From: Choanephora cucurbitarum
Taxonomy: Eukaryota; Mucoromycota; Mucoromycetes; Mucorales; Choanephoraceae
DNA length: 64,000 nucleotides
NCBI GenBank assembly: GCA_025331435.1
Contig: JAIWNI010000058.1
Location: forward strand, 1-64,000
Direction: 5' to 3'
Below, piece after piece: positions 1-64,000 of this stretch. The position numbers were made by a program, and so were the translations under genes. The notes below the pieces were generated by a model, which searched no databases, had not been told where the DNA came from, and saw nothing but the letters and a program-made list of their open reading frames with translations. Each line of letters begins with the position of its first letter. Position 1 is the stretch's first letter.

Positions 1-526
1 GCTATGAAAGGGTACCTGACAGTTTTTAGAAATAAAAGGATAAGATATAACTGTATTTGAAGGAAACAACCGTTGAAAAAATTCTATTCCCTGATAGTTT
101 AAGAATTGGAGACCCGATTTATGACTAGTGTTGTCGGGATCTCAAAATACCCAACGACTTACAAAATCCTCTATTGTTGACTTTCTTTACTATGTAACTA
201 AAAAAGAGAGATTGTCTTTTCTTATTTCAAAAATGGGTAAAAAAGCACACTTTATTCAAAATATAAAAAAATCAAATTTATTGCACTTAAGTGGTGCACT
301 TGTGCTTCGCTACATTGTGCAATTTATGAGATGTGTTCAGTGGGTATAAGTGGTGTCCAATTAGGTAATTCTTGCATGGCTTACAGGCACCCCATTTGGC
401 TGACTACATCACACTAGATTTTCTTAATTTTTTTCTTACCTTGCTCTTTCCCTTTTTTAATACTGTTCTCCAATATTATTCATATTTGCTATTCAATAAA
501 AGCGTCATCTATTATCACTCCTGCGA
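1..526. other. No gene recognised (left flank)
   Basis: AT-rich sequence with only short ORFs lacking any family resemblance. It may be the 5' flank of the MULE-like relic that follows, but I could not identify a terminal inverted repeat here. Confidence 0.4.
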
Positions 527-1553
527 TTGAAACCGTTTTCAACCTCGATAACATCAGTACTTTTCTTGTTCATTCTGAAATCAACAGTGTCAAGAAATTC
601 AGCTAAACAATCAAAGTTGGATTTTCAATCTGGGAGACGTGCTTTGAGAGAATTGAAGAAGAATGTGCTGTTAAGTGGAACATCTACAACAAGCAAAAAA
701 GAGGATTCTGATGCTTCTGTTGGCTCCACAAAAAAGGTTCGCACTAAGCGTGTTATCTTCAGTCAAACATACGAGTGTCACCGTGCAGGTAAGTATGTTT
801 CTTGTGCCAAAGCTGACGGGCGCTCAGTATAGGAGAAGTCGAAAAAGTGCGGCCGTCTTGCACAGTCGAAGGTTGTTTGCTACACCAAGACGCCTTCAAT
901 TTACGTCTTCCAGCCTATCAACTTGCATGTCAATCACACCCCCGGTGACAGTTCGGAAGACTTGCGTACTTTGCCCCTTGGTTCCACTGTCTTGGATGAA
1001 ATTGAGCAACAGTTGTTGAACTCGTCAAAGCTTCCTAGACAAGTAAGAATTGATCTTTTTCGCAAGTTGGATAACCAGGAATTAATATTGCATGGTCGAA
1101 CAGTTTCTTACCATGACATTTGGAATCAATTGCAAAAGGTAAATTTCATTTTACATTGCTTTTTTCCGTAACTAGATCAATAAGAAGCTTTATTTGTTTG
1201 ACGATGATGACATGGTTTCCTTGCAAATTTGGTTGAACGAAATCCTTCCTTCTAAAGGATTTATGATCTTTCACGGCAATTTAGCCTCTTGTTCAGTTGA
1301 TTCGTCTCTTGGTGAGACAGCTGCCGACAACCGTGTGATGAGAGGAGAGATGATGACCGAGTTGAAGTTGATGCTTTATGAAGATGAAAATGAAGACGAT
1401 GTTGATATAGAAGGTGATGTACAGGTGGAAGGTAGGTCGTTCACTTCTGAGGGTGTAGTATATTCTGTTTCTGTCGATAACTCGGTTATCCAGAACTGTT
1501 CATGCTACTATTGCCAAAAGATCAGAGACTATGTAAACACATACACTTATTAA
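527..1553 (+). pseudogene. MULE-like transposase relic, N-terminal half plus SWIM-like end
   Basis: I read this as a relic of a Mutator-like element (MULE) transposase. The frame from 527 runs to 1138 with a single in-frame TAG at 830-832. A 37-nt GT-AG intron (1139-1175) restores frame to the last part, which ends at 1553. The first part has a FAR1/WRKY-GCM1-like zinc-binding pattern: YECHRAGKY, then KKCGRLAQ after the stop, then INLHVNHTPGD with paired His. A helical segment follows (IRIDLFRKL region, VSYHDIWNQL). The tail has SVIQNCSCYYCQK, which resembles a SWIM zinc finger (CxC pattern). The whole DDE catalytic core expected between these parts is missing, so it cannot encode an active transposase. 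Family assignment rests on motif order only. What is certain is a broken ORF of transposon type. Confidence 0.6.
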
Positions 1554-2237
1554 AGCTTCAAAATACTTCAAACGCTTTACAAGCATAAATGGATAAATTT
1601 AACAATCTCGCTAGAATGAATACTCAAAGATAATAAATTTTTTTATTATTAAATTTACTTCGTTAGATGCTTACTCGACTTCATCATTTCCCAAAAAAAA
1701 ATATCTTCAAGTACCTTTCAATTCAGAGCTAAACCGACAAGCAAGCCATAAATCGATGATTTAATCCCTTAAGTTACCAGGAAATATAAACGTTCCTCAA
1801 TCTCTTCTCTCCAAAGAAAAGACAGCCTTTGTTGTCATCAGTTGTATTGTTTCAGCCTACTATTCTTGCAGCTGTCTAGAACACCTAGATATTCAATCCT
1901 TCTATCGAGAAGATAATGCGTTTTAATAGTCTATTCACTTGCTCTTCTCAAGATGTTGACTCAATAAACAACTTATTTACGATAATAGATCACTCGCAGT
2001 AACTCTGCTTTCAGATATCAAGACTACTTTATGCGCTTCATGCACAAGCGTTTGAGTTGCACACTTCTTTTTCTTTATACTGAAACTCCAAACGTAATGA
2101 AGCCATTGTGATCGTTTTAAGTGATGGTTTGAATGAAGACTTAGCTGGATTTGAAGTTAAAGCTATTTTTTTTTAAAAAAAAAGAAAAAACTTTTGTAGC
2201 TCTCTCTTTTTTGTTTTTCTTATTTTGTCACCTTCTT
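1554..2237. other. Intergenic, nothing recognised
   Basis: AT-rich spacer between the MULE relic and the peptidase gene. No ORF of note and no RNA gene seen. The last stretch presumably holds the peptidase promoter and 5' UTR. Confidence 0.5.
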
Positions 2238-5167
2238 ATGCTTACTTTAAGAGCTATTCAACGTAAAGGGTCTATTTGGATAACACGGTAAAACTATTAA
2301 GAACAATATATATTATCGTCAATTTCTTATAAATTCGATCTTAGTCAACAGCCTCAAGCACGTCCTATATTTACTTCGCTCAAACATGTCTTTTCAAAGT
2401 ACAATAAAGAAAATTGACTTTTTATTTTTTGGAACTCAACCTTCATTCTTGTTAGAAAACCTGTCAAAATACCTAAACCAAGACCAGTGACTAATATTCA
2501 AACACACCATGGAAGACAAAGAGAAGATTCGTTTTCTTGGATGGAGAATCTATCAGATCAAGTAAGCAAAGGACCCTTCTATTGAGTGCCGAACAAATAA
2601 ACTCAATTGTACTTATAGCACATCAACACCTATATTCAAGCTGAAAATGAGTAAGAATTAAGAATGTCATAACGTTTTGAACAAGCTAATACAAATCAAA
2701 CAGTTATACAAAGCAAATGATGCGCCAACACAAATTCCTTGAAAAGATCATATTGCAAGAAATGAAACGCAAGTTACAAGTGCCTAATGCATTACCACCA
2801 TTGAAGACAGTATCGAATGGTTACGAATACTACTCAACCACATCATCTTATGGTATGGTGTATTTAAGAAAGAAACTAGGCGAAGGCAGAGATGCACCCG
2901 AGGTAAATTATATACTATCTTTTTTTTTTTAATTGCTTTAATCAACTCGTTTTTATAGCAAGTCTTGCTAAATACTGGCTTTTTAAGATCAATGAATATG
3001 GGTGTACGCAAAGTGTTGCTTTCACCTGACCACTCTTTGTTTGCTTATAATACAGAAAGAGAAGGTATGGAGTATGGAGAACTCCATTTTAAGGATCTCA
3101 ACAACTCATCTGAGTGGGCTCAGGTAAGTAAAAGAAACTATAAAAAGAAAAGAATAGAACCAATGACATAATATTTTTATTTAGAACGAAGTTTTGGGTA
3201 ATGTCTTTAATTTCGTTTGGGCCAACAATCGAGTCGTCTATTATACTGTGCCTAATGAACAGCTCAGACCATTTCAAGTTTATGCTCATTTGATGGGAAC
3301 AGATCAGTCAGAGGATATCTTGATCTTTGAAGAACCTGATGATACTGTTTTCGTGGATATTACATGCTCTAAAGATAATGTAAGCCTTTTTTTTCTTACG
3401 TCTCTAACTGTATAAAAATAAATAGCTTCTCCAATAGAAATTCATTCACATCAATGCCAATACGCTTTCTTCATCTGAAGTTAGAGTCGTTTCAACAGAT
3501 CATGATTTCTCAAAGTCTTCAAAACCTCTGATTCGGCTAATCGAGCCTCGTGTACCAGGTATTGAGTATTATGTAGATCATCACCATGTAAATATCAATT
3601 CTTTATTTAGTCACTCTCTGGCTAATCTCCTTCATTTAATAGGATACTTTTTACATATTGACCAATGCTGATGGTGCTACTAACTTCAAACTGGTCAAGA
3701 CTTCAGACCATACACTTCAAAGAAAATATTGGCAAGATGTAGTGACCATGAAGGCTACAGAGAAAATAGAAGATGTTGATTTATTTCAAGTAAGAGACTA
3801 TATAAGATCATCAAGTTGAAACTCACTATGACCATCTAAGCGTCACATCATTGTGTATGGTAAAAGAGATGGACTACCTATGATGCTTTGCCATGATTTA
3901 GTGACCCACCAGACACATTCTGTTAAACTGCCTGAAAAGTTTTGCGTACTTTATCCTGGTACTAATTTAGACTTTCATACAGATCAAGTACGATTTTCTA
4001 TCCAATCACCTTTTATGCATGAATCTACTTTCGAATACGACATGTCTACTCAAAAATTAAGTCCAGTTCGTGTTCAACCTGTTAAAAGTAAGACTAACTT
4101 CTAGACTATCATTCAAATAACCTCATATGTTTGTATATTTCTTCAGATTTTGACAAGTCAAATTACACTTGTAGTCAAGTTCATGTTCCTTCCCATGATG
4201 GTAAAAAAGTGCCTGTGACACTTTTACACAAGAAAGAAATCAAATTAAATGGAAAGTAAGTGACCAACTAACACGAGAAACATGGTTCTGACTTCATATT
4301 AGAAACCCTGTATTGATGCGTTCTTATGGTGCTTATGGTACCTGCACTGACATTGATTTCCGCGTTGAGCAACTTCCTCTGCTGGAAAGAGGCTGGGTCA
4401 TTGCTTTACCTCATGTCAGGTAATTCAATAGAGAATAGAACAAAAAGAAAAAAAAAGGGAGAGAAAACTAAACAAGATATATAGAGGAGGAAGCGAACTG
4501 GGCCGGGATTGGTACGAAGAGGGTAAATTGAAAAACAAGATGAACAGTTTCAAGGATTTTATTGCTGTTGCTGAACATCTTGTGGATTCAAAGTTAACTT
4601 CTCCTGAACACTTGACAGCCATGGGCACTAGTGCCGGTGGTTTATTAGTAGGTAAAGACAAAGAGAATTGCTATCAAAGTCTTCAATTACACACTGACAT
4701 TCCTATAAGGGGCCATGCTGCATATGCGCCCTGATCTCTTTAAGGCGCTCCTCCTAAAGGTTCCCTTCGTAGACCCTCTCTCAGCCATGTTGAATCCTTC
4801 TTTGCCTTTAACTCAGATCGAATACCCTGAATGGGGTAACCCTACAGATGACCCTGAGGCTTACGACTTGATAGAATCTTATGCGCCCTATGACAATATC
4901 CATCCCCATCTTTTTTCTGACCATACTTCTTTCCCCTCTGTCTACATTACAGGTGGCATGAAAGATCAACGTGTTGCCTATTGGCAACCATTAAAATTGA
5001 TGGCGCGTCTTCGTCACTCCATGCCTGCTCAATATCCCTCTACTGCCTTACTCCAAATGGATTTAGACCGAGGTCATTTTAGTGGTGCTGAACAAGAGAG
5101 TCGACTATCTGATCTAGCTCAGCAAATGGCTTTTCTATTGAGTTCAAAAAAGCCAAGACCCCCATGA
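2238..5167 (+). CDS. Oligopeptidase B-like serine peptidase (S9A), possible mitochondrial leader
   Basis: A prolyl-oligopeptidase-family (S9A) peptidase of the oligopeptidase B (PtrB) type, which cuts short peptides after basic residues. I reconstruct 14 exons (2238-2287, 2345-2398, 2456-2561, 2619-2650, 2704-2902, 2959-3123, 3185-3379, 3438-3587, 3643-3789, 3841-4087, 4147-4255, 4303-4419, 4485-4651, 4710-5167). They sum to 2196 nt, exactly 731 codons plus stop. The N-terminal half is the beta-propeller (SFSWMENLSD, AENDYTKQMM). The C-terminal half is the alpha/beta-hydrolase with Ser573 in GTSAGG, Asp665 in GGMKDQRV and His702 in RGHFSG, in family order and spacing. The first exons encode a basic, Ser/Thr-bearing leader (MLTLRAIQRKGS) that looks like a mitochondrial presequence; E. 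coli PtrB lacks it and is about 45 residues shorter. The first two exons are the least certain part. Confidence 0.88.
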
Positions 5168-5340
5168 TATTCTTGCTCAAAAGGATATAATAATCATAGA
5201 AATCTTGTGCAAGTTCATTTCATAAAATAGAAAAATTCTTGAAGATGATAAATTAACCTAGTGCTGATAGCTTTGAAGTAAAATGTTAAAAAGTTTTAGA
5301 GGGCTACATGACATATATAAAATTCCTCAGATAGAACACT

Positions 5341-5428
5341 ATGAAAATGAATCACCAAACTTGAAAATGGGCCAGCCAATGAAAATAGATCATGGTTTGA
5401 AAATGGGTCGTTAATACAGAAATGTAAT
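5341..5428 (+). repeat. Left terminal inverted repeat
   Basis: Matches the reverse complement of 6672-6741, starting ATGAAAATGA and ending near AATGTAAT. It contains an internal duplicated GAAAATGGG block absent from the right arm. Confidence 0.75.
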
Positions 5429-5639
5429 GAGGATTGGTTAAAACGTCTCTTCTTTTTCTCTTCTTGGATTTCTCCATATTGTTTGACATGAATGAAGAAT
5501 ACAATTCTGACAGTGAGGCTGTACCTGTGATGATACAGTCGTATACGGGCTAGAAAGAAACTGCAGCAGTAAATGTAGCATAAAAAGAAGCTAAGAGGAA
5601 GACCAAACTTATCTCCAAGAAGCTTTTTTCTCCAGTGCA

Positions 5640-6640
5640 GTGAAGAAGGAAAGGGGATCATATATTGTCAAGAACGAAGTAAAGGTAGTCAATTTGATCA
5701 GCTCGTTACAACAGTTTGAGAATATGTCCACTAGTGGATTGGGTAAAAAGACAGGACTCTCCAAGCCAACAACTATTCGTAAAGTCAGGCAGTGGAATCA
5801 AATGACAAGCGGAATAGCTGAAACAGAGATTCTCAAATTCTATCGCAATCAAAGAAGAAAAGGGACGACCTACATCACTCAAAGATGAACATACTGTATT
5901 TGAGCTGCTGACTAATGAGCCAAAATTGATAGTTGAAGCTGTTACAGACAAACTGTCAAAAGAATGTAGAGATATACAGATCATTCTCAGATCAGTCAAT
6001 AATCACATGAAGAAGAAAGTTCGCCTAACCTACAAGTGTATCGCTTCCGGATATTGAGGCAGAAACAAGAATGAAGCTGGCTTCGACAGGAGCATGCATT
6101 GTTCATATGCTAGAACACCTTTCAGAATTGATGTTGAAGCGAAGGGAGCAAATATCAGTAGCTTGGGTGCTACTTGTAAAAGTAGCTTAATCATATTATC
6201 CAGAAAAGAAGCTGTGCTTAGTGCTAGGAATGGAAAACGAACTCAAACTGGTGAGAGACCTCAGACCCCCCTCCAAGAGGAAAGGTACCACTAGCAGTGA
6301 ATCCCTTGAATAAATAGAGTAGATTTTCGCGACAATGGATGCAACTAACACGAGCTACAGGTAGCTCGTTCTTGGCAAAGCATTCATTCCCAAGGCTGCA
6401 CTTATTGAAGATTGGGTTGGCCAACTTCTCTTTTGTTACCCTATTCTCTTTTTTCAGGCCCTATCGAAGGGTTTTGGTCCAAGCTAAAGACTATTGTAAA
6501 TAACGATCCTTCTTCTGTCAGACAGAATGAAAATTCTTCTGATCATGTTCGTAACTCATTGCTTCATATCATCAGGGAAGATTGCGATAACTGGATAGAG
6601 CTTTCCTTGACATTCTGGCAGAGATGTTTGATTGTGAAAA
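5640..6640 (+). pseudogene. Tc1-like transposase pseudogene
   Basis: Pieces of a Tc1/IS630-type transposase lie in different frames. A helix-turn-helix comes first (LGKKTGLSKPTTIRKVRQWN, about 5735-5800). A linker follows in another frame (RPTSLKDEHTVFELL, then EAVTDKLSKE, about 5865-5970) and matches the RPSKLN..H..FV.ELL region of mucoralean Tc1-like proteins. The end carries GPIEGFWSKLK (about 6460-6490), the third catalytic Glu region (usually NPIEEFWSKVK). The first and second catalytic Asp regions are not recognisable. Multiple frameshifts and stops make it inactive. Confidence 0.7.
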
Positions 6641-6671
6641 AGGATGATAAGAAACAAAATAAAAAGCATAA

Positions 6672-6741
6672 ATTACACTTCCATATTGGTGACCCGTTTT
6701 CATTGACTGACCCATTTTCAAGATTGGTGCTTCATTTTCAT
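6672..6741 (-). repeat. Right terminal inverted repeat
   Basis: Inverted partner of 5341-5428. It defines the right edge of the decayed Tc1-like element. Confidence 0.75.
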
Positions 6742-9434
6742 TTCAAACTAGCCAACTTCTTTTTTTGGGCCTATCTCTCCTCGTTGACTGTAACTTAGCC
6801 CAGTTGGAGAATACAAAGAGCCACCAGGTTGTATTGCTTTAAGGACTACAGTTATGATTTATTGACTAAAAGAAATCAAGAATCGGAGAGATCCAAAGTG
6901 TTATAATCAAGTGAGACACGCTTCTTTTTGGGGAGCAAGAAGTCAAACGTGATAAAACAAAATCACCTTGGTCTACTGTCCATTAGATTCGTCTATTGTT
7001 CTAAGGTAAGTTTACTGAGTGATGGACTGCTAGATGGATAGGCATAGTTGGAAAATCATTTCCTCCTGCTGCTCTATCATTTATTTTATGAGCAATATAT
7101 TACTAAAAATCCCACTTAATTAATCAGACCAACTGATCTATTAAGCCGAGATGAATTAGACTACTAAAAAGTGAACTGAAGTGTTGAGTTTGTTTGCCTG
7201 CCTCTGCTAGGCAAGCTAATATGAACTATGGGGATAAGAAAGCCAACTGTTTAGTTTACTTTAGTTCCATCATTTGAACAACCAAGAAGTCGATTTCTTT
7301 TATATACGACTACTTCAGCTCTTTAGGTACAAGGAAAACCAATGGCCTAAAAGAAACATCCATGTATGAGCTAGTTCTGTTTATGAGCGCTACGATGAGA
7401 TGGTCGTCAACATCAATCGTCTTTTTCCTTCATTTAAATAACCTCCTACCTTTCCTCTACTCTAGATTCTTGAGGATGATACATACCATACTTTGATCAT
7501 TCATCTCTCCCCACTATATATTATCGCCGGAGCCATCTCTAAGACTGTTCTGCTAATCATATCAACAGTGAGATGAGACAATACATCTATCATATCTTTC
7601 ATATGTTGCCCCATTATCTAGCTACCGTTTTCTATGCTCACTTGACTCCTATTGATGTCTTCCTATCAATTTCATGATAGAGGAAAATGACACAACATTT
7701 GTAGTAAGATCTAAGCATGCCAGCGGCTAGATACCATTAGAACACAATACCGGCAAGCTTGTTCAAGATGTTCAGGTGCTATACATAATGATAATGGGTG
7801 GGTTATGCTTTGACGTGTGTATAGAACATACAAGATGTATAGTCCATGATATTGTAGTCAGACATATGCATAAACATACCAATACTCTCATCCAGTTCAT
7901 AAGTAAATCTGGATAGCATTATGATAAATAGCATAATTCTCTAAGCTAAAGCGCACACTCGGCCTATCTTACCGGCGTAAATTTATCTGGATAGCCTACT
8001 TGACTAAGGCATCTAGGAACAACAGACATAGATCCTTACCTAGTAATCAAACTAACTGACAGTTAGGCTCTCCCCCGTTTTCTTTTCTTTTGTATCGTCT
8101 TATTAAAATAGTTTCAAGCTATGTTATGATGACTATCCCATAACAGAACACAATGGGTCTACAACACACTTTAATGAAATTGAAAGGAGGTATATCATTA
8201 CTGTTATAATATCAAGACAGGGCAATCAAGTTACTTTTAAGCCAATGCTCCCTCTTTCTTTTTCGTTTCTTTTTTTTTTAATAGCTGTGTCAAGCAAGTC
8301 TATATGAATCTTTAGTCTGTTTTATACATGAGATGAGAATAGTCGATACAGACCTTTTGGCCTAAAGGGTTTATTATGACAAGTAATTATTGATATGTTG
8401 ATCTTAAGGTAGAAAACTATTGTTTATCATCCCTCGTCCTCTCCATTCAAAGGCTTCGTATTCTGAGCCAATCTCTTTAATCAACAACAAAAAATAGAGA
8501 CCAAAAGACTATTACTATGAACTACTTGGTATCTATCACTGTCATGACCTCTGTGTCAATCAATCTCTTCCATTGCTGACTAAAAACAAGCGAAAGAAAA
8601 GGTGATATCTTAACTTTATAAGAAACAATTTGAAGCATCCTATTGAGTTAATTGAAATTGATATTTATCAAACATAGTTTGTGTTTACTAAAATGGAACT
8701 TAACCTTATAAAGGCAACACCAGTGTCAAGTAACTCCAATGGCTTTGTTGTGTACTACAAATCATTAATAGCGCGGTTTGTTGTGAAGTGTTCTTCTAAC
8801 CACCAGATTATGTGAATGATCTACCTCCCTGCCTTTTGTTTTCTCTTATATGTTGATTTTTACTTTATAAAGAAATAAAAAAAAAGAGGGAATATGACTA
8901 TGATGTCCAAGAATTCATTGTTGTGATCCTAGGCAATGCTCGAGCAATCCAATACACTTTAGGTGTCTTCTCTATGAATCACTTCCAACTGTTGCTTCAT
9001 CAGCTTAAAAGAGACTCCTTCTCTTTTGTTTGTGAAACAGTAGCTTATCTTCCCATTTCTCTCGCTCTGAAACTGTTACCATCAGAATGAGTACTTAAAC
9101 ATGTACCACGTTGAATCAATAGCTTAAACCCTCTCTTTCTTTCTTTTTTTAAATACCGTTTCTTGGTTATAACTTCTTTTCGGTTCCGAAGAGGGATACC
9201 CTTTTTTTTTATGATAGCTAAACCATATATATATATTACCCGCACAAACCTCAACACGTGTTTAAGCAACTGTGTACTAAGGAGAAAGAAGAGAGTACAC
9301 GGCTTCTCGTAAGAATACTGGGATTTCCTGGTATGTATACATAAACACACAATTGCTGGTGTAACCCTCTGTTTATTATTTAAATGACATAAAATCAATC
9401 TCCCTTTTTCTTTCTTTATTTTTATATTATTAGA
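6742..9434. other. Gene-poor region, nothing recognised
   Basis: About 2.7 kb of AT-rich DNA. The longest ORFs are short, lack family resemblance and include low-complexity Lys/Phe runs. No tRNA-like B box, TIR pair or splice-linked ORF series was found. The part nearest 9434 has poly-T tracts and an acceptor-like TATTATTAG just before the next start, so a 5' UTR intron of the next gene is possible. Confidence 0.4.
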
Positions 9435-10511
9435 ATGATGATGAATTTACCACAACCTATACCTAGTACATCATTATCGATGAAAAGAAATAAAAAGCCC
9501 AAGCCATTATTTGGCTTATTTCGAAAAGGAAGAGAAGAGACTGAGGCGATCATCCCAACCCCATCTAAATCACAGCCTTTGGGATCCGGCCTTGGTTCTT
9601 CTAATATACCAGTCAACTCAATACAACAACGCTTGAATGATCCATCTACTTCTCCTCATCGTCCATACAGAAATCCATTGTTCTCACCCCAATTTCCCCC
9701 TCAACAACAGCAGCAGAGAAGACAGAGATCAAAATCAGTTGGAAGAGATCCATCACCCAGTATATCTCGGCTTCTAGAAGAGCGGGAGAATGCATTGAAC
9801 AAGTTATGTGGCAATCCTCCCAATTCAGCCTCACTTGTTGATTCCTTACCTCTCTTGTCTCCTACCTATCACAAAACAATACCACCACCCGTACCACCTA
9901 TTCCTTTACATCATCAACCTCAATCGCCTAACCTTATTGAACCCACCTCCAGGCTGGCGATGCGTAAATACCCGAGTGCGCATGACATCAGAAAGGCAGC
10001 TAAACTTCAACAAGATTCAATTCAACAGGTCAGTACAGAAAGAATGCCTACCTTGCACAAGGTACAACCAAGACCACCCATCATGACTCGTTCAAGATCT
10101 GCCAGCACTTCTTCACCTAAACATAAACCATTACCTCCACCTGTCATGTCTCCACCTCTTTTACCGAAGCAGACCATTCGACACCCAATACCATACGACG
10201 ACAATGATGATGATGATGATGTGCCTTTAGGGTTCTTACAGTCACCTATCAGTAGACCATCCTCATTGCTGAGCGATCAGGATGATGAAGACGATAATGA
10301 TCTTGTGCCTATTGCTGCATTGACTGCCAGTCCCCATAGTCCGTTGACCAACAAAGACAAAGATTACCAAACTGCAGCAGACAAATACAAAGAGCGAGTC
10401 AAGGAAAGGCTTCATCTTGACGAAGAAGAAAAGAAAGAGAATGACGATGATGACATTCCAATTTCATTAGCCTTATTGTCATTTAAGGACAGAATGGGCC
10501 GGAAACAATAA
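9435..10511 (+). CDS. Ser/Pro-rich disordered protein, function unknown
   Basis: Single-exon ORF of 358 codons starting with tandem Met codons. I do not recognise a folded domain. The N-terminus is basic (SMKRNKKPKPLFGLFRKGRE). The middle is rich in Ser, Pro and Gln, with a poly-Gln run and proline stretches (IPPPVPPIP, KPLPPPVMSPP) that could bind SH3 or WW domains. Several RxxS sites (RQRSKSVGRDPSPS, TRSRSAS) suit basophilic kinases or 14-3-3 binding. The C-terminal third has acidic runs (DDNDDDDDVPLGF, EDDNDLVPIAAL, DDDDIPISLALLSF) in which a DDD-(V/I/L)-P-(L/I) motif recurs three times. The repeated acidic-hydrophobic motif argues for a real gene. A cytoskeletal or signalling adaptor is a guess. 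Confidence 0.7.
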   Translation: MMMNLPQPIPSTSLSMKRNKKPKPLFGLFRKGREETEAIIPTPSKSQPLGSGLGSSNIPVNSIQQRLNDPSTSPHRPYRNPLFSPQFPPQQQQQRRQRSKSVGRDPSPSISRLLEERENALNKLCGNPPNSASLVDSLPLLSPTYHKTIPPPVPPIPLHHQPQSPNLIEPTSRLAMRKYPSAHDIRKAAKLQQDSIQQVSTERMPTLHKVQPRPPIMTRSRSASTSSPKHKPLPPPVMSPPLLPKQTIRHPIPYDDNDDDDDVPLGFLQSPISRPSSLLSDQDDEDDNDLVPIAALTASPHSPLTNKDKDYQTAADKYKERVKERLHLDEEEKKENDDDDIPISLALLSFKDRMGRKQ

Positions 10512-11162
10512 GCTTGTTCAATATTCCCCTATAACACAATTTATATAACAAAATATTATTTATATCACAAATTTACCTCTATTTTATTTGCACTGATGTG
10601 ATACATAAGAGGGTTTTGGAAAAAGGGCAAGCTCACTCAAGTAAAGCTGATTCAGAATAGATGACAACAATAATAGCATGTGTTGTCAGGGCAAATGCCC
10701 TATTTCTTCTTCTGGTATAGTCAACTCATAAATTACAATGAATGTTTTGAGTAGCCGATTTTTGGGAGTTGGACTTTATTATTTCATCATTTGTTGATTC
10801 TGATTCTATCCAACACGGCTAAACTTATTGATCTTTTGCCTTTCTAAGGAAAGAAGGGAATCTAAAATAAGCATATGAGACCTTGGAAAAGAGAAACTGT
10901 GTCAGAGTGTGGATAACAGCCCATCGTCTTTTATACTTTTACTAAAGTAGCCAAAAAAGAAAAAGCTCATTTTGATCTTCAGGACAACGAAAAAAAAAAA
11001 TACTTCTCCGCTAGTTAAGCCATGTGGTCAATGAGGAGTAGTAAAATAGGGAAGCACACAAGACCTCTGAAATTCAAACAAATGCGGGAAATTACCTTTG
11101 TTTTCATTTTTTTTTCCTTTTTGTTTCTTCTTATTATCTACCCTTTTTTTTGTTATAAATAA
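10512..11162. other. Intergenic, nothing recognised
   Basis: AT-rich spacer with poly-A/T tracts and no coding signal. It presumably holds the terminator of the upstream gene and the promoter of the claudin-like gene. Confidence 0.5.
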
Positions 11163-12074
11163 ATGAGTGTATCTTTACTCGGTTATGTGGTTACTTTCTT
11201 TGTGTTTCTATCAAACTATGCTCTTACTCTAAGTGCGATTGCGTTTCCCAAATGGTAGAGTGCTTTTTTAGATCGCTTTGTTTTTTGTTTTAAACTTCAG
11301 TTATAGGCTTACGTTTGTCACACCTATTCCATTTTATATGGAAACCAACTATGGTCTCTTCAAACTGTGTAGAAGGTGAGAGAGAGGAAAGTCTCTGGAT
11401 TTACGTCAATTGATCAAACATTAAAAAAAAAAGCATGACTGGAGAATGCCGTCCTTTTCCTTCGTATGATCATGGTGATTGTCAGGAAGGTAAAGTAAAG
11501 TGATAGATCATACAAGCCAAAAAGAACTAAAGAGGTATTTTTGTAGATGGATTCTGTGAATTATGGCAAGTATAGGCATAGATCAGAGTCTTGATCCAGA
11601 AGTTCATTTATTTTCATTTAGGCGTGCTGCTGCTGCTGGTATGATTGTTTCAGCTATCTTGGGTGGATTAACTATCCTTGCACTATTGGCTACCATGTGT
11701 ACTCAAAGACGTAAAAGAGCAAAGGCTTGGGCACCCATATCATTGTGAGTGATAAGAAGGAAGGAAGGAAACACGACTAACTCTCTCTCTCTTTTAAAAA
11801 ACTTATAGTATGTTGGTTGCTTATGGTAAGTTATAGTTAATACAGAAGATGCAAAGTATCTCATGAAACAACAATAGCATTACCACAAATATTGTCCATG
11901 AGTCTGATTGCTTATGTGTTTAATACCAGTGCTACATTCTATATGGGCACACGCTATAATTTTAGCTTTATCTTCTGTATCATCAGTTGGATTCTTAGTG
12001 TCATGATGGCTGTTGTTCTCTCTATGATTGCTATCTTGAGTCCACCTGAATATGCTTATCATCCATTCAATTAA
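11163..12074 (+). CDS. Claudin/Sur7-like four-span membrane protein
   Basis: Seven exons (11163-11254, 11307-11375, 11434-11489, 11547-11565, 11622-11744, 11809-11825, 11878-12074) sum to 573 nt, exactly 190 codons plus stop. Segment 1 is about residues 4-28. An extracellular loop follows with W31, GLF at 47-49, C52 and C59, echoing the claudin/PMP22 signature W...GL(W)...C...C, and has further Cys at 70 and 76. Segment 2 is about 81-103, a basic cytosolic turn (TQRRKRAK) comes next, segment 3 is about 121-143 and segment 4 about 152-178. Exon 4 must end at a GCAAGT donor (GC-AG intron 11566-11621) to keep frame, because the neighbouring GTATAG would break it. Exon 6 is only 17 nt. Sur7/claudin-type proteins sit in plasma-membrane domains; the exact family is an inference. 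Confidence 0.75.
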
Positions 12075-12177
12075 ACTGTTTTTTTATTATTAAGAAGAGA
12101 GAGAGTTGGGATATTGAACTACAGTGTAAAGAAAAAAAAAGAAATGATAAAATACCTGGGATGCCATCAATAAGAAA

Positions 12178-12214
<37 letters not shown>

Positions 12215-12425
12215 TATGTATATAGGAGAAAAAAAAAAGAACACCGATAAGTTATTGCTTGTGTTATGGTAATAGTTGATAAGAAGTGTAATGTAGATTA
12301 AAGCGAGAGGCGAATAATGTAATTGTTATAGAGGTGTATATATAGATATTAAACAATGCTGATATAATGTGAGTGTGAGTGTGTGTATGGGTGTATGTAT
12401 ACAGATGCTTTTTTTTCCTTCTTTT
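12075..12425. repeat. 3' spacer with (TG)n microsatellite
   Basis: A (TG)n run covers about 12180-12210, and a shorter imperfect TG-rich patch sits near 12370-12392. It lies between convergent genes (claudin-like on plus, SUR2 on minus). Simple repeats like this are often length-polymorphic. Confidence 0.8.
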
Positions 12426-13449
12426 TTACTTGGCTGCATTACGTTGTTTGTTCTTCTTTTCAGCCTCTTTCAAAGTCATTTCTGTGCCTAACAGTCTATC
12501 CCAAAAAGTGAAAAAGGGTTGTGAAAAGTTGGTTTTGATACCAAATGATTGATGGTGAATATCATGGCTATTAAAAAAAAGTGATCAATTATCTCATTCT
12601 GTTCTCTTTCGCCATTTTAAACTTACTATTGTACATTATTGCCAAACAAAAACTGCAAAGGATCCCAAGGAAGAGCATATCCACAATGATCATCCACTGT
12701 CTTTAAGGTTGAGAAAGTAAAGAAAATCAAGGTCAATCGAGGCGATAACCTGGCTAATTCAGCAGCAATGGCAGCGCCACATGTATCAAACAAAAAGCCT
12801 TCAAGAGGGTGATTGTATAAGGCACCAAAGGCATAAGGTACATAGAGACGATGATGATGAGAGTGAACATGCTTGTAAAGGAACTTATTGACGTGAAATA
12901 AGCGATGCAAGAAATATTGATGTGCATCCAAAATCGCCCTAAGGAATGTTACCATCAATACTATATATACACGCACAATATATATATATATATATATATA
13001 TATACTTACATGGCTAAAAAGAATTGAAATAAAGGTACAATCACCCACTGTGTAATCTGAGCCAACTGAAATGAAAGCTCAAATCGATTCAAGATAGATA
13101 AAAAGAAACCTGTCCAGACATTCAACTGTCTTTCTTGTGCTAAAGCGTATTCCATAGGATCGACTGGTTTTAAAACTAAAAAGCCCAAGACGCCTTGAAT
13201 AATATGTTGCACAACCACCATAGCCAAGACTCGACTCAGGCTGACTTTGTTACGCTTCTCCATATCTCCCATCGTATGAATACGATATTGTTCAAAGAAT
13301 GGCCATTCTGCCATCATGACTACTTGCCAGAATATAGAATACACCCAATAAGCAACAATAGGCAGCCATACTGCAAGTACTTCGTCAGACCAAGGATTTT
13401 TAAGTGCCTCGAGATTCGTGTCAATATGGTCTCTCAACAAGGCATACAT
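12426..13449 (-). CDS. SUR2: Sphingoid base C4-hydroxylase (Sur2 family)
   Basis: A fatty-acid-hydroxylase-superfamily enzyme of the Sur2 type, which converts dihydrosphingosine or dihydroceramide to the phyto- form in the ER membrane. Three exons (13449-13010, 12938-12627, 12567-12426) sum to 894 nt, 297 codons plus stop. Histidine boxes for the di-iron site are HRLFH, HSHHH and HDIHH. Strong Sur2 signatures surround them: NKFLYKHVHSHHHRL, PYAFGALYNHPLEG, KTVDDHCGYALP and NFSQPFFTFWDRLLGT. The N-terminus has hydrophobic segments and the C-terminus ends in a basic tail (KKNKQRNAAK), fitting ER retention. Intron 1 (12939-13009) holds a (TA)n microsatellite. Confidence 0.93.
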
Positions 13450-16149
13450 TTCTTATATATTGAAGGGAAAGAGAGAAAAGAGAGAGAAAAGAGAGAGAAA
13501 AGAATAAAAAAGAAAAAAAAAAAGATTTTTCTCTATACAAGAAAATAAAAAATACTTGATTGGTAGATGGGAAATATGCTTTTTTTCTGAGATGGTGGTG
13601 CAAACTTGCTCACTTATCCATCAAGGCAAGTGTGTAGCACTTTTTTTTTCTCTCTTTCTCGGACTATCTTGGCTGAGTAATTACATAAGAATAGAGTAAG
13701 CGTTATCACTGTTGATTGTATTCATGTTTAGCTGTCATTTATTTTTTCTCTTTTTTTTTTTATCGATGTCTGTATGAAGTTTTATCCAATCCCGAAAATA
13801 AGGCATACGGCTAAAATGACTCCGAAAAAAACAGATAAATTCATCAGGGCCATTCCTCAAGTTGGGTAGAAGAAAGTAGAAAAAAAAACGGGACTAGTTT
13901 ACTTTTGACTCATAATATTACTCGAGTCAAGTAGATGGATTTACTTCAAGATAGGATTAAAAAAAAAAAGAAAGAGAGAAAGGAAAGAGAGAAAACGGAG
14001 TATGTCTTGTGTTTTCTGTCAATACAGAATTATAAACTGAGATTGAAGAGATTAGTTATTTGAACTTCCTCCTTCCATTTTGGCAAATCAGATTGACTTT
14101 TGAGAAATCCAGCAATTATTAGCTGAGAAGTCGAAATAGACTCCCTGAGCTTTTGGTCTTACTCAATGCTTAGAAGAGTAAGTCCAGGCACACTATGTGT
14201 GATACCTAGAAAGACAAATATATCTTTACATATTTATCTCTGGCTTGCTCAACAAAAGCCCTTCTTCTTTCTTTTTATAAATGATCGACATCACTTGTCA
14301 AGCCATCCAACTCAGTTTCGGAACATGTATATACTGAATAATTAATAAAGGTTTGTTTTGAGCTACTGCTTTTATTTCAAAGAAACAGACTTGTGATTGT
14401 AGACAAACTAACACCAGGATAAACATGATCCTTTTTCTTCCTTAGACAGCTTATAGCTCAAGTGGTGGTAATCTAATTGCTTAAAAGCCTTCTATATACA
14501 TAAACATCTCAATAAGGATGACACAGAAGAAAGCTCCTGAATCTTCGCTTTCCTTCTCAACAAATTTCATCTCTACTGAAACAAAAAAAAAGACACAAAC
14601 GTAAAAGTGTTCTAGAACGCTTAGTTGGTCGTCCTCAAAAACGTTTGTAAGAACGCTTTTGTGTTTTTGTTTCGGTGAGCGCCGAAGTCAGAGTTTGGGT
14701 TGTAGACCATTTGACAAGTCATGGTATAGACATGCACACAAAACGAATTGGTTCCATACCATACGTCTTCTTTTAGCTGAAAAAAAAGTAGTTCTAAAGA
14801 TCACAAAAGTTGCTTAATTGAACAAAAAAGTAATCGCGGTTTACCCAAGCTGCTCTTTTATATCCAGTTTTGAACAGGGCTATTTTTTTTAAAAAGGAAA
14901 GCTTTGTCAAGCTGACATTCCAGGAACCATAAAAGGGCTTTCTTTTTTGTAAGGACTCTCTCGAGAATGCATTGTTTTATATGCTCTTTTCCTAAATTCT
15001 TTATGTGCTTTACTCTCACATTGAGATAGAAATGCCGTTAGTACTATCATCCTTGTTGACGAATTTGCAGTAAATACCAACAGATCAGCCATTGTCTTGA
15101 AGCTCTTTCTGTGCAGGCTTGGTTGATTTATTTTTCGAGGTGTTGGTCAGCAAACCCATTTCTTTCTATGTGTAATCTTCTTGCAATACTCTATAGTTTT
15201 CTGAGAATTCTTTGTCAACAGTACAAGGCTCAACTAAAGAGATTTTGGGCATAATTGAAAAGAAAGGAGAGAGATTGAATTTTCCTATTGTTCCCGCAAA
15301 ATAAGGTTAGGCAGCGCTAAAAGTAATTAGAAGGGAATTCTGGTCAATCAAATTGTGTAGTACGAATTAACATAAAGTCCATCTCTAGACAAGTTGACGA
15401 TAGCACGTTTTTCTTTCCAAGCTTTCCTGGTATCGTAGTAAATGAACACACCATGAATGGGAATAGAAGTGTAATATGAGAAAACTTGCTTCAAATGGTA
15501 CCCCCCCTCCTTTTTTTGTCTTTCTCTTTTTTCCATAAGCTTAACACTTTATAAAAGAGATAACAATTGAAAAGCAAGCATAATGCCTTGTGTTCCTACA
15601 AAATTGCTATCCACTATGGATAAAGTTTAGTCTAATTTTGTTTGAATCTCTTTCTACCGATTTCATAATTTGAAATATCAAGTGGCAATGTAGATAGTTT
15701 CGCCTTCTTGTTTTCTTCTTTAGTCTTGAACAGTGATTACTCTGCAAAAATAAGTGTGGTAGCTCTTGCATGATGTGCTGAAAAGCTGTAGAGAGTAAAC
15801 GTTCTGCATGTATGCGCTCCTGAGCTATTCATGGAAACAAATAGCATCCATGTTGATGAGGATTCTGAAAGATAAATTGTATTGATAACGTCTTGTTTGT
15901 ATATCGATAGGGAATATCTGAAAATACAAATCGCAGACAACAATAGAGTAGAACCTTATAGCCAAGTTAGTTATCATCAGCAAAGTCCTTTAGTCTTAAA
16001 GCAGTTTCCCTTTGTTCAGTATTCAACTACCGAATCAACGAAACTCAGCTGGAAAAAACAGGAAGTTGAGGGCATGAACATAGAAAACCACACATGAATA
16101 ACCTATTTTTACCCTTACTTCGTTTTCTTTCTCTTTTTATTCTTGTACT
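13450..16149. other. Gene-poor region with one fold-back candidate
   Basis: About 2.7 kb without a convincing gene. Poly-A/T and GA-rich tracts occur just upstream of SUR2. An imperfect fold-back lies at about 14575-14677 (arms ACTGAAACAAAAA and TTTTTGTTTCGGT). The segment GRPQKRL inside it resembles Tc1 linker sequence but nothing else supports a transposase. Short ORFs elsewhere look random. Confidence 0.4.
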
Positions 16150-17740
16150 ATGTTTATGGATTACGATACAATAGACTATTACTTTGATGACATTGAGAGT
16201 TTTTATGCAGGTACTTTAAAGCCATAGAGATCCAAGTCGAGATGCTCAATCTCTCCATTTATAAAGAACTCGATGAAGTGTTGAATCATCCTTATTCAAC
16301 TGAACAAGACGTTCAAAGAATTACAACACAGTATGTCAAGTTTCTTGTTCGGTATCAAAGTACATGTAAAGCATAAAGCGAGACTCTATATGTGTGCTAA
16401 TATCTGTATAGAGGACTTTTTGACATCACCTATCGAATTTGCTCAAGCAGCCTATAAACTGATCGACTCAAAACTCTGCCTCGACTTTAGTACGGTTGTG
16501 TTAGCTCATATACTTAACCACCACGTACTCGAGTCTCAAGACAGTACTGAGCTCCTTGTCTCCTATTCTCTCCTGCTTTATGCAGGTAAAGATGAACCAA
16601 GATGGCTGGACTTTATCTTACTCGAATCCATCCAGAAAAAGAGAAATAGAGTATTCTGCAAGATCATGACTGAATTTCGACTTGGATTTTATGATTCATT
16701 CAAGCTTTTGAGTGCTGCCTTTAGTCTATTGTTTGAAATGTGCAAATTAGCCAAATTAGATCAAGAAGATTTAGGTAAAGACAGGAGAAAAAAAAAGAGA
16801 GAGAGGATGACTTATGCTATATTGGCCATAGACTTAATCAATGGATCCATGGTGAATCAATGGCTAGATTTAGTAGAGGAGACAAGAGGAGATGCACAAG
16901 AGTCATTTAATTATGATGTCATTCGAATTATCCTTGTGTTAAACGAACAGTATATGATGTCTGGTATAAATCAAAACTTGGTGTTGGATATGTTACAGCA
17001 AAGGATAGGTACTTCAGATACACTAAGTGCCAATTTGATATTCATGCTAAATCGATCGAGTAAGTACAACGACGGCTGGATATGGCCTCTTTCTTAGAAA
17101 GAAATGACTGATGTCTTTATAACATGACTTAGATGATGCTTGTGTGCAACTGTTGATTTTAAAACTTCTTTATGGCATTTTCACAAGACCTGTACTTTAT
17201 GAGTACTTTTATACCAATGACCTCTATGTTTTAGTAGACATCACATTAAGAGAGTTGTGTAACTTAGGTGATACCAAAGAATCTCAAAATGTAAAGAAAA
17301 AAGAAAAGAAAAAAGAGAGATTGTTTTGATTGATGTCTACTTATTAGTTACGAGATGCTTACTTGCGTGTGTTTGAACCGTTACTGGAAAACACACAACT
17401 TCGTGCACAACCCTATAAAAAGCAAGAGACCTATAAAGTCTTGGTCAGTCTGTTGAATCCAATCATGGGCAAAAAAGTCAATTCGACCACAAAACGCCTT
17501 GTCAGACGCATCATTGAAAATTGGTGGGAAAAGATATGTGGTGGTAGCCTCCCACCCTATTTCAACAATCAGACTAGTTCGCCTAATCTGCTGAACACAA
17601 CCGCCTTGTCCTCCTCTTCTTCGTGTTCTTCAGGACCTACTACACCACCCGACACTATAAATCTAGTAGATCATGCCGTTGTGACAAGAAAGGAAGTTCA
17701 TAAAAAACTACAAGAGCAAGAAAGCAACAGGTTGCTTTGA
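16150..17740 (+). CDS. LDB17: Ldb17/Dip1/SPIN90-like Arp2/3 activator
   Basis: Leucine-rich SPIN90/Ldb17 (WDS) family protein. In yeasts these proteins act at cortical actin patches, where they switch on Arp2/3 to make the first unbranched filaments for endocytosis. Six exons (16150-16210, 16267-16359, 16412-16774, 16832-17059, 17133-17290, 17348-17740) sum to 1296 nt, 431 codons plus stop. The N-terminus is acidic and aromatic (MDYDTIDYYFDDIESFYA). The armadillo-like core carries the family's best-conserved block: YEYFYTNDLYVLVDI, LRELCNLGD, then LRDAYLRVFEPLLENTQLR. The C-terminus is Ser/Thr/Pro-rich and likely disordered. The first intron uses an AAAG acceptor at 16266; a tempting 17-nt alternative is too short to splice. 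Confidence 0.87.
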
Positions 17741-18459
17741 TCATTTAGAAAAATAGAATACTACATCTCGCTTTACTACATTAACATAGATTGGTTTTTA
17801 GCATAGAATAAAACTGCACTTGTTGTGTAGATCAAGTTAAATTTTGATCTGTTTGGAATTCAAACTCCACTGACTGCCTTTTAAATCGGAAATCGTCTTT
17901 AAGGAAATTCATTTCATTGTTCTCGCCTAGAAAAGAAAACAAGTGTCTCGCAATTCTGTGTAAACCAAAAAAAAGACTTGAATAAAGACAATACAAGTCA
18001 TAGAGTGTGATGCTAACGAGATTTCACTTACTATGACTTACAGTAAGGATTTTTTTCTCGAAAATTAGAGGATGTTATATCTTCTACTTCTCAAACATAC
18101 AGTCGTTACCTATTCTTACTCAAGATTCTGTAGGATTCACCTTTAATCTCTCTAATCTTATCGTTCTTTTCTCTAGCCCTTTCAGGTGCCTGACAAACAG
18201 CTTCATGCGCTCTTATTTATACAACTTTACATCTGAATGCAAAGTTCTGAGATCTTTATAAACAGTTGATTTTCATTAGACTGTTTCAATGCTCCCAAGC
18301 GATTTGATCTTGTTACTCTATTGTTCATCTTCAACTATGCATAGAGCCCAAAAAAATGATTTGAACAAGAAGTTGAAATCCAGTGTAACACAATTCAAAC
18401 ACAGTAACTGAATAAAAAAAACAGACAGAGAAAAAAAAAAGACAGTTCATTTATCTACT
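17741..18459. other. Intergenic, nothing recognised
   Basis: AT-rich spacer between two plus-strand genes with no coding or RNA signal seen. Poly-A tracts lie just ahead of the DIM1 start. Confidence 0.5.
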
Positions 18460-19625
<1,166 letters not shown>

Positions 19626-20307
19626 TTCTTATGCATATATCATTTTCGTTTCCTTTTTGTTTTATATAAAGACTAGAGCGGCCGTTTAGTGCCCCCAAAA
19701 AGAAAATACTTATTCAGCACACACTTCAGGGATATTGTATTTGCATCTCTCGCTAATGATATCAGCTATCTTCTTTGTTCGACTACTGTCTATTAACTAT
19801 ACCAAATAAAATGTGGTTGGAGGTGGGCACGATGAGAGGAAGTCAAAGAAGAGCAGTTCCTCTTAGCAGCTTGCTGATGATATTGTCTTGTAGAACACCT
19901 GTTTATTAGTTCATTCTTACCCTTTAAAAAACATCTGTTCGTAACGTAAAAAAGAGAAGAAGTTCTTTCTGGACACCAAAAGTTGATCTCATCTGATGCG
20001 ATAAATGGCGAGTAGAATCTTCATAACCAATCAATGATCCAGAGTAAAACTCGATGACAAGTTGTCCTGACTTTACAAAGATGATCCAATCTTTCTCCCT
20101 CTAAACGTTCTGCCTCCTTCTTCTGGCATGGTAGATCAAGGACATGAATAGAGATTTAATAGCTCATAGATGAAAAAGAGATCAACTTCATGATTTAAGT
20201 TGATCACTGCAAAAACAAAGCCAAACAACAACAACAACAATGACTAGCCTAAGCCTGTTCTCAACAAATCAACTTTATCCAGAAAAGAGACATCTTTAGA
20301 GTTTAAT
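19626..20307. other. Spacer between convergent genes
   Basis: No coding signal. It holds the 3' flanks of DIM1 (plus) and the IRG-like gene (minus). An (AAC)n stretch occurs near 20224-20240. Confidence 0.5.
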
Positions 20308-21666
20308 TCAGTTACTTGATAGACTACTTGTCTTCTTTTTCTTTCTTTTCTCCTCTAATTTGGCTTGTTTCTCAAAATAACGTCGTTTGAACATGACACC
20401 CTCAATCAGGGCTGTCATAAATCGTTCTTCATCTATCAGCTGAATGGATTTTCTAGCCTCCTTCTTGTTGATCGTGGCTACAAACAATCTGAGTGAATGA
20501 GAAGAGACGATGAATAGTTTTTTCGTATTGAGTTGATGTTGGCGTAACTGCGTAAAGACCGAATCCTTCACCTGGTGTATATGAGATTGACTTATCTTTA
20601 CTAACAAATAACACTACTTACTTCAACTACTAATTCACCTACAGCAGTAGCCCATTGATAGGTATCGTTTTCTTCATATCGTTTCATTTTACTATCAATA
20701 GCCTAAAGTATAAGACGTTGGTATCCATTTCAAACAGCATTCAACTGAACTTACTTGATCTGCTTTACTTCGCACAAACAAGACGGGGATACGATGCTCT
20801 TTTGCTTTGAGTGCTATATTGATATCATCTTGCATAAGTCTAAACAATACTCAAGACAATGAGAGATTCAGATAAGCAACACAATTCTCTTGCGTTTACC
20901 TGTTTCCCAATACAATCACCAACAGATCAAATGCACAAAGAAAGTTGTCTTCAAAATAAGTTTCTCTTGGATGACTCTTAGTACCTACACCAGGCATATC
21001 CCAAATCACCATGGAAGTTAAATCAGGATGTTGAAAGGCCTTTGGTTTACTTGTCGTCTCTACTTCACCTACTTTAGAAGCTTCTGGATGTGTATCCTTG
21101 TAACCGCGTAAAGCATTGACGATGGAACTCTATAAACCATACTATTTTAGACATTGGATTACAAATATTGATTTCTCCCTACCTTGCCTGTGCCTGATGA
21201 TCCTACGACGGCTATATTATAAAAAAGAGTAGGGTTTAAATGGATCTGTTGTTGAGCCTGATGGAGGATATCGGTAGGAACAGGTAAAGGCAATGTTGGC
21301 TTATCCTTAAAGTTGATACGAATGGCACCCCAAATAGCCATGAAAGGAGCTAATGGCCCTAATATATACATCTCTCTCTCTTTTTAATAAAATCAGTGCT
21401 ATTTTTATACAAGTCCATGCTATCTATTTACATCCAATGACACCCAACAAGCCTCCAATAGCACCATCAATCATACGAAAACCAGTGATATCTGAATCAT
21501 GAAAAGTATAGGCGTTTAAGACAGGATAGGCGATGATAATGACAGGTACAGCTAAGGTAGACACAGTGGCTTTTGTGAATTTATTGGAAATGTCTTCATA
21601 TTCATTTGTGATTGAATTCCTTTGAAAAAAGGAAAGTGAATGAGGTGAAGATGTTGCCTGTCCCAT
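20308..21666 (-). CDS. IRG-like GTPase with N-terminal myristoylation-type motif
   Basis: A P-loop GTPase resembling the immunity-related GTPases (IRG/IIGP). Six exons (21666-21432, 21358-21183, 21129-20900, 20839-20755, 20702-20622, 20571-20308) sum to 1071 nt, 356 codons plus stop. The intron 21359-21431 joins what otherwise look like two genes (80 aa plus a GTPase start at 21371). The N-terminus MGQATSS fits an N-myristoylation site, followed by two hydrophobic stretches (about residues 35-52 and 68-92). GTPase motifs: P-loop GSSGTGKSS (131-139), G3 WDMPGVGT, G4 RSKAD (237-241). Downstream are a helical C-terminal region and a Lys-rich tail. Mammalian IRGs act on vacuole membranes in cell-autonomous immunity; a fungal role is unknown. 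Membrane attachment is inferred from sequence. Confidence 0.82.
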
Positions 21667-21745
21667 TTTTTTTTGTTAATACAGAAGAAAGAGATAAAGA
21701 AAACTCTTTCTCTCAGCAACTTTATTTTATTTACACATGATGCCT

Positions 21746-22225
21746 CTATTTTTGGATGGTTGTTTTCTTTTCAAATTCTTTCAGTTGTACACTTGAATCT
21801 TCTATTTTAGGCATGATAATCCCAATAAATCCAATATCCATATGATCGCGTATTAAAGATGAAATATCGTCTGTTTGGTATTTAACATTCAATTCAAGTA
21901 ATTTGCCTTCCATCTCGGCTCTGACATGACCAATCACCTTGCCTTCTTGCATCAGATCACAGAGAATAGTGTCCTTCTTCACCTTTTGGCCAACCAAGTC
22001 AGTGTGGAGAGAGACTTGATCAATACCGGCTGGGGGATTGGTCATGCCAAGGACACAGATCTTGTTGGGAGATTGACGAACATAGACATCAGTTGCAAGA
22101 TCGTCGTTGACTTGTTTTGTGTAGAGCTCATAGTAGCGACTTAAATAGGCTGTAGGATCTTGTTGCCAAGCGGCTGTGGTCTCCAAGTAGTGCTTAGAAT
22201 CGTAATCTGCTATTTGATCAGCCAT
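21746..22225 (-). CDS. Abitram (FAM206A/Simiate)-like protein
   Basis: Intronless 160-codon gene. The start at 22225 (MADQIADYDSKHYLE) is preferred over an in-frame Met 25 codons upstream that lies in poly-T-derived sequence. It follows the Abitram pattern: YLSRYYELYTKQV, then QSPNKICVLGMTNPP, an OB/barrel-like middle (GQKVKKDTILCDL) and a closing GFIGIIMPKIED. The barrel also superficially resembles lipoyl or H-protein folds, but no lipoyl-lysine motif is present. Animal Abitram is a small actin-binding nuclear modulator; the fungal role is not known. It is head-to-tail with the IRG-like gene, 79 nt upstream of its start. Confidence 0.68.
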   Translation of the reverse strand: MADQIADYDSKHYLETTAAWQQDPTAYLSRYYELYTKQVNDDLATDVYVRQSPNKICVLGMTNPPAGIDQVSLHTDLVGQKVKKDTILCDLMQEGKVIGHVRAEMEGKLLELNVKYQTDDISSLIRDHMDIGFIGIIMPKIEDSSVQLKEFEKKTTIQK

Positions 22226-22300
22226 GTTGAAAAAAATAAAAGGGTGAAGTTTTTTTTTTTTTTCAAAGGGCTGTAAACCAATATAATTTTTTTTAAACAA

Positions 22301-23530
22301 AGATGATTATGCAAATCAAACTTCTTCTCTAAGTCGTTAAGCAATAGTTCTTCTTTCTAAAAAAAAAAAAAAAAAAAAAGAGGAGTAGATTGGGGCTAAG
22401 AGGACCAAAGCCATTATTATGCCAAAAGAGAAATGAATTTACTTTCAATTCTCTTGCAAAAAAAAAATGAGTCTTCCCCCTTTGCCTCTTCTGACTAAGA
22501 AGTAAAGGCCTAAGATCAAAGTGATACCATTCCTTACTGAGATAGATGAAGAATAGACTATTCCTCATGACTCACATAGACTATGAGACAATATACACAA
22601 AACCTCATTCTCATTGTTTTCTAGACAGAACAATTTCAATTGTTTAGATTACAAGATGTGAGAGAATTGCATACGCTTTGCACATAGTGTCTTATTTGAA
22701 GATATTAAAGAAGGAGGGAAAGAGCATGACTCAAAGGTTTTTTCTGAAACCTTCTTCTTTGCCTTTAAATCCCTATATATCAAGTGGTTTATTCTTTCCT
22801 CTCCACAGAAATCAGATTTCTCCCCCCACAAAAACGATCTTGTTCAATTTGAATATGCGACTACCTCTAACAGAAAAACCGTTTGCCAAGTCTTTCTTTC
22901 CCTCCAAAAAAAAGAACCAAATCAAATCTAACAATTACCTCACTTCTAAAGAAATAAGCCTATGTTAAACAGACTTAGTAAAGCACTTGATCATAGAATA
23001 CAGGTGTACCAATAAGAACACATAATGCAAGCAAGGTTACTGTCCTACCTTCATCACTTTATGCTAAAAAGGTAGTTGCCATCAATAAAAAAAAAAACGA
23101 TGTCATTATTTGGTTCCTTTGTTATGAAAGATAGAGTTCAATCTCAGGACACCAATTATAGTAAGTATGAGTTCATTCAGTGTCTATTTTTCCCTTTTTT
23201 CGAAACCAGGTACAGTCAAACCCTAAAGTAGATTGTGTTGGAATATAAATAGATCTCTAATGCTACACATGATGAACATACCACTGTACGCTTCAAAGTG
23301 TCTACATTTTCTCTTTAAAAAAAATCTATCATCATATAGGTAAATACAAAAGAAGAAAAGAGAGACAATGTCGTCCTAGACTACTTTGGTCACTCAAAGA
23401 TAGTGTATGACAATGACATCACGAAATGATGTGTAAAGATGATTTCATATGTCAAATAGAAAAAAGTATAAATACAAGACAAGAGAAGATCAATCAGACT
23501 TCATTATCATAACAAACAAATATATTAAAA
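22301..23530. other. Intergenic, promoter region of the CsbD-like gene
   Basis: A poly-A tract (about 22360-22379) and several A/T runs. No coding signal. The last 100 nt contain AAGTATAAATACAAGAC (about 23465), a plausible TATA box about 65 nt before the CsbD-like start. Confidence 0.5.
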
Positions 23531-23824
23531 ATGGACTCCCCCTCAAGAACTGATGCTAAGAAGGACCAATTCGTTGGTGATGTCAAGCAAAACGTAGGTA
23601 GCGCTGTTGGTAACGAATCCTTGGAATCTAAGGGTCAAGCTCAAAACGCTGCTGGTCACGGTCAAGAAACTGCTGCTACTTTGACTGATTATGTCAAGGG
23701 TACTGCTGACCAAGTTGCTGGTGCTGTTAAGGGTGCCTACAACTCTCTTACTGGTAACACTACCTCTGAAGCTGGTAACAAGGTACAAGAAAAGAAGGGT
23801 GAAGCTCAAAAGAACCTCGCTTAA
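23531..23824 (+). CDS. CsbD-like stress-response protein
   Basis: Intronless 97-codon protein of the CsbD/YjbJ type (fungal members include mismatch/cruciform DNA-binding Hmp1-like proteins). It is hydrophilic with the repeated amphipathic pattern of the family: KDQFVGDVKQNVGSAVGN, then SKGQAQNAAG, then KGTADQVAGAVKGAYNSLTGN and KVQEKKGEAQKN. Codon use is strongly skewed to GCT, GGT, AAG and CAA, unlike its neighbours, which suggests high expression. A TATA-like TATAAATA lies upstream. Bacterial relatives are general-stress proteins; here a stress role is inferred. Confidence 0.88.
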   Translation: MDSPSRTDAKKDQFVGDVKQNVGSAVGNESLESKGQAQNAAGHGQETAATLTDYVKGTADQVAGAVKGAYNSLTGNTTSEAGNKVQEKKGEAQKNLA

Positions 23825-24002
23825 ATTAAATCACAAAAGATACCTTATTTGTATATTTTTGTAAATAAAGCCTATTGTAAAGCCTATATTTCTTAAAAAA
23901 AAATTCTAAGTTTAATATATATATATATACATCTTCATAGTGATGAATGAGCATATATTACATTGTCTGATACATAAAGGTGAGTGTGAGATTATATAGA
24001 TG

Positions 24003-24090
24003 AGGGGGGGGGGGGAATCAACAGGATAAGAGGAGGGGGGGGGGAGGTAATACATTTACAGCCCAAGTAAATAGGGGAAAAGAGGGGGGG
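24003..24090 (+). other. G-tract cluster, possible G-quadruplex
   Basis: Four G runs: about 12 G near 24004, about 11 G near 24036, GGGG near 24073 and seven G near 24083. They lie between the CsbD-like gene (plus) and the 3' end of the RING gene (minus). In RING-gene transcripts the tract would be C-rich; in plus-strand read-through it would be G-rich. Confidence 0.6.
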
Positions 24091-24130
24091 AAAGGATTCT
24101 ATATACATGATAATAACAATAAATAGAGAT

Positions 24131-25230
24131 TTAAGCATAACCAGCTTCTAACAATAAAGGTGTAATTTCAGTTGTCGTTTGACTCGTCACATCTCGCTTA
24201 CAGATAGGGCACTTGAGAACACATTTTTTTTAGACTATGAGGCATAACATTCAATGGATTCACTTACCAATTTCTTTTGTGTAGTTAACCATGCGTCAAC
24301 GCACGATGCATGAAACTGATGTTGACAAGGCAACAATCTCAATTCATCTCCTACACCATATTCTTCTAGGCAAATGGCGCAACTGTCCCCTTCTTCTTCT
24401 TCTCCCTGTTCCACTTTCTGATCGCTCAACTTCTTTTCTTCTTCACTGAATATCTTACTGTTCAATTGAGAGACAAACAAGACGGGTGCTAATTCGCGTT
24501 GACGCAAGATACGCTGTCTCACTTTCCAGAAGATATAGATCATACAGATCATGATCATAGGCAAGATGATCAACAGGACAATCAAATCAATCCAAGGCCT
24601 ACAAAGTCAAGTTCAATCCCACTGAAACTCCTCTCTATTGCATGGGCTATCACTTACCATACTGGAGAAGATGTCTCATGAGAAATGACGCTGAGGATAG
24701 GAGTACCTACTAGTTTGGATAGGTTCAATAGTTTATGATATTCTTCTTTGGCAACAAAGACACTTGGAATCACAATATCAGATGCATCGCCTAAAACATA
24801 AACTAGGTAAGGGATTGCTACAAAAAAAAAAGACTAACTAAAATAGCTACCTGGAGTATACATAGTCACCCAGCCTGGTTGCTCAGGGTCACCCACGACC
24901 ACTGCAACAGCACCACTTTTCTGCATGTATCTCACTTTGGAAACAAATGAACAACTGCCTCGTCTGACCAATGCAATCCAGTCAGAACAAGGTGGTTGAA
25001 CAATTGTGCAGCCTGTAGGATCATCTGATGGCTCGACTGCAAATCCGATTTTCCCATTGTACGAAAGTGTCGGTCCAAATACAGCAGGTCTATCCTCTAA
25101 TGTCTCGTTGGCAATCTAATCTAGCATGAGCTATTTTGATTCAAGCAGTACAATGCCAACTTACTGCTATATAGACCATAGCATGAATCATAGGAAACAC
25201 CAATGATAGAATCAAGAACAATTTGATCAT
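24131..25230 (-). CDS. PA-TM-RING E3 ubiquitin ligase
   Basis: Single-span endomembrane RING-H2 ligase. The signal peptide is [18 protein letters not shown] protease-associated lumenal domain follows ([26 protein letters not shown], then [11 protein letters not shown]). The transmembrane segment is [20 protein letters not shown]. An acidic stretch precedes the [19 protein letters not shown], and CPIC after the last intron. To complete the finger, that intron must run from GTAAGT after QKKL to a CTCAAG acceptor, giving KKLCPICKRD; the earlier TCATAG acceptor meets a stop. The last residues include [10 protein letters not shown]. Relatives (RNF13/RNF167-like, yeast Tul1-type functions) ubiquitinate membrane cargo in endosomes and vacuoles. 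Confidence 0.88.
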
Positions 25231-26690
25231 TTTTTTTGGAAAAGTAAAAAAAAAAAAGAGAGAGAAGAAAGAATAAAAGAAAAAGGGGAGTGAAAATGGA
25301 CATATTTGTAAATTCAATGCTACCAATTTTAGTTTTTGAGTTTGTGTGGTACAAAGACAACCATAAGAATTGTGTGTGTGTGTGTGAATCAGGTTCTTGC
25401 AAGTACACTAATAGCCTATGATAGTTGACCTAATTGAATGTATAAGCCAACATAGAACATGATCATTGAGATAAGGCAAACCTCTTCTCTATGGCTTCAC
25501 TGTGCTCAAGAGAAAGAAAAGAGAAAACCCTGTTCTGAACTTGAATCACCTGCATCTGAAGGAAAAAAAAAAACCTTAAATTGCTTTGTTGTTCTACCGT
25601 TACTCTATCCCTTTGGAATACGTCACAACAAACAATGCAAGTATATCCTTCATTTCAAGAGTTGTATCAGGACATGATAGAAGAATAGCATACAATTCAC
25701 TTATAGAAGGAAAATAAGAAAGGTGAAAGGAAAGAGAAATGCGCCACTTTGTTATACAGCCTTTTTTTTTGTTGTAGTTGTTTTTAGCAAGACAATAAAA
25801 CCTATTTGGGCTATTTGTTGTGCGTATTTTTATCTTTGAATACAGTAAAAACTAGCTGACGCTAAGCCTTCAAACCCCATCTCTTTTTTAAAAAAAATCA
25901 CTATTGGTTCTTGAATGTTGTCATGATAGATCATGTATAGAATATTCGTATTTGAACAACTCAAAATAAAGATAGAGATGGAATTGGTTTAGAAAAAAAA
26001 ACCCCTTTTTGAGACTGAACTGCCATGGAAAGGAAGTTTTATATATATAAGGAAGATGGAGTGATGTGTTGTCATGGGATTTACATCCAGTTACCTGAAA
26101 CTGCTCCAGTTCATATTCAGTCGCCTATTTAATTGGGGGCTTTTCTGCATTAAAGAAAAAAGCATACGATATTCTGCGCATTGGTCCCTAAAAAGCATTG
26201 CTATTGAATTTAAAGTCTAATGGCTAGCAATTGTATGTCTTGACGGTAAATAACCTATAGATAAAAAAAACCAAATGGACTACATGAGGGACTGAGGTGT
26301 GGTATATGTATAACCAAATCAAGCTAGCAAAAAAAAAGATATAGGTTAGAAATGAACAGGTAGTCAAAGGATTCCATTTGACTTCTTCCCTTTTGCTTTT
26401 TTATGGAAACAGTAATGGCATCAAAGATAATGAAGCTATAGCCTGTTAAGCCTATACAGATGCAGAAACTACGAGCTAAGCAGAATATGAAAACGTGTTT
26501 TGTCTCTATGCGTGTTTCGGGTTAGGTGGTTCTGAAAACCCAAAAAAAAGTGTTTCGGTAAAGGATTAACTGCACTTATGGAATGAGACGCAAGCATTAA
26601 GATATATATTGGAAGGGAAAAAGAGAGATGAGACAGCAAAATTCATTTCGTTCTTTATTTCTACTTGATGAAATCTGTCGTCTGTTTAGA
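25231..26690. other. Intergenic, nothing recognised
   Basis: AT-rich DNA upstream of the RING gene. A short (TG)n patch lies near 25374-25386. No supported gene. Confidence 0.45.
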
Positions 26691-26857
26691 TACAATAGTC
26701 GTTAAGAACATATTCTTGAGAGATACACTCTTATATTGAGCATACTCTTAAATCAAATGGTATCTTAGCGCTTGAAGCGATTTTCAAGTTGAAGGAGTAC
26801 ATTCTTATATTAAGCATACTCTTAAATCAAACACTCTTAAATCGAGCGATTACTGTA
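26691..26857. mobile_element. MITE copy 1 (Tc1/mariner-type ends)
   Basis: A 167-nt element starting TACAATAGTCG and ending CGATTACTGTA, so the ends are inverted copies flanked by TA, the Tc1/mariner insertion signature. A near-identical copy lies at 36032-36204. Inside are two similar 30-nt blocks (ACACTCTTATATTGAGCATA at about 26726 and ACATTCTTATATTAAGCATA at about 26799). It has no coding capacity and was presumably moved in trans. Confidence 0.82.
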
Positions 26858-27351
26858 GTGAAGTATACCTTTACTTGATATTCAATCCAAATGAACGAAT
26901 GATTTTCCTCAGTGCCGTAGTGTTTAATTTCTATTGAATTTGGTGTTTCTTGTTTCCAATTCATTAAGAGAATATTGCCTTCTTTGTGTTTGGGCATCAA
27001 TAAGGGCAAGAAGTGATCAATTGATAGAGAGAATTGCATTAAAACTGTCTTGTCTATCATGTGTGTGTATATATTTTAGGGACCATAGAGTCAGAGTGAG
27101 AACTCAGAAGATTGTGTCATACTAGAACGACTTGCTTCATAAAAAGTGATTGGGATAGAAAGACGACTTTCTTTATAACAAACATTTAGCTTTATCAGAT
27201 CTTGTTAATCCTTATTTATCAAAAAAAATAGAGAGAGAGTGTGTGTGTTTAATATTTGGAAAGAAAGATAGGGTATCTATATAGAAACACACATACATAT
27301 ATATATTAAGAAAAGTTCACGATGCGAAAGAAAAAAGAAACGATAAGCTTT
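26858..27351. other. Spacer, nothing recognised
   Basis: AT-rich 3' flank of the single-span protein gene. Simple-repeat patches (GAGAGAGTGTGTGTG near 27232, TATATATATA near 27297) and no gene. Confidence 0.5.
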
Positions 27352-28353
27352 CTAAGGGGAATAAGGTGGTGGTGGTGGTGATGATGATGTAGTTTCTTTT
27401 TTATCAAGTAATTGTCGTTGTAGTTGATACTGTAGTTGCTGTTGTTGCATACTAGGTGTATAATTAGGGTGAAGTAACTGTTGAGCAGGAGGTGGTTCTG
27501 ACGCAGACTGATTCAAGAAATGAGGGTCATAATTGGGATGAAGCATGTTAGTCACCGTATGATGGTTTGAATGGACTGTGGTAGTAGAAGAAGCTCGAGT
27601 ATGTGTATTTCTTGTGTCTGAAGAAGCAGACGAGGTCGGGAGCTTGGCCTGTTCATTCTCCAGCTCATCTTCTGCCTGTCTCTTTCGATTCCTTCGACGT
27701 CTAAACAGATAGACACCCAGAAGAACCCCAAAAAAGAGCAAGATACCAATGATGGTCACCACAATATGAAGGGTATTAAAGACCGAATCTGAGTTGGTTG
27801 TTCGACTGCCCTGGCAGGTCTTTTGAGTGCATGTACCATACAGGCATTGATTGTCTGAATCACATACAGATCCTGATTGTAGTTTTCTGACACATACATT
27901 GGCTCGATCACAATAGAGGCCTGAATCACAGTTACCGTAATAGGCATCATAGCCTCGTAATGGCCAATCAATGGATGTCTGGCTTGAGTTGAGAGAGAGG
28001 TTAGCGCCATTTGGAAGAGAAGGTTGAGGTGCTTTTGTACATGTTTCTCCTAGTCCAGCTAGTTTTCCTTGGTAATCGGGTAACGACATGGCATCCTTCA
28101 AGATCCACCTTTAAAAAAAAAAGCGAAAAAGAAATAAAGAAAGGAAAAAAAGCGGAGTTTAGTCATTTAAATTAGTAAAAAAAAAAAAAAAGACTCACTT
28201 TGTGTCCTCTGTCGTTGGTTTACATTGTATTGAACTACTGGTGACTTGACAATGATGGTTACTTTGGATACAAGGAAATTGACACTCAATGATGACTTGA
28301 TTGGCTTGAATGACTGACAACAAAAATGGAAATAACAGTAATAAAATATTCAT
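27352..28353 (-). CDS. Single-span membrane protein, Cys-rich ectodomain, PPxY tail
   Basis: Two exons (28353 to about 28197, then from about 28110 to 27352) joined in frame as DTK-WILKDAMS. A signal peptide (MNILLLLFPFLLSVIQA) precedes a Cys-rich ectodomain with a Dickkopf-like spacing: GNCDSGLYCDRANVCVRK, CDSDNQCLYGTC, KTCQG. The transmembrane helix is LHIVVTIIGILLFFGVLLGVY, followed by RRRRNRKRQ as a stop-transfer signal. The cytosolic tail is Ser/Gln-rich, with a repeated LHPNYDP/LHPNYTP motif and a terminal PPPPPYSP that could bind WW-domain ubiquitin ligases (Rsp5 type). I do not recognise the family. A surface sensor or cargo adaptor is plausible. Confidence 0.75.
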
Positions 28354-28910
28354 TTTTCTATCATAGTAATCAATATAGTTGAATAGAAGAGAAGAAAGAA
28401 AATAAATAAAAAGTAATAGGAAACCCTAACTAAATAGACTAAAAGAAAAGAGAGTAGAAACTGAGGAAACCGAGGAAAATAGCTGTACTACCTTGGACCA
28501 AATTTTCTACCTCATCAGTGTTACAAACAGCCCTTGTTTTTCTTTCTTTCCTTTTGCATTGCTTCTCCTGTTGTCAAAATCAATCTAATAAATAAATTGA
28601 GAAATAGTTGCAACAGGAATTGCCATTGAAATGAGAAACTCAGTGTATTCTTTGTGTTGTTGATAATTAGCCGCTCACACTCTATTGGCTGTGCTTGAAT
28701 TCGCATTTATTTGAATACAACACATCTAAAGGTAAGGGATGTCGTGTACAATCGTTCTTGACCCTCTTGAAAGCATGTCAATGAGTGAAGAGGATTTCCA
28801 TTTTAGGAAACTCTTATGACAATGCATGTTTATGCTATGCAGCCCAAATATTTGTGTGTTCTGCTACTTTGAGATGACCTTCACTTTATTTATAAAAAAA
28901 AATCTACATG
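28354..28910. other. Spacer, nothing recognised
   Basis: Between the single-span protein start and the P450 3' end. No supported gene. Confidence 0.5.
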
Positions 28911-30691
28911 TCACTTTCTTCTTTCAAAATACACATGAACACCATAACGAGGTTTGGTGGTTAAGACAACCTTGGTATCAATCTGACTACCTTCTTTCAA
29001 TCGACAGACAAATTCATTCATCGTACAAGCAATCACCGTTCTTAATTCAAGTATAGCCAAATTCTTACCGATACAAGCATGAGGACCCATCGTGAACGGC
29101 AAATCAGGAAACTTGTATTGCGTCTCAGGTGTGATATGCGTCTCGCTCGGTCCCGACGACAAAGAGAGACTATCAAAGGCATGATCTTCCTCATCCGGTC
29201 GAAGCCATCGTGTGGGATCAAATTGGTCAGGATCAGGAAAGATAGCCGGATTCATCTGGATACCACGTACATTACACCAAACCTCAGCACCACCCGGCAC
29301 CACCACACCATCCACCACTGTATCTCGATTGACATGGACCGGAATGAAGACGACAGCAGGGTACTTGCGCAATGTCTCGCGATAGACAGCGGTCACTAGA
29401 GGCATACGTGCTAACTTGTCCGCCGTGATACTGTCGGCTGCTACAGGTGGGGGACCGAGGACTTGACGGACCTGTTCAAACAGGGCGTCTTGAAGGGTAC
29501 GGTTACGTGCCAGTTCAGAAAAAGTGAAGGCCAAAGTATGGGCGGTTGTGTCGTAGCCTGCAAAGGTCAAAGAGAGCAGGTCGTTGATCAGGTCGGTGCG
29601 ATTGTATTGGCCACTGGCATAGGCACAGGCAGCGACAGAGGGGTACGATCGGTCTTTGGCAGGGACCTGGTTGGCATCATAGTCGGCTTTCATGGTGTCG
29701 TAGTCTGCTAATGCGCCATCGAGGGCCTTTCCGATAAACATCTTGAGTTTGTCTCGAGAGGGTTTGAATGCTCTTTGAGCCCAATCGGTCTTGTTGATGC
29801 CAAAAGGTAACCATGCTTCAATCGATTGAAAGCCAAGACCTAGTTTTTCATGTTCATACTGTCGATTGTGATTTAATCATCAATTGCATAGCCGGTCTAT
29901 ATTCTTTTACCTTAAGATTGCGTCTTCCATTCACGATATCATAATCCAATGCTTCACGACCATAGAGGTAATAGTTAATGACGTCCATGGTGAGATCCAT
30001 AAAGATATCATCCAGTTCAATGCAGGTGCCCTTATCCGCTTGTTCACCAAACAGATCCATCAATCGTTGAGTACGACTGGCCACATAAGGTAAAAGCTTA
30101 GGAACCAATTGTTTAGGTTGAAAAGAGGGTAACAAGATGTGTCTTCGCCAACGCCATTCCTACGCATTGTTCTCAATTTTCTTTTTCTGTTATAGACATG
30201 AAGCTTCTTACCTTGCCCACTTGATTGTTAAGACTAGGTCCACCAAAGACAAGGTTCTGAATCAAGCGAATCAAGTTACCTCTTTGGACCTTAGGCACTT
30301 CCTCGCCCTTGACTCGAGCCTGACCATCGATCAGTACGTCCTTGATGCCCTTGAGGGTATTGACAAAGACCAGAGGAGTTCCAAAGATAGACCAGCAGAC
30401 GGCTACTGGAGACAGACGAGGATCTTGACCGATGCGGATCAAGAATTCAGAAATGTGATCTTTTTGGTCTGTCTTCTTGGGTGGTGGTACCAGTCCAAAG
30501 TATTGAACGAGTGGGTTGTTAGTGATAGCAATGGGAGCTGAAGCTAAGGGTGATCTATAGCGTTGATAACAATAGTTGCCGATGAAGCCCAAGAGAATGA
30601 CTGAGAGTACGGCTAACATAACAGGGAAAAAAAAAGTAAAGATCTGAATCAGGTCATGGTTATTTGAAGATTTATATATCTGTCTATCCAC
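28911..30691 (-). CDS. Cytochrome P450 monooxygenase
   Basis: Membrane-anchored class II P450. The N-terminal anchor is FFFPVMLAVLSVILLGFIG (residues about 20-38). The rest is the P450 fold: WRWRRHILLPSFQP (helix C, the WxxxR motif), the I-helix oxygen motif FAGYDTTAHT, the K-helix ETLR of ExxR, the meander PDQFDPTRW, and the heme loop PFTMGPHACIGKNLA with the Cys thiolate ligand. The heme loop has His where most P450s have Arg (FxxGxRxCxG), a variation also known in other P450s. Two introns, near 30230-30140 and 29915-29850. The long 3' exon (about 29050-29760) is visibly richer in G+C than its neighbours. Substrate cannot be told. Confidence 0.92.
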
Positions 30692-31136
30692 CTTATTAAA
30701 AAAAAGAAATAGGTTTGTCCTATAACTCTAAGTATTCAGAAAACAAGCCAATCAAAAGCAATGATATACAAAACAGAAGATAGAAGGGAAGTGGAATGAG
30801 AAGGGTTGTGATACTTTGATATCATAAATAGTAATTCAATCATTCTAGTACATTAAGGGAATATTCTCTTTCTCTATTTGGAGAAATAGATACAGCAATA
30901 GGTTGAACTAGGCTGTCTATGGTTTATTCAGTAGAATGGTACCTTTTTCTTTTTCTTTATTCTCCATCTTTTTTTTTTTTTTGGAAAATATCGAACAATT
31001 TCCAAATTTAGAATAAGCATGCTTTAGAGAACAAAGAAAAGGATTGTAAAGCGTAACATAATGGAACTTTTTAAGTGAAAATAAAAGTAAGTTTTCTTCT
31101 TTTTTTCTTCTTCTTTTCTATCTACTCATTCATTTA
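30692..31136. other. Divergent promoter region
   Basis: Spacer between the P450 gene (minus) and the secreted-protein gene (plus). Poly-T runs at 30951-30981 and a TC-rich stretch just before the next start. No gene seen. Confidence 0.5.
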
Positions 31137-31707
31137 ATGCACTTATTTTTGTATGGATGTGTGGTGTTGACTGTTGTATCCTGTTTCTCAATACAAGATG
31201 CTAGTGTCAGTAATTCAATCGAATCTTCCATAGTTGCACAAGATGGAAATATACCAGCTGCTGACATATTTCAGCCACAGGCAAATATAGAAAGTATGTA
31301 TATTCTCAATTGATACATCCCTGCTTACCTTATTATTCTAGCATTATCGGAGAATATCAGTAAGGTCAATAGGCCAATGTTTGAAGCCAATTCTTATGTC
31401 AAGTTACCAAATGGTAATTGGGCACCTTCCTGTAAACATGTCACTGAAGGTATTCACATATATCATGATATTGCAATTTACTAAATTGAACTCTTTAGGT
31501 ACATACTGTCTTAAGCCAGATGGAGAAAATGCAGTAAAGTAGTAGTGACATCAAAAAAAAAAAGAGAGAACATTATTACTGATCATTCGATGATGCCAGG
31601 CTATTGTTCAATGTTTAGGTGAAAATGTTGGGTTTCAATTTCAATGTGCCAATGGAATGAAATGTCATAGTGCAGGCCCTACTGATGTGGATTGCATAAA
31701 GGCATAA
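31137..31707 (+). CDS. Small secreted Cys-rich protein, function unknown
   Basis: Predicted small secreted protein from four short exons. Exon 1 starts at 31137 with a signal peptide (MHLFLYGCVVLTVVSC) and ends with a GTATGT donor after NIE. The next exon reads TLSENISK to SCKHVTE, then GTYCLKPDGENA, and the last, after a CCAG acceptor, is AIVQCLGENVGFQFQCANG, then MKCHSAGPTDVDCIKA and a stop. Phases agree at each junction. About six Cys lie in the mature C-terminal half. The Gly/Asn/Cys pattern is reminiscent of small carbohydrate-binding modules, but I cannot name a family. An effector-like or cell-wall role is a guess. Confidence 0.65.
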
Positions 31708-31824
31708 TAAATAAGTTTATTTCTGAGATAACTACATAATAACATACAACATCAGCATATATAAAAAAAAAGGTATATAAAGCGTATAAACAAGAACTAT
31801 GTACAAAATAAAGAAAGCAAAGAT

Positions 31825-32948
31825 TTAAATCATAAGGCCTTGATGAGCGGCCCAATTGGCTGCCATGTCACTTAAGAAGGCAGCAAAATCATCAGGAAGA
31901 TCACAGACAAGTATGTTTTGTAAGATTTCCTTCTTCTTTCTTGGCCATTGATAGTCAAAATCATTTTGGTCAATACTCAAGAGGGGATCGTAGTGTTCAA
32001 GTGTAAAGAGTTCATAGGTCAATGCTAAATCAGGCATGATCAGATCTTCATAGTCTTCTTCATTCCAAGGCTTAAAGACAACAGCCACCTGAGGCAGATA
32101 AGGGAAGAGACCATATTGAGGAACATGAGGTTCAATTGGCTTAGTTTGTTTCAGACAGGTTGATAAAAATAGAGTCTGACACCAAAGAGGTAATTTGCCT
32201 CGAATGACTAAATCGTGAGCACCACTGTAAGGATTGGTATAACGAGCACCCAATGTGTAACTGTAAGGTACAAACATATCGAAACAGGAATGCGTTAGGT
32301 TGCATTTGAAGAAGGAAGTATCAAACTGAAATGTATCGATGGGTGCTTCACCTAAAATGGAGAGGGATGAGTACAAAGAAAGAGTGTGACAGAATAATCT
32401 TTACCTTTTGTGTCATCGATAAAACCAAGAGCATCTTCAATAGCAGATAAGGTGGGTGATGGATGAGATACACTAGATTGCCATTTTTGATGAATAAAGA
32501 CACCTTTAGAAAGGCGCATCAGAGATACTTGATTTAAATCCAGTTTTCTGCAGTGTATCATACGCAACAAGAGATTTTCTGATCGATAGCGTCTGTAGGT
32601 CAATGGATCAGAAGATCGAAGCACATTGGGATCTGATAAATCATGTAATGCATTTGATTTTGTAGCCATCACTAATTCATCAGCAAGTACTGGATTTGAT
32701 TCGTGTGTCTTTCTGATGATATGTCTCTCGGGTGATTGATAGGAAACAGTAGATGAATTGAAGATCTGTTGTCTCATTTGAGATAGTACATAGTCCCAAT
32801 TTTCATTGGAGTCGAAATGACAAGTGATAGGCAAGTCAATAAGATAATCATTCATTTCCTCTTTTGGTTCTTCTTGTTTCTGGAAATCAGATTCAGGCTG
32901 TGAAAGAGGTGAAAAGAACATGGATTGTTGAAAATAGGCAGTGGCCAT
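31825..32948 (-). CDS. Hypothetical protein, unrecognised
   Basis: Two exons: 32948 to about 32405, then about 32352 to 31825, with an intron inside the region where the two ORFs overlap (FIDDTKG joining EAPIDTFQF). About 350-360 residues with no transmembrane segment or signal peptide. The N-terminal third is polar and likely disordered. The middle has LTYRRYRSENLLLRMIHCRK, and the C-terminal half is a well-ordered looking segment with aromatic and Pro/Tyr residues (FDMFVPYSYTLGARYTNPYS, HDLVIRGKLPLWCQTLF, then PWNEEDYEDLIMPDLAL). I do not recognise a family. It starts ATG just after a poly-T tract (minus orientation) and faces no obvious partner. Confidence 0.65.
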
Positions 32949-33392
32949 AATATATAAAAAAAGAAAGAAAAAAAAAGTAGATCGATGATTAATTTAATAT
33001 CAACTGTTGATATTTATAAAAAAATTTTCTTTTGAGTCAAAAAAATTTATCATCCGGTTCTAGCCACAAAGAACAAAAAGGAGTGTTTAGTTTGAAACGA
33101 CGCGTCATGTTCATTGTATTGCTGCGGAGACATGCTACAGAATATAGATTGCTTGATTTGATTGGCAGGGGGGAATTCGGCCGAATGATACTCAGAAATG
33201 AGGTTCAAAAGAACGTGAGCAAACAAGAGTCGGTCACATCGCCGAAATTCTAATTGGTGGGGATCAATGGATTGTGTTTGCTTACTCAGCTAAGGTATAC
33301 GTTGACATCTTTCTTAAAATGAATTTGTCATGCTTGGGGCCAAATGGTTTCAACTACCTTACTGAAACACCACTTGAATTATGGATATGCTT

Positions 33393-33395
<3 letters not shown>

Positions 33396-33465
<70 letters not shown>
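33396..33465. repeat. (CT)35 microsatellite
   Basis: Pure dinucleotide run of 70 nt. It makes a spurious Ser-Leu repeat ORF. A polypurine-polypyrimidine mirror sequence of this kind can form triplex DNA. Confidence 0.97.
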
Positions 33466-33469
<4 letters not shown>

Positions 33470-36031
33470 TATTATCAAGATATGTGATGGAAGGGGACAC
33501 TCCTTCATAATGAGATCTTCCATTTGAAATGAACCTTCAAACTCTTTTAAGACTTAAAGTTGTATCGGAGTTAGAATGGGATGATCACTTTTAAGTACAA
33601 TCTATGCCAAAAAAAAGAAGATAGAGTATTTTCTTTTTTTGCAGAATACGCTTGCGTGGATATAAATCTAAAAGGACTGTGCAACATAATCTGGTAAATG
33701 AATGATGAAAGATTTTGTGATCTGTCTGGATTATTAAGCAGATACAAACAAATAGGAGGCTTGAAGATCTCAATGTCTAGTCTTGATTTAAAAGGCCTTT
33801 ATTTAAGGAAATGGATCTTGAGATATACTTTTATGGCAGAGACAATAAAGTGGGGGGGCTATTTTTTGTCATTGCAACAAGAGTGATAACAGTTTGGCAA
33901 TGCAATGTCGAGCGTGTGTGTGTTCTCTGCCAACTGTTTATTCTCTTTAACCTAAACTCTTTTATCACTAAAGATCAAATCAGGTAGAAATGACTATGTG
34001 ACAATATCCCTTATCTCTAGTTTTGGTTTCCCTTTCAAGATCAATTCATAGGCTGCTATCAAAAGAAAGAGGGTAAACCATCTTGACAATTTACTCATTT
34101 GAAGCGTGTATCTACACACACACACACATCTCAAACAAACAAGGTGCCACAAAACGCCTCTGATTTGATCAATAAGATAACAAATGGAACTGATACAAAA
34201 GAATAAACTTTTTTTTTGGGGGCTGTGAACACGTAAGCAAAACAAACCTGCATTATATAAATCAACGCCTCAAAATTGAACAGTTACGTTTGTGAGACTA
34301 AATCAACTATGGGGGAAGTGATAAGACGGATGCCACAATCTAATCCATGTTGAAGACAAGTATTAATCCCCCACCTAAGAAAGAGACTTAATGGTTTATA
34401 ATCTGAATGATCAATATTTCGACAGGACAAATAGAGGGTTTGATCCACTGATTCTAATCCATCTTCTTAAATCACTGTTTGGAGAGTCAATTATACTGAT
34501 TTGAGTGTTTCATTAGGAGGGAATTTGAAAAAAAAAACCACATTGAAAAGATGATTGGTCTTTCTAAATAACAAGAGAGCTTCTATATTGATTGATCTGA
34601 CCACAATTGATCCAATAGTGGGTAAATACTTTTTTTTTCTTATAACTGCTAGTAAAGTAAGATCAAACGTAAATTGGGATTATTTTATTTGACCTTGTAA
34701 CATCTCAGGCTACCTGAACATAACAGCTTACTCTTTACGAAGATGGATAAGACTCAAGAAGGTTCTACAACCAATGCAATTTGTGTTTTAAAAAATAAAA
34801 GGGAAGAGTTGGCAAGAAGTACCCTATCTGAGCATGTACCAAAGGCATTTTTGATCGTTTTGTTACTATTAATAAATTATAGCTTAATCCTGAACTCTTC
34901 TTGTTGCGACAGGCTATCAGTGCTAATTATGATCTGTTACTGCTTTTTGTCTGTTCAGATAGTAGCTTATTTTCTTTTAAAAGATAAAGGTAAAGAACTT
35001 TCTCAATTAGTCAATTTTTAATTAGTCGAAATTGGATTCATTTATCAGTCATGATACACCTTTCATTTTCTTACCCTAACGCCGTAAAGAAGGGGGATGA
35101 GTATATAACCAGGTCTTGGAAAATACATGACACACCAGTTAAATCAAAGGAGAGGGAGAAGGGATACCTTTACTCTCTAGATTAGTTGGTGTCACAAACA
35201 TTAGTTGCCATTGCATTCATTTTAAATAGAAAGAAACCAATAATGAAACAAAGTGAGTGAACGGCCCGAATCAGTAAGTAAACTGGCCCATCCATTTTGC
35301 CGCCAAACGAAATACAATAAGGAACATTGTCTTTTTAGGTAACACATCTCTTTCTGTATTAGCCAGCATATTTAACTGACATTGTTGTGTAGATATAACC
35401 GTTTCCGAGTCCATGCGCACGGCCCGAGTTCTTTTTGAGTGCAACACTTTCTATCATGTTATCTTGTTCTACAGTAACATCACGTTTGGACAGAAGATGA
35501 ACTTCTTCTGAATTCAAATGCCGCGCATATGTGTGTGTTTCTGCTGGGTTTTCCAACTTGTGTTTTAGTGTATGTGGGGGGAGAGAGGAAAGATAGACCT
35601 TGTTACTGCATTGTCTTTTAAGATTAAAAGGCCATGATTCTTCCACTACAGACTTTATTTTTATGACAAAAGTCAACGTATGGTGGTTTAAAAAAAAGAG
35701 AGTGAGAGTAGGAAGGTTGATTCAATTATTAATTACATTGTTTCCAACATAATTGATATTCAAGTACTTACTTTATTTCAGTGCAAAGACTACCTTATAC
35801 AGTCAGGCTCAAGAAAGAAAAGAGACAACAGGTTTATGTCAGCTTGTGAGATGCACGACTTTTTAGAAGAGTAAGTACGCTGTTGGCATGCTTGAGATTA
35901 TTTGAAAGAAAACAAGATGTAACTCAATTCATACCTGAGCTTTCAAACAGGATCCATAGCATTGGTTGCTAATCAGATTTCTAGGACTTGAAGATCATTT
36001 TCATGACGACAGTGATCCATAATCTCTCAAA

Positions 36032-36204
36032 TACAATAGTCGTTTTATTTAAGAACATATTCTTGAGAGATACACTCTTATATTGAGCATACTCTTAAAT
36101 CGAATGGTATCTTAGCGCTTGAAGCGATTTTCAAGTTGAAGGAGTACATTCTTATATTAAGCATACTCTTAAATCAAACACTCTTAAATCGAGCGACTAC
36201 TGTA
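36032..36204. mobile_element. MITE copy 2 (Tc1/mariner-type ends)
   Basis: Nearly identical to 26691-26857 and in the same orientation. It starts TACAATAGTCG and ends CGACTACTGTA, which is a better inverted match than copy 1. It differs by about 6 extra bases after the left end (TTTATT), by CAAATGG to CGAATGG, and by ATTACTGT to ACTACTGT. Two copies 9.3 kb apart with few differences imply recent activity of the family. Confidence 0.82.
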
Positions 36205-37725
36205 CTCTTGCTAGAAAACATTCGATCAAGAACAACTTTGTCATGCCTGTCACTAAACAGAACTCCCAAAAAACCTCCATCTTTCAGTATGAAAAGGTAG
36301 CAAGTATAGAGAAACGAAAAAAAAAAAGAAATCAAAACGAGGCATGAAACGGAAAGCTCTGACGCTTTTAAGTCCTTCAAGTGCAAAGGCTAAAAAAAAA
36401 AGCTTATTTGATCTTCTTCACTTTAAGACATGCATTTCATTGTTGATGATCTCAACTTTAAAGGAATAGACAATAGGAGAAAGACTCGCTTTGGTTTTTA
36501 GTAAAAACTATTGGCTCATATCATTCAGGGGAGGCACAAAAGACAGTTCAAACAAAAGAAGTCATATACCATTTCAAAGATCAGGTATGGGCTGTAAAAT
36601 CCCTCTGATTTGTTTGGAAGAGAAGATCCCAATAAAGTAAGAAAAGTTCTGGAGGTATATTTTGCCTAATTAGATAACCAAATTAAATCTCCTAATGATT
36701 GATGTCTCCTAGCCATAAAACATTGCTAATGAAAAGGCCAAATTAGCTGCCTGTTGACAGGTTATAGTTACATTATCCCTAAAGGCATCGATCCACCCTT
36801 TATCATCCTTTTCCCTCCCTCCTTTATTTTATAAAGTACTTTCCTAGCTGATTTACGTATACAAACTAGGATGATGTTGCAACACCTGTTCTTTTTTTTT
36901 TACTTTTTGGACCAGAATTTAAGTTTCAATGAAGGTGATAGAGTGATGGCTTAGTTATCTATTCACTCCAGGGCTGAAATTCCATTCTGGCCATGAAGTA
37001 TAGGATTATTCAAAATAACCAACAAGTTGAAACTCTTGGCGCTGAGCCGCGTAAAAGTGAAGTCTTGATTCCTATCGATTTAAAGTCAGTGTCAAGAAAC
37101 CTTTTTCTAAGCCTAGAGCCAAGATCACAATCAATGACGGACATATCAGGGATCCTTTGTTACACCAGTTTCGTGTCACTGTTAAAATGGCACTTAATAA
37201 AATAATAATAATAAAGATCGACTCAGCAAATGAGTACAATAAGATATCATTGAGTTGCTCTTGTCAACATAATGTAGGTTGTCAAAGAACAAAAGGAAAG
37301 GAGAGATGAAAGATGATTTCTCTATTTCAAGCTATTTTTTTTTCCTTTCATTGTTGACCCTTCAATTCATTGACCAAATATGGAGTAAACAGTATGCGTA
37401 ACTCTTACATTAAAACAGAGCTACCTCCTTCATTTGTTCTCAATACAAAGTAACTTTGAGTAAAATAACATCACTAAGGATAGTCTGATAGAATGAACAC
37501 CTCATCTCCCAAGGCTTTTTCTTGTCTGAAACAAACAAAGCAGAGTCTATTCTGCAATTCTTTCTTCCGCTTCCCTTTTTCTTTTATAGGCCGGATTTCT
37601 ATTTTGCTTTTTTTTTTCTAGTCAATTCTATTTTTACATAGTGATATTTATTTTTATCTTCTCTTTTTTCTTTTCCCTCTTTTCCTTTTTCTTTTACAAA
37701 AAAAAAACCTACTTCTATTCCTGTT

Positions 37726-40700
37726 ATGACTGCCACTTTAATACAAGGCTCTAAATTCTCTGAAGCCTTTTGGGTAAGACTTCTTTTTTTTTTATGTGAA
37801 CAAGAAACAAATAATAAACCATTTCTTAAAAAAAAAAGGACGATCAATACAGAGGAATCGAGATTGTCTTGAGCAGAATGAGAAAGTCAAGAGACACTTG
37901 CGAAGAAATAAAGAAACTATACGAGCTTCGGTATATTATGAGTTTGAAGCCCAAAAAAAAAGTGTATATTAACCAACAGAAAAACGAGTGAATTACAGAG
38001 CTTCAATAGAACAAGATTATGGAGAACGCCTTCTGAAGTTAGCACAGAATTCGAAAATTGGCGAATTTGAAGAAAACAGTTTTGCAGAGACACTCTCCCG
38101 TATACCTTCCATTATGGAAACAACTGCTCGTGCTCATATCGATTTAGCTCAACAATTAAAAGATCACCTCGAAGCACCGCTGGACGGGTTTCTTAAAGAC
38201 CAAAGGGAGATACGTAGAATGGTAAGTCCAACAAAAAAAAAAAAAGAAAGGGAGGACACAATAATAAATGGAAATTTAGCAACAACAACAAATTGAGAGT
38301 TCGAAACAGCTTAAAGGTTTACACAAATCTGATGTGTTACGAGTAAGATTTGACTGCATAAATAAACCATTCGAACTTTCCATTCATCTCTTGTTATAAA
38401 AGGCAAAAGAAGTGTATGCTACAGAATGCCAAAAACTAATATCCCTAGACCAACAAGCCGAAAGCACGCCTTTAGAGGAGATAGCGAAGGTAAGACGAGT
38501 TGCTGTGATTATATTGCCCTTTGTCTAACCATGCTTTTATGTTGAAAAAAGGAAATTGAAGAGCAAAAGAGAATGGTGACGGTGGCAGGTAAATTTGATT
38601 TGATGAGATCATCAACTGGCCCTAACTCCATAATAAGATCAAGTCTATCGGAGATCAGTAGAAAATTACAATGCGATGAATGAGAAGTTTGTCAACGACT
38701 GGACTGTTAGTGCCAATAAATTTCAGGAGATGGAAGTCAAGAGGATCACTTATTTGAGAAGTACACTTTGGTCGTAAGTTCATAGTTTGATTTAGCACAT
38801 ATTGGTTCTAAAGCGAAAAGAGGATCCATAGATTTGCCAATATGATGACAAGCACATTTAGTATTGATGAGGAGGTAAATTAGATTAAATTTAAATAAAT
38901 CATATACCCTAACTCATTCATTAGTGTTGCGATCGTCTTCGTACAGCATTGGAAATCACAGATGTGGAGAAAGACATGACGCATTTTGTCAACAAATATG
39001 CTACAGGCAGTAGTCTACCACAACCTATGGTGTGTGAAACACTTTATGATCCAGCCTTGCTTGTTCAAACCACGCCCTCTACTTCCATTCATAGCCTGAT
39101 GGACAAAAAGCGACTTGAGCTACAGAACCATCCTCATCAAGAGTCACTACAACACAAGGTAGAACAGACAGAACAAACGGAACAACCTCGATCGCTTCCA
39201 ATAGACGAACCAAGAGCTGAACGTATCGTGTTAACTCGTAATACCGGCAGCAACTTGACAAACCCTGATGAAGAACTCAAGTCAATTGATCATCAACTTC
39301 AAAAGATTGAAATACAAAACACATCTCTGGACATGCTATCCGACCAGCCACCGCAGTCGTCACAGAGCAATGACAAGGCATATAAAGAAGTAGAGCAGAT
39401 GTTGTCTAGTCAGCCACAAGAAAAGACAGTTGTCGATCAAGCTACACCACCCTCTGCTCTTCAAACAGCCTATACACAAGACAGTCAACCTCTGCTAGGT
39501 GAGTTTAGTACTGGCATCTATCATGTCTTGGGTCTGAAGGACAACGAAGGTCATGCTCAACACAACCCAGTCCCTTCTGTCGCTCAAGAGGCCACCATGG
39601 TGAAGCCAACAGATGAAGCCAAGACAGATAAAAAGTACCAGCCTAAGCCTAATCCTGGATATCACCCAAACACAGATCAGCCCGAGACAACTCTATCTCA
39701 ACCTGTGGCCAACATAAGCCCTCGAGGTTCATCTTTACTTGTGAACGAACAAAAGCTACTGGAGAAACCAACAAGAGCAAATGGTCATTATAGCATAGAA
39801 GAGAACACAGAGGAGGAAGGACAAAAGGATGGAGAATACCAGAGTCGTATACCAAAATTGCCCACAAAAGATGAAAAATGGGTCATTTCATCCATTCGTC
39901 GTCCCCAACAGTTACCTGTCAAGACGCAACATGCCACCATGTACGACGGTTCAGTCAGAAGCAGCAGTATCATCTCAAACGCTGCCTCGCCTGTTCCTCA
40001 TAAACAACTGGATGAAGTAGAGACAAAGCATCAGCCTAAGGTCCATAAACCTGTTGTCCCATTGACCATTGAGATCCCTAATGCAGTCAAGACACCAGCC
40101 GACATGGCTCAACAAATCATTCAAGAGGGCCGTAAACAGATCAAGATGTCACCTGTTCCTGGTAATGGTCTGGAACAACATCCAAATGGCGTTCCAGAAG
40201 AAAATGGCATGGGCATTCGTCCAGCACCATGGCAAGAAGAGTTCAAATCAAACGATCATGTCATCAAGAACGCAGGCTATCGTGGCCCACCTATGATGGC
40301 AACCAACACCAATGCTGCCATGCCTGCTGCTGCTTATTATTCCTATCAACAGCCAGCACGCGCTTCTGTGTTTAGACAGGAACCTCATTCTCATGAACCA
40401 CAACATGATGATGGTGCCAACAAGAAGCGATTTGGTGCCAAAAACCAACTTCCTTCCAACACAAAGCAAAATGGCGGTGAGGCAACATTAAAGACAGCAG
40501 CCACGAACCTAAAGGATAAAGAAAAGGGTCGATTTTCATTGGGCTTCTTTGGAGGTAACAAGAAGGAAAAGAAGAAGGAGAAAGAGGCTGCGGCCAATGC
40601 GGCTGTCATTGCTAGCTATCAACAGCAACAGCCAAGACCTACAAGCCAAGTGATCTATGCTGGATCTCATGAGTCGTTTGATAGCAGCAATGTGACAAAG

Positions 40701-40995
40701 CAATCCAACGCCTATGCAGCAGAAACGCGATTTATATCTTATGCTAAAGCACAATGGCCATTTGAGGCAACTGTAAGTGAATTCAGCTAACACACTATGC
40801 ATTCAAAATAACACCTTTTTTTTTAAATAGATTGAAGGAGAAATGTCCTTTCACCAAGATGAAGTCTTGGGCGTTATTCGCAAACAGACGGATGGTTGGT
40901 GGGAAGCAGAACGTATTGGTGCTGTCAATCCTGGGCAGAGAGGCCTTATTCCTGGCAATTATATGCAAGACAATTATCCTCCACCTACTAATTAA
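37726..40995 (+). CDS. F-BAR and SH3 protein (Cdc15/Hof1/PSTPIP-like)
   Basis: Membrane-curving scaffold protein. Ten exons (37726-37773, 37839-37930, 37999-38221, 38280-38342, 38403-38489, 38552-38588, 38638-38773, 38832-38874, 38925-40772, 40831-40995) sum to 2742 nt, 913 codons plus stop. Residues about 8-260 are the F-BAR domain: FSEAFWDDQYRGIEIVLSR, then EEIKKLYELR, RASIEQDYGERLLKLAQ and NDWTVSANKFQEMEVKRI. A long Gln/Pro/Ser-rich disordered linker follows (about 280-840), with a basic FSLGFFGGNKKEKKKEKE patch. The C-terminal SH3 domain has AKAQWPFEAT, then LGVIRKQTDGWWEAE and GLIPGNYMQ. Relatives organise the cytokinetic ring or actin patches. Eight short exons cover the F-BAR domain while one 1.85-kb exon carries the linker. 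Confidence 0.9.
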
Positions 40996-42842
40996 AACAG
41001 TAGAAATTATACACACACACACATATATATATACTAATATAATACCTTATCCCTTACTTCTTTAATGATGTCATTCTTAATCGAGCTCATTCTCAAACAA
41101 ACAAATAAAGAAAGCACAACACACGTGAAAGAACTACCAGGCAAAATAAAGCTCTTGTCTTTATATAAGCTATTCTGTCTGATACATGATGAGTAATTGC
41201 TTGGTTTGGAATCAACGTGAACTGTGTTACTTGAATCTCTGTACGCGTACATTACTTTGTGGGATCATATTTTAGAGAGCAACCCCAACAGAAGGGGCTT
41301 GGATCAAAGCTGTATTTGACACAATCCACTGTCATTTCTAACCTGATCTTTATTGCTTCTCATAGACTCTATCACAACTCCCAGTGTATTAGACGCGATG
41401 AGTACATAGCCAAGCATTCATGTCTATCTTATATGAATTGAAACAAGGTGGCCATGTCAACTTTTTCAATTGCAAGCTATCCAACAACTGTGGTTTCCTT
41501 CTTTCTTTTTTTTTTTTGGGATAAATGCCTTTAGAATGTCTAGACAATTATGTTTCAGCAGAGAACTTGATTTCTCAAAGATCTTCAGGACATACAGAAT
41601 TCAGTCTCATCTAGACAGAAGTAAGATTCATCAATTTCCATGACTCTAGATAACAGAGCTTTCTGTCAACAAGTCTGAATGTGTGTGTTTTTTATCATTC
41701 CCTCAAATAATAAAACAGACTGATTAGAGCCAGTTCAATGAAAAAGTATGTCACTGAAGAGGGGGAAAAAAGAAACCCTCGGGACATTCCATCACTCTTA
41801 ATCTATGACAATAATAGTGTTTCTATCAGCAACCAAAGTTGTATGACTTTCGAGTCATGCTTGCCAGAAAATACAAAACAAAGAGGAAATTCATGGCAAT
41901 GGCCCTATTGGAATGATTCTCCTCCATAGATAAATAGAAGCGTGTTTTTTTTGGCCTTGCACAAAAAAGACAGTTCTTCATTTCTGCAAGATTTAATAGC
42001 ATGCAATAAGGTATTCACCTTAAATCTGGTTAGCTCAATAGCAGTACTCTATTGATAACCTTTCAAAAATAAAAAAGTTTAATAGAACGTGATTAACAAA
42101 AGTACTTGCATGACATAACCTCTGCAGGAGCCGGGAGGAACTAAGGCTTTTAGATCCAAATAACTTGTTTCCATACAGCCTTGAGCGATGTTTACATCAT
42201 TTCAGAAGCAAAAGATTGATCGAAAACACGTATTAAGTTAGACCTGGTGAAAACAAAAAGATACAGAAATCTCCTGTTAGCTTATGGGATGCATCTCTCT
42301 TTCTTTCCCTTTTATTTCGCTGGGTGTAAACGTAGATGAACAAGACTCGAGAGTAAGATTTGTTCATGCTGTTATTGAATTATGCAAAGATACAAACCAA
42401 TCAAGCGCATTCTAGTCCTTTGGTCATTTGTACTCTATTCAAGTTTGATGTATCACTTTTTGAATGAATGATCGTCTCCAAGATGGCCGGATAATTTTTG
42501 TTCATTCTTCTGTTGACAAACTTTATGACGCAACAGTATTCTATTGATCTAGTTGGATAGGTTTGCCCCTTATTTTGTCCATGATGAAAGATACCATATA
42601 TATTACATGCAGGAAAGTTCTTTAATTTTTGCGGAGAAAAAAAGAGATTCAGTCAGCCTAAAATATTGCCGTCAAATTTCCCGGAGAAAGAAAATTCACC
42701 CCAGCCACTCAATGTAAACACGATGATGGGAGAGAGTACGACAGTAAATTTACTTTTATAGCTTTGTTTCAAATAATAAAGCTGTCTATTTTTTTTTTTT
42801 TTTTGCTTTTCTTTCTCTAATTTCGACTTTTTTTTTATAACA
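40996..42842. other. Intergenic, GUT2 upstream region
   Basis: About 1.85 kb without a supported gene. A (AC)n/(TA)n patch lies right after the F-BAR gene (about 41011-41035). The last 60 nt before GUT2 are strongly pyrimidine-rich on the plus strand (poly-T at 42791-42804), as in several other promoters in this window. Confidence 0.5.
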
Positions 42843-45173
42843 ATGTGGAGACAACTATCAAAGACCCAAAGGGTACTTTCTCTTGCTACAGCTACAACTG
42901 CTAGTGCCAGTTTAGCATACTATATCAATGAGAAATCCAAGAATGACAGCAACATTTACAAGAGAACAATAAGACTTCAAGAACAGACCAAGGAATTACC
43001 ACCATTATTCACCAGAAATAAGGCATTTGCCGAGGCTATTCAGGAGCAACAACAGAAACAGAACCAAGACTTCTGGACTGTGCCTTCACGTGAAGAAATG
43101 ATTGCCAAATTGAAGAACAGTGCACAAGATCCTTATGATATCCTTATTGTCGGTGGTGGCGCCACAGGTGCTGGTATCTCTGTTGATGCTGCTACTCGTG
43201 GATTAAAAGTAGCTATGGTCGAAAGAGATGACTTTGCTTCTGGTATGCGTGTGATATAGAAAGTAAATGGGGTTAGAGAGTTTCCTAACTTTTAGTTGGT
43301 TATAAGGTACTTCTTCGAGATCTACCAAGTTAGTTCACGGTGGTGTTCGTTACTTACAAAAGGCTATTATGGAACTTGATTATGAACAATACAAGCTTGT
43401 TGTAGAAGCACTACATGAAAGAAAGATCTTCTTGGATATTGCTCCTCACCTTTCAGATCAATTGCCTATCATGCTTCCTGTTTACAAGTAAGAAAAAAAA
43501 ATTGTTTAGGGAGGGGGTTAAAAAGAGAGAGAATGAGGAACTAATCTTGTTTATATAAGATGGTGGCAGATTCCTTATTACTGGGTTGGTTGTAAGATGT
43601 ACGATTTGTTCGCAGGCCGCGAAGCACTTGAAAGCAGTTATTTCTTAACCCGCTCAAAGGCTCTCGAAGCTTTCCCTATGTTAAAGAAGGATGAATTAGT
43701 TGGTGCTTTGGTTTATTATGACGGTAAGAAAAGTTTAGCTTATACGGAGATCTAAAAGATAATGATTAGGAAAAAATTAACTTGAATTCATTAGGTCAAC
43801 ATAATGACGCAAGAATGAATGTTGCATTGGCCATGACAGCTGCTTGTCATGGTGCCACTGTTGCAAACCATTGTGAAGTGACAAAATTAACAAAGGACAA
43901 TCAAGGTATTATTGATGGTGCCCATGTCAGAGACAACCTTACAGGTGAAGAATGGATTGTTAAGGCTAAGGTAAAAAGAGAGAGAGAGAGAGAGAGGGAG
44001 ATCTAGGTGAAGCTAAAAATAAACAATCAATTTTTAGGGTGTTATTAATGCAACTGGTCCATTTACCGATGGTCTTCGTAAGATGGATGATGCTCAAAAC
44101 TTGGATATCGTTGCTCCCTCTGCTGGTGTGCACATCATCCTTCCTAACTACTACAGTCCTAGAAACATGGGTCTCTTGGATCCTGCTACCAGTGATGGTC
44201 GTGTTATCTTCTTCTTGCCATGGCAGGGTAACACTATCGCCGGTACTACAGGTAAAGTTTACATTTGTTTGGTATGTAAAAAAAAAAATTAACGTAATTT
44301 TTTCCCAGATTCTCCAACTGAGGTGACTCAAAACCCTATGCCAAAGGAAGATGAAATTAACTGGATCTTGGATGAAGTTTCCCGTTACTTGAATCCTGGT
44401 AAATAGTTTGTCCAGAATGAAGTCAGTCTTTTTCTTTTTTAAATGTAAACTCATGAATTATATGCATTTTAGATGTTAAGGTACGTCGTAGCGATGTTCT
44501 TGCCGCTTGGTCTGGTATTCGTCCTCTAGTCCGTGACCCTCATGCAAAGAACACAGAATCTCTTGTTCGTAACCACATGATCAATGTCAGTGAAAACAAG
44601 TTGATCACTATTGCTGGTGGTAAATGGACCACTTATCGTGCCATGGCCGAAGAAACTGTTGACCGTGCTATCGAAGTCTTTGGCTTGAAGCCCAAGACCA
44701 AGTGTGTTACTGAAAGCACTCAATTGATTGGTAGTGAAGGATACAGCAGCACCATGTTTATCCGTCTTGTTCAAGAATTTGGTATGGATACAGAAGTTGC
44801 TCAGCACCTTGCCCGCAGTTACGGTAACCGTGCTTGGGCCGTTGCTTCCATTGATGATCCTACTTCCATGACATTCCCCAAGTACGGCAACCGTATCTCA
44901 CACAACTACCCCTACATCGAAGCTGAAGTTAGATACAGCGTCAGACAAGAACACGCTTGTACTGCTGTCGATGTCTTGGCTCGTCGTACCCGTCTTGCCT
45001 TCTTGAATGCTGAAGCTGCCTTACAATCTCTCCCCAAGGTGATTGAAATCATGGCTGAAGAACTCAAGTGGGATAAGGAACGTCAAAAGAAGGAATATGT
45101 TGAAACTGCCGTCTTCCTTACTGCCATGGGTCTCTCACAGGAAGCTGCTGAAAAAGCCAAGGCTTCCAACTAA
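42843..45173 (+). CDS. GUT2: Mitochondrial FAD glycerol-3-phosphate dehydrogenase
   Basis: Inner-membrane flavoenzyme that oxidises glycerol 3-phosphate to dihydroxyacetone phosphate and passes electrons to ubiquinone. About eight exons; the first (42843-43242) has a mitochondrial-type N-terminus ([20 protein letters not shown]) and the FAD-binding Rossmann motif [18 protein letters not shown]. Exon 2 begins at the Gly-Thr of the family signature [18 protein letters not shown]. Later blocks: [61 protein letters not shown] and [12 protein letters not shown]. The C-terminal domain includes [27 protein letters not shown]. No EF-hands are seen, as expected for fungi. It ends EKAKASN. Codon bias in the long last exon suggests good expression. 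Confidence 0.96.
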
Positions 45174-45801
45174 AGTTCCACATACATATACACTCGCATC
45201 AATAATAAAAACTCAAATTGCATAGACGCATATCTTATTCTTCAAACATGCTAAAACTCAATTTCTTATCTTTTTGGGAAACGATCTCGATCTGCCGATA
45301 ATCTCCGGTAAATTTAGACCCCAACTATCTACTCTCTCAAGCAATTCATTACGATGAAAAGGTTGGCGCTAATGTAAAGATCCTCCCCTCTCTTTTATTA
45401 GTCATGTTTTGATGGATACATAATTCAATAGAGAAGAAAGATAATTTTATTCAGATTCAAAATATATAAATAGTAATAATCAGACATGAACAGTACTCAG
45501 AAAACATATAAATGCCTTCATATTTTAACTGAATAAACTCAACCTTTATTCTGCCCAAAACTCTTAGACATAACTATTGTTCGACAAACCATCCTTTGTA
45601 CCTTCCAAGTAGAGAATTGGCTGGTTATTCAACCACCGATCTTGTACTTATTTCAGTATAGAGATATATGTCCCTGAAAATTGGTCTTTTTGAAGATATT
45701 GCGACTACTTCACAAGGAATAGTCGTACGTAATTAGTATGCATATGGTTGGAAAGCTCTTTTAAAATTCTTTCATCTTTGCTCTAGCATAATTTTTTAAA
45801 A
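45174..45801. other. Intergenic, nothing recognised
   Basis: Spacer between GUT2 and the transposon cluster. I looked here for a left TIR of the next element and found none that matched downstream sequence. Confidence 0.4.
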
Positions 45802-47110
45802 ATGTACGCTAAAGAAGATATTCTTGACACTAGAAAATTTACAACTGAAACTTTTGCCCTTTTGGGTCGAATGGTCGATGTCATCGTCAACAAGAGACTC
45901 GATTAACACAACATCGCGAAGCTTGACCTCCGCCAGACTCTAATTGAGCTCCTTGGCATCACTGACTATGCTGCTCAGAAAGCTATCTTTAATGGGCGTT
46001 CGGAACCTTCCGAAAAAAAAACGTATGGGTCGTCCTCCTCGTCAATTGAAGCCGAAATATATTTCTGCCGTAAAGGAATTAGTTGACAAAAACAACGAAG
46101 AAGGACGAGTGTCTACAGTCAGAAGTCTTTCAGCAGCACTCGAAGAACAGAGAAGCATTGTAGTGAGCTATGATGTTCTCCTGAAGGACTTGCACACTAT
46201 GAAGTTAACTTATAAGAAGGGTGAAAGGAGAGACATTCTTCATGACAGCCCTGCCAACATTGAATACAGATATAGGTATTCAAACGAACGGTTGAAGAAC
46301 CAAAATGGCAACAAGCAGCCGATTCAGCCTGAAGTGTTTCTCGATGAATCATATTGCCACTTGGATCACCATGCAGGAAAGACTTGGGGACCAGTTGGAG
46401 GCGTGGTGAATGAGAGTGGCAGAAAGCCAATGACGGTTATGTTTGCTGCGTTTTTAGTCTTCAAATCAGGAAGGAAGCTACGTGCAAACATGATTGAAGA
46501 CAGCATTCAAGTGTGGCCAGCAAAGAATGGCAAGAAGCTCAATTTGGATTACCATGACAACTTCACTTCTGATATCTTTGAAGATCTTTTAGAAAAGCTT
46601 TGTCAATCCTTAGTTCCTTATGGTAGCTGCATCATCCATATGGATGGTACATCATATCATAAGCGTATGAATAACCCCTTTCCAAAGACTGGATCTAAGA
46701 GAAAGGAGATTGAGGAATGGCTTGTGGACAATGGCAAGATACAACACCCAAAAAAAACAAAAAAAGAGCTCCTTAAGACGGTAAATGAATTGAACTTGAA
46801 GCCTGTATATACAACGTACGAAATTGCAGCCAAGTACAACCACAAGATCCAGATTACGCCCCGCTACCACTATGAGCTTCAACTCATTGAAAAGGTGTGG
46901 TCAATGGTAAAAAATCTGATTGCCTTTGACCCTGACCTGGATGGGACATTAGAAAGTCTCAAGACAAAACTTGAGACTTCTTTGAAGACTATAGACCAAG
47001 AGTCGTTAAAGTCATTTTGGAGATCTACAACAGATACTGCTAGACGGTATTCAAAGGAGTTTGATGATAGTTGTGCACTCTTGGAACAAGTTGAAGATAA
47101 AGATGATTAA
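45802..47110 (+). pseudogene. Tc1/IS630-type DDE transposase, nearly intact
   Basis: A 388-codon ORF (45944-47110) encodes linker plus DDE catalytic domain. It starts with an AT-hook-like RMGRPPRQLKPKY and a helical region (ISAVKELVDKNNEEGRVSTVRSLSAAL). The three acidic catalytic sites follow: VFLDESYCHLDHH, CIIHMDGTSYHKR and RYHYELQLIEKVWSMVK. All three acidic residues are present. The N-terminal DNA-binding part lies in another frame from ATG 45802 (MYAKEDILDTRKFTTE, later LRQTLIELLGITDYAAQKAIF). It is broken by a TAA at about 45904 and a frameshift, probably at the nine-A run 46013-46021. Unless an intron or a downstream start rescues it, the protein lacks its DNA-binding end. No TIRs found. 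Confidence 0.8.
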
Positions 47111-47344
47111 AAAATGTACTTCTTTCTGAGTTTTAAAGTGGCCTTTTTTAATTAAAATCGACGAAATCTACTTTCTAAGCTTCCTCAAGTTACAGTAATT
47201 AGATTTACTCCAAAAAAATTCGCAATTTTTTTCTGATTGAATGGTACTACTCTTGCAAAAATCTGATGACTACAGCGAGAATAAATCAAAAACGGAGCGG
47301 GGTGAAACTTTCTACTTTATTTCGTTACATGTTAGATCGTTATC

Positions 47345-48355
47345 ATGACCGCTGAAGTTAGATTTTGCTCTTGCTGTGTTCAACAAAAGACATTCTCAAA
47401 TTCCAGATACAAGACCTGTAATGATTGTAAAGTAAGTTTGGATAATCTCATATATCTCTATATACAACTTCAAGATCGACTAAATGCCTTATTGTTGATA
47501 TTTAGGAACGTACTCGCAATATAGGCAGAGCGAGATCTACCACTAGATTAGAAAACGAAGTTGATGATGGTCAAAGAAGAGGACGAAAGAAGCAATTGCC
47601 AGCAGCTTGCATCTCACAAATTCATCGCATAAAAGCCCTTGGAAGTGGGAAAAATGGATAGAATTTATCAACACTGTAAAAATCTCAGAACAGCAATCTT
47701 AGTACATCTATTCTGGAAAAACTGACTACGATGATTCATGAGTGTTGCCCATACGTAGTCATGTATAAATCGGCATATGAGCTTCCATCTAAAACTAATT
47801 TGGATCAGTGCGCATTCTTTGTTTCTGATACTAGCACACTACAACTGATTGCCAGTTTAGATCCTAAAACTGAAAACCTACCTTTGTCAGACGAAGTGGC
47901 TGCAATTGTACCCAATAGTAATGAGTGTATGGATAATGAAAGAGACATTCGCATCTTTATAAGAGAAACAGGTGGCTATACGAGAATCTCTCAAAATCAT
48001 GCATCATACATGCCTCTTCATTATGTCCTGTTGTTTCCCATGGGTGACTCTGGATGAAATTGGAGCTTGAGAACTGAGACCGCAAATGGAATCAAGACTG
48101 TCTCAAAGAGTTTATTATCGCTTTAGGCTTCATATCAGGACAAGCGAAATTGAATTTCCTACTCATTTCTTATCGCAAAGACTTTTCCAACAGTATGTAG
48201 TTGATGCTTGGGCGATCTGTGATCAAAACAAGTCGGACTGGATTAATCACCATCAAACTGAGATCAAAGCTGATTACTACAAAAATGTTGAGGATGCTCT
48301 TATTCGTGAAGATACTGATATGAATGCTATTGGCCGTCGTGTAATACATATGTAA
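47345..48355 (+). pseudogene. Truncated Helitron Rep/helicase fragment
   Basis: Remnant of the N-terminal (Helitron_like_N) part of a Helitron protein. It opens with a small Cys motif (CSCCVQQKTF, KTCNDCK), an intron at about 47432-47506, then a degenerate stretch with stops. The recognisable core is PLSDEVAAIVPN, ERDIRIFIRETGGYTRIS and PLHYVLLFPMGDSG. It continues in another frame as LSQRVYYRFRLHIRTSEIEF, RLFQQYVVDAWAICDQNKSDW and DYYKNVEDALIRED, ending at GRRVIHM, where intact Helitrons continue into the HUH nuclease region. That region and the whole helicase are absent, so the copy is dead. It is cut off about 110 nt before a Tc1-like element begins. Confidence 0.8.
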
Positions 48356-48467
48356 ATAAGAAACTACTCTTTATGGCTACACAATGGTGCAGATGATTTG
48401 CATGCAACTGTTTGCTTACACAATCAATCTTTTCTCTGTGTAGCCTGCGTGTTTCAAAATGAAACAC

Positions 48468-49151
48468 TACAGTATGAACCGAAATAAGCTGCGGATTTAC
48501 AAACTCCGCGATTTGAACACGTAACCCATTGTTGTTCTTTGTTAGTCTTTTCATCACTCTTTTCTTAATAAACATACGAAAATAAGCACTTCGACAGTTG
48601 TTCCCGCATCCAAAGAAACTATCAAGCATCTTTTCGAATATAGTTATGGTAGTTGAGCTGGCGCTTTTATGTATCAAAACAACATTGCTCAGATCGCCAG
48701 AGATCTTGACCTCAACATCGTCATTTTTGAGTTCTGGCAAGAAGGTCTCTTTGACCACTTTTCGAGTAGCCTTGGGTCGTATGAACTTCAAATCATGTGC
48801 CGCAACAATAAAGCCAGCTCTGAAGCCCAGACATAAAGACTCACGTTTGGCTTGGGTTCTGTGATGGTATGGGGATGCTTTCATGCAAATGATGTTGACC
48901 CTCTTGTGGTACAATATGGATCAATTGATCGAAAAGTATTTGTTCAATGTTTGGTTGATTGTTGCCTTCCTTGGATTGAAAAAGAGTCTGGGAAGACTAA
49001 CATTGACTACATATTGTAGGAAGACAATACTACATGCCATGTAGGAGCATACTCTAGGTGTTTTAAGATGAAGACTATGACGAACATCCTTTATGGTGTA
49101 AGGTACTTATTAAATTTAAGATCCGCAACTTATTTCCGCTCACACTTTATA
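48468..49151 (+). mobile_element. Deleted Tc1-like element with TIRs and TA duplication
   Basis: Left end TACAGTATGAACCGAAATAAG and, inverted at the right, TATAAAGTGTGAGCGGAAATAAG. The terminal arms share AGT-TGA-CGGAAATAAG-TGCGGAT and are flanked by TA. Inside on the plus strand are two transposase pieces in different frames, FRVALGRMNFKSCAATIKPA (about 48750-48815) with PRHKDSRLAW, and GSVMVWGCFHANDVDPLV (about 48855-48910) with EDNTTCHVG (about 49020-49045). These match the linker and second-Asp regions of Tc1 proteins. The HTH and most of the first-Asp region are deleted. Confidence 0.8.
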
Positions 49152-49244
49152 GTTTACTCGTGTAACAATATTCAAGCATATAACATCTGCCAATATAGAA
49201 TCGAAAATGATCAACCTTCTTCTCTCTTTTAATTTTTCTTCAAT

Positions 49245-51033
49245 ATGTCTACTGCGCTAAACAATTCTTCAAATAACTCTATCCAACAAGACTCCAATCT
49301 AATTGTCAGTTGTAAGTTTGACTTGCTTATTAGAAATTAAAATCTTTATTCACTTTCTTTTATATATATGTATTTAGCAATAACTTCATATCTCAATAGC
49401 GATTCAGTCAAACACACCTTAGCTGAATACATTGCTCTAAACAGACCCATTATTTTGCAGACAATAAACTGCTTTTCTGATGTCTCAACTGAGCTTATTG
49501 ATACGTATAAAGCATGCTGCAATAACGCCAACAAAAAATTGTATGAAAATAAAGAAGAACAAGCTGCTGATTTTGTATAGTAACTCTTTTTTTTATAGTA
49601 TATTAGGATCGAATTGCAGAAAGAAATTACAAAGTCTCTTATTGAAACTGCAGGTAAACTAAAATTGTGTCCAAAATAAAACTATTTGAGAATAACATAA
49701 GATAGACAGAAGAAAAGTCACAAGGAGATGAGAAGAGCCGCAAGTCCACGCTATCTCTTCAATACGCATCAAGAATAACATCTAATAAGGTCCAGAAAGT
49801 AGCTGAGTTGTATGATTCTATTGTTCTTGAAAAGAAGTGGAAGTTAAAATCTGGAAGATATGCTGAAGACGTACTGGGAGAATTCGCTTTGAAGTGTGCT
49901 GTTGAGCAGTAAGTACTAATCCTTATACACACACGACGATGATACTTACTTCTTATCTAGTCCCAGTCAAAGCTTGATCTTAGACTTATATGATACTAAT
50001 TTGGCAGGTGTCTTCACCCAAGAAGAAGAAGAAATACTAGCAGAAGGTGGATTTCCACTTGAAAATGATCTCGACACAGCGTACAGAGAAATCTTGAATA
50101 GCCTGGTCGGTCAGTTAAGATAGTTCATTCTATATACACAGCTTATATGCTGACTTTTTGTCATCTTTTTTTTAGTCTAAATATGATGAACTGGAGGAAG
50201 TAATTGAGAAGATCGAAGCCAAAGGAAGATCTGATTTTGCAAAAAAAAAATGGTTAAAGAATGCCCTAACATCTGCGCTGTTTTTATTTACTGAAAACGA
50301 CATTCTTAATCTTCAAAATTATGAAGATGAAGATGAACTTTTATACAGTTTGTGGAGTTTTATCAAAACTTTGCTGATTGGAACAGGAGGGGAGGTTCAT
50401 GGGTAAGTGCTTTTGGTTTGAAGAGAAATAAGGTCAAACTGTATACTAACTGAAAAACACTATATTTCATAGACACGCTCAGGCGAATGAGGTGTCTACC
50501 TCAACCAATGAAGGAAGAAGCATTGGAGGCATTATGCCAATCAGACGAAAGCAGTCATGCGAAATACCAGACATGAGCTTTCAATACCTAAATCATCATC
50601 TCGGCTGTTTGGAGATTGGTGCTCAATCTGGAGAGTACGAAACCAAGACTCTCCAAGAAGCTTACTTCAAATGCCCATTGATGCTGAAGAACCAAGCTTC
50701 AGCCCTCAGCAGTAACATTAAGCAAGTTGGCATAGTCATTGATTGTAAGTATCCATACTAAAAAATTTGATAAACATTAACTTATACTCTTTAACAAGGC
50801 AACAACTTGCAAGCAATGACTTTGGAAAAGGCAAAAGGCTCTTTATTTGTAGTCAAGCGTTCAACACGCTTGACTTTCCCTATCGCATTGAATGAATTCT
50901 CCAACAGAATCATTCCTATAATGCACTTAATGCTGAACATTCGAAGTGTTCTTGCTGAAAGCATTGCAAGCATCAAAAGTATGCAAAGACAAGTACCCGT
51001 GTACTCTTTGGGCAAGAGAAAATCTTGCCAATA
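49245..51033 (+). CDS. Mucoralean hypothetical protein family, function unknown
   Basis: Multi-exon gene starting MSTALNNSSNNSIQQ. Successive exons can be joined in frame: SITSYLNSDSVKHTLAEYIA, KEITKSLIETAG, then a well-conserved-looking block KKWKLKSGRYAEDVLGEFA with HPSQSLILDLYDTN and GVFTQEEEEILAEGG. Later exons give LYSLWSFIKTLLIGTGGEVHG and PIRRKQSCEIPDMSFQYLNH, ending VPVYSLGKRKSCQ. The KW-LxSGR-VEDVL / HxSxSLILD / GVFT-EE pattern is one I associate with large families of uncharacterised proteins in Mucoromycota. No catalytic motif or transmembrane segment seen. One intron (about 50107) needs a weak GTCGGT donor. It sits next to the transposon cluster, so it may be a spreading or transposon-associated family. 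Confidence 0.6.
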
Positions 51034-51417
51034 AAATCGTATAGATATATATTATTATTCCTAATCACTTTTTCCAAACCATTTAATTCTTTATTCGTCT
51101 GTTTAATTCTTATTCCTTTAATATTCTTGCTTTATGTATAGAGTATGTGTTTGTAAGGGTTAAAGCAAGATGCTTACTGCTTAATTATCCACGACAATGT
51201 TCATGTAAATAGTGAACAGATCCCGTTTGTCGGCTAGCTATAGGCAATATATACTTTAGCAAGAAATAAACAGGATAGTTTTAAATCAACTAGAGCTGCT
51301 TTGCGTGATATTGATATAATTGCTTGTAAAGTAAAACTATATGAATGAGATGCTTGTCTGACTTGGTTCATTGCGTTGCTGAAAAAAAAAACGAATGCCT
51401 AAAATAATATAACCCAC
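51034..51417. other. Spacer, nothing recognised
   Basis: 3' flank of the hypothetical gene with no coding signal. It leads into the stem-loop array. Confidence 0.5.
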
Positions 51418-51720
51418 AAAGTTTCTTTATACAACTTACCTTAAAAATCGGTTGTATAAAGAGCCACTTCTATAACTTACCTTACAAATCGGTTATAGAA
51501 GGACGAGAATGAACATCTTGGAGATGGAGGAACACATCAAGAAGCTTACCCTAAGTTCGGCTAATTGAAAGTGACCCTCACGAAAAGTTTCTTTATACAA
51601 CTTACCTTAAAATCGGTTGTATAAAGAGCCACTTCTATAACTTACCTTACAAATCGGTTATAGAAGGGCGAGAATGAAAAGTTAGGTATAACTGAGTATC
51701 CTACCTCAGCATCGGTACTT
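51418..51720. repeat. Array of stem-loops with conserved loops
   Basis: Two direct copies of a 95-96 nt unit (51418-51513 and 51584-51678, offset 166). Each has two perfect hairpins. Stem 1 is CTTTATACAAC (51425-51435 with 51451-51461) and stem 2 is CTTCTATAAC (51467-51476 with 51492-51501). Both enclose a 15-nt loop TTACCTTAnAAATCG (14 nt in copy 2 hairpin 1). A fifth hairpin in the spacer (51537-51568, loop TTACCCTAAGTTCG) and a sixth after copy 2 (about 51693-51720, loop CTACCTCAGCATCG) share the loop consensus YTACCYYANNNTCG but have different stems. Base changes between stems are compensatory. Strand and function are unknown. It lies between the 3' ends of convergent genes. Confidence 0.85.
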
Positions 51721-51979
51721 GAAGCTCTCTTCTGTTCAAAAAAGCTGACTTCCTTTTTTTTTGTACTGCAACTTGGTTACAATGATCTGTTCCTTTTTTC
51801 CACCGTACTATCTATGGTTCACACAACTTCGCAGGAAATTCTCATCCAAACAAACAAGAAAAAACTCAAGCTCAAACTGAAGTGTACTTAAAAAAAAGAA
51901 TTATTTCTTGAATTTCTATAGCAGAGGAATTGGATTTTTCTTGGAAAACTAGAAAAGAGAAAATGCCAAGTTTATTAAC

Positions 51980-53887
51980 TTAATCCCAATATTTGATTAG
52001 ACCATCCCAACTACAGGTAGCCACTTTAGATGTTTCATGAGGATTCCATTCAGCACACATAACCACTCTGTCATGCACCTTGAGTTTCTTGAGGATCTTA
52101 CAGGTCTTCCAGTCCCAGAACCAAACATTACCATTTGAGTCACCACTTGTCATGAATCGACCATCAGGTGAAAAGCTAGGTTTACAAGCATAACCAGCAA
52201 TCAAATGACCAGCAAAACGCTTCTTTCTATTTAATCTAAATCTATCACCAGCACCATAAATCAAGATCTGGTTATCCAAAGATTGACAAGCCAGCCATTT
52301 CTCTATTTTGTAGAAAACAATTGTAAGCTACCTCTGCTTCCAATACAATAAGGATACTTTACTGTTAGGTGACAACGTCACTGCAGGAATAGAATACATG
52401 TCTGGTTCAGCAATGTATTTGATGACGACAGGAATATCATATTCCCAAGCACGCATTGTCTTATCGTCTGAGGTGGTAACAAAACGACGGTTTTCATCTA
52501 CAAAAGTAATTGTGTTCACAGCACCCAAGTGTTGATCGTATTCTTGTGTGATCTCGCCTGTGTTGATGTCGAATTGAATGATCTTCTTGTCAGAATAACC
52601 TGCCAAAAAGATGTTTTGTTTGTCATGGTCAGGGTTGAATGTAGCACAATAAGGCAATTTGCCAGTGGAGAAGGTGCGAATACATTGACCTGTTTCTGTA
52701 TCCCATAGCTTGATGTTTCTGTCATAACTCACACTCAAGAACCGTGTACCATCATTGTTGAATGTAACGTCTCTGACTGCTTTATCATGACCATGATAAG
52801 AACGCAAAAGGCTTCTATCATGGTATACATCCCAAATCTAACACACAGACACATCAGATGATTGCCCACCCTTCTTTTTTTTTTTGACTTACCTTGATCT
52901 GGTTATCCATACCACCACTAAGCAAGAGATGTGCTGATTTAGGAAAGAATTTGATGCTTGATACACCCTTTTCATGACCTTCCCATGTATGAATCAGTTT
53001 TTTGGGAATAAAGCAATCTTGAGATCCAGGTTCTCCAAACAGATTAACATCCACATCTTGAGGCACAGCCATATATGTACGTCCCAGATAATCACGCTCT
53101 GAAGCACCATGGAATATAGTTGTCTCTGTTCCTGTATTTCTAGCAATATTTCTGACCGAGAATTCAGCTGGTTTCTCAACTTCCTTGGTCTCTTCCTCCA
53201 CCTTCTCCTCCTGTGCTTCTTCTTGATCATCTTTCGCCAAGCCTGTAGGAACACCTACATTGTCGTTCTCGTAACCAGCCCAGGGACCTTTATAGGCATC
53301 TGGACCCTCCACTTGATCTAATTTTCCTTTGCCGTATCGCTTTTTCTTCAAGTCCTTGTTGGGTCTTAGGTCTTTTCGAACACGATCAAAGATAGATGCG
53401 CCTTCTAATTCGGTTGCAATATTCAGGTTACCTACATAACCTGTGCCCATCAAGCCTTGGCCTGTCTGTCCAGCCAAATTGGTGTTGGCACTCAAAGAAG
53501 GATCGCGTGCATAACCATATGTTTCGAAAGTACGATGTTGTGTTCTAAAGTCGGCTTCAGAGATGGCCTGTTGCTCTACATGGCCGTTGATGACGTTTTG
53601 TGTTGCAAGGTGTTGCTCAACAAAGGGGTTGGTAGGTCCTAAGACGGGTCTGTTCATATCGTCATAAGTCACATTGACAGTAAGTTCAGTAGCTGTGGGT
53701 GCGGTATATAACGCGCCTGATGTATGATCCTATGATTCATCAATACTCTTCAAGATGCAAAGCTTTCCCTCTAGCTACTCACATGAAAACCTGTATCAGG
53801 TGCTGTGTTTATCTTTGTTAAAGCTGAATTCGTGACTTGAACGTTATCTTCTTCATCACTAGAACCATAATTATTGACTAAATCCAT
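51980..53887 (-). CDS. PRP17: Pre-mRNA splicing factor Prp17/Cdc40 (WD40)
   Basis: Second-step splicing factor that binds the spliceosome. Starts at 53887 with [15 protein letters not shown]. The N-terminal region has the Prp17-specific NPTNPF-type segment ([19 protein letters not shown]), the [11 protein letters not shown] block and [20 protein letters not shown]. An acidic [20 protein letters not shown] stretch precedes a seven-bladed WD40 propeller: [67 protein letters not shown] and [11 protein letters not shown] at the end. Four introns are visible, near 53780-53725, 52895-52840, 52330-52285 and others with GT-AG ends. The C-terminus at the last WD blade is normal for the family. Confidence 0.94.
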
Positions 53888-54804
53888 CTTATATGTATTT
53901 TTTTTTGGTAAGAAAGAAAAAAAGAAATAGATAAATAGGCAGAAATAAAGAAGAGACAAGTCACAAGCATTGCATAAGAGAAGGCGGATAATTTGGGTGT
54001 ATCCCGACGACTCTTGAGCTATTTTGGAAGAAAGCACAATTTACACTTTCGAACTGCTTAAGCTGTGTCATTCTCTATAGTGGAAGTTGTCACTCAAAAG
54101 CAACAATTTCGGCATTAGTTGCTTTGGAGCGCGATACATTGATGATATGCAGTCAAAAAGTTGTGTTGCTGAGTCATAGAATGATAAATTTAGTGGTTTA
54201 ACCAAGTGTGATACTGACATTGGATGGCTTCTAGACAGAAGGGTAAATGAAGTTGTAAAGGGACGCTACTACTTGCTTCAAAGCAAGTCTTGGTGCTACT
54301 TATTGTAACGGGGGGTTTGAAAGAAAGGTCCTAAAAGTACCTAGAAAATGATTCAAAATCAACCATCTATTTCTTATGAGTCTGTCAAGAAATTGTGCTT
54401 CAAGAATTATAAGATCAACATAATAGGTAGCTGCACTATTATTCGTTGAAACTGCGTCCTCCAGTATCTAACAAGTAACAATGACAGTTGGCAGATTATG
54501 CTTAAGCTTCTTTTTAGCCATTGTGTGAATGTCGCTGCTAATATCAGAAGCACCCTAGTGGAATACATCCATTCAAAATATGTTCTTAAACCAAGGCCTA
54601 CTACATCAACAAGAGCTCAACAAGACCAAGGACTGTAGAAACAATCCATCATATGATTTATTTTGCCTGGTGAAGGTAAAGATCTTAAAAGCAAAAGAGC
54701 AAAGTAACCTCTTTTTCTTATTTGGTATATATTCTTCCAGATATCCAGAATTAGGACACCTAAAGTATCCGACACCAAAGGAAAGTAAATCGATGCACGC
54801 TTAT
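53888..54804. other. Intergenic, nothing recognised
   Basis: Spacer upstream of PRP17 and downstream of the chitin deacetylase gene. A short inverted pattern (ACTTGCTTCAAAGCAAGT, about 54272-54289) could form a small hairpin. No gene. Confidence 0.45.
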
Positions 54805-56018
54805 TCAAGATGATTCCCAATAAGGATATCCAATATGAGGCACACAGTCATGAACTTTCATAACACGAAATACCTTTTTGAGTCTTGGTATCCATTTCCG
54901 AGCTACTTTGATGGTTTGATGGGTGCTTTCATGCATCAATACAATGCGACCATGTGTCTGGTTTCCCGACTGATACGCTGATATCCAACTCTTGAATGCG
55001 GCATCTACTTCATCTCGTATGAAATCTTCTGCATCATCTGCAAGAGATATGTACCAATCTAGAGAGTCACTGTTCCATGTAATAGTCCGCAATCCTAATT
55101 GATGTGCAATAGCTCTGACACGATCATCTACATCACCATAGCTTGGACGCCAACACCTTGTGGTGACTCCTGTTGCTTCCTTGATGGCTCGAATAGTCCA
55201 ATATAGCTCAGCTACAATCTGTTCGTTTGTCAGCATGGTCATATGTGTATGAGACCAAGTATGGGCGCATAAAGTATGCCCTGATTGAAAAGCGCGGAGA
55301 GCAGCTTGAGGGGAATCAACTATATTAGATCCAATCACTAGCACTGTCGTCAGCACATTATCATTGACGCTAGTTTGTATGCTTTTCTTACTAAACAAAG
55401 TGGCTGTTTGATTCAGACTAGCAAGAAAATCATAAAGATAAGGCATGCGATCAATACGATTTGAAGCGTTTGTTATCAATGGACCATCATCAAATGTCTA
55501 TCATATAAACAAAGCATATCAGCATAGAGGCAAATGAACATATCGAAACTTTATTTTACCAATCCGAAATCATAGGGACGAGCGCATTCTATTATATCGT
55601 TTGGCAAATAGGTTACTTTAGGGGTTGAGCATAGTTTGTTTGTTTCCCAGCAACCTTCAGCTTTCTGAATTTCATAAGTATCGTTTTGGCTGAGATGGCG
55701 TGCTAATTTAGGTACATAATCCCAATTGATAGCTCTGATGGCTGCTTGCACTTCTCTGTGTCGACTATCGGGAGTTTTCCAAAAAGGAGGATAGGCATGT
55801 GCATTGAAGTTGAGATGTGGCTCTAGTGGTCCTGTAGGAACAGGTTGTAAAGGACGAGTACCATGAAATGGGAACTGAGGGAGAAAAGTAGGTGATGAGA
55901 CGGGAAGAATGACAGGTGTTCTATCATATTTATCAAGTTTAGCAAAAGAAAATGACTGAGCGTATGTTTTGTTTATATATATAACATGAAGAAATAGTAC
56001 AATTCCAATAAAGTGCAT
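54805..56018 (-). CDS. Chitin deacetylase-like NodB polysaccharide deacetylase
   Basis: Secreted CE4 (NodB) enzyme, expected to convert nascent chitin to chitosan, a major Mucorales wall polymer. Start at 56018 (MHFIGIVLFLHVIYI, a clean signal peptide) is preferred over a Met 22 codons upstream. Exon 1 carries the Mucorales N-terminal region (KAEGCWETNKLCSTPK). Exon 2 opens TFDDGP (catalytic base plus metal Asp), followed by HTWSHTHMT (the two metal His), RPSYGDVDDRVRAIA and IVLMHEST. All metal ligands are present. The ORF carries an 18-residue surplus before VIGSNIV that is better read as a 48-nt in-frame intron (55344-55391). Several NxS/T sites support secretion. Confidence 0.9.
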
Positions 56019-57356
56019 TTCTTTATATAAGGAAAGGAAGGGAAAAAAAAGAAAAAGGAAATGATCGATCGATCTCTTCAACATCTATGCTGCCTCTCAT
56101 GAAAAAAAAGTAGAGGGAGGATATGTTCAAGATATGACTAAAACGGAACATTTAGGTCTTGCTTGGCGATCATAAGAAAGCTGTCTGTGCTGAATACAAT
56201 TCCAGATAATTTCTGATAAAAAGGATATATCAATACAGATAGGCATATATCGATATTCATTCAATCACTAAATAAGCAGCCTTTCTCAGCCCTCATGTCT
56301 TGACGCAAAGCATCTAAAAGGAAAACATGATTCAAGCTCTAATAGATTATCTCAAGAAAGAAAGGATAACATATTGAAGCCTTTGTAATACATAATGCTA
56401 CAGAATACTTTCGCAACTCAACCTTAATTTCCAAGAAAATAAAAAGCTTATTGCTTCTCCTATCATCACAATGACATTCTTCCCTTCCCAGTGGTTGCTA
56501 GTACTTTAATGTTGTCATCAACATCTTTATATCTTGACGTATGTTGGAAACACTTCACCATATTTCAACAGGTTGAAATTGGGATAAAAGCAAATATAGA
56601 CCAATGTATTGGAACATTAGTTAACAGACCTAGTTAGAACCGACATATAGGCCTCTTTGAAAGCCACATCATCATTGTCATATTTCCTTCCTATCTCTCT
56701 TTCTCTCAGAAGGGAAAATAAAGCTGTTATGAAAAATGTAACCTGTTGACTGCCATACGAGTCATCAGGCTCAGTTTGATCAACTTCCTTTTTCCACTAT
56801 AAGCATACAACGTTTGCTTTGAGAAGCCCCCCTCTCTTTCTTATCGAGCTCAACACAAATGACAATGATTTCTCTTCCGCGTAAGTTTTCATCTCTTTAG
56901 GCGATCACATGCATCTGCAAGGATGACAACCATTCTCTTCTCTGTGAATGCGCAAACACTTTTTGTTGTCTACCGTATATTCTAATTACAAAAAAGAAAA
57001 GAGTGTTCTTCACTGCGCTTTGCTAAAGGAAGTTACTTGTTAGTCTGCTTGAGATGAGCTTTGTGAGTAGTCCAAGCAAAGTAAATGGAAATAATATAGG
57101 TACACTTTTTTTTATAGAGGATGTGCACTTTTTCCAGTTACGTCACTTCTCATGACCCAATCAAATAAACTGAGTTATCTTGACCAAACAAGGGCGAATT
57201 TTTTTTTGGTAGCTCTCAAGCCGCTCTTGTAGGCAAGAATAATGAGAGGAGAACCCGATTCGGGCCCAAAAAAATTGAAAGCAGGATAGAGGCTCTCTCT
57301 TTTTTTTCTTTTGTTGTACACACATACTCTCTCCCTACTCTTCTTTTTTTTAAACA
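56019..57356. other. Divergent intergenic region
   Basis: Between chitin deacetylase (minus) and NDUFA12 (plus). No gene. CT-rich tracts occur just before the NDUFA12 start (57295-57350), as ahead of other respiratory genes here. Confidence 0.5.
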
Positions 57357-57870
57357 ATGTCAACTATCGGACGTACCATCAAAAACTTCATGAAGGTTGG
57401 TCCTTCAAGTTACATTAAGCAAATGGACACCATTGGTGATACCAAATGGGGTCGCCTTATTGGTACTGATGTAAACGGCAACAAATATTTTGAAAACAAC
57501 GATGAAGTTTCTGGTAAGAGAAATGAAGTATTGATCATTCGGTTTCAAGACTTACATGTTTAATGAAGGTCGTGAACGTTGGGTCGAATATGCCAGTAAG
57601 CAAAACGACAGTGCTGATATTACTCCTGAATGGTAAAAGAAAAGAGAAAGAGAGAGAAAAGAGATTTGAGTGCTATATTGACAGACATATAGGCACATGT
57701 GGTTGGCTCGTATTGTTCAAGAGCCTCCTACTGAAATGAACCTTCAACCTCAAAAGTGGTGGGGTCAACCTACCCCTAACTTCTCTGGTACTCGTAAGAA
57801 CTTCAAGACTTACAGTACTACTACTTCCAAGTTAGAAGCATGGGAACCTGTTGTCAAGGCTAGACAATAA
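57357..57870 (+). CDS. NDUFA12: Complex I accessory subunit NDUFA12 (B17.2)
   Basis: Matrix-side accessory subunit of NADH:ubiquinone oxidoreductase. Three exons (57357-57513, 57569-57632, 57693-57870) sum to 399 nt, 132 codons plus stop, a normal length. Family blocks: KWGRLIGTDVNGNKYFEN, GRERWVEYASK, then DITPEWHMWLARIVQEPPT and a basic C-terminal tail (PNFSGTRKNFKTYSTT). All junctions keep phase. No cleavable presequence is evident, as is usual for this subunit. Confidence 0.95.
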
Positions 57871-58127
57871 ACAGTTCATGAATAAACCTTATGTCTTTTT
57901 CTTGAAAGGACAAGAGAGAATGTGCATTGCTAGATGTGTGTGAGGGACAGAGAGGTCGAATGCTTTATTGTTGTATCCCAAAAGAGGGAGAGAGGTTGCA
58001 TAGTCAGTTTTGATGTCAAAATTTACTTTCTAAACATGCAATCATGCTGCAACTCCGCTTTATTTTTTTTTTCTTGTTGTCTCTTTTTTTCTTTTTAAAC
58101 TTTTCTTTCACTTTTTCTCATTCTATC

Positions 58128-58548
58128 ATGTCAACACCTGCACGACAAGAGATTATTGCGCTTTATCGGTCTTATATGCGCATTGTTAGAGAGTGGCCTG
58201 AGGATAAGGTCAGACCCAACCGAGGCATGAAACAAGTATTAGAGAAACGAGTAGAAGAGACCTTCAGAACTGCTCATCCCGACATTCATCTCGAAAAAGC
58301 CAAAAAAGAACTTGAATCACTAGAGCTTCTATTAGAAAACACATTCAAAGAAAAGGTAAACCAAAGAAAAAGACACCAGACAGAGCAACAAGGTCAATTA
58401 AGACTTTATTCTATAGTACCCTATTTCAGAAAAGATTCTTACACCAGCTAGTAATCCTAATTATTATTCTAAGCTTATATCATCATTGGAAGCAAGTAAA
58501 GACGGGCAAAAGAGTGCTTTGGCCAAGTTATTTGGTGTCAATAAATGA
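58128..58548 (+). CDS. UQCC2/Cbp6-like complex III assembly factor
   Basis: Small mitochondrial protein resembling UQCC2 (Cbp6-type cytochrome b translation and assembly factor). Start at 58128 (MSTPARQEI); an in-frame Met at 58044 would add a poly-Phe stretch translated from a poly-T tract. Two exons (58128-58355, 58417-58548) sum to 360 nt, 119 codons plus stop. LYRSYMRIVREWPEDK matches the UQCC2 start (YRRFLKLCEEWPVDE), and KEKYPISEKIL spans the intron like KHKYP in UQCC2. The LYR triplet also made an LYRM-family factor a possibility, but the EWP segment favours UQCC2. Its stop codon ends one base from the stop of the convergent protease gene. Confidence 0.7.
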
Positions 58549-58549
58549 T

Positions 58550-59932
58550 TTATGACTTTATTAACCTGATAAGTGCCTGTCTTAATTGTTTTCGACTTGG
58601 TACAGGTGTACTTTGCCATAATCTATCTGAATCCACTTCATGTCCCTTGATATTTATGATCAGCTTGGAAAAGAAATGTGCACAAAGAGATGAACCTTTT
58701 TTTTTCTAAGTTTGGCACTTACCCTAAGTAATTCCAGTGTCTTTGATCGATGAAGCATTAAGAGTTGAACGGATCGAAGCAAATGGAGTCCACAGTCATG
58801 ATTGTTTTCTTGCACGGGAATAGGTCGAACTAAGGTTTTGATAGGTGGAATTGTCTTACCATTTTCTTCGAGGTATTTACAGCTTAAGAAGTCTTTGATA
58901 AGCATCATTGCCTTTCCTGAGGCATTGTATCGATTTAATGAATCCATGACAGCTATGAATTGCCTGTACGAAAAGAAAGGAATACTCATCCCGTCAATAT
59001 GATCTCTTAATACCGTCATCTAACACACACACTCTCACCTTACTTTTTCTTTCCTGGATTTACTACAGCTATAAGGTACCAGTGATGACTGAGAAAAAAG
59101 CAAATTAGTATGTTGATAAAGAAAAGCCCCTTGTTATTTCCTTACTCTTCACAAGCTGGAATGAGCCACAGCTTTTTACTGAATATTTTGTCGTATTGAA
59201 TCCATCGCTTGATAGCATCAAATGAACTTTTTCGACCTGCATCTCTATTTGCAAACACATTCCAATAAGAAAGGGCTGTGCTATCAACTAAAGCAAAGAC
59301 AAAAGGGGTCACTTACTGGCTCATTTCATTCAATCGGCTATAGAAGAAACTGTTGGAGATGTAAACTTCGGATTGTAATTTATACTGATCTAGATACATT
59401 TGTAGTACAAAATCAACAATGGTGTCATTGAGCCATTGTCGAGGTTTGAGATATTTAAGATCGTTTTTTTCGATTGTCGCATTGGATCCTGCAATGCGAG
59501 CAATCCTGTTTAGAGTAAGTAGGTCCTCTTTGTTTCATCGATATGATATGTTGTTTTTAAGAAATCTTACTTGGGCCGTTTTTTAGTCTCGTCTTCATGA
59601 TCCGAAAGTATTTCAATCACACTGCTGTCACTATTATTCTCGGGATCTGTTGTGGTATTGAGTTGCGTTGTTGCTGGTTTAGTTTCCAGGGTAACTGTTT
59701 TAGTTTCTAAGGCAACCAGTTTGGTGTTGGCTACTGAAGTTTCGGTTTGTTTCCTTCGCTACCAAGTGGCAAGATCAGTTTCTCTCTTCTTTTTTTTTCC
59801 TACTGATGGAGAAAAACTTACCTTCCTCTCTCTCGGCTTAATGTTATCATGACTTGTCAAAGCGACCTTAAAGATAGTTAGTGCTTGAGCCTCAATAATC
59901 AATGTCTGCTCGTACTTTTTCTTCAATTGCAT
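58550..59932 (-). CDS. Ulp/SENP-type SUMO protease (C48)
   Basis: Cysteine protease expected to remove SUMO from targets. Starts at 59932 (MQLKKKYEQTLII). A Thr/Ser-rich N-terminus with an acidic patch (VIEILSDHEDE) resembles a SUMO-interacting motif. The catalytic domain follows after an intron: KYLKPRQWLNDTIVDFVLQ, SNSFFYSRL, KRWIQYDKIFSKKLWLIP, then HHWYLIAVVNPG (catalytic His), IAVMDSLNRYN (Asp) and PVQENNHDCGLHLL (oxyanion Gln and nucleophile Cys). The last exon ends RLIKS with the stop at 58552-58550. The layout is closest to Ulp2/SENP6-7-like enzymes. At least six introns; each junction I checked keeps phase. Confidence 0.87.
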
Positions 59933-60079
59933 GTCTCTTTCGTGGCATATTTAAGGTACAGTGAGAAATAAATATGGAAGAAAGAGAAAAAATATGAGCT
60001 ATTAGGAAAAAAAATCAATAGTCACCACTAAAAAAAAAAGGGCACTCCTATAAAAGGAAACAAGGAAAAGATGACAACA

Positions 60080-60853
60080 TTAAGCATTCTTTTTATTAAC
60101 AGAAGAAGAAGCTTCGCGACGAGCAGCTGCTTTTCTCAAAACTTCCTGGATTTGATCTCTAGCCTGCAACTTCTTTTGTCGATCTTTTTCCATCAACACA
60201 CTATCAGCCAATAAACTGTGGAAAGCATAATAAACACCCACTAACATAGAGATAAACATCAAGGTGATAGTTCCCTTAAAGGTTATCCATTTCAATTGAA
60301 TTACATAGACAGCTGCCCATTCTAACAATTCGACACGTTGAGGGAATAGCTTGATTAAGACAAACAAGAGGCCTGATTCAAGCAAGTCAGTCACCATGTT
60401 CAACAGAGGCAACCAGACACCAGGACGCCATGATTCAGGTGCCTTTTGATAGGCCCAACTACAGATCACAACTACAGGTACAGTACGAGCCATGATAAAG
60501 AGAACATCATTAAACAAGTATGAAAGATAAGCTTGTCTGCCTTTGACGCCATAACTGTTAAGTGCATAATAGACGTCATTGGCTGTGGCAGGTTGTTGGT
60601 ATTCGAGGATATCTAAGGTAGCTTGACCTTGGGCATCATAGGCAAAAGGGTTAATAATCTACACCAAGGAAAAGAGTGAGTTTTACATATAAACGTATGC
60701 AGCTTTTTTGTTTACCACAGAATAACGGTAGAGACGATCAACTGTGATCTTGGCTACCACAATAGCAAACACAAGAATACGAGCATTTAAGAGCGAGTTC
60801 AGTAGGAGTCGGGTAAGCTTAGGAAAAGGATCTAGTCGAAACTTGATGGCCAT
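60080..60853 (-). CDS. Multi-span membrane protein, family uncertain
   Basis: Two exons: 60853 to about 60720, then about 60660 to 60080. Start MAIKFRLDPFPKLTRLLLN. Hydrophobic segments: ILVFAIVVAKITV, LFNDVLFIMARTVPVVVICSW, MVTDLLESGLLFVLIKLF and ITLMFISMLVGVYYAFHSLL. A charged Lys/Arg coiled tail (KDRQKKLQARDQIQEVLRKAAARRE) ends the protein. Basic C-terminus and short loops fit an ER or nuclear-envelope protein. I do not recognise the family. It lies head-to-tail with the Nop6-like gene. Confidence 0.72.
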
Positions 60854-60958
60854 TTTGAAGTATAAAGAAAAGTAAAAATTAAAAAATTAAGAAAAACAAA
60901 CGGATTTATATTTATTTCATCCCGGGAATACAATTACACTTATACGTGTCTCAAAATT

Positions 60959-61717
60959 TTATTGATCTAATTTGTATGAAGATGCTTGTGTGTTGTCCTG
61001 CTTCAATTGCTCATGCTTTTTTGTCTATAAAGAAGCGTCAATACAATGCAGCTATCTTCAAAGGCAACTACTTACTCTTTCTTCCTTCAATCGCTCATTC
61101 TTTGTCTTTAACTTTTCCTTTCTAGCATCACTCTTGTTACCACCACCACCAGCAGTCAACTCAACATTGATCTGTCTCTTCTTGAAGAAAGTATGATGGA
61201 AGGCAAGTGCTTTCTGTTATAGAATGAGTTTAGCCCTTTCAATTATAAACCAAATAGACAAACTTACATTTAAATCCTTTGAGTTCTCAAATTCCATAAA
61301 GGCGAATCCTTTAGGTTTACCAGTAGCTTTATCAGTCAAAAGCCGAACAGATCGAATCTTTCCTGCTGACTCGAAATGCTTTTCTAATTCTTCTTTTGTG
61401 GTTGTGTAAGGTAAGTTGCCTACGAAAATGATGTATCGGTTTTGATCTTCCTTTTTGCTTCTTTTGTTGTTCTTTTTTTCGCCTGTGGAACCTTCTTGAG
61501 GGACCTCAATTGCTTGACTTGTGGCCTTGCGTTTGTTATTTGTCTTTTTCTTTTGTTCTTCTTCTACTTTAGGTGTTTCTTCTGTCACCTCTTCAACAGC
61601 TGGTGTATCGTCGGAGGCAGGTACAGCCATATCGTCGGTGAATTGAGGCTTCTTGGCTCTCTTCTTGAAGGCAAGTGCCTTTTGTTCTTTTTTAGTCAAC
61701 TTCTTTTCGGATGCCAT
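60959..61717 (-). CDS. Nop6-like nucleolar RRM protein
   Basis: RNA-binding protein of the Nop6 type (40S ribosome biogenesis). The N-terminus is Lys-rich with KKRAKKPQ and an acidic Glu/Thr stretch, then a basic nuclear-localisation-like KKNNKRSKK. A single RRM follows with RNP2 IIFVGNLPY and RNP1 KGFAFMEFE. After an intron the RRM ends with KALAFHHTFFKKRQINVELT, and the tail is a Lys/Arg/Glu-rich helix (KSDARKERLKTKNERLKEER). The last exon adds TKKHEQLKQDN and ends YKLDQ. The GGGGNKS motif just after the RRM is typical of Nop6-type proteins. Confidence 0.85.
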
Positions 61718-62126
61718 GATCGTATGTGTATAGTTGTTAGATCAAGAAAGAAGAAGAAAAGAAAAAAATAAACTGGGATTAAAGCAGAAAAAAAAGGAAA
61801 TATTAAGCCACTCAAATATACATAAATGGTAAGACGGAGAAGGAAGGTTCCTGACAGTTGTATTGTTTATATATACGTAACTACTACTTGAGTCCTTATG
61901 AGTGTTGAAGCTCGTAAGAGAATACTTGCACTCTCATCTCAAGCAACAACAATTGAATATTGATCTTGGAGGCTCTAGTTAGCCTCAATCATTGCAACCG
62001 TTTACGCAAAGTAAATCAAGCATGAAATTGAAAACGCGCCGGAAACTGAATTTATTCAAGGTTTTTTTTATTTTATTTTTTTGGAATTGTTTTTTTTCTG
62101 CCCTTTCGTTCTATTGATTGTATATT
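61718..62126. other. Divergent intergenic region
   Basis: Shared promoter region of the Nop6-like gene (minus) and the kinesin-like gene (plus). Poly-T tracts close to the plus-strand start (62059-62100). No gene. Confidence 0.5.
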
Positions 62127-64000
62127 ATGAACAAGAGTAAAGTGGATACTGTTGTTTCCCTAATACCTTTTCCTGGAGACCCGGAGAATCAGCCAAACAA
62201 CTACAAGATAAGCACCAGCTCATTAGGGGACAAAACGAGGCTTTCACTTCTTGGTAAAGAATATTGTTGAAACAACCCTTATACGCGAATAACTTATTAT
62301 TGTTGTAGTATCTGATAAAGAGTAAGATTATTGCTGGCAACAATTAAATTGGATCTGATAAATGTGACTCTATATATGTGTATATTTTTTTTAGAGAAGA
62401 ATGGCATGTAGATAGCTGTAATGAATTCAATCGACAATCGACAAAAGAAAAAGAAAGCTTGATTAATTATGCTTTGGCAGGTAGAAAAATCTAGATGATC
62501 TCACTCTAGTATCACAAGCTCATTTATCTTATAGGCTTCTCAACATGTGCATTGATTATGAGTCAAGGGTAAAAGGATATGATATGTAGAAAGCTGAACA
62601 TAGAACTGATGCGCAGATATACACATAGAGATGCAGAAAGTCTTTACGAAAGAAGAGAGCGTGATCTCCAATTGACACTTCAGATGTTACAGGAAAAGAT
62701 GAATCAGGCAGAAAATCAGATCAAACTGGAATATGCATGCATTGGGATAAGAGATGTATATTGCTTTGATCTACGAAAAGATAAAGTGATTGCCAGTAAA
62801 GTAAACCTCTTTTGATTTTCTCTCTATCTCTCTCGATACACATGGACTAATGCTTATCAGATGAATCAATACTTAGAAGTGGATTAGAGCATTATATGAA
62901 AAAGGCAGATGATGTGAATGATATTTGGAAAGTGGTCAAGGATGGTTCCAAAATACCCTTTGTGCTCAGTATTCGATTGACAGACACTAGACAAAAGACG
63001 CAGGGCATACTTGAATTGTTTGATTTATTACGACCCAAGACTGTAGATCAAGATAAACGCAATTCTTATTTGTTGCATGATTCCTTCACTCATCTAGGTA
63101 TACATATAAAAGAAAAGACAATGCATAAACTAATCTTTATGTAGTCCGTATGATTCAGATTATCAGTCATCCTCAACATCAAGGTGACAGTCAATTACAG
63201 TTTAAGGACTATGTGTTGACTTTCTTACTGGCTAAGAAGTTGGTTGGGCATACAAAACTAGCTGTATTCACCTATCTTAATGTAATTCAGACTGATCCAT
63301 ATATAGAAAAATAGAATAGTATTGATATAATTTTATCTTCGCTTTAGGATTTCATACCAAAGAAAAATCTAGAAGATGCTTCATTTATATTAAACCTAAC
63401 AGAACAATTGGGCCGTTTAATATCCTATGTCTTTCCAAACGAACATAGTTCTCCTACAAAACAATTAGCTGAAATGAGAATCAAGGTACAGAAGAAAAGA
63501 AAACAAAAAGAAAGAGGAGATTCAGCTGATGAGATATACATCTATAGAATCAACGATTAAGGGAATTACTTCAGATTGAACAAGCACAAGTAGTCTATTT
63601 AGAGGCAGCACGAACAGAGGCATTGATCAGACCTTCTTCTGTTGAAATGGATCTTAGATTAAAACTATTAGACGAAAAGACACATCAGCATCTATTAGAA
63701 CAGAAATTGGAAGAATTACAGTTAGACTTGGCCTATGTCCAGCGGGATCAACTCTCAATGGAAAATAATATGAGAGAAATCCAACAAGACTATCAACAGC
63801 TACAACATGAATTATCCGACATCACAGCACGTTATGAAGAATCTCAATTGCAGCTGCAGCAACTCCAGCAGGCTCAACCTGTATCTGATGAGAAATATGA
63901 AGCCTTGGAAAAAGCCTATGAAGAAGCTATGGAAGCCAATGCAGCCAAGATTAAAGAACTAAAAGCGAAATACAGACAGAACACCATGACCATGCGTGAT
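62127..64000 (+). CDS. Degenerate kinesin-like protein (motor motifs lost), 3' end outside window
   Basis: Five or more exons (62127-62253, 62397-62480, 62535-62568, 62617 onward) join in frame. The order matches a kinesin motor with the nucleotide-binding motifs eroded. ALAGFSTCALIMSQGYTHRD sits where kinesins have GYNxxIFAYGQTGSGKT. LSIRLTDTRQKTQGILELFD then LLRPK stands for the DLAGSE switch II region. FKDYVLTFLLAKKLVGHTKL corresponds to YRDSKLTRLLQDSLGGNSKT, and NLEDASFILNLTEQLGRL to the closing helix. P-loop Gly/Lys, switch I SSRSH and DLAGSE are all missing, so ATPase activity is unlikely. A Gln/Glu-rich coiled coil follows (from about 63560) and runs off the window. Non-catalytic kinesin-fold proteins such as Vik1 bind partners or microtubules; this role is inferred. 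Confidence 0.72.

Follow-up and report, generated by a model that had tools for sequence, protein, structure and literature searches.

A small array of duplicated perfect hairpins between two convergent genes of Choanephora cucurbitarum

The window analysed here, a stretch of 64,000 nucleotides from Choanephora cucurbitarum, is part of contig C312 (187,978 bases) in a genome of 33.4 Mb and 357 contigs, and it carries an array of hairpins where two convergent genes leave about 950 nt between them. The upstream gene is located on the plus strand and has several exons, which were recognised by eye from the open frames; its last frame stops at 51034, an AATAAA at 51030 overlaps its stop codon, and two of its exons gave no match in Pfam. 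The downstream gene is located on the minus strand, ends at 51980 and encodes a PRP17-like WD40 protein, which shows 72–77% identity to its nine best matches, 50% to Acaulospora colombiana (over 96% of the query) and 50% to Absidia cylindrospora (over 59% of the query). Its AATAAA begins at 51976, 3 nt after the stop codon, so the mRNA of this gene probably ends before the array. Judged from AATAAA alone, which lies at or 3 nt after each stop codon, the array is probably outside both neighbouring mRNAs. A second minus-strand AATAAA is present at 51095, beyond the array, and a longer minus-strand transcript could possibly run past the array to this site. Relatives of the upstream gene are found on C279 and C246 (68–70% identity), and their similarity to the window stops before the array; a link between the array and this gene family was rejected, since the three closest of the eight other matches (one on C279, two on C246) are without the array. 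The genome contains no further match to the 395 nt that precede the array. An ORF for a DDE transposase (PF13358, 45944–47110) and a fragment of a Helitron-like N-terminal domain (PF14214, 48071–48355) are situated a few kb upstream of it.

The array consists of two near-identical units in direct orientation, 165–166 nt apart (51418–51678), and here the sequence-only reading, which had described direct copies of 96 and 95 nt with two perfect hairpins each, proved right. On the plus strand, copy 1 occupies 51418–51513 (96 nt, H1 and H2) and copy 2 occupies 51584–51678 (95 nt, H4 and H5), the latter differing from the former by one substitution and by lacking one A of the first loop. H1 (51424–51462) has a perfect stem of 12 bp and a loop of 15 nt, and H2 (51467–51501) has a perfect stem of 10 bp and a loop of 15 nt. 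H4 (51590–51627), the copy of H1, has a 12-bp stem and a 14-nt loop, while H5 (51632–51666), the copy of H2, has a perfect 10-bp stem and a 15-nt loop, and three extra pairs are possible in it past one bulged base (51628–51669). The complementarity of the nearby inverted arms is perfect in all four. The four perfect hairpins are therefore two hairpins, H1 and H2, each doubled by one duplication. When perfect hairpins with a stem of at least 10 bp and a loop of 8–20 nt are counted, six are found in the 64 kb, four of them being H1, H2, H4 and H5 and the remaining two consisting mostly of A/T runs; 12 dinucleotide shuffles of the window contain 0–2 each (mean 1.0), with a 12-bp stem in one of the 12, and the window minus the array has two against 1.0 expected. 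The loop pattern YTACCYYANNNTCG, by which the sequence-only reading had described the loops, has three matches in the window, all inside this region, where 0.10 would be expected; the pattern was fitted to these same sequences, and one of its three matches is H6.

The same reading had spoken of six stem-loops with one loop, two of them weaker hairpins sharing the loop and not the stems. The two duplicated hairpins stand, H3 is marginal, and H6 turned out to come from the head of a repeat unrelated to them. The linker that separates the units holds H3 (51532–51573, plus strand), a weak hairpin whose loop is similar. At a fixed register seven of its nine pairs form (P 0.019), whereas under a freer pairing test its score level is attained by 10.5% of random places. 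Shuffles folding as well as H3 number 11 of 200 for plus-strand RNA, 9 of 200 for plus-strand DNA and 56 of 200 for minus-strand RNA (a P of 0.28). The similarity of the linker to the H1/H2 loop has a p of 0.07, with 133 of 1812 window stretches of 70 nt scoring as high, and of the ACTTACC in the other hairpins only CTTACC is retained. H3 may thus be a third, decayed member of the array, or it may be no member at all.

H6 (51693–51720) belongs to a dispersed repeat about 320 nt long: it is included in a remnant of the 5′ head of that repeat, at about 51682–51782 on the plus strand. The remnant is about 100 nt long; its best long alignment, 51678–51782, shows 72% identity to C305, with a core at 51696–51735 of 90%. 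This 40-nt core matches C324 at 90%, and a search onward from C324 led to C305 and C289. A 19-base head pattern gave 24 matches in the genome with up to three mismatches, against three in a reversed control. Four of the 24 had no locus to examine, and of the 20 loci examined, the window's included, 16 have a common head as judged by eye, 12 of these with a clear common 5′ start; L025, L027, L034 and L035, which show no common head by eye, were omitted from the head comparisons. Several pairs of repeat copies align over about 320 nt, and diverged subfamilies are present; C179:803–1125 is one of the copies. With one repeat copy as query, at least 25 places match in part or whole at 70–100% identity, and the window remnant is not among them. 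An alignment of ten loci and the window contains a TATA-like stretch and an AATAAA inside, and on these two signals the repeat may possibly be a solo LTR or an LTR-like family. Judged by eye, two of the head copies have tandem repeats beside them (roughly 180 nt and roughly 352 nt), at L002 ~900–1370 (C324) and, on C305, at L012 ~1650–2100 and L015 ~4430–5800. Downstream of the C324 head, L007:3494–4618 has ORFs resembling a tyrosine recombinase by eye, although its stop-free frame 3779–4615 gave no match in Pfam, and the opposite strand has a DDE_3 transposase ORF at 4490–5245.

Of 15 other repeat copies, only one has all six pairs of the H6 stem, and the folding of H6 is at chance, with 24 of 200 shuffles as good for plus-strand RNA, 49 of 200 for minus-strand RNA and 50 of 200 for DNA. 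Since it comes from the head of a dispersed repeat and has a stem that is rarely complete and folds at chance, H6 does not belong to the array, and a hairpin family of six members was rejected. The idea that H1–H5 are tandem heads of the dispersed repeat was rejected as well: in alignments to 15 repeat heads, from which the window's own copy was excluded, 195 of 300 shuffles scored as high as H1 and 89 of 300 as high as H2, the likeness of H3 was weak (25 of 300), and H6 was reached by none of 300.

The loops of H1 and H2 are identical in 14 of 15 bases, and their stems agree in seven of ten pairs. The other three pairs, the fourth, seventh and tenth counted from the loop, have changed on both sides each time (C-G/T-A, A-T/C-G and T-A/C-G), so that every difference is compensated. 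The divergence of the loop (1 of 15) and of the stems (6 of 20) does not differ significantly (Fisher p 0.20). In an alignment of H1–H5, 86.7% of the cells are standard pairs against 35–53% with slid partners, a level reached by none of 500 shuffles; double changes occur in seven of 12 pairs, a number that one of 500 shuffles reaches, and the covariation score is matched by none of 500, whereas the number of further pair types is at chance level, being reached by 401 of 500 shuffles. Such controls make the evidence look stronger than it is, because the rows represent no more than three independent hairpins, of which one is marginal, and the structure was derived from the same hairpins. On the plus strand none of 200 shuffles folds as well as H1, H2, H4 or H5, as RNA and DNA alike, and for minus-strand RNA H1 is reached by none of 200 and H2 by one of 200. 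The z scores of the RNA fold on plus and minus strands are −5.5 and −4.8 for H1, −4.9 and −3.6 for H2, and −1.75 and −0.5 for H3, while the whole region as RNA has a z of −5.3 on the plus strand and −5.6 on the minus strand. The paired changes in the stems, which had been taken as the mark of selection on base pairing, are thus present; in so few copies they do not prove selection, because template switching between the arms can yield the same pattern in one step (PMC8794818).

Searches for other copies found the array at one locus. A DNA search of the genome with 351 nt of the array found only the array itself and the repeat head. The 20-base loop pattern, with up to three mismatches, has eight matches in the genome (three of them the array) against ten in the reversed control, and of the loop patterns TTACCYTANNNTCG has 21 matches there, with 45 in its control, and TTACCYTANNNNTCG has 15, with 38 in its control; further variants of the loop pattern gave no site in the genome beyond the array, H6 and C303. 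Stems were scored at 30 of the 31 non-array loci with a loop motif (all but L061; identical or misplaced matches were skipped in the scoring), and at these 30 the flanking stems are at chance level: three reach the score that 10.5% of random places reach, and the best one, on C303, has a score reached by 4.6% of random places, with 1.4 such loci expected and one seen. This place, C303:383404, looked promising by eye as a distant copy, and it was rejected because its stem score is the chance best of 30; its fold moreover employs another inner stem and is equalled by 8 of 200 shuffles. The exact 20-base loop pattern has no match in viral contigs and none in a collection of prokaryote genomes. 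Rfam gave nothing at gathering score in the window and nothing credible at E values up to 10 around the array, so that its families were rejected as the identity of the array, and no tRNA was found. In the portions of the literature available to us on fungal intergenic hairpin arrays, stem-loop ncRNAs and LTR retrotransposons of Mucoromycota, and U1 decoy hairpins, nothing relevant was found.

Perfect hairpins are weakly in excess elsewhere in the genome as well: 13 distinct ones were counted in 243 kb of other loci against four in one mononucleotide shuffle, a count with overlapping loci included and a crude control, from which 18 loci overlapping the window's place on C312 were omitted, and three of the 13 are in one cluster and two are mostly A/T runs. 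Long perfect hairpins were observed at L035 (14 bp, 8-nt loop) and L072 (13 bp, 17-nt loop), and L015 has three perfect hairpins of 10–12 bp with related arms.

As the sequence-only reading had remarked, the loops resemble the 5′ end of U1 snRNA. Two U1 genes were found in the genome, both beginning with ATACTTACCTGG, and the eight bases ACTTACCT in the four array loops equal the 5′ part of both; ACTTACCT occurs six times on the plus strand of the 64 kb, four times in the array and twice elsewhere. In U1 snRNA (RF00003) these bases are at the 5′ end, whereas in the array they are partly in the loop and partly in the stem, which holds the AC of ACTTACC and likewise the end of the minus-strand donor. 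No further similarity to U1 was found, and no Rfam match to U1 at the locus: when 51400–51580 was aligned on both strands with the two U1 genes and their upstream DNA, the result was at chance, with 212, 260, 362 and 306 of 400 shuffles as high. The two U1 genes themselves, L082 (C223:116709–116870) and L083 (C68:94270–94430), are diverged, and both have a common GTATAAAAAGGC stretch that begins about 38–39 nt before the start, as counted by hand. The U1 genes have a TATA stretch of 12 bases, which the plus strand of the window matches four times with two mismatches, and the best of these matches are the arms of H1 and H4. With the alignment at chance and the TATA matches equal to these arms, a U1 pseudogene or a U1-type promoter was rejected, and we regard the likeness between the loop and the U1 5′ end as a coincidence.

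The explanation that we prefer, at a confidence a little short of even, is a local duplication whose arms have been held complementary by template switching, for which no function is needed. The start would have been a perfect palindrome around a 15-nt spacer, duplicated beside itself to give H1 and H2. This pair was later duplicated in its turn, about 95 nt being copied to a place 165–166 nt away, a step which the near identity of the units shows. A polymerase that switches template between the arms could rewrite one arm from the other, and in this way the arms would drift and yet stay complementary. One of the three compensated changes, from A-T to C-G, has no G-U intermediate and would fit such a one-step copy of an arm. 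According to PMC8794818, template switching can create compensatory changes in one step; of the 9,931 compensatory changes counted there, only 525 were both informative on the mechanism and consistent with it, 94.7% being isolated changes. In yeast, template switching is reported to homogenise the arms of inverted repeats (PMC8604942). Like the template-switched quasi-palindromes in PMC8794818, the array has perfect short arms, an unpaired spacer and compensated differences between copies. It differs from them in that its spacer of 15 nt is beyond the limit of 8 bp between source and target used in that search, and in that two hairpins with nearly the same loop stand side by side and were then duplicated. 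PMC8794818 also states that compensatory changes accompanied by changes in the loop are depleted in real RNAs. For this neutral explanation we count the single locus, the chance-level stems elsewhere, the position in the gap, the different neighbourhood of the closest relatives of the upstream gene and the weak excess of hairpins in other loci; against it we count the small informative share and the short distance limit in PMC8794818, the well-kept loop and H3, which may carry the same loop on a third stem. A known copying error can account for the hairpins about as well as an unknown RNA can.

Such an RNA would be a lineage-specific structured RNA, or a binding site on RNA or single-stranded DNA, in which a protein or an RNA would read the plus-strand loop UUACCYUANNN(N)UCG on stems free to vary, with copies that raise avidity. 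It is favoured by the compensated pairs, three between H1 and H2 and others to H3, and by four of five measures reached by 0–1 of 500 shuffles, and the plus strand folds better than the minus strand for H1, H2 and H3, with the region as a whole well below its shuffles; the minus strand as a whole, however, folds equally, the hairpins are at most three independent ones from which the structure itself was taken, and the further pair types are at chance. Moreover, no second locus was found in the genome, no Rfam match and no tRNA, the scans of the genome, viral contigs and prokaryote genomes gave no homologue, and no promoter was found, the best matches to the U1 TATA stretch being hairpin arms. 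Because the loop is well preserved and there may be a third copy, we keep a lineage-specific RNA element as a less probable alternative. Structured RNAs with an invariant loop and a covarying stem are well known, the histone 3′ stem-loop and the iron-responsive element being examples, and between H1 and H2 the array likewise shows a kept loop and stem changes that stay paired. Those elements belong to known transcripts and are found again across many genes or species, whereas the array was found at one locus and outside the neighbouring mRNAs as far as AATAAA tells.

The array could also be a relict or a recent arrival of a mobile element, with hairpins of a terminus or a recombination site and its only copy found here, which we think unlikely. 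The DDE transposase ORF and the Helitron fragment are nearby, and no more than about 5 nt separate the start of the dispersed repeat head from the second unit. Against these stand the single locus in the genome, where a mobile hairpin repeat, as once proposed, should have several copies, the lack of likeness of H1 and H2 to the repeat head, and the absence of the exact loop pattern from the viral contigs and prokaryote genomes scanned. The proposal is thus unsupported for H1–H5. It is improbable, too, that the array is an undescribed fungal hairpin RNA, present at one locus in this species and made of tandem stem-loops with freely varying stems, whose fixed loop a dedicated protein or base pairing would read. 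Site-specific recombination sites, whose usual pattern is fixed arms and a varying core, were set aside, since in the array the arms vary and the core is fixed. That the loops are splice-site decoys, which would imitate the 5′ end of U1 or act as cryptic minus-strand donors and perhaps regulate the PRP17-like gene, is very improbable: the concentration of ACTTACCT in the array and a splicing-factor gene as its downstream neighbour on the minus strand favour the idea, but through the duplication of H1 to H4 and of H2 to H5 the four copies amount to one motif kept once, and nothing beyond the 8-nt match was found.

The array is real but small, comprising two palindromes duplicated once, one doubtful third hairpin and one wrong member, and it needs no new kind of system. 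It also holds two cautions. With compensated hairpins at one locus in one genome, a selected RNA is indistinguishable from the copying of arms during replication, and of six proposed family members, one turned out to be the head of a dispersed repeat unrelated to the rest. If relatives bore the same loop at the same place, the array would be a new fungal RNA element.
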